Shown piece by piece: positions 1-64,000 of a stretch of 64,000 bases of DNA (the first letter of the stretch is position 1; each line of letters opens with the position of its first letter). A model generated the notes under the pieces. The model was not told the DNA's origin and did no database searches. It worked only from the letters and a program-made list of their open reading frames with translations. Source of the stretch: Agromyces mediolanus (GTDB taxonomy: Bacteria > Actinomycetota > Actinomycetes > Actinomycetales > Microbacteriaceae); the NCBI RefSeq assembly GCF_014648575.1, contig NZ_BMRJ01000007.1, forward strand, positions 1 through 64,000, written 5' to 3'. The translations under genes and the position numbers were made by a program.

Positions 1-34
1 GGACCCTGTGGGAGAGTAGGACACCGCCGGACAC
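1..34 (+). rRNA. rrf: 5S ribosomal RNA, 3' end only
   Basis: The first 34 bases match the conserved 3' end of actinobacterial 5S rRNA, including the GGGAGAGTAGGACACCGCCG block. The rest of the gene lies upstream of the window. A perfect hairpin follows 10 bases later, as expected at the end of an rrn operon. The exact 3' boundary is uncertain by one or two bases. Confidence 0.88.
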
Positions 35-43
35 CCATTCACG

Positions 44-74
44 AAAGGCCACCCCGAACCCCGGGGTGGCCTTT
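44..74 (+). terminator. Intrinsic terminator of the rRNA operon
   Basis: A perfect 13-bp stem (44-56 pairing with 62-74) with a 5-nt loop, flanked by AAA and TTT, lies just after the 5S rRNA end. An upstream start for the next protein gene at 66 would lie inside this stem, so that start is unlikely. Confidence 0.9.
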
Positions 75-120
75 CGGCATTTCACCACTGATTTGAGCCC
101 GCCCGATAGCCTCGAGGCGG

Positions 121-147
121 ATGAGACTTCAAGAGACGGCAGGCTGA
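121..147 (+). CDS. Possible 8-codon upstream ORF (leaderless)
   Basis: ATG 121 opens a short frame (MRLQETAG) that stops at 145-147, two bases before the GTG start of the next gene. A TAGCCT box at 107-112 lies 8 nt before this ATG, matching the leaderless promoter spacing seen repeatedly in this window. The downstream GTG has only a weak ribosome binding site, so termination-reinitiation could supply its translation. This is an inference; such a short frame can arise by chance. Confidence 0.35.
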   Translation: MRLQETAG

Positions 148-149
148 GC

Positions 150-1880
150 GTGAGCGATTCCAGGAACGATGGGGAGCGGAGCTCCGACGACCGGGGACGC
201 TCAGAACGCCCGAAGCGCGAGTATGGCTCGCGCGACGGAGGCCAGCGTCGCGATGGCGGCGCACCTCGCGGGGATCGCAGCAGCGGCCCGCGCGGTGGCG
301 ACCGACGCCCGTCCGAGCGCAAGCCGTGGGACAAGGACCGCGCGTCCGGTCCGCGCTGCGACGGCGCTCGCAAGCCGTGGGAGCGTGACGGTGAGCGTTC
401 CGGCGCTCCGCGCCGTGACGGTGACCGTAAGCCGTGGGAGAAGGACCGCGCGTCCGGTCCGCGTCGTGACGGTGACCGCAAGCCGTGGGAGCGCGACGGC
501 GGTCGCGGCGGTGAGCGTTCCGGCGGCCCGCGTCGCGATGGCGAGCGGAAGTCGTGGGAGCGCGGCGGCGAGCGTTCTGGTGCTCCGCGTCGCGACGGTG
601 ACCGTAAGCCGTGGGAGAAGGACCGCGCGTCCGGTCCGCGTCGTGACAGTGACCGCAAGCCGTGGGAGCGCGACGGCGGTCGCGGCGGTGAGCGCGCCGG
701 TGCTCCGCGCCGCGACGGTGACCGCAAGCCCTGGGAACGCGGTGGGGAGCGCTCCGGCGCTCCGCGTCGCGACGGTGACCGCAAGCCGTGGGACAACGAT
801 CGTTCCGGCGGCCCGCGTCGTGATGGGGACCGCAAACCGTGGGAGCGCGATGGTGCTCGCACCGGCGGCCCGCGCCGTGATGGCGACCGCGGGCCTCGCA
901 AGCCGTGGGAGCAGCGCGACGATCGGGACCGCGGCGGCCGGCCCGAGGCCGATCGGCCCCGCCCGGATTCGCACGGCGCCTCGATGCGTCAGATCCGCCC
1001 GCGTCACGACGATCCGATCGTGCCGGAGCACATTCGCCCGGCGTCGCTCGAGAAGAGCGCTCGCGCCGAGCTGCGCACGCTGACGAAGGAGAACGCCGAC
1101 TGGGTGGCCGTGCACCTGGCCGCCGCGGCCGAGTTCCTCGACACCGATCCGGAGCTCGCGCACCGGCATGCCCTCTCGGCATCCCGTCGTGGTGGCCGGA
1201 TCGGCGTCGTCCGCGAAACGCTCGCGATCACGGCGTACGCGACCGGCGACTTCGCGCTGGCGCTGCGCGAGCTGCGCACCTATCGCCGCATCACCGGCAG
1301 CGACGAGCAGCTGCCGCTCATGGTCGACAGCGAACGCGGGGTGGGTCGTCCCGACCGCGCGCTGGAGCTCGGACGTTCGGTGGACCGCTCGACGCTGCCG
1401 GCGGGAGTGCAGGTCTCGCTCGCGATCGCGATGTCCGGTGCACGGCTCGACCGGGGTGAGACGGAGCTGGCGCTCGCGGAGCTCGAGATCCCGCAGCTCG
1501 ATCCGGATCGTGCCTTCTCCTACAGCCCCTCGCTGTTCCTGGCGTACGCCGAGGTACTCGACGAGTTGGGCCGTGAGGCGGATGCCGCGGACTGGCGCGC
1601 TCGCGCGCTGCGTGCCGAGGCGGCCCTGGCCGGCCCGGCCGAGTCCGAGGTCTTCGAAGTGTTCGTGCTCGACGAGGACGAGGACGAGGACGAGGGCGAC
1701 GTGCACGTGGAGCCGGGGCCGGCGGAGGAGGAAGCTGCGCCTGAGGCCGGTGCTGAAGCCGAGGTTGGTGCTGAAGCCGATGCCGATGCCAGTGCAGAGG
1801 CCGAGGCCGGCGCTGAGCCCGAGAGCACCGAGGTCGAAGGGGAGTCGGACGCCGATGGCGCTCTTCCGCGCGAAGACTGA
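150..1880 (+). CDS. Repeat-rich basic protein with TPR-like middle and acidic tail (hypothetical)
   Basis: About 576 residues. The first third is an Arg/Gly/Asp-rich low-complexity region with about eleven copies of a K-P-W-E/D motif spaced by RRDGDR-like segments. The middle (roughly genomic 1030-1640) is an ordinary helical, TPR-like domain containing segments such as ALRELRTYRRITG. The tail is very acidic (runs of DEDEDE, then EAEAGAE-type repeats). The protein is therefore strongly positive at one end and negative at the other. I know of no defined function; disorder and nucleic-acid binding of the N-terminus are inferences. GTG 150 is chosen because the in-frame start at 66 falls in the rRNA terminator. 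The last 26 bases overlap the next gene. Confidence 0.8.
   Translation: MSDSRNDGERSSDDRGRSERPKREYGSRDGGQRRDGGAPRGDRSSGPRGGDRRPSERKPWDKDRASGPRCDGARKPWERDGERSGAPRRDGDRKPWEKDRASGPRRDGDRKPWERDGGRGGERSGGPRRDGERKSWERGGERSGAPRRDGDRKPWEKDRASGPRRDSDRKPWERDGGRGGERAGAPRRDGDRKPWERGGERSGAPRRDGDRKPWDNDRSGGPRRDGDRKPWERDGARTGGPRRDGDRGPRKPWEQRDDRDRGGRPEADRPRPDSHGASMRQIRPRHDDPIVPEHIRPASLEKSARAELRTLTKENADWVAVHLAAAAEFLDTDPELAHRHALSASRRGGRIGVVRETLAITAYATGDFALALRELRTYRRITGSDEQLPLMVDSERGVGRPDRALELGRSVDRSTLPAGVQVSLAIAMSGARLDRGETELALAELEIPQLDPDRAFSYSPSLFLAYAEVLDELGREADAADWRARALRAEAALAGPAESEVFEVFVLDEDEDEDEGDVHVEPGPAEEEAAPEAGAEAEVGAEADADASAEAEAGAEPESTEVEGESDADGALPRED
321..915 (+). repeat. Degenerate in-frame tandem repeats encoding the KPWE motif
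   Basis: The motif AAGCCGTGGGA and near variants recur from 321 to about 915, spaced by units of roughly 36-54 bp such as CGTCGCGACGGTGACCG. Repeat lengths are multiples of three, so the frame is kept. Two longer blocks (about 437-530 and 617-710) are nearly identical, indicating recent internal duplication. Confidence 0.85.
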
Positions 1881-2886
1881 GCCCGCCACGCCGCTCGACG
1901 GCGTGGACGCGGTCTTCGCGGACCTGGACGGTGTCGTCTACCAGGGGCACGGAGCGATCCCGTACGCCGTGGAGAGCCTCAACCTCGCCAAGCACGGCAG
2001 CGCCGTCGGCTACCTCACGAACAACGCGTCCCGAAGCGACGTCTCGGTCGCCGCGCACCTGGCCGAGCTGGGCCTGGACGTCGTCCCGAGCGAGGTCGTC
2101 ACCTCGCCGCAGGCGGCGATGCACCTGCTCGGCGAGCAGGTCGAGCCCGGCGCCCTCGTCCTCGTCGTCGGAGGCGAGGGGATCATCACGGAACTCGAGC
2201 GTCGCGGCTACCGGGTCACCCGTTCGGCCGACGACGCGCCGGCGGCCGTGGTGCAGGGATTCGCGCCCGACGTCGGCTGGACGCAGCTCGCCGAGGCCGC
2301 GTTCGCGCTGAACGCGCACGGCGGCCCGGACGTCCCCGGGGGGATCCCCTGGATCGCGACGAACATGGATTGGACGATCCCCGTCGCCCGTGGCATCGCG
2401 CCCGGCAACGGGACGCTCGTGTCCGCCGTGCACACCGCCGTCGGGCGCTTCCCGCTCGTCGCGGGCAAGCCGGAGCGGGCCATCTTCGACGAAGCCGTCC
2501 GCCGATTCGGCGCGTCGGCGCCGCTCATGGTGGGGGACCGGCTCGACACGGACATCCTCGGTGCGCGCCGCGCCGGGATCCGCTCGGCCGTGGTGCTCAC
2601 CGGCATCGATCGGGCCAAGCAGCTGCTCGCCGCGAAGGCCGACAGTCGGCCCGACTACATTCTCGAGGACCTCCGCGGGCTGCACGAGCCGTACCCGGAG
2701 ACCGAGGAACGTCGCGGGGGAGTCCTGCGCGTCGGCCGCGCCGCCGTGAAGGTCGACGGTGGGCGCGTCGTCGTGGTCGACGAGGGCGACGGCGGCATCG
2801 ACCTGCTGCGCGCCGCCTGCGCGGCGATCTGGGGATCGGGGCTGCCGATCCACGCCCTCGACGTTCCCGAGCGGCTGTACGCCTGA
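1855..2886 (+). CDS. HAD-superfamily IIA phosphatase, NagD-like
   Basis: A 343-residue phosphatase of the NagD/p-nitrophenylphosphatase group. Motif I is FADLDGVVY near residue 21 with both catalytic aspartates. Motif II is in YLTNNAS and motif III/IV in MVGDRLDTDILGARRAG. The cap region is of IIA type. The C-terminus carries an extra segment of about 75 residues beyond the HAD core. ATG 1855 has a GGGGAG ribosome binding site and overlaps the end of the previous gene, so the two are probably co-transcribed. Physiological substrate is unknown; sugar phosphates or phosphoglycolate are typical for the family. Confidence 0.88.
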   Translation: MALFRAKTEPATPLDGVDAVFADLDGVVYQGHGAIPYAVESLNLAKHGSAVGYLTNNASRSDVSVAAHLAELGLDVVPSEVVTSPQAAMHLLGEQVEPGALVLVVGGEGIITELERRGYRVTRSADDAPAAVVQGFAPDVGWTQLAEAAFALNAHGGPDVPGGIPWIATNMDWTIPVARGIAPGNGTLVSAVHTAVGRFPLVAGKPERAIFDEAVRRFGASAPLMVGDRLDTDILGARRAGIRSAVVLTGIDRAKQLLAAKADSRPDYILEDLRGLHEPYPETEERRGGVLRVGRAAVKVDGGRVVVVDEGDGGIDLLRAACAAIWGSGLPIHALDVPERLYA

Positions 2887-2893
2887 GGCGTCT

Positions 2894-3209
2894 CCTTCGA
2901 CGGGCTCCCTTCGACGGGCTCAGGGGACCACGGGATGGTTCGCTGAGCCTGTCGAAGCGTTCGGATCCCTTCGACAGGCTCCCTTCGACAGGCTCAGGGA
3001 GCCACGGGATGGTTCGCTGAGCTCGTCGAAGCGTTCGGATTCCTTCGACGGGCTCCCTTCGACAGGCTCCCTTCGACAAGCTCAGGGGACCACGGGATGG
3101 TTCGCTGAGCTTGTCGAAGCGTTCGGCTCCCTTCGACGGGCTCCCTTCGACAAGCTCCCTTCCACAAGCTCAGGGAACCAGCGGGGATGCGACGGGCTCA
3201 GGGAGCCGG
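2894..3209 (+). repeat. Nested intergenic tandem/inverted repeat with TTCGACRGGCTC core
   Basis: A 374-bp gene-free gap is filled by this array. Forward cores TTCGAC (some degenerate) begin at 2896, 2910, 2970, 2984, 3044, 3058, 3072, 3132, 3146 and 3160. Inverted cores GTCGAA begin at 2951, 3025 and 3113. The pattern is a 74-bp superunit containing a 14-bp subunit present 2, 2, 3 and 3 times. Forward and inverted cores can pair into hairpins. The same core builds the E2 linker at 29224-29463. Such cores are, to my knowledge, common intergenic elements in Microbacteriaceae. Confidence 0.9.
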
Positions 3210-3260
3210 CTGGGGGAAACCACGGCCCGTTCGTCGTCGGGTGCCGGTAGCGTTGAGGTC

Positions 3261-3431
3261 GTGAGCGACGCATCGAACTCCGAGCCCCGAGACCTGAGCG
3301 AGGCCACCCGGGCGGCGCTCGACGAGCTCGAGTCGGCCCCGCTCTCCGAGCGCGCCGCCGGGTACCGCCAGCTCGCCGACGCCCTCCGTTCGGAGCTCGA
3401 GCAGTCCGACCCGAGCCGCAGCGCGGGGTGA
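3261..3431 (+). CDS. Small conserved-type hypothetical protein
   Basis: 56 residues, acidic and helical, with no transmembrane segment. GTG 3261 is preceded by TAGCGT at 3248-3253 with a 7-nt spacer, so it is probably leaderless and may be the first gene of the tlyA-nadK-recN operon. Its stop overlaps the start region of tlyA. I do not recognise a family function; similar small frames before tlyA are plausible in relatives. Confidence 0.7.
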   Translation: MSDASNSEPRDLSEATRAALDELESAPLSERAAGYRQLADALRSELEQSDPSRSAG

Positions 3432-3433
3432 GC

Positions 3434-4243
3434 ATGCCCGATTCCCGCCTCGACGCCGCCCTCGCCGAGCGCGGACTCGCGCGATCCCGCACCCACGCGG
3501 CCGCCCTCATCGCCGCCGGTGCGGTCACCGTCGACGGTCGCCCGGTCGTCAAAGCCTCGACGCGGGTCGCCGCGGAGTCCGAGCTCGCCGTCGCGTCCGC
3601 CGACCACTACGTGAGCCGGGCGGCCCACAAGCTGCTCGCGGCGCTCGACGAGTTCTCCGTCGGCGTCGACGGACGCCTCGCGCTCGACGCCGGCGCGTCG
3701 ACCGGCGGCTTCACCCAGGTGCTGCTCGAGCGGGGGGCACGACGTGTGCTCGCGGTCGACGTCGGCCACGGGCAGCTCGCGCCCGAGCTCCTCGGCCATG
3801 AGCGCATCGTGCTCGTCGAGGGCTGCAACGTCCGCACCCTCGACGCGGAGGGGCTCGCCGCGCTGACCGGGGTCGCCGAACGCCCCGACCTCGTCACCGC
3901 CGACCTCTCGTTCATCTCGCTCACGACGGTGCTGCCGGCGCTCGTCGCCACCGCGGCGCCCGAGGCCGATTTCGTGCTGCTCGTGAAGCCGCAGTTCGAG
4001 GTCGGCCGGGGCGGCACCCGTGAGGGCATCGTGCGTGACCCGGCGCGCCGCGCCGACGCCGTGAACGACGTGCTCTGGGCCGCGCACGATCTCGGCCTGC
4101 GCACCGCGGGCGTCGCGGCGTCGCCGATCGCCGGAGGGCAGGGCAACCAGGAGTTCCTGGTGCATCTGACGGCGATGCGGGGCTCCGATCCGTCAGAATG
4201 GTCGAGTCGCATCGAACGGCTGGCGAGAGGGGGCGCGGCATGA
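3434..4243 (+). CDS. tlyA: TlyA family rRNA (cytidine-2'-O)-methyltransferase
   Basis: 269 residues. An N-terminal S4 RNA-binding domain (about residues 3-60) precedes an FtsJ-type Rossmann methyltransferase with the SAM loop DAGASTGG at 85-92 and the KPQFE segment later. TlyA enzymes 2'-O-methylate cytidines in 16S and 23S rRNA, and loss gives capreomycin resistance in mycobacteria. ATG 3434 has GGGGTGA just upstream; an in-frame GTG at 3428 is the alternative. It overlaps nadK by 4 bp (ATGA). Gene order tlyA-nadK-recN is classic for actinobacteria. Confidence 0.93.
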   Translation: MPDSRLDAALAERGLARSRTHAAALIAAGAVTVDGRPVVKASTRVAAESELAVASADHYVSRAAHKLLAALDEFSVGVDGRLALDAGASTGGFTQVLLERGARRVLAVDVGHGQLAPELLGHERIVLVEGCNVRTLDAEGLAALTGVAERPDLVTADLSFISLTTVLPALVATAAPEADFVLLVKPQFEVGRGGTREGIVRDPARRADAVNDVLWAAHDLGLRTAGVAASPIAGGQGNQEFLVHLTAMRGSDPSEWSSRIERLARGGAA

Positions 4244-5154
4244 GCGCAGCACGGCACTTCCTCGTCGTCTCCCACACCGGGCGCGCCGCCGCGCTCGAGG
4301 CGACGGTCGAGGTCTGCCAGCGGCTGCTCGCCGAGGGGGCGGTGCCGGTCATCGCCGCCGAGCACTGGGACGACGTGCAGGAGGTCGTCCCCGAACTCGA
4401 CGGCCGGGCGCTCCGCCTCGAGGCGGTCGATCCCGCGGTCATCGAACTCGTCATCGTCCTCGGCGGCGACGGCACGATCCTCCGCGCGGCCGAGCTGATC
4501 CGCCCGCACCCGGCGCCGCTGCTCGGCGTCAATCTCGGTCACGTCGGCTTCCTCGCCGAGAGCGAGCGCGACGACCTCGGCCTCACGATCACCAGGGCGC
4601 TCGCCCGCGACTACGCCGTCGAGGAGCGCATGACGCTCTCCGTGCGGGCCAAGGTCGGCGCCGAGGTCGTGTACGAGAGCTGGGCGCTGAACGAGGTCAC
4701 CGTCGAGAAGGCCGAGCGCGAGCGCATGCTCGAGGTCGTGATCGAGGTCGATCGGCGTCCGCTGTCCTCGTTCGGCTGCGACGGCGTCGTGATGTCGACG
4801 CCGACGGGCTCAACCGCGTACGCGTTCTCCGCGGGCGGCCCGGTCGTCTGGCCGAGCCTCGAAGCGCTGCTGCTCGTGCCGCTGTCCGCGCACGCGCTCT
4901 TCGCACGGCCCCTCGTCGTCGGGCCCGAGTCCTCGCTCGCGGTCGAGATCCTGCAGCGCACCGAGACCAGCGCCGTGATCTGGTGCGACGGCCGGCGCAC
5001 CTTCGACCTTCCCGCCGGTTCCCGGGTGATCGTGCGGCGGTCCGCGGTGCCGGTCCGGCTCGCGAGGCTCCACGAGGCGCCCTTCACCGATCGGCTCGTG
5101 AACAAGTTCCAACTCCCGGTGACCGGCTGGCGGGGGCCGAGCGGCCGTGACTGA
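4240..5154 (+). CDS. nadK: NAD kinase
   Basis: 304 residues, phosphorylating NAD to NADP with ATP or polyphosphate. The diagnostic GGDGT motif is at 75-79, followed by the NLGHVGFLAE segment and the PTGSTAYAFSAGGP motif of the NAD-binding C-terminal domain. ATG 4240 has a GAGAGGGGG ribosome binding site and overlaps the tlyA stop. An earlier in-frame start at 4198 inside tlyA is unlikely. Confidence 0.95.
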   Translation: MSAARHFLVVSHTGRAAALEATVEVCQRLLAEGAVPVIAAEHWDDVQEVVPELDGRALRLEAVDPAVIELVIVLGGDGTILRAAELIRPHPAPLLGVNLGHVGFLAESERDDLGLTITRALARDYAVEERMTLSVRAKVGAEVVYESWALNEVTVEKAERERMLEVVIEVDRRPLSSFGCDGVVMSTPTGSTAYAFSAGGPVVWPSLEALLLVPLSAHALFARPLVVGPESSLAVEILQRTETSAVIWCDGRRTFDLPAGSRVIVRRSAVPVRLARLHEAPFTDRLVNKFQLPVTGWRGPSGRD

Positions 5155-5172
5155 GCGCGAACGGAGGCGCAC

Positions 5173-9323
<4,151 letters not shown>

Positions 9324-9327
<4 letters not shown>

Positions 9328-10226
9328 GTTCCCGCGAGATCGACGGCTACCTGCGACACCTCGCGGTGGAGCGGGGGCTCGCGCGGAACACCGTCGCCTC
9401 GTACCGGCGCGACCTCCGGATCTACGGCGGATGGCTCGAGCAGGCCGGTCACGCCGGCCCCGCGTCCGTCGGAGCCGCGGAGCTCGCCGCCTTCCAGCGC
9501 TACCTCAGCGCCGAGCGGCAGCCCGCCCTCGCGAACTCCTCGGTCGCCCGGGTGCTGTCCACGGTGCGCGGCCTGCACCGCTTCCTCGCCGAGGAGGGCC
9601 TGACCGAGACCGACGCGGCGCGCGAGCTGAAGCCGCCGAAGCTCCCGGCGCGCTTGCCGAAGGCGATCCCGATCGAAGCGGTCGAGCGGCTGCTCGCGGC
9701 GACCGACGGCGACGAGCCGCTGCGGGTGCGCGACAAAGCGCTGCTCGAGCTGCTCTACGCGACCGGTGCGCGCGTGTCGGAGGCGGTCGGGCTGAACGTC
9801 GACGACCTCGTCGACGCCGAGGTCGTGCGCCTGTTCGGCAAGGGCGGCAAGGAGCGGATCGTGCCCGTCGGCAGCTACGCCAGGGCCGCGATCGAGGCGT
9901 ACCTCGTGCGGGTGCGGCCGCAGCTCTCGAGCCGCGGCACGGCGACCCCGGCGCTCTTCCTCGGTGCCCGGGGCGGGCGTCTCAGCCGGCAGGCGGCGTG
10001 GGTCGCGATCACGGAGGCCGCGGACCGCGCCGAACTCGGCCTGGAGGTGTCGCCGCACACGCTGCGCCACTCCTTCGCGACCCATCTGCTCTCCGGCGGA
10101 GCCGACGTGCGCGTCGTCCAGGAGCTGCTCGGCCACTCCTCGGTGGCGACGACGCAGATCTACACCCTCGTCACGGCCGATACACTCCGGGAGATGTACA
10201 CGACCGCCCACCCGCGCGCTCGCTAG
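9324..10226 (+). CDS. xerD: Tyrosine recombinase XerD
   Basis: 300 residues. XerD with XerC resolves chromosome dimers at dif. The N-terminal SAM-like core-binding domain covers about 1-95. The catalytic set is complete: Arg150 in TGARVSE, Lys173 in GKGGKER, His246 and Arg249 in HTLRH, His271 in LLGHSS and nucleophile Tyr280 in TQIYT. GTG 9324 overlaps the NUDIX gene by 4 bp (GTGA). Confidence 0.95.
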
Positions 10227-10229
10227 AAT
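10224..10229 (+). promoter_or_regulatory. Probable -10 box for parA-scpAB
   Basis: TAGAAT at 10224-10229 contains the TAG stop of xerD, and no clear -35 is visible. A start near 10236 would give a leader of about 45 nt carrying the GAGGAGGAGAG ribosome binding site before the GTG at 10281. Confidence 0.45.
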
Positions 10230-10280
10230 CGACCAAGCATCGCTCGACCCGACGGGCGCCCGCTGAGGAGGAGAGACCAC

Positions 10281-11168
10281 GTGACCGACCAGAAGCGCGA
10301 CCCCGCGAGCACCACGGCGCCGCAGGAGTCGAAGCTCGGTCCGACCGGTCGACCGCTGCGCGAGTTCCCCACGCCGCCGGCGCTGCGCGAGCACGGCCCC
10401 GCCCGGATCATCGCGCTCTGCAACCAGAAGGGCGGCGTCGGCAAGACGACGACGACCATCAACCTCGGTGCGACGCTCGCCGAGTACGGCCGCCGGGTGC
10501 TCGCGATCGACTTCGACCCGCAGGGCGCGCTGTCCGCCGGGCTCGGCGTGCAGACCCACGACGTGCCGACGATCTACGACCTGCTGCTCTCCCGCGGCAT
10601 CGAGCCGGCCGACGCCATCCAGCACACCGCGGTCGCGAACTTCGACGTCATCCCGGCGAACATCGACCTCTCCGCCGCCGAGGTGCATCTCGTCACCGAG
10701 GTGGCGCGCGAGCAGATCCTCGCCGGCGTGCTGCGCAAGGTCTCGGCCGACTACGACGTCATCCTCATCGACTGCCAGCCGTCGCTCGGCCTGCTGACGG
10801 TGAACGCGCTCACCGCGAGCCACGGCGTGGTCATCCCGCTCGAGTGCGAGTACTTCGCGCTGCGCGGGGTCGCGCTGCTCATCGAGACGATCGACAAGGT
10901 GCGCGACCGACTGAACCCCGCCATCACGCTCGACGGCATCCTCGCGACGATGTACGACTCCCGCACGCTGCACTCGCGCGAGGTCCTCGAGCGCGTCGTC
11001 GACGCCTTCGGCGACCGGGTGCTCGAGACCGTCATCACGCGCACGGTGAAGTTCCCCGACGCCACCGTCGCGGCGACGCCCATCACGGAGTTCGCGCCCG
11101 AGCACCAGGCGTCGAAGGCCTACCGGCAGCTCGCCCGCGAGCTGGTGTTCCGTGGCGCGGTCGCCTGA
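10281..11168 (+). CDS. parA: ParA/Soj family chromosome partitioning ATPase
   Basis: 295 residues. Deviant Walker A KGGVGKT at 50-56, followed by FDPQGALSAGLG (Walker A') and the IDCQPSLGLLTVNAL Walker B region. In actinobacteria this orphan ParA-like gene sits before scpA and is distinct from the origin-proximal parAB pair; its role with condensin is assumed from context. A strong ribosome binding site precedes GTG 10281. It overlaps scpA by 17 bp. Confidence 0.92.
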   Translation: MTDQKRDPASTTAPQESKLGPTGRPLREFPTPPALREHGPARIIALCNQKGGVGKTTTTINLGATLAEYGRRVLAIDFDPQGALSAGLGVQTHDVPTIYDLLLSRGIEPADAIQHTAVANFDVIPANIDLSAAEVHLVTEVAREQILAGVLRKVSADYDVILIDCQPSLGLLTVNALTASHGVVIPLECEYFALRGVALLIETIDKVRDRLNPAITLDGILATMYDSRTLHSREVLERVVDAFGDRVLETVITRTVKFPDATVAATPITEFAPEHQASKAYRQLARELVFRGAVA

Positions 11169-12003
11169 GGCAGCCGCCCCGGCCGACGCGCAGCCCCCGG
11201 CGGAGGGCGCGGCAGAGGGCGACCCGGGATTCCGGGTCGCGCTGACGAACTTCGAGGGGCCGTTCGACCTGCTCCTCTCGCTCATCACGAAGCACGAGCT
11301 CGACATCACCGAGGTCTCGCTGTCCAAGGTCACGGACGAGTTCATCTCCTACCTGCGCGGGCTCGACTCCGAGGAGGAGCTCGACCGGGCCAGCGAGTTC
11401 CTCGTCGTCGCGGCGACGCTGCTCGACCTGAAGATCGCGGGGCTGCTGCCGCAGGGCGAGCTCGTCGACGCGGAGGACGTGGCGCTCCTCGAGGCCCGGG
11501 ATCTGCTCTTCGCCCGGCTGCTGCAGTACCGGGCGTTCAAGGAGGCCGCGCGCTGGTTCCAGGCCGGGCTCGAGCGCGAGGGCACGCGGCACGCCCGCAC
11601 GGTGCGGCTCGAGGAACGGTTCCGCCAGCCCGCCCCGGAGCTGCGCTGGACCCTGTCGGCCGAGGACTTCGCCGCGCTCGCGGTGCTCGCGCTCACGCCG
11701 CGCGAGATCCCCGTGGTCGGGCTCGACCACCTGCACGCGCCCGTCGTCTCCATCCGGGAGCAGGCGGCGCACGTCGTGGCCGTGCTGAGGCGCGGCGAGC
11801 CCGTCACCTTCCGCCAGCTGATCGCCGGCGTCGACCGGCAAGGCGTCGTCGTGGCGCGCTTCATCGCCGTGCTCGAGCTCTACCGGCACGCGGCGATCGG
11901 CTTCGAACAACTGGAGCCGCTCGGCGAGCTGACGCTGCGCTGGGCGACCGACACGTGGAGCGACGACAAGCTCGAGAGCCTGGGAGCCGACTATGACGAC
12001 TGA
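11152..12003 (+). CDS. scpA: Segregation and condensation protein A
   Basis: 283 residues. ScpA is the kleisin subunit that bridges SMC heads and binds ScpB. The conserved start FEGPFDLLLSLITKHELDI is near residue 36 and the C-terminal winged helix includes VTFRQL. The first 30 residues are a disordered Ala/Pro/Glu extension. It overlaps parA at the start and scpB at the end. Confidence 0.95.
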   Translation: MARSPEAAAPADAQPPAEGAAEGDPGFRVALTNFEGPFDLLLSLITKHELDITEVSLSKVTDEFISYLRGLDSEEELDRASEFLVVAATLLDLKIAGLLPQGELVDAEDVALLEARDLLFARLLQYRAFKEAARWFQAGLEREGTRHARTVRLEERFRQPAPELRWTLSAEDFAALAVLALTPREIPVVGLDHLHAPVVSIREQAAHVVAVLRRGEPVTFRQLIAGVDRQGVVVARFIAVLELYRHAAIGFEQLEPLGELTLRWATDTWSDDKLESLGADYDD

Positions 12004-12805
12004 GACCGAGCAGACCGAGCAGAGCGAGGGCGTGCAGGATCCGGCCGGGCAAGAGGTCACGACGACGGATGCCTCGGCCGAGGCATCCGCGATCGAGGCA
12101 TCCGCGATCGAGGCATCCGCGATCGAGGCATCCGGAACGGAGGCGTCCGCCGACGAGGCGCCGGAGCTCTCCGTCGCGACGCCCCTCGACGTGCCCGGCC
12201 AGCACCGGCTCGACCTCGACCGCGCCATCGAGGCGATCCTGTTCATCTCCGACGAGCCGCTCGGCGTCGTCCAGCTCGCGGCGACGGTCGCGCGGCCCGT
12301 CGCCGAGGTGCGCGCCGCGATCGCCCGCCTCGTCGCCGACTACGACGGCACCGGCACCTCGGGGGAGCCCCGCACCGACGTGGCCGAGGCGCCCGCCCTC
12401 GTCGGCGGCGGCCGGCGCGCCTTCGAGCTGCGCGAGGTCGGCGGCGGCTGGCGCTTCTACGTGCGCCAGGAGTACGACGCGCTCGTCGCCGGCTTCGTGC
12501 TGACGCAGACCTCGACCAAGCTCTCCCAGGCGGCGCTCGAGACGCTCGCCGTGATCGCGTACAAGCAGCCGATCTCCCGCTCGCAGGTCGCCTCGATCCG
12601 CGCCGTGAACGTCGACTCGGTGGTGCGCACCCTGCTCGGCCGCGGCCTCGTGACCGAGGTCGACACCGACCCCGAGACGGGTGCGATCCTCTACGGCACG
12701 ACCGAGCAGCTCCTCGTCCACCTCGGCATCAACTCGCTCGACGAACTACCGCACATCTCGCCGCTCCTCGACGACGGCCAGGAAGGATTCGATCTCGATG
12801 GCTGA
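11993..12805 (+). CDS. scpB: Segregation and condensation protein B
   Basis: 270 residues, kleisin-interacting winged-helix partner of ScpA. The conserved core runs from DRAIEAILFISDEPLG to LGRGLVTEVDTDPETGAILYGTTE. The N-terminal 65 residues are a low-complexity extension with repeated E-A-S-A-I units encoded by a 15-bp DNA repeat. ATG 11993 lies inside the scpA end. Confidence 0.95.
   Translation: MTTETEQTEQSEGVQDPAGQEVTTTDASAEASAIEASAIEASAIEASGTEASADEAPELSVATPLDVPGQHRLDLDRAIEAILFISDEPLGVVQLAATVARPVAEVRAAIARLVADYDGTGTSGEPRTDVAEAPALVGGGRRAFELREVGGGWRFYVRQEYDALVAGFVLTQTSTKLSQAALETLAVIAYKQPISRSQVASIRAVNVDSVVRTLLGRGLVTEVDTDPETGAILYGTTEQLLVHLGINSLDELPHISPLLDDGQEGFDLDG
12067..12133 (+). repeat. 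15-bp tandem repeats in scpB built on GAGGCATCC
   Basis: GAGGCATCCGCGATC repeats with a 15-bp period (GAGGCATCC at 12080, 12095, 12110, 12125), preceded by an inverted copy GGATGCCTC at 12067. The units encode the E-A-S-A-I repeats of ScpB. Five of the nineteen copies of this nonamer that I find in the window are here. Confidence 0.9.
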
Positions 12806-13604
12806 GCCCGTCACCCCCACAGAGCCCGCAGCGGGCGGCCCGCAGCGCCTGCAGAAGGTGCTGTCCGCCGCCGGCGTCGCCTCGCGCCGGGTCATCGAGG
12901 ACTACCTCGTGCAGGGTCGCATCGAGGTGAACGGGAAGGTCGTGACCGAGCTCGGCACCCGGGTCGACCCCGCGATCGACCAGGTGTCCGTCGACGGCGT
13001 CGCCGTGCAGCTCGACACGGCGAAGCGCTACTACGTGCTGAACAAACCGACGGGCGTCGTGTCGTCGATGAAGGACGAGCAGGGCCGCCCCGACCTCCGC
13101 CGCTTCACCGACGAACTCGACGACCGCGTCTACAACGTCGGCCGCCTCGACGCGGAGACGAGCGGCCTGCTGCTCCTCACGAACGACGGCGAGCTCGCCC
13201 ACGTGCTCGCCCACCCGTCGTTCGGGGTCGAGAAGACCTACATCGCGAAGGTGCGCGGCCGCGTGACCCCGCAGACGCTGCAGCGCCTGAAGCAGGGGGT
13301 CGAGCTCGACGACGGACCCATCCGGGCCGATCGGGCGAAGCTCCTGCAGGCGCAGGGCGACGCGCGGCACAGCATCGTCGAGCTCACCCTGCACTCCGGC
13401 CGCAACCGCATCGTGCGCCGCATGCTGAAGGAGGTGGGGCACCCCGTCGTCGAGCTCGTGCGCCGCCAGTTCGGGCCGCTGCACCTTGGTACACTCAGGT
13501 CCGGTCAGCTCCGGGAGCTGACGAAGGCCGAGCGCGGCGCACTGCTGACCATCGCCCGTCAGGCCGAGGCGGCGCGCGGAACCGCCGGCGCGAAGGAGGA
13601 CTGA
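12798..13604 (+). CDS. rluB: rRNA pseudouridine synthase, RsuA/RluB family
   Basis: 268 residues. An N-terminal S4 domain (RLQKVLSAAGVASRR) is followed by the pseudouridine synthase core with VGRLDAETSGLLLLTNDG, which holds the catalytic Asp, and the GRNRIVRRMLKEVGHPV motif. It probably modifies 23S rRNA in the peptidyl transferase region, by analogy with RluB. ATG 12798 overlaps scpB by 8 bp. Confidence 0.92.
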   Translation: MAEPVTPTEPAAGGPQRLQKVLSAAGVASRRVIEDYLVQGRIEVNGKVVTELGTRVDPAIDQVSVDGVAVQLDTAKRYYVLNKPTGVVSSMKDEQGRPDLRRFTDELDDRVYNVGRLDAETSGLLLLTNDGELAHVLAHPSFGVEKTYIAKVRGRVTPQTLQRLKQGVELDDGPIRADRAKLLQAQGDARHSIVELTLHSGRNRIVRRMLKEVGHPVVELVRRQFGPLHLGTLRSGQLRELTKAERGALLTIARQAEAARGTAGAKED

Positions 13605-13605
13605 C

Positions 13606-14688
13606 GTGGTCGAGTCACGACTGACCGGCCCGGTCCGGATCGTCGGCGCGGGCCTGCTCGGCACGAGCGTCGCGCTGGGGCTCCGCTCGCGCGGCATCGA
13701 GGTGATCCTCGACGACGCCTCGCCGACGCACGTGGCGATCGCGGCGGACCTCGGCGCCGGCCGCCCCGCCGCGCCGGGCGACGCCCCGCAGCTCGTCGTC
13801 GTCGCGGTGCCGCCGGACGTCACCGCCCGCGTCGTCGCGGCCGAGCTCGAGGCGTACCCCGACGCGATCGTCACCGACGTCGCGAGCGTGAAGGCCGGAA
13901 TCCTGGCCGAGCTCGTCGCGCAGGGCGCCGACGTCTCCCGGTACATCGGCTCGCACCCGCTCGCCGGTCGCGAGCGCGGCGGCCCGCTGTCGGCCCGCGC
14001 CGACCTCTTCGTCGGCCGGCCGTGGGTCGTGGCCGCCCACGACGCGATCAGCTACCAGCGTGCGGGCGCCATCGACGACCTCATCCTCGACCTGGGGGCG
14101 ACCCTCGTCGAGATGACTCCGGAGGAGCACGACCGCGGCGTCGCGCTCATCTCGCACGTGCCGCAGGTGGTGTCGAGCGTCATGGCGCGGCGGTTCATCG
14201 ACGCGCCGAACGCCGCGCTCGGCCTGGCCGGGCAGGGCGTGCGCGACGTCACCCGCATCGCGGCCAGCGACCCCGACCTGTGGGTGCAGATCCTCGGTGC
14301 GAACGCCGAGCCGGTGCACGACATCCTCGTGGCCGTGCGCGACGACCTCGACCGCTTCATCGAGGCGCTCGAGGCCCCGCAGGCGCCCGGGGCGCGGCGC
14401 CGCGTCGCCGAGGAGCTCGCCGCGGGCAATACGGGCGTCTCGCGCCTGCCCGGCAAGCACGGCACCGACAAGCGCTTCACGACCGTCATCGTCATGGTCG
14501 ACGACCGTGCGGGCGAGCTCGCGCGCCTGCTCGCCGAGATCGGCGAGATCGGCGTCAACCTCGAGGACCTGCGCCTCGAGCACTCGCCGGGCCGCCAGGT
14601 CGGCCTCGCCGAGGTGCAGGTGGTGCCCGAGGCCGCCGAGCGCCTGAGCGAGGAGCTCGCCGCCCGCGGTTGGCGCATCGCCGGCTGA
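13606..14688 (+). CDS. tyrA: Prephenate dehydrogenase with ACT domain
   Basis: 360 residues. It oxidises prephenate to 4-hydroxyphenylpyruvate in tyrosine synthesis. The N-terminal NAD-binding loop is [13 protein letters not shown], followed by DVASVKAG and the [11 protein letters not shown] motif. Residues from about 285 form a C-terminal ACT domain ([26 protein letters not shown], split here by eye), consistent with tyrosine feedback. GTG 13606 follows the rluB stop by one base. Confidence 0.93.
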
Positions 14689-14752
14689 CCCCCGGCCAGG
14701 CGTCCGCGCCACCGACCGTTCCCGATCGCACCCGAACCCTGGAGGCATCCCC

Positions 14753-15424
14753 GTGCAGCACCCCCTCGTCGTCGCCGTCGACGGTCCCGCCGGCAGCGGC
14801 AAGTCGAGCGTCTCGAAGGCGGTCGCGCGCCGTCTCGGCTACGGCTTCCTCGACACCGGTGCCGCGTACCGGGCGCTCGCCTGGCATGTAGCCCACTCGG
14901 GCGTCGACCCGGAGGACACGGCGGCGGTCGTGGCTTCCCTCGACGCCTTCGACTACGGCATCGGCACCGACCCCGACGGCTACCGGGTCCGGGTCGGCGA
15001 GCACGACGTCACCGAGGCGATCCGGGAGCCGCGGATCTCCGGCATCGTGAGCGCCGTGGCGCGCGTGCCCGAGGTGCGGGCGCACCTGATCGGCCTGTTC
15101 CGCGCCATCATCGCGGCGGAGCTCCGCCCCGGGATCGTCGTCGAGGGTCGCGACATCACGACGGTCGTCGCGCCCGACGCGCAGGTGCGGATCCTCCTCA
15201 CCGCGAGCGAGGAGGTGCGGATGTCGCGACGGGCCGCCGAGCTCGCCGGGCACGACGCCGCGGCGACCGGGGCGCAGCTCCGGGCCCGCGACCGGGCCGA
15301 CTCGAAGGTCGTCGACTTCCTGAACGCCGCCGAGGGCGTCACCCTCGTCGACTCGACCGAGCTGGACTTCGGCCAGACGATCGACGCCGTGATCTCGGTG
15401 ATCCGCGCGGCCGACGATCGCTAG
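14753..15424 (+). CDS. cmk: Cytidylate kinase
   Basis: 223 residues. P-loop GPAGSGKSS at 11-19, then LDTGAAYRA and [10 protein letters not shown], all typical of (d)CMP kinase. GTG 14753 is preceded by GGAGGCATCCCC, giving a ribosome binding site. Its TAG stop (15422-15424) overlaps the stop of the convergent membrane-protein gene through a shared CTAG. Confidence 0.95.
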
Positions 15425-16260
15425 AGGAACTGCTCGAACAGCCCGAGCTCCGAGGCGGCGCTGCGGGCGAGGATGAAGCCGACGATGCCGACGATCCACG
15501 CCGTGTTCTCGCTCGCCGTGCGCTCGAGCCAGGCGGCGAGCCGCTCCAATGGCGCCTTCACGAGCGGCGCCGCGACGATCCGCAGCACGAGCAGCACGAG
15601 GGCGGGGGCGATCATCAGCAGGCAGTATCCGGCCAGCGCGCCGAAGCGCAGGGGCATGCTGAGCTCTGCCTCGGCGAGCATGCCCATCGCCACGAGGTAG
15701 GGCAGCATCGTCGCGACCTCGATGAGCCCGGCGCCGAGCGCGACGGCCATGACGGTGAGGGGCGACGTGCCGTCGGCGAGCAGCCGGTCGCGCCAGCGGG
15801 CGATCCGGCCGCCCGGGGCGGGGTCGACCGCGGCCGGCGTCGCGTCCGAGGCATCCGCCGCCCCTGCGGCAGCGTCCGGCAGCGCGCCGCCGCGCGCCGC
15901 GCTCGCCACGCGCTCGGCCGCTGCGGCCTCCCGCTTCTTCTTCGCCTGCTCGTTCGTGGGCATCGCGAAGGCGACGACGAGCAGTCCCGCCCCGAGCAGG
16001 AGCCGGATCCACAGCCCCGTCGTCGAGCTCAGGAAGCTCTGCGCCACGTCGACGAGATTCACGAGGCCGAGCATGAAGAGGATGCCGACGAGCAGGTAGA
16101 AGACGGCGATCGTCACGAGGTAGAGCAGCACCCGACTGCCGCGCAGGCGCGGCGCGAGCAGCAGGAACACCGGGATGAGCAGCGTGCCGATGCTCAGGCC
16201 GTCGACGAGGGCGAGCACCGCGAGGGTGATGGCGAGCGGTGCATCGGTCAGGAGGTCCAT
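15421..16260 (-). CDS. GAP/SfLAP-type integral membrane protein
   Basis: 279 residues with about six hydrophobic segments in two groups of three, separated by a charged, Ala-rich cytoplasmic-type loop ([17 protein letters not shown] then about 60 residues). The start [24 protein letters not shown] (split when aligned) resembles the GAP family found beside glycopeptidolipid and sulfolipid genes in mycobacteria, where members help move lipids. It lies divergent from the two-component system, which suggests control by it. Function is not established. Confidence 0.75.
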
Positions 16261-16378
16261 GCGACCAGGCTCGCGCGATCTCCGGGCGCGCGGATCGGGC
16301 GGAGGACGGAGACGCGCCGATCCGCGCCTCGTCCTTTCGGAGGAGGAGCGGCCGGCCGCGGCATGCTTCGATGGAGGC

Positions 16379-17572
16379 ATGCAGGAGAACGACGACGGCA
16401 CGGCGCTGCGCTGGGTGCGCCGGCACCGCCCGCTCGTCGACGCCGTCGGCATCGCGGCGATCAGCGCGATCGCGGCCGCCATGGGGCTGAACCAGGTCTG
16501 GGACGCGCTCAGCGTGCTCCCGGAGCCGGTCTCCCCGTGGTGGGGCTTCGCCCTGTCGATCCCCGCGTTCATCGCGGTGGCGCTCAAGCAGCGGATGCCG
16601 CGCACGGGACTCGCCGTCGCCGCCACGATCAGCGTGATCTCCCTGTTCACGGTCGGCGGCATCGGTGGCCTGATCGCCCTGCTCGACCTGCTCTGGCTCG
16701 TTACGGTGCGCGCGACGCCGGCGGCCAGACGGCGCATCCTGATCGGCTGCGGCGTCGTGATCGCGGCGTTCACCGTGCTCACGCTCGTCGTGACCGGCGA
16801 GGTGCGCATGGCCGTGCTCGTCGGCCTGCAGCTCGGCGCGCTGCTCGGCACCGACTACTGGTGGGCGACGGCGGTGGCGCAGGCGAACGAGCTCGCCGAG
16901 CTCCACCGGCGAGAGGCCGCCGAGCTCGTGCGGCACGCCGAGCGCGACCGTGACACTGCGCTGCAGCACGAGCGCGACGCGATGGCGCGCGAGCTGCACG
17001 ACCTCGTCGCCGGTCACGTCTCGGCCATGGCGATCCGCGCCGAGGCGGCCCTGTCGGGTCCCCAGGACGGCGAGGGGGATCGGGCGGCGCTCCAGGCCGT
17101 GCGGGATTCGAGCCTCGAAGCGCACGAGGCCCTCCGCTCGATGATCGCCGTGCTCCGGGCAGGCGGGGGCGAGCTCGTCGTCCCACCGCGGCTCGACCGG
17201 GTGGCCGACTACGTCGATGCCGCGCGTCGCGCGGGACTCGAGGTGCGCTTCGACGGCCCCGCCGCGACCGAGCTGCCCGCGCCCGTCGAACAGCTCGCCG
17301 CACGGGTGGTGCAGGAGAGCCTCGCCAACTGCGTACGCCACGCCGCCGGGGGGCGGGTCGCCGTGTCGATCGAGACCGATGCGGGCGGACTGCTCGTGCG
17401 GGTCGACTCCCGCGACGGCCGCCCGCTGGAACGGCCGAGCCTGCCGGGCAACGGCTCCGGCCTCGCGATGCTCGCCGAGCGGGTGCGGGCGCTCGGCGGG
17501 CGCTTCGACGCGGGTCCCGTCGGCGCCGGCTGGTCGGTGCGCGCCGCGCTTCCGCTGGAGCCCGCCGCATGA
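16379..17572 (+). CDS. Sensor histidine kinase, NarL-partner (HisKA_3) type
   Basis: 397 residues. Four to five N-terminal membrane helices (about 20-165) with little extracytoplasmic sequence suggest membrane-stress or lipid sensing. The HisKA_3 motif ERDAMARELHDLVAGHV places the phospho-acceptor at His207. The HATPase_c domain has the N-box QESLANCVRHA and G-box NGSGLAMLAERVRALGG. ATG 16379 is preceded by TTCGAT with a 6-nt gap. It overlaps the response regulator by 4 bp. Confidence 0.9.
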   Translation: MQENDDGTALRWVRRHRPLVDAVGIAAISAIAAAMGLNQVWDALSVLPEPVSPWWGFALSIPAFIAVALKQRMPRTGLAVAATISVISLFTVGGIGGLIALLDLLWLVTVRATPAARRRILIGCGVVIAAFTVLTLVVTGEVRMAVLVGLQLGALLGTDYWWATAVAQANELAELHRREAAELVRHAERDRDTALQHERDAMARELHDLVAGHVSAMAIRAEAALSGPQDGEGDRAALQAVRDSSLEAHEALRSMIAVLRAGGGELVVPPRLDRVADYVDAARRAGLEVRFDGPAATELPAPVEQLAARVVQESLANCVRHAAGGRVAVSIETDAGGLLVRVDSRDGRPLERPSLPGNGSGLAMLAERVRALGGRFDAGPVGAGWSVRAALPLEPAA

Positions 17573-18267
17573 GCGCGCCGCGGGTGCTCCTCGTCGACGA
17601 CCACGGCGCCATCCGGGAGGCGCTGCGGATCATGCTCGAGTCGCACGGCCTCGTCGTCGTGGGCGAGGCGGCCGACGGCGAGACCGCCGTGCGGAACGCG
17701 AGCGCGCTGCGGCCGGACGTCGTGCTGATGGACCTCCGCATGCCAGGCATGGGCGGGGTCGCCGCGACCCGCGAGATCCACGAGCAGGGGCTCGCCGACG
17801 TGCTCGTGCTCACGAGCTTCGACGAGGACGAGCTCGTGTTCGGTGCGATCCGCGCCGGCGCGGCCGGCTTCCTGCTGAAGACGGCGGATGCCGCGACCCT
17901 CGTCGACGCGGTGCACCGGGTCGCGGCGGGGGAGGGTCTGCTCGATCCGCGAGTCACCAGGCGTGCGCTCGCCGCACTCGCCGGAGCGGGCGAGGGGCCG
18001 GTCGGCCTCGGCCGGGCGCGGGCCGGGGAACGCGGCGAGCCGGGGGCGCCGGCCCGGGCCGTCCCCGACGCCGCCGGACTGACCGGCCGGGAGCGTGACG
18101 TGCTCGACGGCATGGCGCTCGGCCGCTCGAACGCCGAGCTCGCCGAGGCGCTCGGCATCTCGCTGCCGACCGTGAAGACGCATGTCTCGAACGTGCTGGC
18201 GAAGCTCGGCGCCCGCAGCCGGAGTCACGCCGTCGCCATTGCGCGGGGGCTCGACGCCGGTCGCTGA
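17569..18267 (+). CDS. Response regulator, NarL/FixJ family
   Basis: 232 residues. Receiver domain with VLLVDDH, phospho-acceptor Asp55 in [10 protein letters not shown], and the switch Thr in LVLTSFD and Lys in FLLKTADA. A 35-residue Gly/Arg/Ala linker leads to a LuxR-type helix-turn-helix ([25 protein letters not shown] region, split). It forms an operon with the kinase by ATGA overlap. Likely target is the divergent membrane-protein gene at 15421-16260. Confidence 0.92.
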
Positions 18268-18392
18268 GACGGTTCCATGCGGCCAGCAGGCCCCCTCGGG
18301 ACGGGGTTCTGCGGGGACATCCGGCCTTCCCAGCTCGGGTACGGCAGACTAGAGGGCGCGCGATCGCGCCCACGACGTTTCCAGGAGACCCC
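18268..18392 (+). promoter_or_regulatory. der upstream region with 18-bp palindrome
   Basis: No gene is seen here. It contains GCAGACTAGAGG, a possible -10 region, followed by a perfect 18-bp palindrome at 18354-18371 (GGGCGCG, CGAT, CGCGCCC). CCAGGAGACCCC gives the der ribosome binding site. The palindrome may be an operator or an RNA hairpin in the leader. Confidence 0.45.
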
Positions 18393-19904
18393 ATGAGCGA
18401 CCACGACGACGAGTTCGAGGCCCACGACGACGACCTCGCCGAGCGCCTCGCCGACGTCGACGACGACCTTGCCGAGCAGCGGGCGGCCGCGCTCCGCAGC
18501 GGCCTCGACGAGTACGAACTCGACGACGAGGACCTCGACCTGCTCGAGCTCTCCGAGGAGGGCGAGGAGGGCATCCAGTACCTTCCGGCCCTGCCGGTCA
18601 TCGCCATCGTCGGCCGTCCGAACGTCGGCAAGTCGGCGCTCGTGAACCGCATCCTCGGCCGCCGCGAGGCCGTCGTCGAGGACACGCCCGGCGTCACCCG
18701 CGACCGCGTCTCGTACAAGGGCGAGTGGCTCGACCGCCGCTTCACCCTCGTCGACACCGGTGGCTGGGAGCCCGACGCCAAGGGCATCGACGCCTCCGTC
18801 GCCGCGCAGGCCGAGGTCGCGATCGACCTCAGCGACGTGGTGCTCTTCGTCGTCGACGCGACCGTCGGCGCCACCTCGACCGACGAGCACGTCGTCCGTC
18901 TGCTGCGCAAGACGAAGAAGCCCGTCTTCCTCGTCGCGAACAAGGTCGACGACGCTCGCCAGGAGCCCGAGGCCGCCGCGCTGTGGAACCTCGGCCTCGG
19001 CGAGCCGCACCCCGTCTCCGCGCTGCACGGCCGCGGCGTCGCCGACCTCCTCGAGTCGGTCTTCAAGGTGCTGCCCGTGGTCTCGGCCGTCGCGAAGCAG
19101 GAGATCGGCGGGCCCCGTCGCGTCGCCATCGTCGGCCGCCCGAACGTCGGCAAGTCGAGCCTGCTGAACAAGACCGCCCGCGAGGAGCGCGTCGTCGTGA
19201 ACGAGCTCGCCGGCACCACGCGCGACCCGGTCGACGAGCAGATCGAGCTCGCCGGCAAGGTGTGGCGCTTCGTCGACACCGCGGGCATCCGCCGCCGCGT
19301 GCACCTGCAGCAGGGCGCCGACTTCTACGCCTCCCTGCGCACGCAGGCGGCGCTCGAGAAGGCCGAGGTCGCGATCGTCGTGCTCGACGTCTCGCAGCCG
19401 ATCTCGGAGCAGGACGTGCGCATCATCGACCTCGTGCTCGAGTCGGGCCGCGCGCTCGTGCTCGCCTACAACAAGTGGGACCTGCTCGACGACGACCGCC
19501 GCCGCTACCTCGAGCGCGAGATCGAGCAGGACATGCACCACGTCGCGTGGGCGCCCCGGGTGAACATCTCGGCGCGCACCGGCCGGCACCTCGAGAAGCT
19601 CGTGCCCGCGCTCGAGACCGCGCTCGAGTCGTGGGACACCCGCATCCCGACGGGCAAGTTCAACGCCTTCCTCACCGAGCTCACGCAGGAGCACCCGCAC
19701 CCCGTGCGCGGCGGCAAGCAGCCCCGCATCCTGTTCGGCACCCAGGTCTCGACCCGGCCGCCGACCTTCGTGCTGTTCACGACCGGATTCCTCGACCCGG
19801 GGTACCGCCGCTTCATCCAGCGGCGCCTGCGCGAGATCTACGGCTTCGAGGGCAGCCCGATCGTCGTGAACATGCGCGTGCGGGAGAAGCGGCAGCGCCG
19901 CTGA
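18393..19904 (+). CDS. der: Ribosome biogenesis GTPase Der (EngA)
   Basis: 503 residues with two tandem G domains. Both have the P-loop GRPNVGKS (first at 74-81), the G2/G3 pairs TPGVTRD with DTGGWE and GTTRD with DTAGI, and NKVD or NKWD specificity motifs. A KH-like C-terminal domain follows. The first 65 residues are an acidic extension, which is common in actinobacterial Der. Der acts in 50S assembly. It normally follows cmk directly; here three genes intervene. Confidence 0.95.
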
Positions 19905-19956
19905 GCCGGTGCGCCGTTCCCCGTCGCCGCCGCGTCGTCGCTGAGTGCGCCCGCGC

Positions 19957-20193
19957 ATGGAGCTCACGGTCCGGGTGAAGCCCGGCAGCCGCAAGGGCCC
20001 GCTCGTGGAGCCGTCGCCGGATGATCCGGCGGCGGCGCTCACGGTCTTCGTGCGCGAGCGCGCGGTGGATGGCGCGGCGAACGCCGGGGTGATCCAGGCG
20101 CTCGCCGCGCACTTCGAGGTGCCGCGCCGCGATGTGGTGATCGTGCGCGGCGAGACGTCGCGCATCAAGCGGGTGCGGATCGAGGGGCGCTGA
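19957..20193 (+). CDS. DUF167 / YggU family protein
   Basis: 78 residues starting ELTVRVKPGSRKGP, with the conserved VDGAANAGVIQALAAHF segment and the ending RIKRVRIEG of the family. Function is unknown for the family, although the fold is solved in E. coli and archaeal members. ATG 19957 fits the family's usual start; GTG 19945 is an alternative. No clear ribosome binding site is seen. Confidence 0.8.
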   Translation: MELTVRVKPGSRKGPLVEPSPDDPAAALTVFVRERAVDGAANAGVIQALAAHFEVPRRDVVIVRGETSRIKRVRIEGR

Positions 20194-20229
20194 CACCGGG
20201 TGCCCGCTGGCGTCGCCCGCGCCTGCCCG

Positions 20230-20841
20230 TCAGAACTCGAGCTGCATGACCGCGCGGCTCGGCGAGGGGCGACCCGCCTCGGTGAAGCCGGCTCCCGCGA
20301 ACATCGACACCGTGCCGTGGAAGAGCTCGGCGGCCGACACCGTGCTCTTCGCGCTCGGGTCGACGGCGTAGGCCTCCAGCACTCGGGCGCCGTGCTCGCG
20401 CGCATAGGTGACGGCCGCCTCGGCGAGGGCGGCCCCGACGCCGCGGCGGCGGTACGCGCGGGGGACCACGAAGCAGCTGACGGCCCACACGCGCTCGTCG
20501 TCGAGCTCGGGCTGGGCCGAACCGGTGCGCACGATCGTGCTGCGGGCCACGCGCGAGAGGGCCGGGCGCGGTTCGACGGCGCACCAGCCGACGGGGGTCT
20601 CGCCGTCGTAGGCGAGGAGCCCGGGCCCCGGGCCGTCGGCCGCGAGCTGTGCCTCGAGCCGGTCGTGGAGCGTCTCTGCGCCGACCTCGCGCCAGTCGCG
20701 GCCGGGGATCTTGTACCACTGGCACCAGCAGGTGGCCGGGTCGCCCTTGGTGCCGAACACCGCCTCGACGTCGGCGAAGGGCGCTTCGTCGGCGGGGATG
20801 ACGGTGAGGCTCGGATGCGTCGTCGGAATCACGGTGGCCAT
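20230..20841 (-). CDS. GNAT family N-acetyltransferase
   Basis: 203 residues. The acetyl-CoA loop is in VVPRAYRRRGVGAALAEAAV and the substrate half carries CWCQWYKIPGRDW, typical of a GNAT subgroup found in actinobacteria. Substrate is unknown. The start has TAGCGT exactly 6 nt upstream (20848-20853, minus strand), so it is probably leaderless. It is divergent from the MarR gene, 73 bp away. Confidence 0.85.
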   Translation of the reverse strand: MATVIPTTHPSLTVIPADEAPFADVEAVFGTKGDPATCWCQWYKIPGRDWREVGAETLHDRLEAQLAADGPGPGLLAYDGETPVGWCAVEPRPALSRVARSTIVRTGSAQPELDDERVWAVSCFVVPRAYRRRGVGAALAEAAVTYAREHGARVLEAYAVDPSAKSTVSAAELFHGTVSMFAGAGFTEAGRPSPSRAVMQLEF

Positions 20842-20894
20842 GTCGTCACGCTAGCGGGTGGGGCCGACAGCACGAATATCGTGAAGTGAGGTAA

Positions 20895-20910
20895 TGATGT
20901 AGTAACATCA
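20895..20910 (+). promoter_or_regulatory. MarR operator overlapping its own -10 box
   Basis: TGATGT-AGTA-ACATCA is a perfect 6-bp inverted repeat ending 4 bases before the MarR start. A TAACAT box (20903-20908), 6 nt before ATG 20915, lies inside the right half. Binding here would block the leaderless promoter, so negative autoregulation is likely. Confidence 0.65.
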
Positions 20911-20914
20911 CAGT

Positions 20915-21361
20915 ATGGACGTCACGATTCTCGACCGGCTGCTGCAGATCGGCGAGCTGTTCCAGCACGACATGGCCCGTGCCTTCGCCGGCACCGGCCT
21001 CACGAGCGCCCGCGTGCGCGTGCTCTGGGTGCTGCAGCACGGCGGCCCCATGACGCAGCAGGCGCTCGCCGCAGCGCTCGAGGTCAGTCCGAGGAACGTC
21101 ACCGGTCTCGTCGATGCGCTCGAGGCATCCGGCCATGTCCGTCGAACGCCGCACCCGAGCGACCGGCGGGCCGTGCTGGTCGAGCTCAGCGAGACCGCTC
21201 GGCGGACGATGGCGCAGATGCAGCGCGATCACGCCGAGCTGTCGGCGACGCTGCTCGACGCCGTCGAGCCGGGGGAGCGGGCCGCCGTGGAGCGCGGCGT
21301 CGCCGCGATCGCCGACCGGCTCGCCGTGCTCGTCGCCGAGGCGCGAGAGGCCGAGTCGTGA
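20915..21361 (+). CDS. MarR family transcriptional regulator
   Basis: 148 residues with the winged-helix core TQQALAAALEVSPRNVTGLVDALEA (split) followed by the DRRAVLVELSETARRTM wing, typical of MarR. It is leaderless with an operator in its promoter. Its stop overlaps the GTG of the membrane protein behind it by 4 bp, making that protein its likely target. Effector unknown. Confidence 0.9.
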   Translation: MDVTILDRLLQIGELFQHDMARAFAGTGLTSARVRVLWVLQHGGPMTQQALAAALEVSPRNVTGLVDALEASGHVRRTPHPSDRRAVLVELSETARRTMAQMQRDHAELSATLLDAVEPGERAAVERGVAAIADRLAVLVAEAREAES

Positions 21362-22032
21362 GCGGGGCGAGCTCCGGTGGCTCGAGCTCCGGCGGCCGGG
21401 TCGCCCGTCTCGGAGGGGTGCTGAAGCGCGCGCTCGTGATGGAGCTGCGCGTCTACGAGAGCCTCTGGCGCTTCGTCGCGCGGCGCCCGGCTGTCGCGCC
21501 CGGCGCCGTCGGCATCGGCTACCACAAGCCCGTGCTGACGGTGCTCTGGATCTTCATCGTGCTCTCGGCCGTCGAGATCCCGATCATCGACCTCATCGTG
21601 CATCGCTGGCCGCCGGTGCGCATCGCGATGCTCGTGCTCGGCATCTGGGGCGTGACGTGGATGCTCGGCCTGCTCTGCGCGATGCTGACCCGCCCGCACG
21701 CCGTCGGGCCGGAGGGGATCCGGGTGCGCCAGGGGCTCGAACTCGACGTGCCGCTCAGCTGGGACGACATCGCCTCCGTCGCGATCACGAAGCACGTCGA
21801 CGAGCCGAAGTCGCCGCGGGTCGCCGGCGGCGTGCTCGCCGTGCGGCAGCAGGACGAGACCAACGTCGAGCTCGTGCTCGAGCGGCCGACCGCCGTCAGG
21901 CTGCCGGGCCGGGCGCCCCGTGGTGGTGCGCACGAGGTCGAGGTCGTGCGGTTCTGGGCCGACGAGCCGCGAGCGCTGCTGGACGCTGCGCGAGCGTTCC
22001 TCGTGGGGGAGCCGGCCGCGCGGCGCGACTGA
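21358..22032 (+). CDS. Membrane protein with PH-like cytoplasmic domain (hypothetical)
   Basis: 224 residues. A Gly/Ser-rich start, then two hydrophobic helices (VLTVLWIFIVLSAVEIPII and RIAMLVLGIWGVTWMLGLL), then a beta-rich domain (GPEGIRVRQGLELDVPLSWDDI) resembling bacterial PH-like membrane proteins. It is co-transcribed with the MarR gene. I do not recognise a specific function. Confidence 0.7.
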   Translation: MSGASSGGSSSGGRVARLGGVLKRALVMELRVYESLWRFVARRPAVAPGAVGIGYHKPVLTVLWIFIVLSAVEIPIIDLIVHRWPPVRIAMLVLGIWGVTWMLGLLCAMLTRPHAVGPEGIRVRQGLELDVPLSWDDIASVAITKHVDEPKSPRVAGGVLAVRQQDETNVELVLERPTAVRLPGRAPRGGAHEVEVVRFWADEPRALLDAARAFLVGEPAARRD

Positions 22033-22100
22033 GTCGCCCCGGCTCGCGCCCGCTCCGGATGCCTCGGCCGGGTGTGCACGAAGGGCCCTCCGGAACCCGC

Positions 22101-22106
22101 TATGAT
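22101..22106 (+). promoter_or_regulatory. -10 box of the tRNA-Pro gene
   Basis: TATGAT is a strong -10 match 34 nt before the tRNA. The leader has a small hairpin (CGGCG-GAAT-CGCCG). A -35 element is not convincing. Confidence 0.6.
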
Positions 22107-22139
22107 GGTCAAGTTGCCTCGGCGGAATCGCCGGAGCAT

Positions 22140-22213
<74 letters not shown>

Positions 22214-22217
22214 CCGA

Positions 22218-22255
22218 GAAGCCCTGGTGGAATGAGTCGGTTCCGCCAGGGCTTC
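22218..22255 (+). terminator. Hairpin terminator after tRNA-Pro
   Basis: A 15-bp stem (22218-22232 with 22241-22255) with one G-U pair and an 8-nt loop starts 4 bases after the tRNA. There is no U tract, which is common for actinobacterial terminators. Confidence 0.8.
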
Positions 22256-22315
22256 AGTCGTGTTCGAGTGGTCGGTCGCGACTCTCGCTGAGCCCCACGA
22301 CTACGATGGACCTCC

Positions 22316-22927
22316 ATGGCCGAAGACGACGTGCCCGCCGCCTACGGCGCGCGAGCAGCCGAGTACGTGGAGCTGTTCGGCAGCATCGACGCGGCCGCGG
22401 AAGCCGATCGAGACGCCCTTCTCGAGTGGTCGAGGACGGTGGCCGGGCCCGTTATCGACGTCGGCTGCGGGCCGGGCCAGTGGACCGCGTTCCTCGCCGA
22501 GCACGGGCTCGACATCGAGGGCATCGACCCCACGCCGGAGTTCGTCGCCGCGGCGCAGCAGCACTACCCGGCCCATCTGTTCCGGCTCGGCCGGGCCGAG
22601 GCGCTCGACGTCGGCGACGGTGCGCTCGGCGGCATCCTCTCGTGGTTCTCGCTCATCCACACCGAACCGGCCCGGATCGATCTCGCCTTCGCCGAGTTCG
22701 CGCGGGCGCTGCGGCCGGGCGGTGCGCTCGCGCTGGGCTTCTTCGAGGGGCCGCGGCTCGAACCCTTCCCGCACGCCGTCACGACCGCGTACTACTGGCC
22801 GATCGCGGAGCTCGCCGCCCGTGTCGAGCGAGCGGGGTTCACGATCGCGGACACCCGTGCCCGCACCGACCCGGGCGTCCGCCGGCAGGCGTTGATCCTC
22901 GCCGAGCGCCGGCACAGCACGCCCTGA
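22316..22927 (+). CDS. Class I SAM-dependent methyltransferase
   Basis: 203 residues. Motif I PVIDVGCGPGQW at about 46-56, then IEGIDPTPEF (acidic residue binding ribose) and the LRPGGALALGFF motif. It resembles small-molecule UbiE/Methyltransf_11 enzymes; the substrate is unknown. TACGAT lies 8 nt before ATG 22316, so the gene appears leaderless and monocistronic. Confidence 0.87.
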   Translation: MAEDDVPAAYGARAAEYVELFGSIDAAAEADRDALLEWSRTVAGPVIDVGCGPGQWTAFLAEHGLDIEGIDPTPEFVAAAQQHYPAHLFRLGRAEALDVGDGALGGILSWFSLIHTEPARIDLAFAEFARALRPGGALALGFFEGPRLEPFPHAVTTAYYWPIAELAARVERAGFTIADTRARTDPGVRRQALILAERRHSTP

Positions 22928-22955
22928 CCAGCGCGAACAAGGTGCACCGGCGCGG

Positions 22956-23306
22956 TCAGTGCGACCCCGCCGGCACCGTTCCGACGCCGAACTCGTTGCC
23001 GTCGGGGTCGATGAACACGGCTTTCCGCGTGCCTCCGCCGTAGTCCTCGATCTCGGTGGGCTCGACGCCCCGACCCGCCGCGGACGCCAGGAAGGCGTCG
23101 AGGTCGTCGACGAGGATGGCGGTGAGGGCGCCGCCGACGACCTCGCGCCCGATCTTCAGATAGACGAAGACGTGCTCGTCGAGCTGCCACACCGCCTCGG
23201 TGTCGTCCGGGCGGAACGAGACGTCGCGGCCGAGCAGTCGCCGGTACCAGTCGACGGACGGCTCGAGCTTGCGAACGGGGATGCCGGAGAAGAGGTCCAC
23301 GGTCAT
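22956..23306 (-). CDS. VOC (glyoxalase/bleomycin resistance) family protein
   Basis: 116 residues, a single VOC unit pair: VDLFSGIPVRKLEPSVDWYRRLLG at the start (split) and FIDPDGNEFGVG at the end. Family members bind a metal and act as isomerases, dioxygenases or antibiotic-binding proteins; no specific substrate is evident. TAGACT lies 7 nt before ATG 23306 and contains the stop codon of the kinase gene before it on the same strand, so it likely has its own leaderless promoter. Confidence 0.85.
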   Translation of the reverse strand: MTVDLFSGIPVRKLEPSVDWYRRLLGRDVSFRPDDTEAVWQLDEHVFVYLKIGREVVGGALTAILVDDLDAFLASAAGRGVEPTEIEDYGGGTRKAVFIDPDGNEFGVGTVPAGSH

Positions 23307-23316
23307 GCCCGGCAGT

Positions 23317-23865
23317 CTAATGAGGAAGCTCCAACCGCATCCGCCCCGACGCCACGAGCGCGAACACCTCCGCGGCGCTCGCCTCGGCATCCATCCGCGT
23401 GGTGTCGACTGTGTGGCCCTGCAGCTCGCCGAGCTCGGCGAACTGGTCCCAGAGACCGAGGATCGGCTCGGCGTCCACGAGCGCGTCGGGCGCGGTGCGC
23501 TGCTGCGCTCGCCGCAGCGCGGTCTCGCGATCCGGGCGCAGCACGAGGTAGTGCACGGCGACGCCGGGATGCCGCGCCGCCTCGCGGCGGTAGTGGGGGA
23601 GCATCCAGGGGCCGACGACGCCGTCCACGATCGTCGGGAAGCCGCCCGCGGCGTACTCGAACGCCGCGGCCGCGATCGCCGCGACCACGGTCTGGTTCTG
23701 CGCGTCGGACTCCGACAGGTAGGCGGGGATCGCGCCGCGCACGATGACGTGCCAGAAGTCGTCGGTGTGCAGGTGTACGCAGCGCTCGTACCGTTCGGCG
23801 AGGAGCCTCGCCACGGTCGACTTGCCCGAGCCGGGCGAGCCGCTCAGGATGATGAGCTCAGTCAT
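23317..23865 (-). CDS. P-loop kinase of the AAA/zeta-like ATPase group
   Basis: 182 residues. Walker A GSPGSGKST at 9-17, a DDFW motif shortly after (as in kinases using Asp as base), and a C-terminal LID-like RPDRETALRRAQQR. It resembles shikimate/adenylate-kinase-fold ATPases acting on small metabolites, but there is no antitoxin partner, so a toxin role is not supported. It overlaps the ArsR gene by 8 bp. Confidence 0.8.
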   Translation of the reverse strand: MTELIILSGSPGSGKSTVARLLAERYERCVHLHTDDFWHVIVRGAIPAYLSESDAQNQTVVAAIAAAAFEYAAGGFPTIVDGVVGPWMLPHYRREAARHPGVAVHYLVLRPDRETALRRAQQRTAPDALVDAEPILGLWDQFAELGELQGHTVDTTRMDAEASAAEVFALVASGRMRLELPH

Positions 23866-24220
23866 GCGTGCTCCGTTCGTTCGCGGCGGCGTCGAGTGGC
23901 TGCAGGTGTTCGAGCAAATCGAGGGCGGCCTGCATGTAGCCGCTGATCCAGCGGTCGTGGATGCGCTTGATCGGCAGGGGAGCGAGCGCGAGGTGGCGCT
24001 CCCGCCCGATCCTGCGGCCGGTCACGAGCTCGGCCTCCTCGAGCACGCGCAGGTGCTGCAACACGGTGGTGCGGTCGAGCTCGGGGAAGCGGGCGCAGAG
24101 CGCCCCGGTCGTGAGCGAGGACTCGCGCAGGGCGTCGAGCATCCGTCGCCGCACGGGCGCGGCGAGCGCCTTGAAGACGGCGTCGTCGTCCTCAGTGGGG
24201 GTGCCGGCATCCTGAGACAT
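23858..24220 (-). CDS. ArsR family transcriptional regulator
   Basis: 120 residues. Winged helix with ALAAPVRRRMLDALRESSLT and ELDRTTVLQHLRVLEEAELV. No metal-binding cysteine cluster is visible (a single Cys), so it fits the non-metal ArsR group that pairs with SRPBCC/AHSA1 genes. The start has TAGTTT 6 nt upstream. It is divergent from the SRPBCC gene with only 16 bp between start codons. Confidence 0.88.
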   Translation of the reverse strand: MSQDAGTPTEDDDAVFKALAAPVRRRMLDALRESSLTTGALCARFPELDRTTVLQHLRVLEEAELVTGRRIGRERHLALAPLPIKRIHDRWISGYMQAALDLLEHLQPLDAAANERSTHD

Positions 24221-24251
24221 GTGATAAAACTACAACATGACTGAGGATGCC
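24206..24251. promoter_or_regulatory. Inverted repeat spanning both start codons of the ArsR/SRPBCC pair
   Basis: Left arm 24206-24222 (GGCATCCTGAGACATGT) and right arm 24235-24251 are inverted copies matching at 15 of 17 positions, around a 12-bp A/T-rich centre. Each arm contains a start codon, so both proteins begin M-[ST]-[EQ]-D-A. The centre holds -10-like boxes for both directions. It is probably the ArsR operator. Confidence 0.65.
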
Positions 24252-24719
24252 GCGCTGCAACGACTCGCCTTCACCGTGTCCGGCCGGGTCGCGAGACCCT
24301 GCGCCGAGGTCTACGAGGCCGTCGCCGACCCCGCCCGGCTCTCCCGCTACTTCACGACCGGCGGCGCCCGCGGCCGGCTCGACGCCGGCGCCGAGGTCAG
24401 CTGGGACTTCGCGGACTTCCCGGGCCGCTTCCCGGTCCGCGTGATCGAAGCCGAGCCGCCGCGACGCATCGTGATCGAGTGGGATGCCGCGCCGGGCACG
24501 GCCGACGGTGACGCCGCCGCGACGCGCACGACCTTCGAGTTCGAACCCGTCGACGACGACACCCGCACGCTCGTGACGATCACCGAGTCGGCGTGGAAGC
24601 TCACCGAGGGCGGCGCGAAGCACGCGTTCGGCAACTGCGAGGGGTGGACCGGCATGCTCGCGGCCCTGAAGGCCTGGGTCGAGCACGGCATCAACCTCCG
24701 CGAGGGCTTCTACCGCTGA
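24237..24719 (+). CDS. SRPBCC (AHSA1/START-like) domain protein
   Basis: 160 residues of the helix-grip fold: TVSGRVARPCAEVYEAVADPARLSRYFT (split) at the start, the GRFPVRVIEAEPPRRIVIEW strand region, and the closing EGWTGMLAALKAWVEHG helix. These proteins bind hydrophobic ligands; the ligand is unknown. Divergent pairing with ArsR implies repression by it. Confidence 0.87.
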   Translation: MTEDAALQRLAFTVSGRVARPCAEVYEAVADPARLSRYFTTGGARGRLDAGAEVSWDFADFPGRFPVRVIEAEPPRRIVIEWDAAPGTADGDAAATRTTFEFEPVDDDTRTLVTITESAWKLTEGGAKHAFGNCEGWTGMLAALKAWVEHGINLREGFYR

Positions 24720-24728
24720 CACGGCGAA

Positions 24729-24759
24729 CGCCCCGGCGGATCGTCGATCCGCCGGGGCG
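24729..24759. terminator. Bidirectional hairpin terminator
   Basis: A perfect 14-bp stem (24729-24742 with 24746-24759) with a 3-nt loop lies between the convergent SRPBCC and DJ-1 genes. Confidence 0.85.
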
Positions 24760-24773
24760 CCCGTGCTGCGAGG

Positions 24774-25322
24774 TCAGGCCGTCTGGCCGGCGTGGGTGCC
24801 CTCGCCGATCTCCTCGACGACCTTCGCGTTGAAGGCGGGCAGGTCGTCGGGGGTCCGGCTCGACACCAGGCCCTGATCGACGACGACCTCCTCGTCGACC
24901 CAGTTCGCGCCGGCGTTCTTGAGGTCGGTGGCGAGGCTCGGGTAGCTCGTGATCGTGCGGCCGTCGACGACGCCCGCCTCGATGAGGATCCAGGCGCCGT
25001 GGCAGATCACGCCGACGGGCTTGTGCTGCTCGAAGAAGGCGCGCGCGAAGCCGATCGAGTCGCGGTCGAGCCGCAGATGGTCGGCGTTCACCACGCCGCC
25101 CGGCAGCACGAGCGCGTCGAAGTCCTCGGCGCTCGCGGCGCCGGCCCGCAGGTCGACGCGCTGCACGTGCCCCTTCTTGCCGGTGATCTCCGAGGCATCC
25201 GGCGCGACCATCGTCGCGGTCGCCCCGGCGGCCGTCACCGCCTCCCACGGGCTCGTCAGCTCGCTGTCCTCGAATCCGTCGGTGGCCAGGAAGGCCACGC
25301 GCTGTCCGCTGAGGTGCGTCAT
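24774..25322 (-). CDS. DJ-1/PfpI family protein (type 1 glutamine amidotransferase fold)
   Basis: 182 residues. The nucleophile elbow is GVICHGAWILIEA with the reactive Cys, followed by the usual His. LPGGVVNADHLR supplies the oxyanion region. Closest to YhbO/PfpI-like stress proteins with glyoxalase/deglycase or protease-like activity. ATG 25322 has an AAAGGACGG ribosome binding site; an upstream in-frame extension is not family-like. The 145 bp before it (25323-25467) hold no gene. Confidence 0.88.
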   Translation of the reverse strand: MTHLSGQRVAFLATDGFEDSELTSPWEAVTAAGATATMVAPDASEITGKKGHVQRVDLRAGAASAEDFDALVLPGGVVNADHLRLDRDSIGFARAFFEQHKPVGVICHGAWILIEAGVVDGRTITSYPSLATDLKNAGANWVDEEVVVDQGLVSSRTPDDLPAFNAKVVEEIGEGTHAGQTA

Positions 25323-25467
25323 CCGTCCGTCCTTTCGTCGGTGGTGGTCAGGGAATCCCCGGCGATCGTGTCGCGGGGACCATTCCACCCTCCGACGTCG
25401 GCGGCGCCGCGTCGAGGGGGTGGCCGATGCGGGCCGAGGATGCTACGCGCGCGCTGGCCGCCGAGGC

Positions 25468-26058
25468 TCAGGCGGCAGGGGCCGCCGCTGCGCGGATGAC
25501 GCCGCCCAACGTTGCAGCCGCCGCGCGAATCGGCTCCTCGTGCGAGGCGACGATCGAGGCCGCGTCGCGCAGCCGCCCGTCGTCGCCGTAGCCGTCGCGG
25601 GGGATCGTCAGCTCGACGTTCGACCCGGCCAGCCGCAGCCCGATGAACTCGAGCACACCGCGTAGCTGGGCGCCGGAGAGCCCGCCGCCGTGCCCGCCAT
25701 AGCTCACGATCAGCGCCGGCTTGCCGCGCCACTCCTGGAAGAGGAAATCGATCGCGTTCTTCAGCGACGCCGGGTAGCCGCCGTTGTATTGCGGCGTGAC
25801 GAAGACGACGGCGTCGCTCTCGGCGACGATCCGGCTCCAGGCCTTCGTGTGCTCGCGCTGGTAGTCGCCCATCGCGGGCATGCGCGGCTCGTCGAGGAGC
25901 GGGAGGCCGAGCTCGGCGAGGTCGACGAGCTCGACTCGGGCGTCCGCCGACTCGGCGACGATCGGGGCGAGCGCCTCGGCGAGCTGGTCGCCGACGCGGA
26001 TCGGGCGCACGCTCCCGACGATGAGGCGGACGAGCGGGCGTTCGGGGGATGCGGGCAT
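25468..26058 (-). CDS. NADPH-dependent FMN reductase
   Basis: 196 residues, flavodoxin-like. LIVGSVRPIRVGDQLAEA binds FMN phosphate, and FVTPQYNGGYPASLKNAIDF with YGGHGGGLSG complete the fold, as in azoreductase/quinone reductase enzymes. It follows the MFS gene by 25 bp with a GAAGGAA ribosome binding site and is probably the third gene of the DoxX operon, which suggests quinone or electrophile detoxification. Confidence 0.88.
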   Translation of the reverse strand: MPASPERPLVRLIVGSVRPIRVGDQLAEALAPIVAESADARVELVDLAELGLPLLDEPRMPAMGDYQREHTKAWSRIVAESDAVVFVTPQYNGGYPASLKNAIDFLFQEWRGKPALIVSYGGHGGGLSGAQLRGVLEFIGLRLAGSNVELTIPRDGYGDDGRLRDAASIVASHEEPIRAAAATLGGVIRAAAAPAA

Positions 26059-26083
26059 CGGAGTTCCTTCGAGAGTGAGGTGG

Positions 26084-27535
26084 TCAGGCGGGCTCGGTCG
26101 CGGGGCGACGCACGAAGAAGGCGCCGACGACGACGAGCAGGGACAGCACGGCGCCGATGAGGAAGGCGGTCTGGATGCCGCCCGCCTCCGCCGTGACGGC
26201 GTCGGCGCCGGCGGAGCTGAGCTCGACCGTGCGCGCCGACAGGATCGTCACGAACAGCGCCGTCCCCGCGGCGCCGGCGACCTGCTGCACGGCGCCGACC
26301 GCCGCCGAGCCGTACGAGTACAGTGCGGGGGTCAGGGAGCCGAGCGCCGAGGTGAACAAGGGCGTGAACATCAGTGCGAGCCCGCTCGAGAGCAGCACGT
26401 GCGCGACGACGATGAGCCACGGCGGCGTCTCCGGGGTGAGCGTCGCGAGCGCCCAGAGCGCGGCGCTCACGACGATGCTGCCCGGCACGACGAGCGGTCG
26501 CGGACCGTAGCGGTCGAACAGCCGCCCGATCGTCGGCGCGACGAGCCCCATCACGAGGCCGCCGGGGAGCATCAGCATGCCCGTGACGACCGGCTCCAGC
26601 CCGAGCACGTTCTGGAGGTAGATCGGCAGCAGGATGAGGGTGCCGAACATCGCGGCCATCATCATCGTCATCAGCGAGATCGCGATGGTGAAGGTGCGCG
26701 AGCGGAAGATCCGCAGATCGAGCAGCGCGGCGTCGCGGCGCTGCAGCACGAGCTGGCGCCAGACGAACGCGCCGATGCTGACGGCCCCGACGCCGAGTGC
26801 CACCCACATCTGCGCGCCCGTCGCGCCGCCACTGCCGGCGGCCCCGATGAGGCTGAGGCCGTAGACGAGGCCGCCGAAGCCGAGCGCGGACAGCACGACG
26901 GAGGTGAGGTCGATGGGTGCCCGGCGCGTCTCGCCGACATTGCGGATCCGTCTCGCACCGATCACGAGCATGACGACGGCGATCGGCAGCACGAGCCAGA
27001 ACAGGAAGCGCCACGAGGCGAGACTCAGGATCGCACCGGAGATCGTCGGCCCGAGGGCGGGCGCCACCGACATCACGATCGAGATGCGACCCATGAAACG
27101 CCCGCGCGAATTCGCGGGGACGAGCGTGAGGATCGTCGTCATGAGCAGCGGCATCATCATGGCGGTGCCGCCCGCCTGCACGATGCGTCCCGCGAGGAGC
27201 AGCTCGAAGCCAGGCGCGAGGCCGGCCACCAGGGTGCCGATGGAGAACAAGGTCATCGCGGCGATGAAGATCTGCCGCGTCGTGAAGCGCTGGATCAGGA
27301 AGCCCGTGATCGGAATGATGACGGCCATCGTCAGCATGAACGCGGTGGTGAGCCACTGCGCCGCGGCGATCGTGATGCCGAGGTCGACGACGAGCTGGGG
27401 GATCGCGACGCCCATGATCGTCTCGTTGAGGATCACCACGAAGGCGGCGCCGAGCATCAGCCAGATGACGCGCAGCTGCGTCGGCTCGGCCGCGGCCGTG
27501 GTCGCGGGGCCGTCGACGGCGTCGGTCGTGCTCAT
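26084..27535 (-). CDS. MFS drug transporter, DHA2 (14-TM) family
   Basis: 483 residues with about 14 membrane helices. Motif A-like region and the antiporter motif C region (APALGPTISGAIL) are present, with the helix-1 acid motif ILNETIMGVAIP. It is a proton-coupled exporter of the EmrB/QacA type; substrates are unknown. ATG 27535 overlaps the DoxX stop by 4 bp. The protein is similar to the MFS at 44406, including the WLTTA, MPLLTTTIL-like and SVAPALGP segments. Confidence 0.9.
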   Translation of the reverse strand: MSTTDAVDGPATTAAAEPTQLRVIWLMLGAAFVVILNETIMGVAIPQLVVDLGITIAAAQWLTTAFMLTMAVIIPITGFLIQRFTTRQIFIAAMTLFSIGTLVAGLAPGFELLLAGRIVQAGGTAMMMPLLMTTILTLVPANSRGRFMGRISIVMSVAPALGPTISGAILSLASWRFLFWLVLPIAVVMLVIGARRIRNVGETRRAPIDLTSVVLSALGFGGLVYGLSLIGAAGSGGATGAQMWVALGVGAVSIGAFVWRQLVLQRRDAALLDLRIFRSRTFTIAISLMTMMMAAMFGTLILLPIYLQNVLGLEPVVTGMLMLPGGLVMGLVAPTIGRLFDRYGPRPLVVPGSIVVSAALWALATLTPETPPWLIVVAHVLLSSGLALMFTPLFTSALGSLTPALYSYGSAAVGAVQQVAGAAGTALFVTILSARTVELSSAGADAVTAEAGGIQTAFLIGAVLSLLVVVGAFFVRRPATEPA

Positions 27536-27891
27536 CCGAACACCAGCCAGCCGATGCCGACCAGGAGGGCCGCGATGCCGAGCGGCAGGCTCGGCAGGAC
27601 AGGCTCGTGCCGGCGCGCGTGCAGCCGCACCGCGACCGCCATCATGATGGCGAGGCCGAAGGCCGCGACGGGGGTGAGCCACGGGGCGATGCCGGTCGCG
27701 GCGGGGAGGATCATGCCGATCGCGCCGAGCACCTCGAGCGCGCCGATGGTCTTCAGCTGCGGGGCGGTGACCTCCTCGACCCACGCCATGCGCTCGTGGA
27801 CGCGCTCGCGAGGGGTCACCACCTTCATGGCTCCGGCCATGGCGAAGAGGGCGGCGAGCAGGCCGGTGACGACCCAGAGTGCGATGATCAT
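27532..27891 (-). CDS. DoxX family membrane protein
   Basis: 119 residues with four membrane helices. The GAMKVVTPRERVHERM segment and GALEVLGAIGMILPA are typical of DoxX-like small proteins. Relatives act with redox enzymes in thiol or quinone metabolism. It is first in the DoxX-MFS-FMN reductase operon and divergent from the HxlR regulator. An AGGAG site lies 8 bases before the ATG. Confidence 0.85.
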   Translation of the reverse strand: MIIALWVVTGLLAALFAMAGAMKVVTPRERVHERMAWVEEVTAPQLKTIGALEVLGAIGMILPAATGIAPWLTPVAAFGLAIMMAVAVRLHARRHEPVLPSLPLGIAALLVGIGWLVFG

Positions 27892-27908
27892 GCGGAGGAC
27901 TCCTAATA

Positions 27909-27998
27909 GTTACTGTGCGTGTGTAACGCACGATCTGTTACTGTATTCCGAGGAGTCCCGGCACTTCCTGGTGCGTCACGCACCCCGGTGTGCGTAAC
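27909..27998. promoter_or_regulatory. HxlR operator region with phased GTTAC/GTAAC repeats
   Basis: In the 167-bp divergent gap, GTTAC (27909), GTAAC (27923) and GTTAC (27937) alternate with an exact 14-bp period, forming two overlapping inverted repeats with 9-bp spacers. A fourth GTAAC is at 27994. A small hairpin (GGTGCG-TCA-CGCACC) lies at 27970-27984. These are likely HxlR dimer sites covering both promoters. Confidence 0.65.
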
Positions 27999-28058
27999 AG
28001 CGCGCGGGCGTGTCGCCACGGCGGCACCGCGCGGGGACGCCCCGAGGAGGGAGTCGGC

Positions 28059-28490
28059 ATGACCACCGAACAGTCCGCGCGCCCGGCGTTGCGCCTGCCG
28101 CCGCTGCACCCCGACGGCGAGGGCGCCGCCTCGTGCAGCACCGACAACCCGGCCAGCCGGGTCATCCGCGAGATCCTCTCCCGCGTCGGCGACAAGTGGA
28201 GCCTGCTCGTCATCGGACTGCTGCACGACGGGCCGCTGCGCTTCACCGAGATCCAGCGTCGGGTCGACGGCATCTCCCACCGCATGCTCACGCAGACGCT
28301 CCGCAGCCTCCAGCGCGACGGGCTCGTCTCGCGCACGAGCTACGCCGAGATCCCGCCGCGCGTCGAGTACGCGGTCACCCCGCTCGGACGCTCGCTCTCC
28401 GAACCCGCGATCGCCCTGGCCGCGTGGGCGGCCGAGCACCACCGCACCATCCTCGACGCGCGCGCCGAGTTCGACGGCGACGAGGCCTGA
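28059..28490 (+). CDS. HxlR family transcriptional regulator
   Basis: 143 residues. The winged helix has GDKWSLLVIGLLHDGPLRFTEIQRRVDGISHRML (split) and the ending RVEYAVTPLGRSL, diagnostic of HxlR. A Cys at the usual N-terminal redox position (SCSTDNPASR) is present; HxlR regulators such as HypR and QorR sense quinones or oxidants through it, which fits the operon it faces. ATG 28059 has a GAGGAGGGAG site. Confidence 0.9.
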   Translation: MTTEQSARPALRLPPLHPDGEGAASCSTDNPASRVIREILSRVGDKWSLLVIGLLHDGPLRFTEIQRRVDGISHRMLTQTLRSLQRDGLVSRTSYAEIPPRVEYAVTPLGRSLSEPAIALAAWAAEHHRTILDARAEFDGDEA

Positions 28491-28508
28491 GCCCCGCCGC
28501 CGCCCGGT

Positions 28509-29849
28509 TCAGGCGATGATCCGGAGCGGATGCTCCAGCAGTCGCGTGAGCGTCGCGAGGAACTCCGCGGCCAGGGCTCCGTCGATGATGCGGTGGTCCG
28601 AGGTGAGCGTGTACCGCAGTCGGCGTCGCTCGACCGGGCGCCCCTCGACGAGTGCGAGCTCGGGACGCGCCGCGCCGACGGCGAGGATCGCGCCCTGCGG
28701 CGGGTTGATGATCGCCGTGAAGTGCTCCACGCCGTACATGCCGAGGTTGCTGATCGTGAAGGTGCCGTCGGCGAGCTCGTCCGGTGCGAGCGTGCGGGCT
28801 GCGGCGCGACGACCGAGCTCGCGCGTCGACGCCGCGATGCTGCGCACGGCGAGGCGATCGGCGTCGCGGACCACGGGCACCACGAGGCCGGCGGGGGAGG
28901 CGACGGCGATCCCGAGGTGGATCGCGTCGTGCCGCACCGTCGCGCCGCCGCCCTCGGCGGAGTACGAGGCGTTCACGCCCGGATGGGTGCGCAGCGCCAG
29001 CGCCACGGCGCGCACGAGCAGGTCGTTGACGCTGATCCGCGGCTCCTCCTCGTCCGCCGCCTCGTTCAAGCGGGCGCGGAGCCCGAGCAGGTCCTCGACG
29101 TCGGCCGAGGCCGTCGCGGTGAAGCTCGGCACCGTCGTCGCGCTCTCGGTGAGGCGGGCGGCGATCGTGCGGCGGATGGCGTCGAAGGGGACCGTGGCGG
29201 GCGAGGGAGGCTGGGGTGGCGGGGTTCCCTTCGACGGGCTCAGGGGACCAGGGGTCCTCGGGGGACCAGCGGTTCCCTTCGACGGGCTCAGGGAACCAGT
29301 GGGGCTCGGGGAGCCAGGGGTTCCCTTCGACGGGCTCAGGGAACCAGTGGGGCTCGGGGAGCCAGGGGTTCCCTTCGACGGGCTCAGGGAACCAGGCGGG
29401 CTCAGGGGGCCAGGGGTTCCCTTCGACGGGCTCAGGGGACCAGTCGGGCTCGGGGAGCCGGCGGGGTCGAGGTCGGCGCGGACGATGCGGCCGCCCGGGC
29501 CCGAGCCGCGGACCGCTGCCAGATCGAGGCCGCGCTCGCGGGCGATGCGGCGCACGAGCGGGCTCGCCGCCCGGCGCGCGGCGTCGGGCTGGGGCGCCGG
29601 GTCGGCGGGCTCCCGGCCGTCGTCGAGGCGCGCGATCGGCGTGCCGATCGGCACGTTCTCGCCGACCTGCACGAGGATCTCCGCGAGCGTGCCGGCCTCG
29701 TAGGCCTCCTGCTCCATGAGGGCCTTGTCGGTCTCGATCTCGACGAGCAGCTCACCGGGCGAGACGGCGTCGCCGGGCTGCTTGTGCCAGGCGGCGATGG
29801 CGCCCTCGGTCATCGTGTCCGAGAGGCGGGGCATGAGGATGTCGATCAT
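28509..29849 (-). CDS. Dihydrolipoamide acyltransferase (E2) of a 2-oxoacid dehydrogenase complex
   Basis: 446 residues. A single lipoyl domain has the modified lysine at Lys42 (EIETDKALME). A peripheral-subunit binding domain (SPLVRRIARERGLDLAAVRGSG) follows near 95-130. The catalytic domain ends with SDHRIIDGALAAEF, containing the active His. The linker between them (about 130-210) is five 16-residue repeats such as GSLSPSKGTPGSPSPT, encoded by a 48-bp DNA repeat. E2 moves the acyl group from E1 to CoA. No E3 gene is in the operon. Confidence 0.93.
   Translation of the reverse strand: MIDILMPRLSDTMTEGAIAAWHKQPGDAVSPGELLVEIETDKALMEQEAYEAGTLAEILVQVGENVPIGTPIARLDDGREPADPAPQPDAARRAASPLVRRIARERGLDLAAVRGSGPGGRIVRADLDPAGSPSPTGPLSPSKGTPGPLSPPGSLSPSKGTPGSPSPTGSLSPSKGTPGSPSPTGSLSPSKGTAGPPRTPGPLSPSKGTPPPQPPSPATVPFDAIRRTIAARLTESATTVPSFTATASADVEDLLGLRARLNEAADEEEPRISVNDLLVRAVALALRTHPGVNASYSAEGGGATVRHDAIHLGIAVASPAGLVVPVVRDADRLAVRSIAASTRELGRRAAARTLAPDELADGTFTISNLGMYGVEHFTAIINPPQGAILAVGAARPELALVEGRPVERRRLRYTLTSDHRIIDGALAAEFLATLTRLLEHPLRIIA
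29224..29463. repeat. Five 48-bp tandem repeats inside the E2 gene
   Basis: TTCGACGGGCTCAGGG cores start at 29230, 29278, 29326, 29374 and 29422, exactly 48 bp apart. Each unit also has a second half such as GGGGCTCGGGGAGCCAG. On the coding strand they encode the Ser/Pro/Gly-rich linker of E2. The core is the same as in the intergenic repeat at 2894-3209. Confidence 0.95.
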
Positions 29850-29863
29850 GGCGGTCTTCCTGC

Positions 29864-30856
29864 TCAGCGGCGCCGGGCCACGGCGTCGACGGTCTCGCGG
29901 ATGGCGGCGGCCGCGTCCTCGGCCGAGGGGAGGGCGGCGAGCTCGAGGCTCTTGGCGTAGGGCATCGGCACCTCGGCCATCGCGACGCGGCGCACCGGGG
30001 CATCCAGCCAGTCGAACGCGCCGTCGCTGATGGTGGCGGCGATCTCCGCCCCGATGCCGTAGGTGAGCCAGTCGTCCTCGAGCACGACGGCGCAGTTCGT
30101 CTTTTGCACCGAGGCGACGATGGTGTCCCGGTCGAGGGGGCGCAGGCTCCGCAGGTCGACGACTTCGACGTCGATGCCCTCCGCGGCGAGGCGCTCGGCG
30201 ACGTCGAGGGCGACGACCGCCATCCGCGAGTAGGCGACGACGGTCACGTCGCGCCCCGTCCTGGTGACGGCGGCCCGGCCGATCTCGGCGGGCTCGAGGT
30301 CCTCGGGCACCTCGCCGCTCGTGTTGTAGAGCGCGAGGTTCTCGAGCACCAGCACGGGGTCGTCGTCGCGGATCGCGGCGAGCATCAGGGCCTTCGCGTC
30401 GGCCGGCGTGGCCGGGGCGACGACCTTGAGCCCCGGCACGAAGGCGTAGTACAGCTCGATGTTCTGCGAGTGCGTCGCGCCGAGCTGCTGTCCACCGCCA
30501 CCGGGGGTGCGGATGACGAGCGGCACCTTCGCCTGGCCGCCGAACATGCCGTAGATCTTCGCCGCGTGGTTCACGATCTGGTCGATCGCGAGCAGCGAGA
30601 AGTTGATGGTCATGATCTCGACCACGGGGCGCAGCCCGAGCATCGCGGCGCCGACGGCCGCGCCGGTGAAGCCCTCCTCGGCGATCGGGGTGTCGCGGAC
30701 GCGCTTCGCGCCGAACTCGGCGAGGAGCCCGGCGGTGATCTTGTACGAGCCCTCGAAGCGGCCGATCTCCTCGCCCATGAGCAGCACGTCCTCGTCGCGG
30801 AGGAGCTCTTCGCGGAGGGCGTCGTGCAGGGCCTGGCGGTAGCTGATGACGGTCAC
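29864..30856 (-). CDS. 2-oxoacid dehydrogenase E1 component, beta subunit
   Basis: 330 residues, transketolase-like. MGEEIGRFEGSYKIT and DTPIAEEGFTGAAVGAAMLGLRPVVE are typical of pyruvate/acetoin dehydrogenase beta subunits; the phosphate-binding His is in LGATHSQ. It forms alpha2beta2 with the preceding gene's product. The GTG start overlaps the alpha-subunit stop by 4 bp and E2 follows 14 bp later. Confidence 0.93.
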   Translation of the reverse strand: MTVISYRQALHDALREELLRDEDVLLMGEEIGRFEGSYKITAGLLAEFGAKRVRDTPIAEEGFTGAAVGAAMLGLRPVVEIMTINFSLLAIDQIVNHAAKIYGMFGGQAKVPLVIRTPGGGGQQLGATHSQNIELYYAFVPGLKVVAPATPADAKALMLAAIRDDDPVLVLENLALYNTSGEVPEDLEPAEIGRAAVTRTGRDVTVVAYSRMAVVALDVAERLAAEGIDVEVVDLRSLRPLDRDTIVASVQKTNCAVVLEDDWLTYGIGAEIAATISDGAFDWLDAPVRRVAMAEVPMPYAKSLELAALPSAEDAAAAIRETVDAVARRR

Positions 30857-31971
30857 GCGGCGGCTCCGTTCGTGGACGGGGCGGTCGACACCGCTGGCAT
30901 CGTGGGGAAGAGCGGCTCGCCCGGCCGTCGCCGCGAGTCGTTCGGCACGGGCGTCGCGTAGGTGTAGTCGAACAGGGTGTCCGGGTCCGGATGCGGGCTG
31001 GCCTCGGCGAAGGCGACGGCGGCCGCGACGGTGCGATCGGCATCCCGCTCGGCGTCCTCGATCTGCTGCTCGCTCAGGCGGCCGGCCTCGAGGAGCCGGG
31101 CCGCGTAGCCGGCGATGGGGTCGGCGGCCCGCGCGGCCTCGACCTCTTCGCGGCTGCGGTAGCGCGCGGGATCCACGACCGAGTGGCCTTTCAGACGGCC
31201 GGACACCGCCTCGAGGAGGAACGGCGCTCCGGCCCGCGCGCTCGCGAGGGCCGCCGCGGCGGCGGCGCGGACCGCGACGGGGTCGTTGCCGTCGACCCGG
31301 GCCGACGCCATCCGGTAGGCGGCCGCGCGTCGATGCAGCTCGGGCTCCGCCGAGGCCTCCTCGACCGTGGTGCCCATGCCGAGTCCGTTGTTCACGATCA
31401 CGTAGACGATGGGGAGCTTCCAGATCGCCGCCAGGTTCAGCGACTCGTGGAACGCGCCGATGTTGGTGGTGCCGTCGCCCATCAGGCAGACCACGGCCTC
31501 GTCGCCGCCGCGGGAGTCGATCGCGAGGGCGGCGCCGGTCGCGAGCGGGAGCTGCCCGCCGACGATGCCGTAGCCGCCCATGAAGCGGGCCGCGAGGTCG
31601 AACAGGTGCATCGAGCCGCCCCAGCCCTTCGAGACGCCGTCGGCGCGGCCGTAGAGCTCGGCCATGATCCGCTCGGGGGCGATGCCGCGGGCGAGGGCGT
31701 AGCCGTGCTCGCGGTAGTTCGTGAAGACGTAGTCCTCAGCGCGGAGGGCGGACATGAGCCCGGTGACGGTGGCCTCCTCGCCGAGGTTGAGGTGGCAGTA
31801 GCCGCCGATCCGCGCCTCGGAGTAGGCCCGGGCCGCGCGTTCCTCGAAGCGCCGGATGAGCACCATCTGGCGATAGAACGCGAGCTCCTGCGCCTCGCTC
31901 GGCGTATCGCTCGGTGCCGCCGCCGTGGGCTTCGATCGGGGGCGAGCGCGGCTCGTCGTGGTCCGGGGCAT
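30853..31971 (-). CDS. 2-oxoacid dehydrogenase E1 component, alpha subunit
   Basis: 372 residues. The ThDP motif runs GDGTTNIGAFHESLNLAA to VNN, and the GHSVVDPARYRS loop matches the regulated serine loop region of E1 alpha. The first 30 residues are a basic, disordered extension. Sequence fits pyruvate or acetoin dehydrogenase better than branched-chain enzymes, but the substrate cannot be fixed by eye. ATG 31971 has an AGAAGGAGAA site. Divergent from a TetR gene across a palindromic operator. Confidence 0.92.
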   Translation of the reverse strand: MPRTTTSRARPRSKPTAAAPSDTPSEAQELAFYRQMVLIRRFEERAARAYSEARIGGYCHLNLGEEATVTGLMSALRAEDYVFTNYREHGYALARGIAPERIMAELYGRADGVSKGWGGSMHLFDLAARFMGGYGIVGGQLPLATGAALAIDSRGGDEAVVCLMGDGTTNIGAFHESLNLAAIWKLPIVYVIVNNGLGMGTTVEEASAEPELHRRAAAYRMASARVDGNDPVAVRAAAAAALASARAGAPFLLEAVSGRLKGHSVVDPARYRSREEVEAARAADPIAGYAARLLEAGRLSEQQIEDAERDADRTVAAAVAFAEASPHPDPDTLFDYTYATPVPNDSRRRPGEPLFPTMPAVSTAPSTNGAAA

Positions 31972-32038
31972 GGGGGTTCTCCTTCTCGCCCGAGCGCGGG
32001 CCGCGCACGCCGAGGTGTCGGCGGCGGTCCCGCGGATG

Positions 32039-32061
32039 AATGATACGAACTTCGGATCATT
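32039..32061. promoter_or_regulatory. 23-bp palindromic operator between E1 alpha and TetR genes
   Basis: The two 11-bp arms (AATGATACGAA and TTCGGATCATT) around C32050 are inverted copies with a single mismatched pair (45/55). It overlaps TATCAT, a possible -10 for the dehydrogenase operon on the minus strand, and abuts TAGGAT (32063-32068), the -10 for the TetR side. It is most likely the TetR binding site, controlling both directions. Confidence 0.75.
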
Positions 32062-32074
32062 ATAGGATGGTGGC

Positions 32075-32104
32075 ATGAGACGCAACGACGGCAGACGCGG
32101 ATGA
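32075..32104 (+). CDS. Possible 9-codon leaderless upstream ORF coupled to tetR
   Basis: TAGGAT at 32063-32068 is exactly 6 nt before ATG 32075, the leaderless spacing of this genome. The frame reads MRRNDGRRG and its TGA stop overlaps the TetR ATG at 32101 (ATGA). TetR has no good ribosome binding site of its own, so reinitiation after this mini-ORF is plausible. Confidence 0.45.
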   Translation: MRRNDGRRG

Positions 32105-32694
32105 CGGGGGAGCCCACGACCGCTCCCCGCAAACGCGGGCGGCCGACCGAGTCCGAGCGCGCCCAGCGCCGCGACGACATCCTCGACGCCGCCGTGCGGC
32201 TGTTCGTCGCGCGCGGATTCGCGCAGGTGAGCCTCGACGACCTCGCCGCCGAGGCCCGGGTCACCAAGCGCACCATCTACGCCTACTTCGGCGATCGGAC
32301 CGAGATCTTCCTCGCCGCGGTCGCACGCCTGCGCGAGCGCGCCCTGCGGCGCCCGACGAGCGAGCAGGGACTGGCCGCGCTCGCCGCGGACATCGTCGCC
32401 GTGCTGCACTCCGACGAGGCGGTCGGCCTGCACCGGCTCATGATCACCGAGGCCGGTGCGTTCCCCGAGCTCGCCGCAGGGTTCTACCGGGACGGCCCCG
32501 AGGCGTACATCGACGCCCTCCGCGGGCGGCTCGACTCGAGCGGGCTGCCCGAGGAGCTCGCCGAGCCGCTGTTCGCCCTCCTCCTCGGCGAGCCGCACCG
32601 ACAGCGGCTGCTCGCCCTCCGCCCGGCGCCCCATCGCGAGGCCGCTGCGGCGCACGCCCAGCGCGCGCTCACGGCGCTCGGGCTCACGGCCTGA
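32101..32694 (+). CDS. TetR family transcriptional regulator
   Basis: 197 residues. N-terminal KRGRPTESERAQRRDDILDA, then the helix-turn-helix FAQVSLDDLAAEARVTKRTIYAYFGDR (split), and an unclassified ligand-binding C-terminus. Beside the E1/E2 operon and with a shared operator, it is likely its repressor. It is probably translated by coupling to the mini-ORF before it. Confidence 0.9.
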   Translation: MTGEPTTAPRKRGRPTESERAQRRDDILDAAVRLFVARGFAQVSLDDLAAEARVTKRTIYAYFGDRTEIFLAAVARLRERALRRPTSEQGLAALAADIVAVLHSDEAVGLHRLMITEAGAFPELAAGFYRDGPEAYIDALRGRLDSSGLPEELAEPLFALLLGEPHRQRLLALRPAPHREAAAAHAQRALTALGLTA

Positions 32695-32712
32695 CGGGGC
32701 CGGCGTGACCGC

Positions 32713-34038
32713 TCAGTCGTTCCAGGCGTCGGAGATCGGGATCGCCCGGCCGAGCACCCGCTCGGCGGCACGATGGCCGGAGTACATCGCCGCAGGGACG
32801 GTGGCCGGATCGTCCGTCCACGTCGCCTCGCCCGCGAGGTGCAGCACGCCGCCGACCGGCGTGGCGAGCAGGTCGTGGTCCGCGGTCGTCGACCCGAGCG
32901 TCATGTACGCGTACGAGCCCCGGGCGAAGGGATCGTCCTGCCAGGCCGTGCGGTGCAGCCGAGTGGGCTGTTCGACCCGCTCGCCGTAGAGCCGCCGCAA
33001 CTGCGCGAGCACCGATTCGACGAGCTCTTCATCCGTCCAGGACCGCGTCGCCACGGCCGCCGGGCCCGCGGCGAACGTCAGCAGCGTCGGCACGCCGTGC
33101 AGCCCGGTGAGGTCGTACCAGGAGTGCCACCAGCGGCTCTCGGGACCCTGCTGCCGCACCGCGTAGACGCCCTCGTCCCAGAACCGCGACGGGAAGCTCA
33201 GGAAGACCTTCTCGAAGGCGTTCATCTCGAGCCGGCCGAGCGCGCCGGCGACCGGCTCGGGCAGCGGCGGCTCGATTCGGAACGCGTCGGACTTCAGCAC
33301 GCCGACCGGCACGGTCACGATGGCCGTGCCCGCCGCGAAGCTCGCGTCGCCGCACCGCACCACGACCCCGCCCTCGCTCCATTCGACGTGCGTCACCACA
33401 TGCTCGAGACGCACATCGAGTCCCTCCGCCAGACGGGCCGGCAGCACGTCGTAGCCGTCGGGGAAGACGACCTCGTCGCCGTCGATCGCATCGTCGTCGA
33501 GGCCGTGCGCCGCGAGATCCTCGATCCACGCGCCGTACTGCTCCTCGCTGCGGTGCTCGAGGTACTCGCGCACCCGCTGGCTCCGTTCCGGCCCCCAGCC
33601 CTGCGCGGCGAGGGCGGCCTCAGTGACGTCGCGGTACGAGGCCTCCGCCGCCGAGTCGGCGATCGCCTGCACAAGGGCTGCGTCGACCGTGCGGACGTCG
33701 TCGGCGAACGCCCGGGCGGCGGGCTCGTCGAGGCGGCGCCCGTCCGGCCCGTAGTAGGCGATGGGGCGGCTGTCGGGCTGGTACCCGCCGACGGTGAACT
33801 CCACGGTGCGCATGCCGAACGCCTCCGCCGCCTCGGCGACGGCGCTCCCGGTCACGCCGTGGATCCACGAGGCCCCGAGATCGGTGCTCACGCCGTCGCC
33901 GCGCTCGGTGCGGACCCGCCCGCCGACGCGGTCTCGCGCCTCGAGCACGAGCACCCGCGCTCCCGCGCGGGCGAGCAGCCGCGCCGCGGTCAGGCCCGAG
34001 ACTCCGGCCCCGATCACGATCGTGTCGATGTGCTCCAT
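32713..34038 (-). CDS. FAD-dependent amine oxidase (polyamine/monoamine oxidase family)
   Basis: 441 residues. FAD Rossmann loop GAGVSGLTAARLLARAGARV at 10-29 and the GG doublet VLEARDRVGGRVRT. The C-terminal LHLAGEATWTDDPATVPAAMYSGHRAA closes the FAD site (split in families). The Lys usually found near the flavin cannot be placed by eye. It oxidises primary or secondary amines to aldehydes with peroxide release. ATG 34038 has a GAGGAG site. Convergent with tetR, 18 bp apart. Confidence 0.87.
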   Translation of the reverse strand: MEHIDTIVIGAGVSGLTAARLLARAGARVLVLEARDRVGGRVRTERGDGVSTDLGASWIHGVTGSAVAEAAEAFGMRTVEFTVGGYQPDSRPIAYYGPDGRRLDEPAARAFADDVRTVDAALVQAIADSAAEASYRDVTEAALAAQGWGPERSQRVREYLEHRSEEQYGAWIEDLAAHGLDDDAIDGDEVVFPDGYDVLPARLAEGLDVRLEHVVTHVEWSEGGVVVRCGDASFAAGTAIVTVPVGVLKSDAFRIEPPLPEPVAGALGRLEMNAFEKVFLSFPSRFWDEGVYAVRQQGPESRWWHSWYDLTGLHGVPTLLTFAAGPAAVATRSWTDEELVESVLAQLRRLYGERVEQPTRLHRTAWQDDPFARGSYAYMTLGSTTADHDLLATPVGGVLHLAGEATWTDDPATVPAAMYSGHRAAERVLGRAIPISDAWND

Positions 34039-34142
34039 CGCTGTGCTCCTCGCCGCGCGTGCTCTGGCGCGCGATCCGACGCTACCGGCATCCGCGCGCC
34101 CACGGCGACTCGGAGGCGTCGGGAGACGGGGCCGTCGGGGAC

Positions 34143-34179
34143 GGGATGCCTCGCGCGCTGGAGTCGCGCGAGGCATCCC
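34143..34179 (-). terminator. Terminator of the surface-protein gene
   Basis: A perfect 15-bp stem (34143-34157 with 34165-34179), 7-nt loop, 12 bases past the surface-protein stop. Each arm contains a copy of the nonamer GAGGCATCC in opposite orientation. Confidence 0.88.
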
Positions 34180-34190
34180 CGGTCCGGCGC

Positions 34191-37100
34191 CTACTCCTCA
34201 GAGCGCCGGACGCTGCGGCGCCGACGGAGCGGCAGCAGCAGTGCGCCGGCCGCGAGCAGGAACGCCGCGAGCACGCCGGCGCCGAGCGAGACGCCCGTCG
34301 CGGGCAGCCCGCCCACGACGACCGTGGTCTCGTCCGAGGTACGCGGAGGAGTCAGCGAGCCCGGCGGCGTGCCCGTCGCGCTCGCGGCATTGTGCACGCG
34401 GCCGCGCTCGACGTCGGCGGCCGTCAGCCGATAGCTGGCCGTCGCGGTCGCCGACTCGCCCGGAGCCAGCACACCCGGCGCCGAGTCATCCGGCCAGTCG
34501 AAGCGCAGCGTCGACAGCCCGGGCAGAGGGTCGTCGATCGCCACCTCGCGGAGGGTGACCGTGCCCGTGTTGGTGACGAGGAAGCGGAACTCCACGAGCT
34601 CGCCCGTCCGGTCGCCGCTTGCCCGGCCAGTCTTCTCCAGCGCGACCGTCGCGCGTTGCTCCGCGGGCGTGCTCGTGCCGTCCTCGTCGGTGACGAGCGG
34701 CGTGCCGTCGCCCGGCGGGGTGCCGGTGACCGTCGCCGTATTGCGTACGGAGCCGGCATCGACGTCGGCCTGCGTGAGCGTGTACGACGCGCTCGCCGTG
34801 GCCGTCTGCCCGACCTCGAGCACGCCCGGCGCCCCGGGGTCGGGCCATGCGTAGCTGAGCTCGCCGAGCCCGGGGAGGGGATCGCGGAGCACGACATCGT
34901 CGAGCCGCGTGCCGCCGGTGTTCGTGATCGTGAAGGTATAGTCGATCACGTCGCCGGCGACGCCGGACCCGGCGAGCTCGGCGCGCTTGGCCAGCTCGAT
35001 TGCCGGGATCGGATGGCTCGTCGAACGCTCCCCGGACTCGATCCGCGGCCCGCCGGGCGGCGTCGCCGTCGACGTGGCGGTGTTGCGGAGGCGGCCCGCC
35101 GCCTCGTCGGAGACGGTCACGGTGTACGTGATCTCGACGCGCTGCCCCGGCTCGAGGGCGCCGGTCCAGCGCAGCAGCTCGCCCTCGACGACGGGGGCCG
35201 GAGCCGGGGCCCCGTCGATCGTCGCTTCCGGCGCGGCCGCGAGCGCCGCGTTCGCCAGGACCCCGGCGAGCTCGTCGCGGATCTCGACGGGGTCGAGCAG
35301 GGTCTCGCCGGTGTTCACCCCGCTCAGGGTGTAGCGCAGCTGCTCGCCGCGGGAGACCACCGAGCCGTCGGCCGGGCTCGCCGTCTTCTCGAAGCGGTAG
35401 CCCGACACGGGGACCTCGTGCGTGGTCGCGACCTCCGGAGCCTCGAGCACCGGCCCGCCGGGCGGGGTCGCGGTGCCGCTCGCCGAGTTGCGCAGCGTCA
35501 CCCCGGCCGCGGACTCGTCGACGACCACGGTGTAGCGGATCGTGACGGTCTCGTTCGGGCGGAGCGCGCCCGACCACCGCAGCACCGTGCCGTCGAGCGT
35601 CGGCGTCGCAGCGGGCGAACCGTCGATGCTCGCCGTCGCCGCTCCGCGCAGCGCGGCGTGCGCGAGCACCTCGGCGAGCTCGTCTCGGATCTCCACCGGG
35701 TCAAGCACCGTCTCGCCCGTGTTCGTGCCCGTGAGGGTGTACTCGATCGACTGCCCCGGGTGGACGGTGCTGCCGGGCGCGGGGTCGGCGGACTTCGCCA
35801 GGCTGAAGCCGGGCACCGGCACGGCGTGGACCGTCTCGTGTCGACCGCCGTCGAGCGCCTGCCCGGTGCCCGGGGGCTGCGCGGCGCCCGTCGCGACGTT
35901 GCGGAGCCGCTCGCCCGCGGCGTCGTCGGCGACCGCGACCGTGTAGCTGAGCGTCACGGCCTGGCCGACCGCCAGGGTGCCGGTCCAGCGGAGCGTGGAG
36001 CCGTCGAGCACGGGAGCGGGCGCGGGCTCGCCGTCGATCGTCGCGGTCGGGGCGTCGACGAGCTCGGCGTGGTCGAGCACTCCCGAGAGCTCGTCGGCGA
36101 TGGTCACCGGGTCGAGCGGCGTCGCTCCGGTGTTCCGGCCGACGACCGTGTAGCTCACGCGCTCGCCCGGGTTCACCGTCGTCCCGGAGGCGGGCTCGGC
36201 GGCCTTCGCGAGGGCGAAGCCCGGGACCGGCACGGGGTGGGTGGTCGTCTGCTGCGGGGGTGCGAGCGCGGGGCCGGTGCCCGGCGGCTGGGCGGTGGAG
36301 CGGGCGGCGTTGCGGAGAGTGGCGCCGGCGGCGTCGTCGTGCACGGTGACGGTGTAGCGGAGTTCGACGGTCTGGCCGGGTCGCAGGCTGCCGGTCCAGC
36401 GCAGGGTCGTGCCGTCGACGGCGGGGGCGGCGGCGGGTTCGCCGTCGATGGTCGCCGCTGGGTCGCCGGTGAGGTCGGCGTTCGCGAGGACCTCGGCGAG
36501 CTCGTCGGTGACCGTCACCGGGTCGAGCGGGGTGTCGCCGGTGTTGCGTCCGACGAGGACGTAGTCGATCTCGTCGCCGGGGTTCACGGTGCTGCCGGTG
36601 ACGGGGTCCGCCGTCTTGGTGAACTCGTACGCCGGCGTCGGCACCTCGTGCGTCGTCTGCTGCGGATCGGGCGCGAGTGCGGGGCCGGTGCCCGGCGGTT
36701 GGGCGGTGGAACTCGCGACGTTGCGGAGCGTGGCCCCCGCCGCGTCGTCGTGCACCGTGACCGTGTAGCGCACGGTGACGACCGCACCGGGACGCAGACG
36801 GCCCGCCCAGCGCAGCGTCGTGCCGTCGACGACGGGGGCCGCGGCGGGCTCGTCGTCGATCGTCGCGCTCGGCGCTTCGGAGACCGTCGCGTTCTCGAGC
36901 ACCTCGGCGAGCTCGTCACGCAGCGCGACGTCGAGCGGGGTGTCGCCGGTGTTGCGTCCGACGAGGACGTAGTCGATCTCGTCGCCGGGGTTCACGGTGC
37001 TGCCGGTGACGGGGTCGGCCGTCTTGGTGAACTCGTACGCCGGGGTCGGCACCTCGTGCGTCGTCTGCTGCGGATCGGGCGCGAGTGCGGGGCCGGTGCC

Positions 37101-40100
37101 CGGCGGTTGGGCGGTGGAACTCGCGATGTTGCGGAGGGTGGCGCCGGCGGCGTCGTCGTGCACGGTGACGGTGTAGCGGATCGCGACCGTCTGGCCGGGT
37201 CGCAGGCTGCCGGTCCAGCGCAGGGTCGTGCCGTCGAGGACGGGAGCGGCGGCGGGCTCGCCGTCGATGGTCGCCACGGGGTCGCCGGTGATGCTGGCGT
37301 TCGCGAGGACCTCGGCGAGCTCGTCGGTGACGGTCACCGGGTCGAGGGGCGTCTCGCCGGTGTTGCGTCCGGTGAGCACGTAGTCGATCTCGTCGCCGGG
37401 GTTCACGGTGCTGCCGGACTCGGGGTCGGCGGTCTTGGTGAACTCGTACGCCGGGGTCGGCACCTCGTGCGTCGTCCGTCGCGGCCCCTGGGTGAGCGCG
37501 GGGCCGGTGCCCGGCGGTTGCGCCGATGCCGTCGCCGAGTTCCGGAGGGTGTTGCCGGCGGCATCCGCGGCGACGACGACTGTGTACCGCAGGATCACCG
37601 TCTGGCCGCGCTCGAGCCGGCCCGTCCAGCGCAGTTCGGTGCCGTCGAGGGTCGGCGCGGCGGCCGGGCTGCCGTCGATCTCCGCGCTCGGCGTGCCGCT
37701 CAGCGTCGCGGCGTTCAGCACCTCGCCGAGATCGTCCACGACCGTCGTGGGGTCGAGCACCGTCTCGCCCGTGTTCTCGGCGCTGACCGTGTACGTGATC
37801 TCGTCGCCCGGGCGTACCGTCGTGCCGCTGTCGGGGGTCGCGCGCTTGCGGAGTTCGAGCGCGGGCTCCGGCACCGGGTGGAACGTCTGCACCTCGGGCG
37901 CCGTGAGCACCGGGCCGCCCGGGGGAGCAGCGGTGCCGCTCGCGCGGTTCTCGAGCATCGCCCCTGCGGCCTCGGCGTCCACCGTCACCGTGTAGCGCAC
38001 GGTGACGGTCTGCCCCGGGTCGAGCGCGCCGGTCCAGCGCAGTCGGGTGCCGTCGATGGTGGGATCCGTCGTCGCGGTGCCGTCGATCGAGGCGCTCGGC
38101 GTGCCGCTCAACGACGCGGAGCTCAGCACCTCGTCGAGTTCGTCGACGAGCTCGACGGGATCGAGGCGGGTCTGCCCGGTGTTCTCGCCGCGCAGCGTGT
38201 ACGTGATGGTGCCGCCCGGATGCACCTCCGTCCCGGACACGGGATCGGCGGACTTCGACAGCTCGAAGCCCGGAACGGGCACGGCATGACTCGTCTCGCG
38301 CCGACCCGGGTCGATCGCGGGGCCGGTTCCCGGCGGCTGCACCGTGCCGGTGACGACGTTGCCGAGCTCGGCGCCGGCGGCATCCTGGTTCACCGTCACG
38401 GTGTACTCGAGCCGCACCACCTGGTCGGGCTGCAGCTCGCCGCTCCACTCCAGCACGGTGCCGGTGAGCGTGGGGGCGGGCGCCGGGGTGCCGTCGATCG
38501 AGGCGGTCGGCCCGCTCGTCAGCGCGGCGTGCTCCAGGACCTCGGCGAGCTCGTCGCGGAGCTCGACGTCGAGCGGGGTCTCGCCGCTGTTCGTGCCCGT
38601 GACGACGTAGGTGACCGTCTGGCCGGGGTCGACCGTCGAGCCGGACGGGGGCGTTGCGCTCTTCGCGAGATCGAACCCGGGTCGCGGCACCTCGTGCGTC
38701 GTCTCGACCTCGCTCGCGACGATCGGCGGCGCGGAGCCCGGCGGTTGCGCCGTGGCCCTGGCGTGGTTCGCGAAGCTGCTCCCGGCCGCATCGTCGTCCA
38801 CGCGGACGGTGTACTCGATCGTCACGGTCGCGCCCGCCGGCAGGGCGCCGGACCAGGCCAGGCGGGTGCTGGTGAGGGTCGGCTCGGCAGCGGGCGCGCC
38901 GTCGATCCGGGCGCTCGGGGAGCCGACGAGCGAGCTCGCCGCGAGCACTTCGCTGAGGTCGTCGCTGATCTCGACGGGATCGAGCAGCGTCGCGCCGGTG
39001 TTCCGGCCGGTCACGGTGTAGGTGATCTCCGATCCGGGCGCGACGGTGGAGCCGGATGCCGGGTCCGCGCTCTTCGCGAAGATGAATCCCGAGGCGGGCA
39101 CCGGATGCGAGGTGGACTGCTCGCCGCTCTCGATCGGCGGGAATCCGCTCGGCGGCGTCGCCGTCGCGTCGGCGACGTTCGTCAGCGTCACGCCGGAGGC
39201 GTCGTCGTGCACGGTCACCGTGTACTCGATCGTCACGCGCTGCCCGGCGTTCAGCACGCCCGTCCAGCGCAGCGTCGTGTCGTCGAGGACCGGATCCGTG
39301 GTGGCCGTGCCGTCGATGGTCGCGGTCGGCGAGCCGGTCAGGGAGGCGTGCTCGAGGACGCCCGCGAGGTCGTCGGTGACGGTGACCGGGTCGAGCGGGG
39401 CGTCGCCGGTGTTCTCCGCGACGAGGGTGTAGGCGATCTCGTCGCCGGGGTGCACGGTCGCGCCGTCGGCCGGGGCGGACCGCTTCTCGAAGTCGAGGCT
39501 CGCGCTGCGGATCGGCGTCTCGACGGCGTCCTCCTGCCGGATCGGCTCGGAGCCGGGCGGCTGCGCCACCCCGGTCGCCGTGTTGCGCAGCACTCCGCCG
39601 CTCGCATCGGCGTCGACGAGGACGGTGTAGGTGATGCGCACGAGCTGATCGGGTTCCAGCCGCCCGCTCCAGCGCAGCGTCGTGCCGTCGATGACGGGGT
39701 CGCTCGCGCGGACCGAGCCGATCCAGGCCTCGGGGCCGGTGACGACGGTGCCGTCGTCGAGGACGTCCGACAGGTCGTCGGTGATGGTCACCGGGTCGAG
39801 CGCGGTGCCGCCGGTGTTCGTGCCGGTCAGCTGGTACTCGACGCGGTCGCCCGGGTCCGCGGTCCGGGCGGCGAAGGGAGAGGCCACCGCGTCGGCGGCG
39901 GCGCGGAGGCCGGCCATGAAGAGGTCGCCGAAGTTCACGACCATGTTGTCCTTGCGCAGTTCGAAGCCGGGCGTCGGGATCGGATGCGTCGTGGTGGATT
40001 CGGGCGATTCGATCACGGGCCCGGCGGGCGGGACCGCGCGGCCGTCGGCACGGTTCTCGAGTCGCTGCCCTTCGGTGCCCTGGTTCACGCGGACGGTGTA

Positions 40101-42212
40101 GGCGATCGTGACGATCTCGTCGGGGTCGAGCACTCCCGACCAGCGCAGCACCGTGCCGTCGACGGTCGGCGCCGTGGCGGGCTCGCCGCCGATCGTCGCC
40201 GTCGGGCCGTCCACGATGGCGGCGTCGTCGAGCACACCCGCGAGCTCGTCGGTGACGGTCACGGGGTCGAGTCGCGTCTCGCCGGTGTTCGTGCCCGTGA
40301 TCGTGTACCGGACCTCCTCGCCCGGGTGCACCGCCGTGCCCGAGGCGGGCGCGGCGGACTTGCCGAGCTCGAAGCCCGGCTCGGGCACCGGATGGCTCGT
40401 GGAGACGCCCTCGGGCACGATCGGCGAGCCGCCGACGGGCGTCGCCGACGCCGAGGCGTCGTTGCGGATCGTGGCGCCCGCGGCATCCTGGTCCACCGTC
40501 ACCGTGTAGCGGACGGTGACCCGCTGCCCCGGCTGCAGCACCCCCGTCCAGCGGAGCTCGGTGCCCGCGAGCGTCGGCGCGGCGGCCGGCTCGCCGTCGA
40601 TGTCCGCGGTCGGCTGGACGGTCAGCGTGGCGTGGTCGAGCACCTGGGCGAGCTCGTCGGTGAGCCGCACCGGGTCGAGCGGCAGTTCGCCGGTGTTCTC
40701 GCCGACGAGCGTGTAGCTGATCGTGCGGCCGGGTTGGACGCGCGTGCCGGTGGCCGGGTCGGCGGTCTTCGTGAGCTCGAAGCCGGGATCGCGGCGAATC
40801 AGCCCGGCATCCTGGTCGAAGTTCCGCGGCGTCGCGGCGTCGAGACGGATCGGGTCGGTGAGGCCGTTGCTCGGGTCCGCGGCGGAAGAGGAGTCGGGCG
40901 CGCCCGCGCCGCGCGCGGTGAAGAACCAGCCGTTCGGCATCCCGGAGAAGCGCACCCGGTACTCGCCGTACGCGAGTTCGCCGAAGAGATAGTCGCCCGA
41001 GGCGTCCGTGGTCGTCGTGATCGGCGTGCCGTCGGCCGCGAGCACCGGCTCCCCGGCACCGTCGAGGAGCTCGACGGTGATGCCCGCCACCCCGGTCTCG
41101 CCGACGTCCTGCAGCCCGTTCTCGTTCTCGTCGACCCAGACGCGATCGCCGAGCTCGGCGTGCTGCGGCAGCCGCACGGACAGGATCGAGTAGTCGGACT
41201 GATCGCCGTCGCTCGGGCCGGTGGGCAGCCGCATCCGCTCGCCCCACACGACGTTGAGGCCGTTCTGGCCGTCGGCGAAGATGTCGCCGTCGTTGCGGAA
41301 GTAGTTCGCCCCGGTGCGGTGCGTGCTCGTCGGCCAGCCGCTGAACCGGGAGATGAAGGTGTCCATCTCGAACGACACCTCGGTGAAGGTGCCGTGCAAC
41401 TGCACCGATCCGCAGCCCGCGAGCGCCATGTTCGGCGATTCGAAGCGCGTTCCGGCGGCCGCCTTCTCGGCGACCCCGCAGCTGCCGGAGGTGTTGTCGG
41501 CGATCGTCCGGAGTCGCCCTCGGTCCACGACGAGGTTCGTCGGGGCCTCTCCGGCGAGGGTCATCGTCACGCCCGGGGTGGTGATGACCCACTCCTGGGA
41601 GTTGAACGAGCCCTTCGCGTACTCGACGCCGTCCTCGGTCGTCCAGCCGTAGTAGCCCCAACCGCCGATGCCGCCGAGGTCGAGGACGGGGTCGGTGACG
41701 GCGCGGTCGAAGGCGAGCGTCACGGTCGTCGTCGAGGGGCAGAGGCCGTTGAAGTTCTGATGCCCGGCGCTCCCGAGCGCGCCGTCGCAGGTCGAGGCGT
41801 TCGTGAGGACGCCGAGCCCGGGCACGTTCGACGGCGTCGGCGCCCCGAGGAACATGCCCGACGTGGCGCCGTGCCCGCCCCAGCCCTGCGAGTTCGTGTT
41901 GGTGAGGATGTTGGTGCCGGCCACCTGCCCGGGCGCGGTCATCGTGGCGGTGACGCCGATCGGACCCGAGCGGGTCTGGAGCTGCGAGGTCGCGCGCATC
42001 GTGGCCGCCGTGCGGTGCGCGCCGGGCGTGTTCGCCGTCGTCGCGGAACCCGGGCTCACGAGCTGCCACGGCTCGTTGATGACGTAGCCGTTCTCCTCCG
42101 CGGCGGACGCCGGGCCCGTCGGCGCCATCAGCTGCGGGGCCACGAGCCCCGTGAGCGCGACGACGCTCGCGGTGAGTACCGCCAGTGCTCGCGCGATCCA
42201 CCCCTGTTGCAC
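34191..42212 (-). CDS. Giant LPXTG-anchored repeat surface protein (SdrD-B and DUF11-type repeats)
   Basis: 2673 residues. A Sec signal peptide (about 1-38, ending GPASA) is followed by an unclassified beta-rich region (about 40-350, Gly/Thr/Asn-rich with paired Cys). An SdrD B-like domain (LGDRVWVDENENGLQD, about 352-432) follows, then 14 DUF11-like repeats of about 137 residues, two shorter related repeats of about 115, and the sorting signal LPATG at 2636-2640 with a hydrophobic helix and RRRR tail. Repeats 9-11 are nearly identical. Repeat 3 has an odd helical insertion. It is probably a stalk-like adhesin or matrix protein. No sortase is in the window. GTG 42212 has a GAGG site. Confidence 0.92.
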   Translation of the reverse strand: MQQGWIARALAVLTASVVALTGLVAPQLMAPTGPASAAEENGYVINEPWQLVSPGSATTANTPGAHRTAATMRATSQLQTRSGPIGVTATMTAPGQVAGTNILTNTNSQGWGGHGATSGMFLGAPTPSNVPGLGVLTNASTCDGALGSAGHQNFNGLCPSTTTVTLAFDRAVTDPVLDLGGIGGWGYYGWTTEDGVEYAKGSFNSQEWVITTPGVTMTLAGEAPTNLVVDRGRLRTIADNTSGSCGVAEKAAAGTRFESPNMALAGCGSVQLHGTFTEVSFEMDTFISRFSGWPTSTHRTGANYFRNDGDIFADGQNGLNVVWGERMRLPTGPSDGDQSDYSILSVRLPQHAELGDRVWVDENENGLQDVGETGVAGITVELLDGAGEPVLAADGTPITTTTDASGDYLFGELAYGEYRVRFSGMPNGWFFTARGAGAPDSSSAADPSNGLTDPIRLDAATPRNFDQDAGLIRRDPGFELTKTADPATGTRVQPGRTISYTLVGENTGELPLDPVRLTDELAQVLDHATLTVQPTADIDGEPAAAPTLAGTELRWTGVLQPGQRVTVRYTVTVDQDAAGATIRNDASASATPVGGSPIVPEGVSTSHPVPEPGFELGKSAAPASGTAVHPGEEVRYTITGTNTGETRLDPVTVTDELAGVLDDAAIVDGPTATIGGEPATAPTVDGTVLRWSGVLDPDEIVTIAYTVRVNQGTEGQRLENRADGRAVPPAGPVIESPESTTTHPIPTPGFELRKDNMVVNFGDLFMAGLRAAADAVASPFAARTADPGDRVEYQLTGTNTGGTALDPVTITDDLSDVLDDGTVVTGPEAWIGSVRASDPVIDGTTLRWSGRLEPDQLVRITYTVLVDADASGGVLRNTATGVAQPPGSEPIRQEDAVETPIRSASLDFEKRSAPADGATVHPGDEIAYTLVAENTGDAPLDPVTVTDDLAGVLEHASLTGSPTATIDGTATTDPVLDDTTLRWTGVLNAGQRVTIEYTVTVHDDASGVTLTNVADATATPPSGFPPIESGEQSTSHPVPASGFIFAKSADPASGSTVAPGSEITYTVTGRNTGATLLDPVEISDDLSEVLAASSLVGSPSARIDGAPAAEPTLTSTRLAWSGALPAGATVTIEYTVRVDDDAAGSSFANHARATAQPPGSAPPIVASEVETTHEVPRPGFDLAKSATPPSGSTVDPGQTVTYVVTGTNSGETPLDVELRDELAEVLEHAALTSGPTASIDGTPAPAPTLTGTVLEWSGELQPDQVVRLEYTVTVNQDAAGAELGNVVTGTVQPPGTGPAIDPGRRETSHAVPVPGFELSKSADPVSGTEVHPGGTITYTLRGENTGQTRLDPVELVDELDEVLSSASLSGTPSASIDGTATTDPTIDGTRLRWTGALDPGQTVTVRYTVTVDAEAAGAMLENRASGTAAPPGGPVLTAPEVQTFHPVPEPALELRKRATPDSGTTVRPGDEITYTVSAENTGETVLDPTTVVDDLGEVLNAATLSGTPSAEIDGSPAAAPTLDGTELRWTGRLERGQTVILRYTVVVAADAAGNTLRNSATASAQPPGTGPALTQGPRRTTHEVPTPAYEFTKTADPESGSTVNPGDEIDYVLTGRNTGETPLDPVTVTDELAEVLANASITGDPVATIDGEPAAAPVLDGTTLRWTGSLRPGQTVAIRYTVTVHDDAAGATLRNIASSTAQPPGTGPALAPDPQQTTHEVPTPAYEFTKTADPVTGSTVNPGDEIDYVLVGRNTGDTPLDVALRDELAEVLENATVSEAPSATIDDEPAAAPVVDGTTLRWAGRLRPGAVVTVRYTVTVHDDAAGATLRNVASSTAQPPGTGPALAPDPQQTTHEVPTPAYEFTKTADPVTGSTVNPGDEIDYVLVGRNTGDTPLDPVTVTDELAEVLANADLTGDPAATIDGEPAAAPAVDGTTLRWTGSLRPGQTVELRYTVTVHDDAAGATLRNAARSTAQPPGTGPALAPPQQTTTHPVPVPGFALAKAAEPASGTTVNPGERVSYTVVGRNTGATPLDPVTIADELSGVLDHAELVDAPTATIDGEPAPAPVLDGSTLRWTGTLAVGQAVTLSYTVAVADDAAGERLRNVATGAAQPPGTGQALDGGRHETVHAVPVPGFSLAKSADPAPGSTVHPGQSIEYTLTGTNTGETVLDPVEIRDELAEVLAHAALRGAATASIDGSPAATPTLDGTVLRWSGALRPNETVTIRYTVVVDESAAGVTLRNSASGTATPPGGPVLEAPEVATTHEVPVSGYRFEKTASPADGSVVSRGEQLRYTLSGVNTGETLLDPVEIRDELAGVLANAALAAAPEATIDGAPAPAPVVEGELLRWTGALEPGQRVEITYTVTVSDEAAGRLRNTATSTATPPGGPRIESGERSTSHPIPAIELAKRAELAGSGVAGDVIDYTFTITNTGGTRLDDVVLRDPLPGLGELSYAWPDPGAPGVLEVGQTATASASYTLTQADVDAGSVRNTATVTGTPPGDGTPLVTDEDGTSTPAEQRATVALEKTGRASGDRTGELVEFRFLVTNTGTVTLREVAIDDPLPGLSTLRFDWPDDSAPGVLAPGESATATASYRLTAADVERGRVHNAASATGTPPGSLTPPRTSDETTVVVGGLPATGVSLGAGVLAAFLLAAGALLLPLRRRRSVRRSEE
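34320..40795 (-). repeat. Tandem array of 16 DUF11-type repeat units in the surface-protein gene
   Basis: Units begin with P-G/A-F/Y-E-x-x-K-x-A-D-P-x-S-G and contain the motifs YTLTGxNTG, LDPVTVTDEL, LRWTGxLxPGQ, YTVTV and AxPPG. The DNA period is about 408-411 bp for units 1-14. Units 9, 10 and 11 (about 36228-37456) are close to identical over long stretches, indicating recent duplication or gene conversion. Confidence 0.92.
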
Positions 42213-42433
42213 GGCTGCCTCGTTCCCCTCGGACCGGTTCTTGGAATCCCAGTATCGTATCGGGAGGATTCGCCTGGCAATTCCCTCGGGCGAAAATGGC
42301 CCCCAAGTCTTCGTATGATGCCCGCTATTGCAGGGAATACTGCGAACGCCTCGCGACCGCCCATCGCACTGCAGCGTGGTCGCCCGAACGCGTCGTCACG
42401 AGCTCGCCGTGGTCGGCTTCGTAGACTGATCGG
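42213..42433. promoter_or_regulatory. Divergent promoter region, surface protein / DUF6153
   Basis: No gene is seen in these 221 bp. On the plus strand TAGACT (42422-42427) is 6 nt before GTG 42434. On the minus strand a GATACT/TACGAT region near 42250 with TTGCCA about 18 bp upstream may be the surface-protein promoter, with a 5' leader of about 30 nt. The region is clearly more A/T-rich than its surroundings. Confidence 0.45.
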
Positions 42434-42916
42434 GTGTGGTGCTCCCAGTCGGATCGCTCGCGATCGCGGGCGCGCACCGGTCGAGCGCTCGCGCGGATCG
42501 GCGCCGGGGCGCTCGTGCTCGGCGTCCTCGTCGGCCTGCTCGCGATGCACGTGCTCGCAGGCTCGGGAGCGGTCGGTCCGTCGGTGACCGCCTCGCACGC
42601 CTCGATGGCGACCGCGCCCGGGCCGGCCACGGCATCCGACGCAGACCGGGACGCCTCGCTCGGCGCGGACACGGCGCCTCCGATGTTCGCCGCGGAGCCG
42701 CACTGCCCGTCGTGCGCGGGCGACGAGGCGGCGGGCGGCGCGGCGGTGGCGTGCTTCCTCGCCCTGCTGCTCATCGCCGTCGCGCTCGGCGCGCCGGCCA
42801 GGTGGCCCGGACTCGCCGCAGCCGCCGGGGTGCTCCGAGTGTCCGCGCGCCGGGGCGAACCCACGGGACCGCACCGGGTGCCGCTTCGCGTGCTGCTCTG
42901 CGTCAGTCGGACCTGA
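42434..42916 (+). CDS. DUF6153 family membrane protein
   Basis: 160 residues. One N-terminal helix (LVLGVLVGLLAMHVLAG), an extracytoplasmic loop with a CPSC motif after EPH, a second helix (CFLALLLIAVALG) and the ending LLCVSRT typical of DUF6153. These proteins are often near copper genes; the following gene is CueP. The CXXC and His suggest metal binding, which is inference. It is leaderless (TAGACT with 6-nt spacer). Confidence 0.78.
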   Translation: MWCSQSDRSRSRARTGRALARIGAGALVLGVLVGLLAMHVLAGSGAVGPSVTASHASMATAPGPATASDADRDASLGADTAPPMFAAEPHCPSCAGDEAAGGAAVACFLALLLIAVALGAPARWPGLAAAAGVLRVSARRGEPTGPHRVPLRVLLCVSRT

Positions 42917-43002
42917 ACGGGGCCGGAGCCGCGGCGCGCACCGTGCGCGTCGTCGACCGTGACACCCAGACTCCCGTTCCACTGACCCTCGAAGGATCCT
43001 CC

Positions 43003-43635
43003 ATGCCGTTTTTGACCCGCTCCATCCGCGCCCGCCGCGTCGCACTGCCCGCCCTCGGGGCGCTCCTCGTCTCGCTGCTCGCGCTCACCGCCTGCGCCGC
43101 GCCCGCCCCGGCGTCGTCGCGCCCGGACACCGCCGACCCGTCGTCCCAGGCCCAGGGTGCCCTCCTCGCCGATCACGGGCTGGACGGGCTCGACGCGCGC
43201 CAGATCATCGACCGCCTCGATGCGATGCCCGTCGCGGACCGCCCCGCAGGGCTCATCGCTTCCGTCCGCCCAGACGTGCTCGCCCTGTCCGACGGCGAGC
43301 GGGAACTGGCGCTCCCGATGCCCGAGGAGTTCTACGTCTCGATCGCCCCGTACCGCTCGCAGACCCACGACTGCGTCTTCCACAGTCTGACGAGCTGCAT
43401 CGGGGAGCTGGGGAACGAGGAGTTCCGGGTCGTCGTGAGCGAGCCCGCCACGGGGGTGACGGTGCTCGACGAGACGCGGACGAGCTTCGACAACGGCTTC
43501 ATCGGCCTCTGGCTGCCGCGCGGAACCCGGTTCGAGGTGCGGATCACGGATGCCTCGGGGGCGACGGCGGCGGCCGCGCTCGACACGGCCGCGCTCGATG
43601 CCGCGAGCTGCATCACGACGATGCGGCTGGGCTGA
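43003..43635 (+). CDS. cueP: CueP-like copper-binding lipoprotein
   Basis: 210 residues. A signal peptide with lipobox LTAC (Cys31) indicates a lipoprotein. The body has DARQIIDRLDAMPVADRPA, MPEEFYVSIAPYRSQTHDC, FHSLTSCIGELG, and FDNGFIGLWLPRG, which match CueP, including the Cys/His metal ligands and a late Cys in ASCITTMRL. In Salmonella CueP holds periplasmic copper and supplies it to SodCII. It follows DUF6153 by 86 bp, forming a likely copper-handling pair. No copper regulator is adjacent. Confidence 0.88.
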   Translation: MPFLTRSIRARRVALPALGALLVSLLALTACAAPAPASSRPDTADPSSQAQGALLADHGLDGLDARQIIDRLDAMPVADRPAGLIASVRPDVLALSDGERELALPMPEEFYVSIAPYRSQTHDCVFHSLTSCIGELGNEEFRVVVSEPATGVTVLDETRTSFDNGFIGLWLPRGTRFEVRITDASGATAAAALDTAALDAASCITTMRLG

Positions 43636-43638
43636 GCC

Positions 43639-43691
43639 GCACGCGCGGGGCGTCCGGTCCGTCGTTCGACGTCGGCGGGCGCCCCGCGTGC
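43639..43691. terminator. Imperfect hairpin between convergent cueP and tetR
   Basis: GCACGC-G-CGGGGCG on the left pairs with CGCCCCGCGTGC on the right with a one-base bulge, between two convergent genes. It may terminate both. Confidence 0.6.
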
Positions 43692-43692
43692 C

Positions 43693-44328
43693 TCAGCGGG
43701 CGCCGCCGAGGTCGGCTTGCGCGGGCCGCACGGCATCGAGCGCCGCGGCGATGATGGTCCGCCGGACGGCGATCGGCTGGTCCTCGGACGAGAGCGTCAC
43801 CTCGTTGACCACCGCGAGGAAGCCGCTCACGAGCGCCCGCAGCACGAGCCGGGCGTCGGGTTCGCTCGCGGCGTCATCGCCGTGGTCGGCCTGCCACCGC
43901 TCCAGCAGCGCGTCGGCGAGGGTGCGCTGGAAGAGCTCGATGCGCGCCAGGTGGCCGGCCAGCAGGTGCGGAGACGAGTCGATGATCTGCCTGAACAGCG
44001 TGGCCCGCTCTTCGGCGGCCCGTTCGTCGAGCTCGTCGAAGGTCGCGTCGAGCGCGTGCTGCAGCGACGTCCACGGTGCTTCGCCCGCGGGCCGCGCCCG
44101 GATCGCTTCGACGAGGCCCTGGAGCTCGGTCTCGAATCGGCCGAACAGCACCTCGTCCTTCGTCGCGAAGTAGCGGAAGAAGGTGCGCTCGGAGATGCCG
44201 GCCTCGTTCGCGATGTCCTCGACCGTGGTCTCGTCGTATCCGCGGGCCAGGAAGAGCCGCTCGGCGATCTCGCTGATCCGCACTCGTGCGGCTCGACGGG
44301 AGACCTCCCGCAGCGTGCTGTTCGGCAT
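43693..44328 (-). CDS. TetR family transcriptional regulator
   Basis: 211 residues. The helix-turn-helix is in YDETTVEDIANEAGISERTFFRYF, extended by ATKDEVLFG, typical of TetR with an acyl-CoA/drug type C-terminus. TATCCT lies 6 nt before ATG 44328 and GAGAGG also gives a weak site. It is divergent from the MFS exporter across two palindromes and is its likely repressor. Confidence 0.9.
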   Translation of the reverse strand: MPNSTLREVSRRAARVRISEIAERLFLARGYDETTVEDIANEAGISERTFFRYFATKDEVLFGRFETELQGLVEAIRARPAGEAPWTSLQHALDATFDELDERAAEERATLFRQIIDSSPHLLAGHLARIELFQRTLADALLERWQADHGDDAASEPDARLVLRALVSGFLAVVNEVTLSSEDQPIAVRRTIIAAALDAVRPAQADLGGAR

Positions 44329-44349
44329 CCTCTCAGGATAGTGGGGTGC

Positions 44350-44387
44350 GACTGTCATAGAGTGACAGTCGTGTCAGTCACTGACAC
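44350..44387. promoter_or_regulatory. Two adjacent palindromes, TetR/MFS operator
   Basis: GACTGTCA-tagag-TGACAGTC (44350-44370, perfect 8-bp arms) is followed directly by GTGTCAG-TCA-CTGACAC (44371-44387, perfect 7-bp arms). Both share TGTCA/TGACA half-sites. TAGAGT (44358-44363) in the first could be the MFS -10 box. Confidence 0.75.
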
Positions 44388-44391
44388 ATGA
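44371..44391 (+). CDS. Possible 6-codon leaderless upstream ORF before MFS gene
   Basis: GTG 44371, 7 nt after TAGAGT, opens the frame MSVTDT, whose TGA overlaps ATG 44388 (ATGA). The sequence is also constrained as a palindrome, so it may be only an operator. Weakly supported. Confidence 0.25.
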   Translation: MSVTDT

Positions 44392-44405
44392 GCGAGAGGG
44401 GCGCG

Positions 44406-45905
44406 ATGAGTTCGACCATGCAGGCGCAGGGGAATCAGCGGGCTGAGGCGCCACGGGCGCCGATGCGCGCCGGCGCGCTCATCGCGGTCCTCCTCGCCGG
44501 GGCGTTCGTGATGATCCTCAACGAGACGGTCATGGGCGTCGCCCTGCCTGCGGTGATGCGGGAGTTCGAGATCACCGCGGCGGCCGGGCAGTGGCTCACC
44601 ACCGCCTACATGCTCGTCATGGCCGTCCTGATCCCGATGACCGGCTTCCTGCTGCAGCGCTTCTCGCCGAGGGTGATCTTCGTCGCCGCGCTCCTGCTGT
44701 TCAGCGTCGGGACCGCAGCTGCCGCCATCGCCCCGTGGTTCTCCGTCCTCGTCGTCGCGCGCATCGCCCAGGCGGCCGGCACGGCGATCATCATGCCGCT
44801 GCTCACGACGACGATCCTCACGCACGTCCCCGCCGCCCGGCGCGGACGCACCATGGGCCTCATCGCCATCGTGATGTCGGTCGCCCCGGCGCTCGGCCCG
44901 AGCTTCTCCGGCCTGATGATCACCGCCTTCGGCTGGCGCTCGGTGTTCCTCGTCGTCCTGCCGATCGCCGTCGCCGTGCTCATCGCCGGTTCGGTGCTCA
45001 TCCGCGGCGGCGGGGCGGGATCGGCGGTGCGGTTCGACCTCGGCTCGGCCGTGCTGTCCGTGCTCGCGTTCGGCGGCATCGTCTTCGGGCTCGGCAGCAT
45101 CGGCGAAGCGGTCGGCGGTCACGCCCTCCTGCCGCCCGCGGTGCCGATCGTCGTCGGCCTGCTCGCGCTCGCCGCGTTCGTCTGGCGCCAGCTCGCCCTG
45201 CAGCGCCGCGACGCGGCCTTCCTCGACCTCCGGCCGTTCCGCTCCCGCCCGTTCTGGGTCGGCGTGGTGCTGCTCGCGGTCGCGATGTGCTCGATGTTCG
45301 GGGCGCTCATCCTGCTGCCGCTGTACATGCAGAACGTGCTCGGCCTCTCCGCGCTCGCCACGGGCCTCGTCGTCCTGCCCGGTGGGCTGCTGATGGGGCT
45401 CGCGGCGCCGGTCGTCGGGGCGATCTTCGACCGCGTCGGCGCTCGCCCGCTCGTGATCCCCGGGGTGCTCGTCGTCTCGGCCTCACTGGCGATGCTCGCG
45501 TTCCTCGGCGACGACAGCCCCGTCTGGTATCTCGTCGTCGCCACGCTCGTGCTCGACCTCGGACTGGCGATGCTCATGACCCCGCTCATGACGAGCGCGC
45601 TCGGCTCGCTGGCCCCGGAGCTGTACTCGCACGGCAGCGCGATCGTGAGCACGATGCAGCAGCTCGCCGGCGCCGCCGGCACGGCCGTCTTCGTGACGGT
45701 CATGTCGCTCGGTGCGGCGTCGGCCGCGGCCGAGGGGGCGAGCGCGACCGCCGCGGCGGCGAGCGGCATCCACCTCGCCTTCGTCGGCGCCGCGCTCGCC
45801 TCCCTCGTCGCGGTCGCGCTCGCCTTCCTCGTGCCGCGCCGCACCTCCGTCGAGCCCCCCGGCGGCGGGGAGCGCGGCGGATCCGCCGACCCCGCTTCCG
45901 ACTGA
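44406..45905 (+). CDS. MFS drug transporter, DHA2 (14-TM) family
   Basis: 499 residues, about 14 membrane helices. ILNETVMGVALPAVM in helix 1, WLTTAYMLVMAVLIPMTGF, and SVAPALGPSFSGLM (antiporter motif C) define a DHA2 proton/drug antiporter. ATG 44406 has GAGAGGGG 4 nt upstream; ATG 44388 is an in-frame alternative. Paired with a divergent TetR. It is clearly homologous to the MFS at 26084-27535. Confidence 0.9.
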   Translation: MSSTMQAQGNQRAEAPRAPMRAGALIAVLLAGAFVMILNETVMGVALPAVMREFEITAAAGQWLTTAYMLVMAVLIPMTGFLLQRFSPRVIFVAALLLFSVGTAAAAIAPWFSVLVVARIAQAAGTAIIMPLLTTTILTHVPAARRGRTMGLIAIVMSVAPALGPSFSGLMITAFGWRSVFLVVLPIAVAVLIAGSVLIRGGGAGSAVRFDLGSAVLSVLAFGGIVFGLGSIGEAVGGHALLPPAVPIVVGLLALAAFVWRQLALQRRDAAFLDLRPFRSRPFWVGVVLLAVAMCSMFGALILLPLYMQNVLGLSALATGLVVLPGGLLMGLAAPVVGAIFDRVGARPLVIPGVLVVSASLAMLAFLGDDSPVWYLVVATLVLDLGLAMLMTPLMTSALGSLAPELYSHGSAIVSTMQQLAGAAGTAVFVTVMSLGAASAAAEGASATAAAASGIHLAFVGAALASLVAVALAFLVPRRTSVEPPGGGERGGSADPASD

Positions 45906-45910
45906 CCCGA

Positions 45911-45942
45911 TCTGGTATTCCGAATCTGCCCGCTATACCAGA
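45911..45942 (+). terminator. Inverted repeat after the MFS gene
   Basis: TCTGGTAT (45911-45918) and ATACCAGA (45935-45942) are perfect 8-bp inverted copies starting 5 bases after the MFS stop, with a 16-nt loop. A 10-bp palindrome GAGCATGCTC follows at 45941. The pair may terminate the MFS transcript or be an operator for the next gene. Near-palindrome ATTCCGAAT occurs at 45917 and again at 45983. Confidence 0.45.
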
Positions 45943-46046
45943 GCATGCTCGATAAACTCCTCAGTATCGTGAGCTAGCGTCGATTCCGAATGGCATCCCA
46001 ACGATGCGTTCGATCGACCACGGCCATCTCGACCGAAGGAGACCCG

Positions 46047-46505
46047 GTGAACACCGCTACGCACGATCGCCCCGTCCGACCGCGTTTCGCCGACGCCGAC
46101 CTCGCACTGCTCGTGCTGCGGCTCGTGGCCGGCGTCGTGTTCTTCGCACACGGGTTCCAGAAGGCGTTCATCTTCACGATCCCCGGTGCGAGCGCGGCAT
46201 TCGCCGAGATGGGCGTGCCGTTCGCCGCGGTGGTCGCGCCCGTGCTCGCCATCGTCGAGCTCGCGGGCGGCGCTCTGCTCGTGCTCGGGGTGCTGTCGCG
46301 GCCCGTCGCCGCGTTCCTCGCTCTGAGCATGCTCGGCGCGGCCGTGTTCGGGCACCTCGGCTCGGGCTTCTGGGTGGAGGACGGCGGCTACGAGTACGTC
46401 GCGGTCCTCGCCGCCGTCGCCGGGGCGATCGCCATCGCGGGCCCCGGACGGTACGCGCTGTCGCGCGCGGTGCTGCCCGAGCGCGCCGCGGCGCTCGTCG
46501 GCTGA
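46047..46505 (+). CDS. DoxX family membrane protein
   Basis: 152 residues with four helices. LRLVAGVVFFAHGFQKAF and GVPFAAVVAPVLAIVELAGGALLVLG are classic DoxX. GTG 46047 has an AAGGAGA site. TAGCGT (45975-45980) is a probable -10; an in-frame ATG at 45990 nine bases after it would be a leaderless alternative. It may be co-transcribed with the SDR gene, 120 bp downstream. Confidence 0.85.
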   Translation: MNTATHDRPVRPRFADADLALLVLRLVAGVVFFAHGFQKAFIFTIPGASAAFAEMGVPFAAVVAPVLAIVELAGGALLVLGVLSRPVAAFLALSMLGAAVFGHLGSGFWVEDGGYEYVAVLAAVAGAIAIAGPGRYALSRAVLPERAAALVG

Positions 46506-47399
<894 letters not shown>

Positions 47400-47405
47400 C
47401 TCAGA

Positions 47406-47432
47406 GCCGGGCGGGGGAGCGCCCCGCCCGGC
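47406..47432. terminator. Bidirectional hairpin between SDR and leuA
   Basis: A perfect 11-bp stem GCCGGGCGGGG with CCCCGCCCGGC and a 5-nt loop, between convergent genes. Confidence 0.85.
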
Positions 47433-47441
47433 CCGGTCGCC

Positions 47442-49259
47442 TCACCCGTCCGATGCCGCTGCGACCGCGTTCGCCGCGACCAGGACCGCCCCGAGGCTGG
47501 CCCCGAGTACGGAGGCGCCGCGGCCGGCGGCCCAGCGCACTCCCGCGGGATGGCGGAACTCGAGGAGCGTGAGCGCGTCGCTGTCCTGCCCGTGTCCGAG
47601 GCTCGTCTGATGGAGTCCGAGCACCTCGACCTCGATGCCGAGCTCGGCGAGCGCCGCGACCAGCGCCTCGACCGGGCCGTCGCCGTCGCTCACGCGTTCG
47701 GTCCGCTCCCCGTCCCGATCGAGCACGATGCGGGTCTGCGTGCGCCCGTCCGCCTCGCCGATCTCGTAGCCACCGAGCTCGACCGCCATGGGCGCGTCCG
47801 CGCCGCCGAGGTACACCTCCTCGAAGAGCGCCCAGAGCCTCGTCGCATCGAGCTCGTCGCCGGACTCGTCCGCCAGCCGTTGCACGTGCCGGGCGAAGTC
47901 GATCTGCAGCCGCCTCGGCAGCTCGAGGCCGAACTCCCGCTCGAGCACGTAGGTGGCGCCGCCCTTGCCCGACTGCGAGTTCACCCGGATGACCGCGTCG
48001 TAGCTGCGCCCGAGGTCGGCGGGATCGACCGGGAGGTACGGCACGCGCCACGGGATCTCCCGCTCCGGCCGCCCCTCGGCCTCGGCCCTGGCGCGATGCT
48101 CGGCGAAGCCCTTCCGGATCGCGTCCTGGTGCGTCCCGCTGAACGCCGTGTGCACGAGGTCGCCGGCGTAGGGATGCCTCGGGTGCACCTCGATCCGGTT
48201 GCAGTACTCCACGGTGCGGCGGATCTCGTCGAGCTCGGAGAAGTCGATCATCGGGTCGACCCCCTGGGCGTGCAGGTTGAGCGCGAGGGTGACGAGGTCG
48301 ACGTTGCCCGTGCGCTCACCGTTGCCGAAGAGGCATCCCTCCACCCGCTGCGCGCCCGCGAGCACGGCGAGCTCCGCGCACGCGACGCCCGTGCCCCGGT
48401 CGTTGTGCGGATGCACGGAGAGGATGACGCCGTCGCGCCGGGCCAGGTTCCGGTGCATGTACTCGATCTGGTCGGCGTAGACGTTCGGCGTCGCGATCTC
48501 GACGGTCGCCGGCAGGTTCAGGATCACCGGCCGCTCGGGACTCGCGTCCCACAGCCGCGTCATGGCGTCGCAGACCTCCAGGGCGTAGTCGGGCTCCGTG
48601 AGGTTGAACACCTCCGGGGAGAACTCGAAGCGCACGTTCGGCAGCGCGCCGGCGAGCTCGAGGACATCGCGGCCGCCCCCGAGGATGAGCTCGAGCAGCT
48701 GGGCCCGGTCGCGGCCGAGCACGAACTCGCGCCAGATCGGCGCGGTCGCCGTGTAGAGATGGATGACGACGGGGTTGCGGATGCCTCGGATGGACTCGAC
48801 CGTGCGCTCGATGAGCTCGCGGCGGGCCGGGGTGAACACCACGATCGTCACGTGCTCGGGGGCGAGCTCGGTTTCGGCGATGAGGCGCACGAAGTCGTAG
48901 TCGGTCTGAGAGGCGGAGGGATAGCCGACCTCGATCTCGGTGTACCCCATGGCCACCATGAGCTCGAAGAAGCGGCGCTTGCGCTCGGGGTCCATCGGCT
49001 CGGCGAGGGCCTGGTTGCCGTCGCGGAGGTCGACCGGCACCCAGAGCGGGGCGGCGGTGAGCTGCCGGGCCGGCCAGGCTCGGTCGACGAGCGGGAGCTC
49101 GACGCGCTCGGTGACGGCGCGGTAGCGATGGGACGGCATCTGCGAGCGCCGTTGGCGGTTCCAGTGCGGTGCATCCGCCGGCACGGGGCCGGCGGGGGAG
49201 TCGAAGCGGCCGAACGGATTCGGGGCGGCGGGGGTGGTCGGTACGGCGATGCCGGTCAT
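47442..49259 (-). CDS. leuA: 2-isopropylmalate synthase
   Basis: 605 residues of the long actinobacterial type. It condenses 2-oxoisovalerate with acetyl-CoA in leucine synthesis. The catalytic barrel has [24 protein letters not shown] and [13 protein letters not shown]. The C-terminal regulatory LeuA-dimer domain ([15 protein letters not shown] to the [10 protein letters not shown] region) binds leucine. The last 30 residues are an Ala-rich tail. ATG 49259 has a GAAGGA site. A leucine leader peptide and hairpin lie upstream. Confidence 0.95.
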
Positions 49260-49306
49260 GGCGGGTCCTTCTGGCTCATCGGAGTCGACCGGCACGCGAA
49301 GCGGCT

Positions 49307-49344
49307 CCACGTCGGGGAGCCGGCCAGGCTAGGCCCCGACGTGG
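49307..49344 (-). promoter_or_regulatory. Attenuator-like hairpin in the leuA leader
   Basis: CCACGTCGGGG (49334-49344 on the minus strand) pairs perfectly with CCCCGACGTGG (49307-49317), an 11-bp stem that begins within the end of the leader-peptide ORF. A ribosome stalled at the Leu codons or stopped at TAG would differ in whether it blocks the 5' arm. The hairpin may act as a terminator or sequester downstream sequence; no U tract is seen. Confidence 0.65.
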
Positions 49345-49373
49345 CGGCGAAGGAGGAGGCCGCGCGCGAACAT
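49329..49373 (-). CDS. leuL: Leucine leader peptide, 14 residues
   Basis: Minus-strand ATG 49373 opens MFARGLLLRRHVGA with three consecutive Leu codons CTC-CTC-CTT; CTT is rare in this genome. It stops at 49329. TACAGT is exactly 6 nt before the ATG, so the leuA transcript probably begins with this codon. Leader-peptide control of leuA has been predicted in actinobacteria, which supports the call. Confidence 0.75.
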   Translation of the reverse strand: MFARGLLLRRHVGA

Positions 49374-49376
49374 GGC

Positions 49377-49385
49377 TAGACTGTA
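49377..49385. promoter_or_regulatory. Overlapping divergent -10 boxes for leuL-leuA and gntR
   Basis: Plus strand TAGACT (49377-49382) fits gntR, and minus strand TACAGT (49385-49380) fits leuL. The two boxes share three base pairs, so the two promoters should exclude each other. Confidence 0.55.
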
Positions 49386-49419
49386 CCACGACTCCTCAGA
49401 CAAGTAGAGAGGCGAGTCG

Positions 49420-50088
49420 ATGGAACAGGTGAAGCGGGCCCCGCTCGCAGACCAGGCGGCAGAGCTCATCCTCGAGCGCATCCGCACCGGCGAGTGGGAG
49501 CTCGGGCAGAAACTGCCCGGCGAGACGACCCTCGCCCCGCAACTCGGCGTCGGCCGTTCGACGGTCCGGGAGGCCATCCGCCAGCTCGCCGGACGGGGCG
49601 TCCTCGCCTCCAGGCAGGGCGCCGGCGTCTTCGTCACGGCGCTCGACGCGCCCGAGGAGTGGGACGCGGTGCTCCGCCGAGCCGACCTCGTCTCGGTCAT
49701 CGAGGCGCGCATCGCGATCGAGGCGGAGGCCGCCGCGCTCGCCGCGGAGCGCCGCACACCGAGCGACCTCCGCGCTATCCGCCGCGCCCTCGACGATCGC
49801 GCCGCGAACCGGGCCGACGTCGAGGCGCACGTCGACGCCGACACGCGCTTCCACCGCAGCATCGTCGCCGCCGCGCACAACCCGATCCTCGCGGAGCTGT
49901 TCGACGGCTTCACCCCGCGGATGCGGCAGGCGATGGTCGACATGCTGCGCCTGCGCGGCGAGTTCGGCGACGACGCCGACCACGGCGCGCACGAACGGCT
50001 GGCCGAGCGCATCGCCGAGCGCGACGGCGACGGCGCGGCGCGCGAGAGCCGCAGCCACCTTGGCGCGATGAAGGCGGCGCTCGCGTGA
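49420..50088 (+). CDS. GntR family regulator, FadR (FCD) subfamily
   Basis: 222 residues. The winged helix has GQKLPGETTLAPQLGVGRSTVREAIRQLAGRGVL (split) and the FCD effector domain has ARIAIEAEAAALAAERR and DTRFHRSIVAAAHN, where the metal-ligand His and Asp sit. A GAGAGG site precedes ATG 49420. Its stop overlaps the ABC gene start by 4 bp, so they form an operon. It may also affect leuA across the shared promoter. Confidence 0.9.
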   Translation: MEQVKRAPLADQAAELILERIRTGEWELGQKLPGETTLAPQLGVGRSTVREAIRQLAGRGVLASRQGAGVFVTALDAPEEWDAVLRRADLVSVIEARIAIEAEAAALAAERRTPSDLRAIRRALDDRAANRADVEAHVDADTRFHRSIVAAAHNPILAELFDGFTPRMRQAMVDMLRLRGEFGDDADHGAHERLAERIAERDGDGAARESRSHLGAMKAALA

Positions 50089-50876
50089 CGGCACCGGTGC
50101 TGCAGCTCGCCGGCGTGACCTTCCGCCGCGACGGGCGGCAGATCCTCGACGGCATCGACCTCCGCGTCGAGCAGGGGGAGCGCTGGGCGCTGCTCGGGCC
50201 GAACGGTGCGGGCAAGAGCACCATCCTCGGTTTCTGCGGCGCCGTCACCTTCCCGAGTTCCGGGACCGTCGACGTCCTCGGCGCCCGGCTCGGCCGCGTC
50301 GAGCTGCAGGAGCTCCGCCGGCACATCGGGCATGTGAACCCGAGGCATCCGCTCCGCTCCAGGCTCACCGTCACGCAGGTCGTGCTCACCGGGCTCACCG
50401 CCACCATCGAGACGCCGATGCGCTGGGTTCCGACGCCCGAACAGCTCGACGCCGCCCGCCGGGTGATCGCGGAGCTCGGCCTCGACCACCGGCGCGACGC
50501 GATCTGGCCGACGCTCTCCCAGGGCGAACGGGGGCGCGCGCTCATCGCGCGAGCCCTCATCGCAGAACCGAGCCTGCTGCTCCTCGACGAGCCCACGACG
50601 GGCCTCGACGTGGCCGCGCGCGAGCAGTTCCTCGAGACGGTCGACGCGCTGGCCGAGCGCGCGCCGCAGCTGTCCACCATCCTCGTCACCCACCACCTGG
50701 AGGAGCTCCCGGAGACCACGACCCACGCGATCGCGATCTCGCACGGGGCGACCGTGGCGTCCGGGCCGGTCGCCGAGGTCGTCACGACCGAGGTGATCTC
50801 GCGGGCCTTCGAGCATCCGATCGTCGTGGGCCACGACGGCGGACGCTGGTCGGCCCGCGCCGCGCGGGTGCGCTGA
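50085..50876 (+). CDS. Stand-alone ABC transporter ATP-binding protein
   Basis: 263 residues. Walker A GPNGAGKST, signature LSQGERGR (variant of LSGGQ) and Walker B LLLLDEPTTGLD, with switch His in VTHHLEE. No permease or binding-protein gene is adjacent, so its partner is elsewhere or it works like soluble ModF-type ATPases, which it resembles in the LSQGE signature and the HLEELP segment. Co-transcribed with gntR. Confidence 0.88.
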   Translation: MTAPVLQLAGVTFRRDGRQILDGIDLRVEQGERWALLGPNGAGKSTILGFCGAVTFPSSGTVDVLGARLGRVELQELRRHIGHVNPRHPLRSRLTVTQVVLTGLTATIETPMRWVPTPEQLDAARRVIAELGLDHRRDAIWPTLSQGERGRALIARALIAEPSLLLLDEPTTGLDVAAREQFLETVDALAERAPQLSTILVTHHLEELPETTTHAIAISHGATVASGPVAEVVTTEVISRAFEHPIVVGHDGGRWSARAARVR

Positions 50877-50906
50877 TCGCGCGACGGCGCGGACCGCCCG
50901 GATGCC

Positions 50907-52352
50907 TCAGCGCCGGGCGGCCGCGCCGAGGAACGGCGCCGGGTCGAAACGTCCGTTCAGCGCCCGGAAGCGGGAGGCGCGCTCCGGCCAGATCACCGTC
51001 AGCCTCCCGGAGCGCGGATCCACGTACCGGTTGCCGCAACCGGCCGCCCACACGGTGCGCGCCGCCATCCGTTCGATGCGCGCCGTGTAGGCGGCTTCCG
51101 CCTCCGGCGACACCTCGAGCGCCCCGCCGTGCCTGCGCAGGTGGTCGAGTGCGCCGAGCACGTAGTCGATCTGGGCCTCGATCACCTCGAACGCGGAGTG
51201 GTGGCCGAGCGCGGCGTTCGGCCCGTCGAGGACGAACAGATTGGGGAACCCGGAGACGACCACGGAGGCGTAGCTCGTCATCCCGTCGCGCCAGTGCTCG
51301 TCGAGCGAGCGTCGCCGGGCGCGGATCAGTCGTGCGAACGGCGGGCGCACCGTCTCGAAGCCCGTCGCCAGGATCAGCGCATCGAGGCGGTACTGCGCGC
51401 CGGACGCCGCCAGCGCCGTACGCCCGTCGTCCGCGATGCCGGCGAGCGCGCTCGCTTCGAGCGTCACGTCGTCGCGGGCGAGCGCCGGATAGAACCGGTC
51501 GCTGAAGACCGCGCGCTTGCAGCCGATCTCCGCGGTCGGGGCCAGGCGCCGCCGGAGCTCCTCGTCGGCGACCTGGCGGCGGAGGTGCTCGCGCGCACGT
51601 CGTGCGAGTGCGGCCCCCTCGGGCGAGCCCCGCAGCCTCGCGGCGAAGAGGCCCTCCGCCTGCGCCGCGAGCTCCCGCCTCGAGGGGCGCGGCTCGGACG
51701 GGGCGTAGGCGGCGTCCTCGCGGGGCAGCACCCAGGCGGGCGTGCGTTGGAAGACGATGAGCCGAGCCGCCCGCCCGGCGAGCTCGGGCACCAGCTGGAC
51801 GGCGCTCGCCCCGGTCCCGACGACGCCGACGCTGCGGCCCTCGAGCTCGGGAGCGGTCCAGTTCGCCGAGTGCGCCACGGGGCCGGCGAACCCATCGAGT
51901 CCGGCGACGTCCGGCATCCGCGGCTCGCTCAGCCGCCCCGCCGCCATCACGAGCGCCCGGCTCCGCACCGTGCCGGTCGACGTGCGAAGCAGCCAGCACC
52001 CGCGCTCCTCCAGCCACTCCGCCCGTTCGAGCGCCGTGCCCAGGCGGAGGTGCGCGTCGACCCCCTCGGCGACCACCGTGGCGTCGAGGTACTCGAGCAG
52101 CTCGGCCCCGGGGGCGAAGCGTCGCGTCCAATCCGGCTTCGGGCGGAACGAGTACTCGTAGAGGTGGCTCGGGATGTCGCAGGCGACGCCCGGGTAGACG
52201 TTGTCGCGCCAGGTGCCGCCGATGCGCTCGGCCCGCTCGAGCACCAGGAAGTCGCGGATCCCCGCCCTCCGGAGCCTCGCGGCCATGCCGATCCCCGCGA
52301 TGCCGGCGCCCACGATCACCGCTTCGCGGATCGGCGCGCTGTCCACGGTCAT
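50907..52352 (-). CDS. Flavin-containing monooxygenase, Baeyer-Villiger type
   Basis: 481 residues. FAD loop GAGIAGIG at 15-22, the diagnostic BVMO fingerprint F-x-G-x-x-x-H-x-x-x-W as FAGPVAHSANW at 155-165, and NADPH loop GTGASA near 179. BVMOs insert oxygen beside a carbonyl using NADPH and O2; the substrate is unknown. ATG 52352 overlaps the fbiC stop by 4 bp, so it is co-transcribed with and translated after fbiC. No F420-binding feature is seen in it. Confidence 0.9.
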   Translation of the reverse strand: MTVDSAPIREAVIVGAGIAGIGMAARLRRAGIRDFLVLERAERIGGTWRDNVYPGVACDIPSHLYEYSFRPKPDWTRRFAPGAELLEYLDATVVAEGVDAHLRLGTALERAEWLEERGCWLLRTSTGTVRSRALVMAAGRLSEPRMPDVAGLDGFAGPVAHSANWTAPELEGRSVGVVGTGASAVQLVPELAGRAARLIVFQRTPAWVLPREDAAYAPSEPRPSRRELAAQAEGLFAARLRGSPEGAALARRAREHLRRQVADEELRRRLAPTAEIGCKRAVFSDRFYPALARDDVTLEASALAGIADDGRTALAASGAQYRLDALILATGFETVRPPFARLIRARRRSLDEHWRDGMTSYASVVVSGFPNLFVLDGPNAALGHHSAFEVIEAQIDYVLGALDHLRRHGGALEVSPEAEAAYTARIERMAARTVWAAGCGNRYVDPRSGRLTVIWPERASRFRALNGRFDPAPFLGAAARR

Positions 52353-54625
52353 CTCGTCCCGTAGTCGGTCGTGCGTTCGCGCACCGGGCGTCCGAGCTCG
52401 CCGGCGAGGGCCTCGGCGTCCGTCGTCGTCAGTCGGCGTCCCGACTCCGGGGCCGGCGCCCCGCGTCCCGGGACGAGCAGTCCGCCGAGGTCGTCCGCCC
52501 CGCCCGCGAGGGCGAGCTGCGCCGCGCGGAAGCCGAGCTTCGGCCAGGCGGCCTGCACATGGTCGACGCTGCCGCTCAGCACCAGCCTCGACACCGCGAC
52601 GACCGCCCGCACCTCCCGGAGCGACGGCCCCGGGCGCGCGCCGGCGACCGGTACCGGCGAATCCGCGGGCACCCACGGCATCGGGATGAACTCGGTGAAC
52701 CCGCCGGTCTCGCGCTGGATGCCGGCGATCCGCCGCAGGTGGGCCAGTTGCTGCGTCGGCGTCTCGACGTGCCCGAACACCATCGTCGCGGTCGAGCGGA
52801 GCCCCGCGCCGTGCGCCGTGCGGATCGCGCGCTCCCACTCGGCCGACGAGATCGCACCGCCCCCGCTCAGCGCGGCCCGCACCGGGTCGTCCAGGATCAG
52901 CGCGCCCGTCCCGGGGACGGTGTCGAGCCCCGCCCTCCGGAGCCGCCGCAGCCACGCGTCGAGCGGGGTCCCCGCACGATGCGCCGCGGCCAGCAGCTCG
53001 CCGGGCCGGAACGCGTGCAGATGCACCGGCCCGCCCCGCTTGACCGCCATGACGAACGACTCGACGTCGCCGCCCGCGACCTCGCCCTGTGCGCAGATCT
53101 CGGTGACCCCGAGTTCGACGGCCTCGGCGACCGCGGCGCTGAGCGCGGCCTCGGTCCAGGCGACGGCCGGGTCCAGGTTCTGGTTGACGACGTAGCTGAC
53201 CTCGTCGCCGACGGAGCGGCGACGCACCTCGTCGGCGACGGCGGCGAGCGCGTCGAGATCGTCGCCCTCCGCGTGCAGCAGCGCCAGGTACTCGGCGTCC
53301 TCGAGGTCGGCGGGGTCGGCGAGGGCCCGGCGCAGCACCGCGTCGAGCCAGGCATCGCGGCGCGCGAGCCCGGACGCGCTCGCGAGCCCGAGCACCGCCG
53401 GGGCGAGGCGGTCGTCGAGCCAGTCGCCATCCGGCAGTCCGTCCGCACCTCGATCTCCACGGGAGGCGCGGACGTATTCGGGATGAGCGGTCAGCCGTTC
53501 GCGCAGCACGAAGCCCTGCGCGGCGGTGAGCCGTGCGAGTTCCTCGATCTGCGGCCAGGGGCGCTCGGGATTCACGTGGTCCGGGGTGAGCGGGCTGACC
53601 CCGCCCCAGTCGTCGACGCCGGCGCGGAGCAGCAGCGCGAGTTCCGGCTCGTCGGTGAGGTTCGGCGGCGCCTGGAGCCGCATCGACGGGCCGAGCAGGA
53701 GCCTGGTCACCGCGACCGCCGCGGCGTACTCCTGCGTCGCGAGGTCCGCGGTGTCCCGCATCGCAGTCGACGGCTTGGCCCGGAAGTTCTGCACGATCAC
53801 CTCCTGCACGTGGCCGAAGCGCTCATGGAGTTCGCGGAGCGCCACGACGGCGTCGACGCGCTCGGCCGGGGTCTCGCCGATCCCGAGCAGGACGCCGGTC
53901 GTGAAGGGGATGCGGGCCCGCCCCGCGTCCTCGATGACTCGGAGCCGGAGAGCGGGGTCCTTGTCCGGCGATCCGTAGTGCGCGGCTCCGCGGGTCTCCC
54001 ACAGGCGGCGCGACGTCGTCTCGAGCATCATCCCCATCGACGGGGCGACCGCGCGCAGCCGCTGCAGCTCCGCCCAGCTCATCACCCCGGGGTTCAGGTG
54101 GGGGAGCAGCCCGGTCTCGTCGAGGATGCGACGGGCGACGGTCGCGACGTAGTCGAGCGTCGAGGAGTGCCCGTGGGCGTCGAGCCAGTCGCGGGCTTCC
54201 GGCCAGCGGTCCTCCGGACGGTCGCCCAGGGTCAGCAGCGCCTCCTTGCAGCCGAGCTCGGCGCCGGCGCGCGCGATCTCGAGCACACGGTCCTCGTCGA
54301 GGAACATCGTCTCGCCGGCGCGGGCGAGCTGGCGGGGCGTCTCGACGAAGACGCAGTAGTGGCAGCGGTCCCTGCACAACCGTGTGAGCGGGATGAAGAC
54401 CTTCCGGGAGTAGGTGACGACGCCGGGGCGGCCGGCCGCGCGGAGGCCGAGGTCGCGCACCGCGCCGGCGGCGGCGAGCAGGCGATCGAGGTCTTCGCCG
54501 CGGGCGTCGAGCAGGAGTTCGGCGTCGGCGCGGCCGGGCGGCCGGACGGCGTCGAGGCGGTGGAGCGCGCCGTCGAGGGCGGCGGAGCGCTCGGGGGAAC
54601 GCAGGAGCGGGACGGGCGTGGGCAC
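52349..54625 (-). CDS. fbiC: FbiC-like CofG/CofH fusion with degenerate CofH half
   Basis: 758 residues. FbiC makes the deazaflavin precursor FO for coenzyme F420 with two radical-SAM halves. The CofG half is intact: CRDRCHYC gives Cys84, Cys88 and Cys91, with HLNPGVMSW and FTTGVLLGIGET following. In the CofH half, VVNQN (479-483) is followed at once by LDPAVAWTEAAL, where relatives have the second C-x3-C-x2-C. About 20 residues with the cluster are missing in frame, and the later MQGG is AQGE. The remainder (GLDTVPGTGALILDDPVR, GGFTEFIPMPWVP) is clearly CofH. GTG 54625 has a GGAGG site. The protein is about 100 residues shorter than mycobacterial FbiC. Confidence 0.88.
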   Translation of the reverse strand: MPTPVPLLRSPERSAALDGALHRLDAVRPPGRADAELLLDARGEDLDRLLAAAGAVRDLGLRAAGRPGVVTYSRKVFIPLTRLCRDRCHYCVFVETPRQLARAGETMFLDEDRVLEIARAGAELGCKEALLTLGDRPEDRWPEARDWLDAHGHSSTLDYVATVARRILDETGLLPHLNPGVMSWAELQRLRAVAPSMGMMLETTSRRLWETRGAAHYGSPDKDPALRLRVIEDAGRARIPFTTGVLLGIGETPAERVDAVVALRELHERFGHVQEVIVQNFRAKPSTAMRDTADLATQEYAAAVAVTRLLLGPSMRLQAPPNLTDEPELALLLRAGVDDWGGVSPLTPDHVNPERPWPQIEELARLTAAQGFVLRERLTAHPEYVRASRGDRGADGLPDGDWLDDRLAPAVLGLASASGLARRDAWLDAVLRRALADPADLEDAEYLALLHAEGDDLDALAAVADEVRRRSVGDEVSYVVNQNLDPAVAWTEAALSAAVAEAVELGVTEICAQGEVAGGDVESFVMAVKRGGPVHLHAFRPGELLAAAHRAGTPLDAWLRRLRRAGLDTVPGTGALILDDPVRAALSGGGAISSAEWERAIRTAHGAGLRSTATMVFGHVETPTQQLAHLRRIAGIQRETGGFTEFIPMPWVPADSPVPVAGARPGPSLREVRAVVAVSRLVLSGSVDHVQAAWPKLGFRAAQLALAGGADDLGGLLVPGRGAPAPESGRRLTTTDAEALAGELGRPVRERTTDYGTR

Positions 54626-54773
54626 GTGACCTCCGGTCGTGTCGCGGATGCGGCGGCTGGCGCACGGGCGCGCCGCGCCCGATGCGAATCGGACGGGCCG
54701 CGCGCTCGCCAACCCCGGCGAACGCGTCCCGGCGGCCCAGCTCCGGGCCGGAGAACGTCTCGGGGGCAGCCTA
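54626..54773 (-). promoter_or_regulatory. fbiC 5' leader and -10 box
   Basis: TAGGCT on the minus strand (54773-54768) is a likely -10, giving a leader of about 136 nt before the GTG. This is unusually long for this window, where most first genes are leaderless. I see no known riboswitch in it. Divergent rlmN starts at 54825. Confidence 0.45.
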
Positions 54774-54824
54774 GCCGAGCCGATGCCGCGTCGGCACGAC
54801 GCGGATGCCGCGTACCCTTGGAGG

Positions 54825-56042
54825 GTGACGAACTCGAGCGACTCCACCACGACCCCCGTGCGCCGACCGCAGGTCCGCCCGGCGACCGAGGGCTGGGAGC
54901 AGAAGAAGGGCCCCGACGGGCGTCCGATGCTCCAGTTCGCCTCGCCCAAGCGCGGCAAGCCTCCGGTGCACCTCGCCGACCTCGCGCCGGCCGACCGCAA
55001 GGCCCACGTCGCGGAGCTCGGCTTTCCCGGCTACCGGGCTGCGCAGCTCGCGACGCACTACTTCGTGCACCACACGAACGACCCGGCCGAGATGACGGAC
55101 CTGCCCGCCGCGTCGCGCGAGGAGCTCGTCCGGGCCGTGCTGCCGCCGCTGCTCACCGAGGTGCGCCGATTCACGACCGACAACGGCGACACCATCAAGT
55201 TCCTCTGGAAGCTGCACGACGGCGCCCTCGTCGAGTCGGTGCTCATGCGCTATCCGGGCCGGATCACCCTCTGCGTCTCGAGCCAGGCCGGATGCGGCAT
55301 GAACTGCCCGTTCTGCGCCACGGGGCAGGCGGGCCTCACCCGCAACATGTCGGCGGCGGAGATCGTCGAGCAGGTCGTGCTCGCGAACGCGGCGCTCGCC
55401 CGTGGGGAGCTCGGCGGCCGGAAGCACGGCGACCACACGCCCGACCGGGTGTCGAACATCGTGTTCATGGGCATGGGGGAGCCGCTCGCGAACTACGCCC
55501 GGCTGATGCAGGCGGTGCGCACGATGCTCGCCCCCGCGCCCGACGGTCTCGGCATGTCCGCGCGCGGCATCACCGTGTCGACCGTGGGCCTCGTGCCCGC
55601 CATCCGCAAGCTCGCCGCCGAAGACCTGCCCGTGACCTTCGCGCTCAGCCTGCACGCGCCCGACGATCAGCTCCGCGACGAGCTCATCCCCGTGAACTCC
55701 CGCTGGAAGGTCGACGAGGCGCTCGACGCGGCCCGCGAGTACTTCGAGAAGACCGGACGACGTGTCTCGATCGAGTACGCGCTGATCAAGGACATGAACG
55801 ACCACGGATGGCGCGCCGACCTGCTCGCCGAGAAGCTCAACGAGCGCGGCCGCGGCTGGGTGCACGTCAACCCGATCCCGCTGAACCCGACGCCCGGCTC
55901 CATCTGGACGGCCTCGGAGTCCGAGGTGCAGCAGGAGTTCGTGCGCCGGCTGGAGGCCGCCGGCGTGCCGACGACGATCCGCGACACCCGCGGCAAGGAG
56001 ATCGACGGCGCCTGCGGGCAGCTCGCGGCGGCCGACGGCTGA
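54825..56042 (+). CDS. rlmN: 23S rRNA (adenine-2503-C2)-methyltransferase RlmN
   Basis: 405 residues. Radical-SAM motif CGMNCPFC gives Cys157, Cys161 and Cys164. [16 protein letters not shown] and VNPIPLNP are family hallmarks, and the catalytic Cys is in [11 protein letters not shown] near the end. It methylates A2503 of 23S rRNA and A37 of tRNAs. TACCCT is 6 nt before GTG 54825, so it is leaderless. The N-terminal 30 residues are disordered. Confidence 0.95.
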
Positions 56043-56064
56043 GGCGCGCGGGCGGCCGATCGGC

Positions 56065-56214
56065 TCAGCGGATGAGGAACTGCACGAGTGCGCCGATCGC
56101 CGTCAGCACGATGAGGGCGAGCAGCCCCCAGCGGCGGGCGACGACGGCGAGTCGTGCGGTCGACATGCGGCGTCGTCGTCGACGCGGCCTCGGGGGCGTC
56201 GGGGTCTCGCTCAT
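56065..56214 (-). CDS. 49-residue single-pass membrane protein
   Basis: The protein begins [15 protein letters not shown], then MSTARLAVVARRWGLLALIV and a helix LLALIVLTAIGALVQFLI to the end. The ATG overlaps the flavin reductase stop by 4 bp (ATGA), the same spacing used by the two genes before it, which is good evidence that it is real. It is a basic tail plus one membrane helix. Function is unknown; being third in a SoxR-type operon suggests a membrane role linked to redox-active compounds. Confidence 0.7.
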   Translation of the reverse strand: MSETPTPPRPRRRRRRMSTARLAVVARRWGLLALIVLTAIGALVQFLIR

Positions 56215-56714
56215 GGCAGCGGAGTCGCTCCCACGAGGCTGAAGAAGGTGCGGTCGCGGTAGACGAGCGGCGTCGCGGCCGGGCCCAGGCGCACCTCGAC
56301 GACCTCGGCGAGCACGAGCGTGGAGCTGCCGACCGGGGTGCGCTCGAGGATGCGGCAGCGGAGTGCGGCCGGGGCATCCGGCAGCCAGGGTTCACCGCTC
56401 TCGAAGCGCGACCAGCCCTGCTCCGTCGTGAAGCGCGGTGCGCCCGATCGGGCGAAGACCTCGGCGATCCCGGCCTGGTGCTCGCCCAGCAGGTGCACGA
56501 CGACGCCGTCGGTGCCGAGCAGCGCACCCGCGGATCCGGTCGCCCGGGTGACGGAGAAGGACAGCACCGTCGGGTCGAGCGCGACCGAGGCGACCGAGGA
56601 GGCGGTGAGTCCGACGGGGCCGGTCGCGCTCGCGGCGGTGATGAGGGCGACGCCGGCGGGGTGGTGTCGGAACGCGAGCTTGTAGGCGTCGACGAGCTCG
56701 GGCGCCTCGCTCAT
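56211..56714 (-). CDS. Flavin reductase-like domain protein
   Basis: 167 residues. [14 protein letters not shown] and [21 protein letters not shown] are the hallmark of FMN-binding flavin reductases; the end [11 protein letters not shown] fits. It would transfer electrons from NAD(P)H to flavin. It overlaps ferredoxin upstream and the small membrane protein downstream, each by 4 bp. Confidence 0.88.
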
Positions 56715-57034
56715 TCGTGCGCCTGCGGGGGGAGTGCAGCGACCACAGGGTGATCGTAGGCGATCATCCCGACCTTGGCGGCGCCGCCGGGCGAGCCGAT
56801 CTCGTCGAAGAACTCGACGTTCGCCTTGTAGTAGTCGGCCCACTCGTCGGGCAGGTCGTCCTCGTAGTAGATCGCCTCGACGGGACAGACGGGCTCGCAG
56901 GCGCCGCAGTCGACGCACTCGTCGGGGTGGATGTACAGCGATCGCTCGCCCTCGTAGATGCAGTCGACCGGGCATTCGTCGATGCACGCCTTGTCCTTGA
57001 CATCGACACAGGGCAGGGCGATCACGTACGTCAT
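56711..57034 (-). CDS. fdxA: 7Fe (3Fe-4S/4Fe-4S) ferredoxin
   Basis: 107 residues. Cysteines at 9, 17, 21, 25, 40, 43, 46 and 50 give C-x7-C-x3-C-P and C-x2-C-x2-C-x3-C-P, typical of actinobacterial 7Fe ferredoxins, with the acidic C-terminal half. TACGGT is 6 nt before ATG 57034, with a SoxR-type palindrome in the promoter spacer. It probably passes electrons with the flavin reductase. Confidence 0.93.
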
Positions 57035-57040
57035 GCCTCC

Positions 57041-57071
57041 ACCGTAAGACTTCAAGTACGCTTGAAGTCAA
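57041..57071. promoter_or_regulatory. SoxR-type promoter with long spacer
   Basis: The palindrome GACTTCAAG-tacg-CTTGAAGTC (57048-57069) matches the SoxR box. For the ferredoxin (minus strand) it lies between TTGACT (-35, 57071-57066) and TACGGT (-10, 57046-57041) with a 19-bp spacer, the spacing of MerR-family activated promoters. On the plus strand, TACGCT (57057-57062) inside the box may be the soxR -10, giving autoregulation. Confidence 0.85.
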
Positions 57072-57091
57072 AACGGAGCGAGGGGACGCAC

Positions 57092-57640
57092 ATGACGCAG
57101 CAGGCGGAGCCGGGCTCGGCGGCCCCGGCGCACCACGAGCCCGACGAGCTCCTCACGATCGGTGAGATGAGCCGGCGCACCGGCGTCGCCGCCTCCGCGC
57201 TGCGCTTCTACGAGGACCTCGGGCTCATCGCCTCGGTGCGCACCGCCGGCAACCAGCGCCGCTATCCGCGCCACATGCTGCGCCGGGTCTCGCTCATCGC
57301 GGTCGCGAAGCGGCTCGGGCTCCCGCTCTCCGATGTGCAGGAGGGCTTCGGCGACGTGCCGCTCGATCGCACCCCCAGTCACGAGGAGTGGCAACGCGCG
57401 TCGCGGCAGTGGAAGCGGCGGCTCGTCGAGCGCCGTCGCGGGCTCGAGCGACTCGAGCGCGAGCTCACGGGATGCATCGGCTGCGGCTGCCTCTCGATGA
57501 AGGCGTGCGCCCTCCTGAACCCCGACGACGCGCTCGGTGAGGACGGCGCCGGCCCGCGCCGCCTCGATCCCGAGCTCGAGCGCGACGACGCGGATGCCGA
57601 TCGCGACTCCGACGAGATCGGCGCCCGGGCGGGCGACTGA
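57092..57640 (+). CDS. soxR: Redox-sensitive transcriptional activator SoxR
   Basis: 182 residues. MerR DNA-binding domain LTIGEMSRRTGVAASALRFYE, dimer helix, and the 2Fe-2S cluster cysteines 128, 131, 133 and 139 (CIGCGCLSMKAC). The tail after 145 is acidic and longer than in E. coli. In actinobacteria SoxR senses redox-active small molecules rather than superoxide. It faces the ferredoxin operon and a matching box lies between. GAGGGGA is its ribosome binding site. Confidence 0.94.
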   Translation: MTQQAEPGSAAPAHHEPDELLTIGEMSRRTGVAASALRFYEDLGLIASVRTAGNQRRYPRHMLRRVSLIAVAKRLGLPLSDVQEGFGDVPLDRTPSHEEWQRASRQWKRRLVERRRGLERLERELTGCIGCGCLSMKACALLNPDDALGEDGAGPRRLDPELERDDADADRDSDEIGARAGD

Positions 57641-57652
57641 CCCCGCGATCCG

Positions 57653-57668
57653 ACCCCCGAACGGGGGT
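57653..57668 (+). terminator. Terminator after soxR
   Basis: ACCCCC-GAAC-GGGGGT stem followed by ATTT, 13 bases after the soxR stop. Confidence 0.75.
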
Positions 57669-57677
57669 ATTTCACAT

Positions 57678-57749
57678 GGGTTTCCCAGGAAACCCGGAGG
57701 GGTCGTGGAGTAAAGCTCGCAAAACTACCCACTTCGCTCCGGCGACCCC
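57678..57749 (+). promoter_or_regulatory. Structured 5' region before the secreted lytic-type gene
   Basis: A perfect hairpin GGGTTTCC-CA-GGAAACCC (57678-57695) is followed by a larger stem: GGGGTCG (57699-57705) with CGACCCC (57743-57749), continued inward by GGAG with CTCC. The loop holds AAAGCTCGCAAAACTACCCAC. It could be an RNA leader or an operator. I cannot match it to a known riboswitch. Confidence 0.45.
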
Positions 57750-57811
57750 CTGTACCCGAGACGATGAATCGCGCCGCGGTGCCCAGCACACCGAGGACGC
57801 ACGTGAGAGAC

Positions 57812-58723
57812 ATGCAGAACCAGAACCGCGAGAACACCCCCACCACAACTTCAGAGCAGCTGCCGAGCCGGGCCGAGCGCCGTCGGGCCCGCGGGCACCG
57901 CACCCGCTACTTCCTCGCCGCCGGCGCGGTCGTCGCCGTCGGCGCGATGGTCGGAACCGGCTTCGCCGTCCAGTCGGCCTTCGCCGCGCAGAGCGATCGC
58001 GTCGCCGAGACCTCGGCCCTCGCCGAAGCGGCGAACCTCGACGTCGAGCAGCTCAGCGCGCACGGCGGGATCCTTTCCGCGCGCGCCGTCAAGACCGCGC
58101 AGGACACCCTCTCGGTGGCGCACGACACGATCGCGTCCGCCCAGGGCAAGGTCGACGCCGCGGCACTCAGCACGTCCGTCGCGACCCTCGGCCAGTACGA
58201 GCTCCTCGCTCCCGAGCGGGTGTTCGAGCTCGCCGCCGAGACGAACGCCGCGAGCACCGCCGTGGCGGGTCAGGTCGCCGAGTTCGATCGCGTCGCGGCC
58301 GAGCAGGCCGCGGCCGAGGCAGCGGCGAAGGCGGCCGCAGAGGCCGCAGCCGCTGAGGCCGCCTCGAGCTCGGGATCGAGCTCCAGCGAGTCGTCCTCCC
58401 GCCCCTCGGCGCCGGCGAACCCGAGCGAGGCCCAGGCGATCGCCCGCGACATCATGGCGTCCGAGCACGGCTGGGGCGACGACCAGTTCGGCTGCCTCGT
58501 CGAGCTCTGGAACCACGAGTCCGGGTGGCGCACGAACGCCGCGAACCCGAGCGGCGCCTACGGCATCCCGCAGGCACTGCCCGGCAGCAAGATGGCCGCG
58601 TTCGGCGCCGACTGGGAGACGAACCCCGCGACGCAGATCCGCTGGGGCCTGTCCTACATCTCCGGCCGCTACGGCACGCCGTGCGGCGCATGGGACTCGT
58701 TCAACGCCAAGGGCTGGTACTGA
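57812..58723 (+). CDS. Secreted lytic transglycosylase-like protein (paralog A)
   Basis: 303 residues. A basic N-terminus ([13 protein letters not shown]) precedes a signal/anchor helix (AAGAVVAVGAMVGTGFAV). An alpha-helical Ala-rich middle and a Ser-rich linker lead to a C-terminal lysozyme-fold domain with WNHESGW (likely catalytic Glu), GAYGIPQALPGSKM, WETNPATQIRWGL and YGTPCGAW. It probably acts on peptidoglycan. ATG 57812 matches the N-terminus of its paralog at 61713; ATG 57764 and GTG 57803 are alternatives. Confidence 0.87.
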   Translation: MQNQNRENTPTTTSEQLPSRAERRRARGHRTRYFLAAGAVVAVGAMVGTGFAVQSAFAAQSDRVAETSALAEAANLDVEQLSAHGGILSARAVKTAQDTLSVAHDTIASAQGKVDAAALSTSVATLGQYELLAPERVFELAAETNAASTAVAGQVAEFDRVAAEQAAAEAAAKAAAEAAAAEAASSSGSSSSESSSRPSAPANPSEAQAIARDIMASEHGWGDDQFGCLVELWNHESGWRTNAANPSGAYGIPQALPGSKMAAFGADWETNPATQIRWGLSYISGRYGTPCGAWDSFNAKGWY

Positions 58724-58742
58724 CCACCCGCTGAGCGACACG

Positions 58743-58769
58743 CGGGCCGGGGCGAATCGCCCCGGCCCG
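58743..58769 (+). terminator. Hairpin terminator
   Basis: A perfect 12-bp G/C stem CGGGCCGGGGCG with CGCCCCGGCCCG and loop AAT, 19 bases after the stop. Confidence 0.85.
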
Positions 58770-58795
58770 TTCGCGTCCCCGGGCAGAATGGGCTC

Positions 58796-59281
58796 GTGCC
58801 GCGCACCGTCGATCTCGTCCGGGCCGTCGTCGCCCCGCTGACCCGCACCTCCGTGTTCCGTGCCGCCGCGCCCGCGGTCCTGCCCCGCCTCGAACGGCTG
58901 CTCGCCCGTCTGACCGGGCGTCGCGTGCAAGTGAGCGCGCTTCTGGTGCCCTCGCTCGTCCTGCGGACGACGGGCGCGCGCAGTGGGGCGATCCGGGAGA
59001 CGGAGCTGATGTACACGCCCGACGGCCACGGTCGGGCGATCGTCGCGGGCACGAGCTTCGCGAGGCAGCGGCATCCGGCCTGGACCTACAACCTGCTGGC
59101 CCACCCGGAGGCCGAGATCCTCGTCCGCGGCCGGGCGATGCGGGTGCGGGCGCTCCCGGTCGCCGACGTCGACCGGGACGAGGCCTGGGCCCTCATCGAG
59201 CGCCAGTGGCCGGGGTATCGCGGCTACGAGCGCGAGTCGGGGCGGGTCGTGCGACTGTTCCGTCTGCAGCCGGTGCGGTAG
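58796..59281 (+). CDS. Deazaflavin (F420)-dependent nitroreductase-like protein
   Basis: 161 residues with the DDN-type split beta-barrel: LVLRTTGARSGAIRETELMYTPDGH (split) and WTYNLLAHPEAEILVRGRAMRVRAL, ending with the WPGYRGYERESGR segment. Family members bind F420 or sometimes heme or lipids. Its presence suggests F420 use in the cell, relevant to the odd fbiC. CAGAAT is 6 nt before GTG 58796, so it is leaderless. Confidence 0.87.
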   Translation: MPRTVDLVRAVVAPLTRTSVFRAAAPAVLPRLERLLARLTGRRVQVSALLVPSLVLRTTGARSGAIRETELMYTPDGHGRAIVAGTSFARQRHPAWTYNLLAHPEAEILVRGRAMRVRALPVADVDRDEAWALIERQWPGYRGYERESGRVVRLFRLQPVR

Positions 59282-59291
59282 CGTCGCAGGC

Positions 59292-60323
59292 ATGGCCTCC
59301 GACGCGGTCGTCCTCACCGTCCCCGGCCCGCACGGCGATCGCGACGTGCGGATCTCCAGTCCCGGCCGCGTGCTCTGGCCCGAACCGGGCATCACGAAAC
59401 GCGAGCTCGCCGAGTACCTCGTCGCGGTCGGCGAGGCGTTCGTCGCCGCGAACGGCGACCGGCCGGTGTCGCTGCAGCGCTTCCCCGAGGGCATCGAGGG
59501 CGAGCAGTTCTACTCCAAGAACCCGCCGAAGGGGGCGCCGGAGTGGGTGCGCGCCGTGCCGGTCACGTACCCGAGCGGCCGCAGCCATCCCCAGCTCGTG
59601 ATCGACGAGCCGGCGGCCGCCGTGTGGGCGGCGCAGATGAACACGATCGTGTTCCACCCCTGGGCGTCGCGCGCGGAGGACAGCGACCACCCCGATCAGC
59701 TGCGCATCGACCTCGACCCGCAGCCGGGCACCGGCTTCGCGGAGGCGGTGCCCGCGGCGCTCGCGCTCCGGGAGCTGCTCGCCGAGCTCGGCCTCACCGG
59801 CTTCGTCAAGACGAGCGGCAACCGGGGCATCCACGTCTTCGCGCCGATCCGGCCGGAGCACGAGTTCCTCGAGGTTCGGCACGCGGTCATCGCGCTCGCA
59901 CGCGAGCTGGAACGACGGATGCCGGACCGGCTCACCACCGCGTGGTGGAAGGAGGAGCGCGGGGAGCGGGTGTTCATCGACTTCAACCAGGCCAACCGCG
60001 ACCGCACCATGGCCGGCGCCTACAGCCCGCGAGCGCTTCCGCACGCGGCCGTCTCGTGCCCGCTCGAGTGGGACGAACTCGAGCACGTCGATCCCGCGTC
60101 GCTCACCGTGCGCACGGTGCCCGAGCGCCTCCGCGCGGTCGGCGACCCCTGGGCGCGGATGCACGAGGCGCCGGGCGATCTCGCGCCGCTCCTCGAATGG
60201 TGGCAGCGCGATCTCGACCACGGGCTCGGCGAGCTCCCGTTCCCGCCGGACTTCCCGAAGATGCCGGGAGAGCCGCCGCGCGTCCAGCCGAGCCGGGCCA
60301 GGAAGCCCGAGCCGGGGGAGTAG
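59292..60323 (+). CDS. Stand-alone LigD-type polymerase/primase domain protein
   Basis: 343 residues of the archaeo-eukaryotic primase-like PolDom: LWPEPGITKRELAEYL, FYSKNPPKGAPEWV, catalytic DLDP in RIDLDPQPG, and KTSGNRGIHVFAPI. In NHEJ, LigD PolDom fills gaps at broken ends; here no nuclease or ligase domain is fused and no Ku gene is in view. TAGCGT (59279-59284), overlapping the stop of the previous gene, is 7 nt before ATG 59292. Confidence 0.92.
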   Translation: MASDAVVLTVPGPHGDRDVRISSPGRVLWPEPGITKRELAEYLVAVGEAFVAANGDRPVSLQRFPEGIEGEQFYSKNPPKGAPEWVRAVPVTYPSGRSHPQLVIDEPAAAVWAAQMNTIVFHPWASRAEDSDHPDQLRIDLDPQPGTGFAEAVPAALALRELLAELGLTGFVKTSGNRGIHVFAPIRPEHEFLEVRHAVIALARELERRMPDRLTTAWWKEERGERVFIDFNQANRDRTMAGAYSPRALPHAAVSCPLEWDELEHVDPASLTVRTVPERLRAVGDPWARMHEAPGDLAPLLEWWQRDLDHGLGELPFPPDFPKMPGEPPRVQPSRARKPEPGE

Positions 60324-60330
60324 CGGCCGC

Positions 60331-61134
60331 TCAGGCGATCGAGGTGCGGCGCAGCCTCGCGTTCGCCCGCGGGTCGCCGTGCACCTCGCGGTGCAGCCGC
60401 TCCATGCGGGCGTCGAGCTCGGAGGCGGTCCGCGCGGCGTCGGTGAGGCCGTCGAGGAGCTCCTGCGGCACCTGCCGGTCGTACTTGTAGTAGATCTTGT
60501 GCTCGAGGCTGGCCCAGAAGTCCATCGCGATCGTGCGGATCTGCACCTCGACGACCACCGGGTGGGCCCCGGTGGAGAGGAAGACGGGCACCTCCACGAT
60601 GACGTGCAGGCTCTGGTAGCCGTTCGGCTTCGGCTCGGCGATGTAGTCCTTGACCTGCAGCACGCGGATGTCACGCTGCGCGACGAGCAGCTCGTAGATG
60701 CGGTAAGCGTCGGAGACGAAGCTGCAGGTGACGCGGACCCCGGCGATGTCCGTGATCGTCTGGCTGATGGCGTCGAAGCTCGGTTCGACGCCCTTGCGCG
60801 CCATTTTCTCGATCACGCTGTCGAGCGACTTCAGCCGGCTCGAGATGTGCTCGATGGGGTTGTAGTCGTGGGCCTGGTTGAACTCCTCGCGCAGGATGGA
60901 GAGCTTGGTGATGACCTCGTCCATGCCGAACTTGTAGCGCTGCATGAACCGCTCGGTCTCGTCGCGGAGCGCGCGCATCTCCTCGAGCGTCTGTCCGTCG
61001 ATCGTGTCGAGTGCGCGCTGCGCGCGGTCGGTCAGCATCGGCGACTCGGGCGCTCCGGATGCCGAGGGCGCCGTGATCGGAACCGGCAACGGCACCGGGG
61101 CGGAGTCGAACGGGCTGCTCTCGGTTGAGGTCAC
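60331..61134 (-). CDS. Small alarmone synthetase (GTP pyrophosphokinase, RelQ/RelP-like)
   Basis: 267 residues with only a synthetase domain. DIAGVRVTCSFVSDAYRIYELL, KPNGYQSLHVIVEVPV, VEVQIRTIAMDFWASLEHKIYYKY (split) are the RelA/SpoT nucleotidyltransferase motifs. There is no HD hydrolase, TGS or ACT domain. It makes (p)ppGpp or pGpp. TATGGT is 6 nt before the GTG start, so it has a leaderless promoter although YchJ lies only 4 bp upstream. Confidence 0.92.
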   Translation of the reverse strand: MTSTESSPFDSAPVPLPVPITAPSASGAPESPMLTDRAQRALDTIDGQTLEEMRALRDETERFMQRYKFGMDEVITKLSILREEFNQAHDYNPIEHISSRLKSLDSVIEKMARKGVEPSFDAISQTITDIAGVRVTCSFVSDAYRIYELLVAQRDIRVLQVKDYIAEPKPNGYQSLHVIVEVPVFLSTGAHPVVVEVQIRTIAMDFWASLEHKIYYKYDRQVPQELLDGLTDAARTASELDARMERLHREVHGDPRANARLRRTSIA

Positions 61135-61138
61135 GGCC

Positions 61139-61570
61139 TCACCATACGGAGCGAACCTCGGGATCTGCTTTGACCGCGTCGAGATAGCGCCATCCGTCGG
61201 GGCGACGCACGAAACGGCTGCGCTCGTGCAGCTCCCCGCGGCCGTCGGCGTCGCGGAAGACGGCGCGGAACTCCACGATGCCGGTGTCGTCGTCCGGCCC
61301 GCCGTCGACGACGTCGATGACGACGAGCCGGCGCCACTCGGTGGCGTCGTCGAGGACCAGCTCGCGAGGTCGCGTCGAGGGGTCCCAGCTGCACAGCAGA
61401 TAGCCGATATCGCTGAGAGCGAACGCCGTGTAGCGGGAGCGCATGAGGGCGACGGCGGTCGAGGGCGCCGAGCCGCCGTCGAGTGCGGGACCGCAGCAGG
61501 TCCCGTACGCCCCGTTCCGGCAGGGGCACGGGGCGTCGGCTGGCAGCTGGAGGGTGGCCCGGTTCGGCAT
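61139..61570 (-). CDS. YchJ family protein (UPF0225)
   Basis: 143 residues. The Cys-rich start CPCRNGAYGTCCGP is the SEC-C-like zinc site, and ALMRSRYTAFALSDIGYLL is the family hallmark; the NTF2-like body ends with FVRRPDGWRYLD. Function is not known. GATACT lies 6 nt before ATG 61570. The 142 bp upstream (61571-61712) hold no gene. Confidence 0.88.
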   Translation of the reverse strand: MPNRATLQLPADAPCPCRNGAYGTCCGPALDGGSAPSTAVALMRSRYTAFALSDIGYLLCSWDPSTRPRELVLDDATEWRRLVVIDVVDGGPDDDTGIVEFRAVFRDADGRGELHERSRFVRRPDGWRYLDAVKADPEVRSVW

Positions 61571-61712
61571 CCCTCCAGTATCGCGGCCGGGCGTCGTGCA
61601 CACCGTCTGCTCAGGGAGAGCTGAGGAACTGTTCAGAAACGCCGTGCAGAGTGGCTGACTTGTGCCGGCCCTCGGGATCCCCCGAACACCGACCCGCCGG
61701 CGCAGCACCTCT

Positions 61713-62546
61713 ATGCGAACCAGTACTCAGAACCCCCACGCCCAGACCAGCCCCCGAACCCCCGACGCCCGCCCGACGCGTCGCTCGCTGCGCGCCCGTC
61801 GGACCGGCCGGCGCCGCCTGATCGTCGTCGCCGGCGCGATCGTCGCCGTCGGCCTCGTCGCCGGCACCGGCCTCGCCGTGCAGGGCGCGGCCGACAGTGC
61901 GCAGCGGATCGCCGCGACCGACGCGCTCGGCGCCCAGAACTCGCTCGATTCCAGCCAGCTCGGCGCGTACGCCGGCGTGGCCAAGGCGCGCGCCCAGGGC
62001 AGCGCCAAGGACACCCTCGCCGTCGCGAACGCGACGCTCACGGCGGCCGACGGCAAGGTCGACACGAGCGGCCTGGCCGCCGCCGTCGCCTCGCTCGGCG
62101 ACTACGAGGACCTGCCGATCGACGAGATCGTCGGACTGACCGCGCAAACGCGCGCCGAGGCCGAGAAGACCCGCGCCCTCGCGGACGAGCACGACCGCGT
62201 CCTCGCGGAGCAGGCCGCCGCGCTCGCGCGGGCGAACACCCCGGACGGCGCCCGCGCCACCGCGCGCGAGCTCGCCGCGTCGCAGTACGGCTGGGGCGAG
62301 GGCGAGTTCCAGTGCCTGTCGAACCTGTGGCAGAAGGAGTCCGGCTGGTCGTACACGGCCTACAACGCCTCGAGCGGGGCGACCGGCATCCCGCAGGCCC
62401 TGCCGGGCAGCAAGATGGCGAGCGCCGGAAGCGACTGGGAGACGAACGCGGCCACCCAGATCGCCTGGGGCCTCGACTACATCAAGCGCGGCTACGGCTC
62501 GCCGTGCTCCGCCTGGGGGCACTCCCAGTCCGTGAACTGGTACTGA
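61713..62546 (+). CDS. Secreted lytic transglycosylase-like protein (paralog B)
   Basis: 277 residues, same layout as the gene at 57812: basic N-terminus, membrane/signal helix (VAGAIVAVGLVAGTGLAV), helical middle, and the C-terminal domain with WQKESGW, GIPQALPGSKM, WETNAATQIAWGL and YGSPCSAW. It lacks the Ser-rich linker. No ribosome binding site is visible before ATG 61713, and an in-frame ATG at 61662 is an alternative. Confidence 0.87.
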   Translation: MRTSTQNPHAQTSPRTPDARPTRRSLRARRTGRRRLIVVAGAIVAVGLVAGTGLAVQGAADSAQRIAATDALGAQNSLDSSQLGAYAGVAKARAQGSAKDTLAVANATLTAADGKVDTSGLAAAVASLGDYEDLPIDEIVGLTAQTRAEAEKTRALADEHDRVLAEQAAALARANTPDGARATARELAASQYGWGEGEFQCLSNLWQKESGWSYTAYNASSGATGIPQALPGSKMASAGSDWETNAATQIAWGLDYIKRGYGSPCSAWGHSQSVNWY

Positions 62547-62558
62547 GTCGGGTCCCGC

Positions 62559-62852
62559 TCAGCTCGAGCGCGACTCGAGGAGGTGGCGTCGATCGGGATG
62601 CCGATCGAACCACTCCTCCACGTACCAGCAGCTCGGCACGATCCGGGCGCCGCTCGTCGCCTCCACGTCGTCGGCCGCGAACTCCACGAGCTCGGCCGCG
62701 AGGCCCGAGCCCCGGTAGGGCGGATTCGTGAAGGTCCGGACGAAGGCGATCGAATCGCCGAGCCGCCGGTAGTCGAGGACGCTCGCCAGTTGGCCGTCGA
62801 CGCGGAGCGCGTAGCGGTCCTGCTCGGGTTCGTGACGGATCTCGGTTGCCAT
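62559..62852 (-). CDS. Small GNAT-like N-acetyltransferase (YjdJ/NATD1 type)
   Basis: 97 residues. YALRVDGQLASVLDYRR, TFTNPPYRGSGLAAELVEFA and IVPSCWYVEEWFDRHP match the small acetyltransferase family that lacks the full GNAT N-terminal half. Substrate unknown. TAGCCT is 6 nt before ATG 62852. Convergent with paralog B, 12 bp apart. Confidence 0.87.
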   Translation of the reverse strand: MATEIRHEPEQDRYALRVDGQLASVLDYRRLGDSIAFVRTFTNPPYRGSGLAAELVEFAADDVEATSGARIVPSCWYVEEWFDRHPDRRHLLESRSS

Positions 62853-62870
62853 GCCTTCAGGCTACGCCGC

Positions 62871-63251
62871 TCAGAGCGGCCGCTCGCCGCGCAGGCGCTC
62901 GAGCTCGCGCCGGTCGCGCTTCGTGGGGCGGCCGGCTCCGCGGTCCCGCACCGGGAGCTGCGCGGTCAGTTCGCGCGGCGGCCGCGGCGGCGTCCGGTCT
63001 TCGAGCGCGGCCGCCGCGAGCGGTGCGCTCACCCGCTTCACGAGGATGCCCCGGACGACGAGGATGCGGTCGAAGCCCTCGATGCGGACCCGGATCTCGT
63101 CGCCTGCTCGAACTGATTGCGCCGCCTTCGCGCGCTCGCCGTTCAGGCGCACGTGCCCGGCCCGGCAGGCCGCCGTCGCAGCGGAGCGGGTCTTGAACTG
63201 CCGCACGGCCCAGAGCCAGGCGTCGATGCGGGCGGTGTCGGGAGCGGGCAC
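62871..63251 (-). CDS. S4-domain RNA-binding protein, Hsp15-like
   Basis: 126 residues. The S4 fold TARIDAWLWAVRQFKTRSAATAACRAGHVRLNG (split) covers the first half; the C-terminus is Arg-rich (RPTKRDRRELERLRG). Hsp15 in E. coli rescues stalled 50S subunits carrying peptidyl-tRNA. TAGGCT is 6 nt before the GTG start at 63251. Confidence 0.88.
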   Translation of the reverse strand: MPAPDTARIDAWLWAVRQFKTRSAATAACRAGHVRLNGERAKAAQSVRAGDEIRVRIEGFDRILVVRGILVKRVSAPLAAAALEDRTPPRPPRELTAQLPVRDRGAGRPTKRDRRELERLRGERPL

Positions 63252-63300
63252 CCGCCCAGCCTACGTCGCCCTCCGGCGCGGAGTGCGAGATGCTGGACGG

Positions 63301-63750
63301 GTGAGCGGAACGAGCGGCGACGCGTGGGTCGAGGGTCCCGACGGGGCGAGGTACTGGGGCAGGTTCGGCGCGGCCGGACTGCTCATCATGAGCCCCGAGC
63401 GCGAAGTGCTGCTGCAGCACCGCGTCGAGTGGAGCCACTTCGGCGGCACCTGGGGCATCCCGGGCGGCGCCCGGCACGAGCACGAATCGGCCGTCGACGC
63501 CGCCGTCCGGGAGGCTGGCGAGGAAGCGGGCGTGCCCGCCGGGCTGGTGGAGGTGCGCTTCACCTCCGTGCTCGATCTCGGCTACTGGTCGTACACGACG
63601 GTCGTGGCGGCGGCCAGCCGCCGCTTCGACCCGGTCATCGCCGACCCGGAGAGCCTGGAGCTGCGGTGGACGCCGATCCCGGCGGTCGCCGAGCTCCCGC
63701 TGCACCCGAGGTTCGCCGAGGCCTGGCCGGGGCTCTCGTCCCAACTCTGA
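63301..63750 (+). CDS. NUDIX hydrolase
   Basis: 149 residues. A canonical NUDIX box G-x5-E-x7-RE-x2-EE-x-G: GARHEHESAVDAAV then REAGEEAGV. Preceded by LQHRVEWSHFGGTWGIPGG, typical of general NTP/8-oxo or NDP-sugar hydrolases. GATGCT lies 6 nt before GTG 63301, suggesting leaderless initiation. Substrate unknown. Confidence 0.88.
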   Translation: MSGTSGDAWVEGPDGARYWGRFGAAGLLIMSPEREVLLQHRVEWSHFGGTWGIPGGARHEHESAVDAAVREAGEEAGVPAGLVEVRFTSVLDLGYWSYTTVVAAASRRFDPVIADPESLELRWTPIPAVAELPLHPRFAEAWPGLSSQL

Positions 63751-63818
63751 GTCGCGGGCTTCGCGCCGCGCTGGGCGTTCGGCCGACGCGGTCGGCGGCC
63801 GTCGCTAGGATCGGACGC

Positions 63819-64000
63819 GTGACGGGGGAGCGCGACGGGCAGGTGAGCAGGCGGGTCTGGACGATCCCGAACGTGCTCAGCATGCTGCGCCTCGCGCTCG
63901 TCCCGGTCTTCCTCGTGCTGCTCGTGCTGGGCGAGTACGTCGGCGCGCTCGTCGTGCTCGTGGTGGCGAGCCTCAGCGATCTCGCCGACGGCTATCTCGC
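63819..64000 (+). CDS. pgsA: CDP-alcohol phosphatidyltransferase, 5' part
   Basis: 60 codons before the window ends. After a short polar start, TIPNVLSMLRLALVPVFLVLLV is the first membrane helix, and the CDP-alcohol motif begins as SLSDLADGYLA, matching D-x2-D-G. This fits phosphatidylglycerophosphate or cardiolipin synthase of actinobacteria; which one is unclear. TAGGAT (63806-63811) is 7 nt before GTG 63819. Confidence 0.85.
   Translation, partial: MTGERDGQVSRRVWTIPNVLSMLRLALVPVFLVLLVLGEYVGALVVLVVASLSDLADGYL

Follow-up and report, generated by a model that had tools for sequence, protein, structure and literature searches.

Can FO still be made when one of the two radical-SAM halves of FbiC lacks the cysteines of its cluster? 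This question is raised by a gene in the window, a stretch of 64,000 nucleotides from Agromyces mediolanus, and it touches on a general rule: according to a 2021 review, all studied F420 producers make FO by a universal mechanism involving two radical-SAM domain enzymes (PMC8498797). The features on which the discussion turns are collected in Table 1.

Table 1. Coordinates in the window of the fbiC variant, its monooxygenase neighbour and the sites within them
Feature	Position	Strand	Detail or basis
fbiC variant P0001 (CofG half and Cys-less CofH half)	52349..54625	minus	758 aa, GTG start
Intact radical-SAM cluster motif of the CofG half, CRDRCHYC (residues 84-91)	54353..54376	minus	Cys84, 88, 91
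Residues 405-758, the Cys-less CofH domain (barrel predicted to be intact)	52352..53413	minus	structure model
Position of the lost cluster loop, with VVNQN (479-483) directly before LDPAVAWTEAAL (484-495)	53141..53191	minus	alignment
Arg540 of the Cys-less CofH half	53006..53008	minus	alignment, Arg against canonical Ser
Baeyer-Villiger-type FAD monooxygenase P0003, 481 aa	50907..52352	minus	nearest solved relatives, fingerprint, adjacency
Stop/start overlap of fbiC and the monooxygenase gene, 4 bases (ATGA)	52349..52352	minus	

The two halves of the window protein differ sharply when compared with known models. The CofG half retains its C-x3-C-x2-C motif, as the original prediction had it, and scores 475.7 bits against the TIGR03550 CofG cut-off of 213.35. 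The second half lacks a corresponding triad: beyond the missing loop it continues to AQGE at residues 512–515, no C-x3-C-x2-C motif occurs anywhere within it, and its sole cysteine, Cys511, is one that is conserved in both Cys-less and canonical CofH. It scores 304.5 bits with the TIGR03551 CofH model, below the cut-off of 374.1, and the whole protein reaches 941.8 bits with the NF006687 CofGH model (cut-off 1018), having one cluster motif where the bifunctional enzyme requires two. Among the aligned rows, the span from VVN to TEIC could be measured for 30 of the 34 Cys-less sequences and 67 of the 99 canonical ones. It was counted as 33 residues in the window protein and is 54 or 55 in the canonical sequences measured; thus 21 or 22 residues are missing, close to the loss of about 20 that had been claimed. 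Because it has no cysteine triad to hold a radical-SAM cluster, this half is not expected to carry out the known CofH reaction, and on that point too the original prediction holds.

What did not survive is the view of this change as a private in-frame loss. The same Cys-less half, found by similarity to FbiC, is present in 35 genomes, including four named isolates, and in the order sample it accounts for 24 of the 55 genomes that bear FbiC or CofG. Among 135 classified loci in which the region is intact, 35 lack the triad and 100 have it, although this is a non-random sample in which the 80 named loci are the best-scoring 80 of 592 relatives. The count omits L206 (G052), whose CofH end is truncated so that the loop region is absent, as well as the duplicate loci L214–L216 and five fetched stretches lacking any CofH half; L180, whose CofH reading frame is interrupted in the assembly, is counted among the 35 but absent from the 34-row alignment, and L209 is counted among the 100 but absent from the canonical alignment, which has 99 rows, 98 of them distinct.

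Across these genomes the pattern of loss and retention is consistent. The CofG motif is kept in all 35 (CRDRCHYC in 31, CQDRCHYC in 4). In the CofH alignment none of the 34 Cys-less rows has cysteine in the first cluster-cysteine column, where 30 have another residue; the second and third such columns are gaps in every row, and the remaining loop columns shown are gaps in 32–34. At the position of Arg540, arginine is found in 34/34 Cys-less rows and serine in 99/99 canonical sequences, and a change from Asp to Glu is likewise fixed (34/34). Canonical CofH has 144 conserved positions; the Cys-less half has lost 94 of these and retained 50, Glu, Cys, Gln, His and Trp residues among the latter. 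A CofH tree built with 39 of the 99 canonical rows, and with the cluster-loop columns removed, parts the Cys-less from the canonical sequences by one branch. The dN/dS of the Cys-less half is 0.18–0.34 in 13 mutually related pairs, the most distant reaching pS 0.55, which indicates purifying selection and led us to reject a pseudogene. The model of the domain has pLDDT 92.1 and pTM 0.90, and the nearest solved fold to it is the aminofutalosine synthase MqnE (6xig, TM 0.84), consistent with a barrel of the CofH/MqnE type. MqnE itself works in menaquinone synthesis as an active radical-SAM enzyme.

The Cys-less loci are further set apart by their neighbour. An orthologue of the Baeyer-Villiger-type monooxygenase (BVMO) adjoins 35/35 of them and 0/100 canonical loci, the latter inspected over fetched flanks of up to 6 kb in one set and mostly about 3–4 kb in the others, shorter at contig ends; for this reason a chance neighbour is rejected. 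The two genes share a strand in all 35 pairs, 30 of which could have an in-frame overlap of 4 bases (ATGA or GTGA). Humibacter albus DSM 18994 and Microbacterium barkeri are named strains that carry the pair. In 17 order-sample genomes CofG is a separate gene, and there the Cys-less CofH still adjoins the BVMO; hence the unit is CofH–BVMO. Judged by these sequence comparisons, Cys-less CofH forms a family that is widespread, under selection and consistently paired with the monooxygenase.

That partner most resembles the Type I BVMOs, the closest solved sequences and folds being cyclohexanone and phenylacetone monooxygenases (7v8o, 1w4x). The family mark of Type I BVMOs, FxGxxxHxxxW, reads FAGPVAHSANW in P0003 and is present in 34/35 partners; it also occurs in 20/20 outgroup paralogues and is therefore no marker of the partner enzyme. 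Arg280 aligns with Arg329 of TmCHMO, which we take to be the catalytic arginine, and is Arg in at least 94% of the 35 partners. Unlike the Type I enzymes, to which it is about 28% identical, the partner is shorter, forms its own branch in the BVMO tree apart from its relatives, and is linked to F420 genes. Its structure was modelled with moderate confidence (pLDDT 75.9).

It is informative to examine this pair in light of the F420 genes around it. The original prediction had left three ways out: a separate CofH, loss of F420 synthesis, or a new role for the enzyme. A separate CofH elsewhere finds no support, as a search of the whole window genome gave one match (E up to 10) and none of the 35 Cys-less genomes has a TIGR03551 match over cut-off, with 3/3 controls positive. 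Loss of F420 is rejected, as the window genome has cofE, cofC, fbiA and an F420-dependent glucose-6-phosphate dehydrogenase. The new role comes closest, although the monooxygenase went unmentioned. More broadly, fbiA is over cut-off in 35/35 Cys-less genomes (14 in one set, 24 in another, 3 in both), and of 14 tested further all have cofE and 12 have cofC over cut-off. Five loci carry an operon FbiC–BVMO–Fgd–cofC (L157, L158, L159, L160 and L214; Fgd over cut-off in 5/5, cofC in 4/5), L161 has the same operon without Fgd, L245 has FbiC–BVMO–cofC beside fbiA and cofE, and in Humibacter (L215) the pair lies with a CofE–CofC fusion and fbiA; no further shared enzyme besides the BVMO was seen in these eight operon loci. 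In the window genome the pair is apart from the other F420 genes, among which lies a FecCD-type ABC transporter; by eye, a similar-looking set is present in G003.

Taken together, cluster loss, a conserved barrel, a fixed partner, F420 context and no other CofH found, all at the level of sequence, suggest an undescribed O2-dependent way to F420 in some actinobacteria. We propose, with a probability of roughly 0.65, that Cys-less CofH and the BVMO replace the radical-SAM CofH step, so that FO would arise by an O2-dependent first half and a normal CofG second half. The CofH barrel, with its Fe-S/SAM loop gone, probably still binds 5-amino-6-ribitylaminouracil. The BVMO, with NADPH and O2, could convert tyrosine or its keto acid, 4-hydroxyphenylpyruvate, to a 4-hydroxybenzyl electrophile such as a p-quinone methide, conceivably by N-oxygenation of tyrosine with release of a glyoxylate oxime or by Baeyer-Villiger oxidation of the keto acid with release of oxalate. 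C5 of the diaminouracil would trap the electrophile to give the compound normally made by the radical addition of CofH, and the intact CofG half would then close the ring to FO, with fbiA, cofC and cofE completing F420. We infer each of these chemical steps, and the identity of the product with that of CofH. The fully specified route, a second path to FO in which the flavin monooxygenase forms a p-quinone-methide-type electrophile from tyrosine or the keto acid, with a disarmed radical-SAM barrel serving as a scaffold that directs ionic addition to the uracil, is offered more tentatively, as somewhat doubtful in its particulars. Several points count against the proposal as a whole: we know of no BVMO that does such chemistry, 94 of the 144 conserved positions are lost, relatives of the BVMO exist without FbiC nearby, its fingerprint is shared with the outgroup paralogues, its structure model is only moderately confident, and in the window genome the pair is apart from the other F420 genes. 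In the open-licence literature we found no report of Cys-less CofH or of a BVMO in FO synthesis, nor of FO or F420 measured in these strains.

The main rival to this proposal is that FO is scavenged from the surroundings, with CofG, Cys-less CofH and the BVMO making or modifying another deazaflavin or ribityl-uracil product, or recycling or degrading F420. In the order sample, 60 of 113 fbiA-bearing genomes (57 of 110 over cut-off) lack an FbiC homologue, six of them in the window's genus; relatives that use F420 can therefore do without an FO synthase, perhaps through uptake, and fbiA is thus no proof of FO synthesis. The FecCD-type transporter and the similar-looking set in G003 would also fit scavenging. 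We nonetheless consider it unlikely, given that several genomes have the pair within an F420 operon alongside cofC, Fgd, fbiA or cofE, that the CofG cluster motif is retained throughout, and that we know of no CofG substrate other than the CofH product.

It is less probable still that the BVMO works at a later step or on the uracil, for example by oxidizing the adduct, with general metabolism supplying a benzyl donor for the Cys-less barrel to couple. The 2021 review includes a final oxidation in formation of the CofH product (PMC8498797), which a flavoenzyme could supply. However, we saw nothing in the operons examined that would provide a free 4-hydroxybenzyl donor, and four BVMO relatives without FbiC adjoin alpha/beta hydrolases (L219, L220, L250 and L252, by Pfam), as expected of ester-forming enzymes. 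The reading of the CofH half as a degenerate remnant, a structural appendage of CofG, is already contradicted and seems to us extremely improbable. The low TIGR03551 score, the missing loop and the 94 lost positions would agree with it, but the half is shared by 35 genomes with four named isolates among them, is under purifying selection with its Ser-to-Arg change fixed, and stays attached to the BVMO in the 17 genomes where it is apart from CofG. Its extreme form, a sequencing or assembly error, is rejected because 35 genomes share the loss.

The proposed O2-dependent step can also be compared with known systems. With FbiC and CofG–CofH the variant shares the order of the halves when fused, the CofG motif, the CofH barrel and the F420 context, and differs in the lost cysteines and loop, the two fixed substitutions and the BVMO neighbour. 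In ThiO for ThiH, which also cleaves tyrosine between Cα and Cβ, and in HemF for HemN, an O2-dependent enzyme stands in for a radical-SAM enzyme. By analogy, an aerobic flavin or O2 enzyme would take over the radical-SAM step here, although in this case the disarmed barrel has not been discarded, and a new enzyme is paired with it. On paper the Cys-less family breaks the rule of two radical-SAM enzymes; if the proposal is true, it would be another case of aerobes swapping an O2-sensitive radical step for a flavin/O2 enzyme, with the old protein as scaffold, and it might offer a more air-tolerant first half for F420 production in other hosts.

The monooxygenase itself extends beyond the loci discussed so far. 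In the genome searches at most three candidates per genome were scored in the order sample, five in the BVMO paralogue search and four in the class search. The last found a BVMO with E ≤ 1e-108 in at least 47 of 394 genomes, 42 of them new, of which 20 were fetched. In fourteen of these loci (BVMO at 41–49% identity) neither CofG nor CofH is present in the fetched DNA; together with those in G336 and G167, the BVMO relatives that lie without FbiC nearby span 41–51% identity. The other six (L243–L248), which are not among the 35, have the pair, with BVMOs of 51–55% identity. Some canonical genomes carry more distant BVMO paralogues elsewhere.

The CofG half of the window FbiC retains the radical-SAM C-x3-C-x2-C motif originally predicted for it (Cys84, 88 and 91, within CRDRCHYC) and scores well above the NCBIfam CofG cut-off (475.7 vs 213.35). 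As was also predicted, the CofH half has no second cysteine triad: VVNQN (479–483) is followed directly by LDPAVAWTEAAL, Cys511 is the sole cysteine, and the scores lie below the cut-offs for CofH (304.5 vs 374.1) and CofGH (941.8 vs 1018). For the purposes of discussion, we refer to CofH halves without the cluster motif as Cys-less and to those with it as canonical.

Features in the window and at related loci
Location	Strand	Feature	Details
Window 52349–54625	minus	fbiC variant, CofG half + Cys-less CofH half	ORF of 758 aa
Window 50907–52352	minus	FAD monooxygenase, partner gene	4-base overlap with fbiC
Window 58796–59281	plus	F420H2_quin_red (PF04075) gene	Pfam, 77.9 bits
Window 34191–42212	minus	Predicted 2673-aa protein	Signal-like N-terminus
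L110:13922–17544 (window's genome, contig C1)		FecCD/Peripla_BP_2-type ABC transporter, small ORF without Pfam match	Amid F420 genes
L112:10800–14395 (genome G003)		Set resembling that at L110	Judged by eye
L111:8349–16832 (window's genome, contig C1)		fbiA	Amid CoA-transferase III, LigB, carbon-nitrogen hydrolase, amidohydrolase and F420-dependent LLM oxidoreductase genes
L215:4842–6332 (Humibacter albus)		CofE-CofC fusion, 496 aa	cofE over cut-off, cofC 100.8 vs 105

Loci were fetched and classified from three FbiC searches, covering 60 relatives (matches in 8, two of them in the window's genus), the best 80 of 592 relatives in a collection of named genomes, and 297 genomes of the order. FbiC/CofG proteins in 55 genomes of the order sample comprise 24 Cys-less, 30 canonical and one truncated. 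Ten of the best 80 named loci are Cys-less, from the isolates Promicromonospora soli, Humibacter albus, Subtercola boreus and Microbacterium barkeri, from metagenome-assembled genomes of Microbacterium (two), Herbiconiux, Cryobacterium and Actinomycetales, and from a record titled Acidobacteriaceae bacterium BOG_194. The FbiC of this last record (L016), possibly a mislabelled bin, comes closer to the window's than that of any other named locus, at 66% over its best segment. The totals, including genome G010, are 35 Cys-less and 100 canonical loci. In a quick tree of 34 Cys-less and 39 canonical CofH halves, with the cluster-loop columns removed, a single branch parts the two (SH-aLRT 100); the Cys-less halves are a family.

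A monooxygenase gene adjoins the Cys-less half at 35 of 35 loci, but at none of the 100 canonical ones, and six further such pairs were found elsewhere in the class. The 34 homologues share 46–64% identity with the window's (BLAST). Every pair lies on one strand. A 4-base in-frame overlap of the stop with a possible start exists in 30 of the 35; three pairs are about 0.8 kb apart (L020, L029, L202) and two have a smaller gap. Two genera carry a separate CofG gene (11 genomes in f15/g15 and 6 in f8/g8), on a different contig in 2 of the 17, and in all 17 the Cys-less CofH still adjoins the monooxygenase. The monooxygenase occurs at E 2.8e-125 or better in 25 order-sample genomes, 23 of them Cys-less; the 24th Cys-less genome (G117) gave a partial match. 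The other two (G336 and G167) have no FbiC match and an alpha/beta hydrolase next to the monooxygenase, and lie nearest to the partners, which occupy one side of a branch (quick tree, SH-aLRT 95). Both by sequence and by fold, the window's monooxygenase comes closest, among solved proteins, to cyclohexanone and phenylacetone monooxygenases (model pLDDT 75.9). The Baeyer-Villiger fingerprint is carried by 34 of the 35 partners, and equally by all 20 outgroup paralogues.

Judged by codon and residue comparisons, the Cys-less half is not decaying. Its dN/dS of 0.18–0.34 (13 pairs) is higher than the CofG half's in 10 of the 12 pairs that allow the comparison, and of the same order as the partner's. 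The 99 canonical sequences have 144 positions at which 95% or more of them agree; the 34 Cys-less sequences keep 50 of these positions, with a threshold of 90% or more, and not the other 94. One Ser to Arg and one Asp to Glu change occur in all 34. None of these 34 has Cys in the first cluster column, all have gaps in the second and third, and the VVN-to-TEIC length varies from 33 to 47 across 30 measured rows. An AlphaFold2 model built from 39 canonical and 11 Cys-less rows, the window's among the latter, predicts a confident barrel (pLDDT 92.1), with MqnE as the closest solved fold (TM 0.84).

Two options raised in the original prediction, a separate CofH and loss of F420 synthesis, find no support. 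The window's fbiC is the single FbiC match in its genome, an assembly of 3.86 Mb in 11 contigs with 99.97% completeness, and a CofH profile search found none over the cut-off in 35 Cys-less genomes, with three of three controls positive. An F420 cluster (cofE, cofC, fbiA and F420-dependent glucose-6-phosphate dehydrogenase, 602 bits) lies away from fbiC on contig C1 at 1163–1187 kb, and the deazaflavin-dependent gene noted in the window does match F420H2_quin_red. The fbiA-centred gene set at L111 is perhaps an F420-dependent ring-degradation cluster. All 35 Cys-less genomes have fbiA over the cut-off (14 in one test and 24 in another, three common to both); of the 14 in the first test, all pass the cut-off for cofE and 12 that for cofC (G062 104.0 and G043 90.8 vs 105). 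At L157, L158, L159, L160 and L214 the order is FbiC, monooxygenase, F420-dependent glucose-6-phosphate dehydrogenase and cofC, with 1–4 base overlaps between most genes; the dehydrogenase is over the cut-off in all five and cofC in four (L158 101.1 vs 105). L161 lacks the dehydrogenase in this set. At L245, FbiC, monooxygenase and cofC are accompanied by fbiA and cofE, which lie within 4 kb on the opposite strand, and the Humibacter locus joins the pair with fbiA and the CofE-CofC fusion.

Known CofH cleaves tyrosine to a p-hydroxybenzyl radical that adds to diaminouracil and is then oxidized, ring closure being the later CofG step, as described in PMC8498797 and PMC8210684. In net terms, the CofH product corresponds to a p-hydroxybenzyl cation equivalent (p-quinone methide) added at C5 of the uracil. 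Such a p-quinone methide could be generated by a flavin peroxide enzyme, from tyrosine via N-oxygenation or alternatively from 4-hydroxyphenylpyruvate via Baeyer-Villiger oxidation. We infer that p-quinone methide made by the monooxygenase may replace the CofH radical chemistry; the proposed route would account for the sufficiency of a single extra enzyme, for the survival of the barrel after loss of the cluster and for the constant association of the two genes. No paper on Cys-less CofH or a Baeyer-Villiger monooxygenase in FO synthesis was found among the open-access PMC articles searched.

It is also worth considering that an FbiC/CofG match is absent from 60 of 113 fbiA-bearing order-sample genomes (57 of 110 counting fbiA over the cut-off), including G003, G007, G021, G022, G239 and G284 of the window's genus, for which uptake or a third pathway are candidate sources of FO. 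Because of this proportion, FO uptake may be common in this order and the Cys-less CofH–monooxygenase pair might make something else. Monooxygenase relatives of 41–51% identity also exist without FbiC. The FecCD/Peripla_BP_2-type transporter on contig C1 could possibly be a deazaflavin importer.
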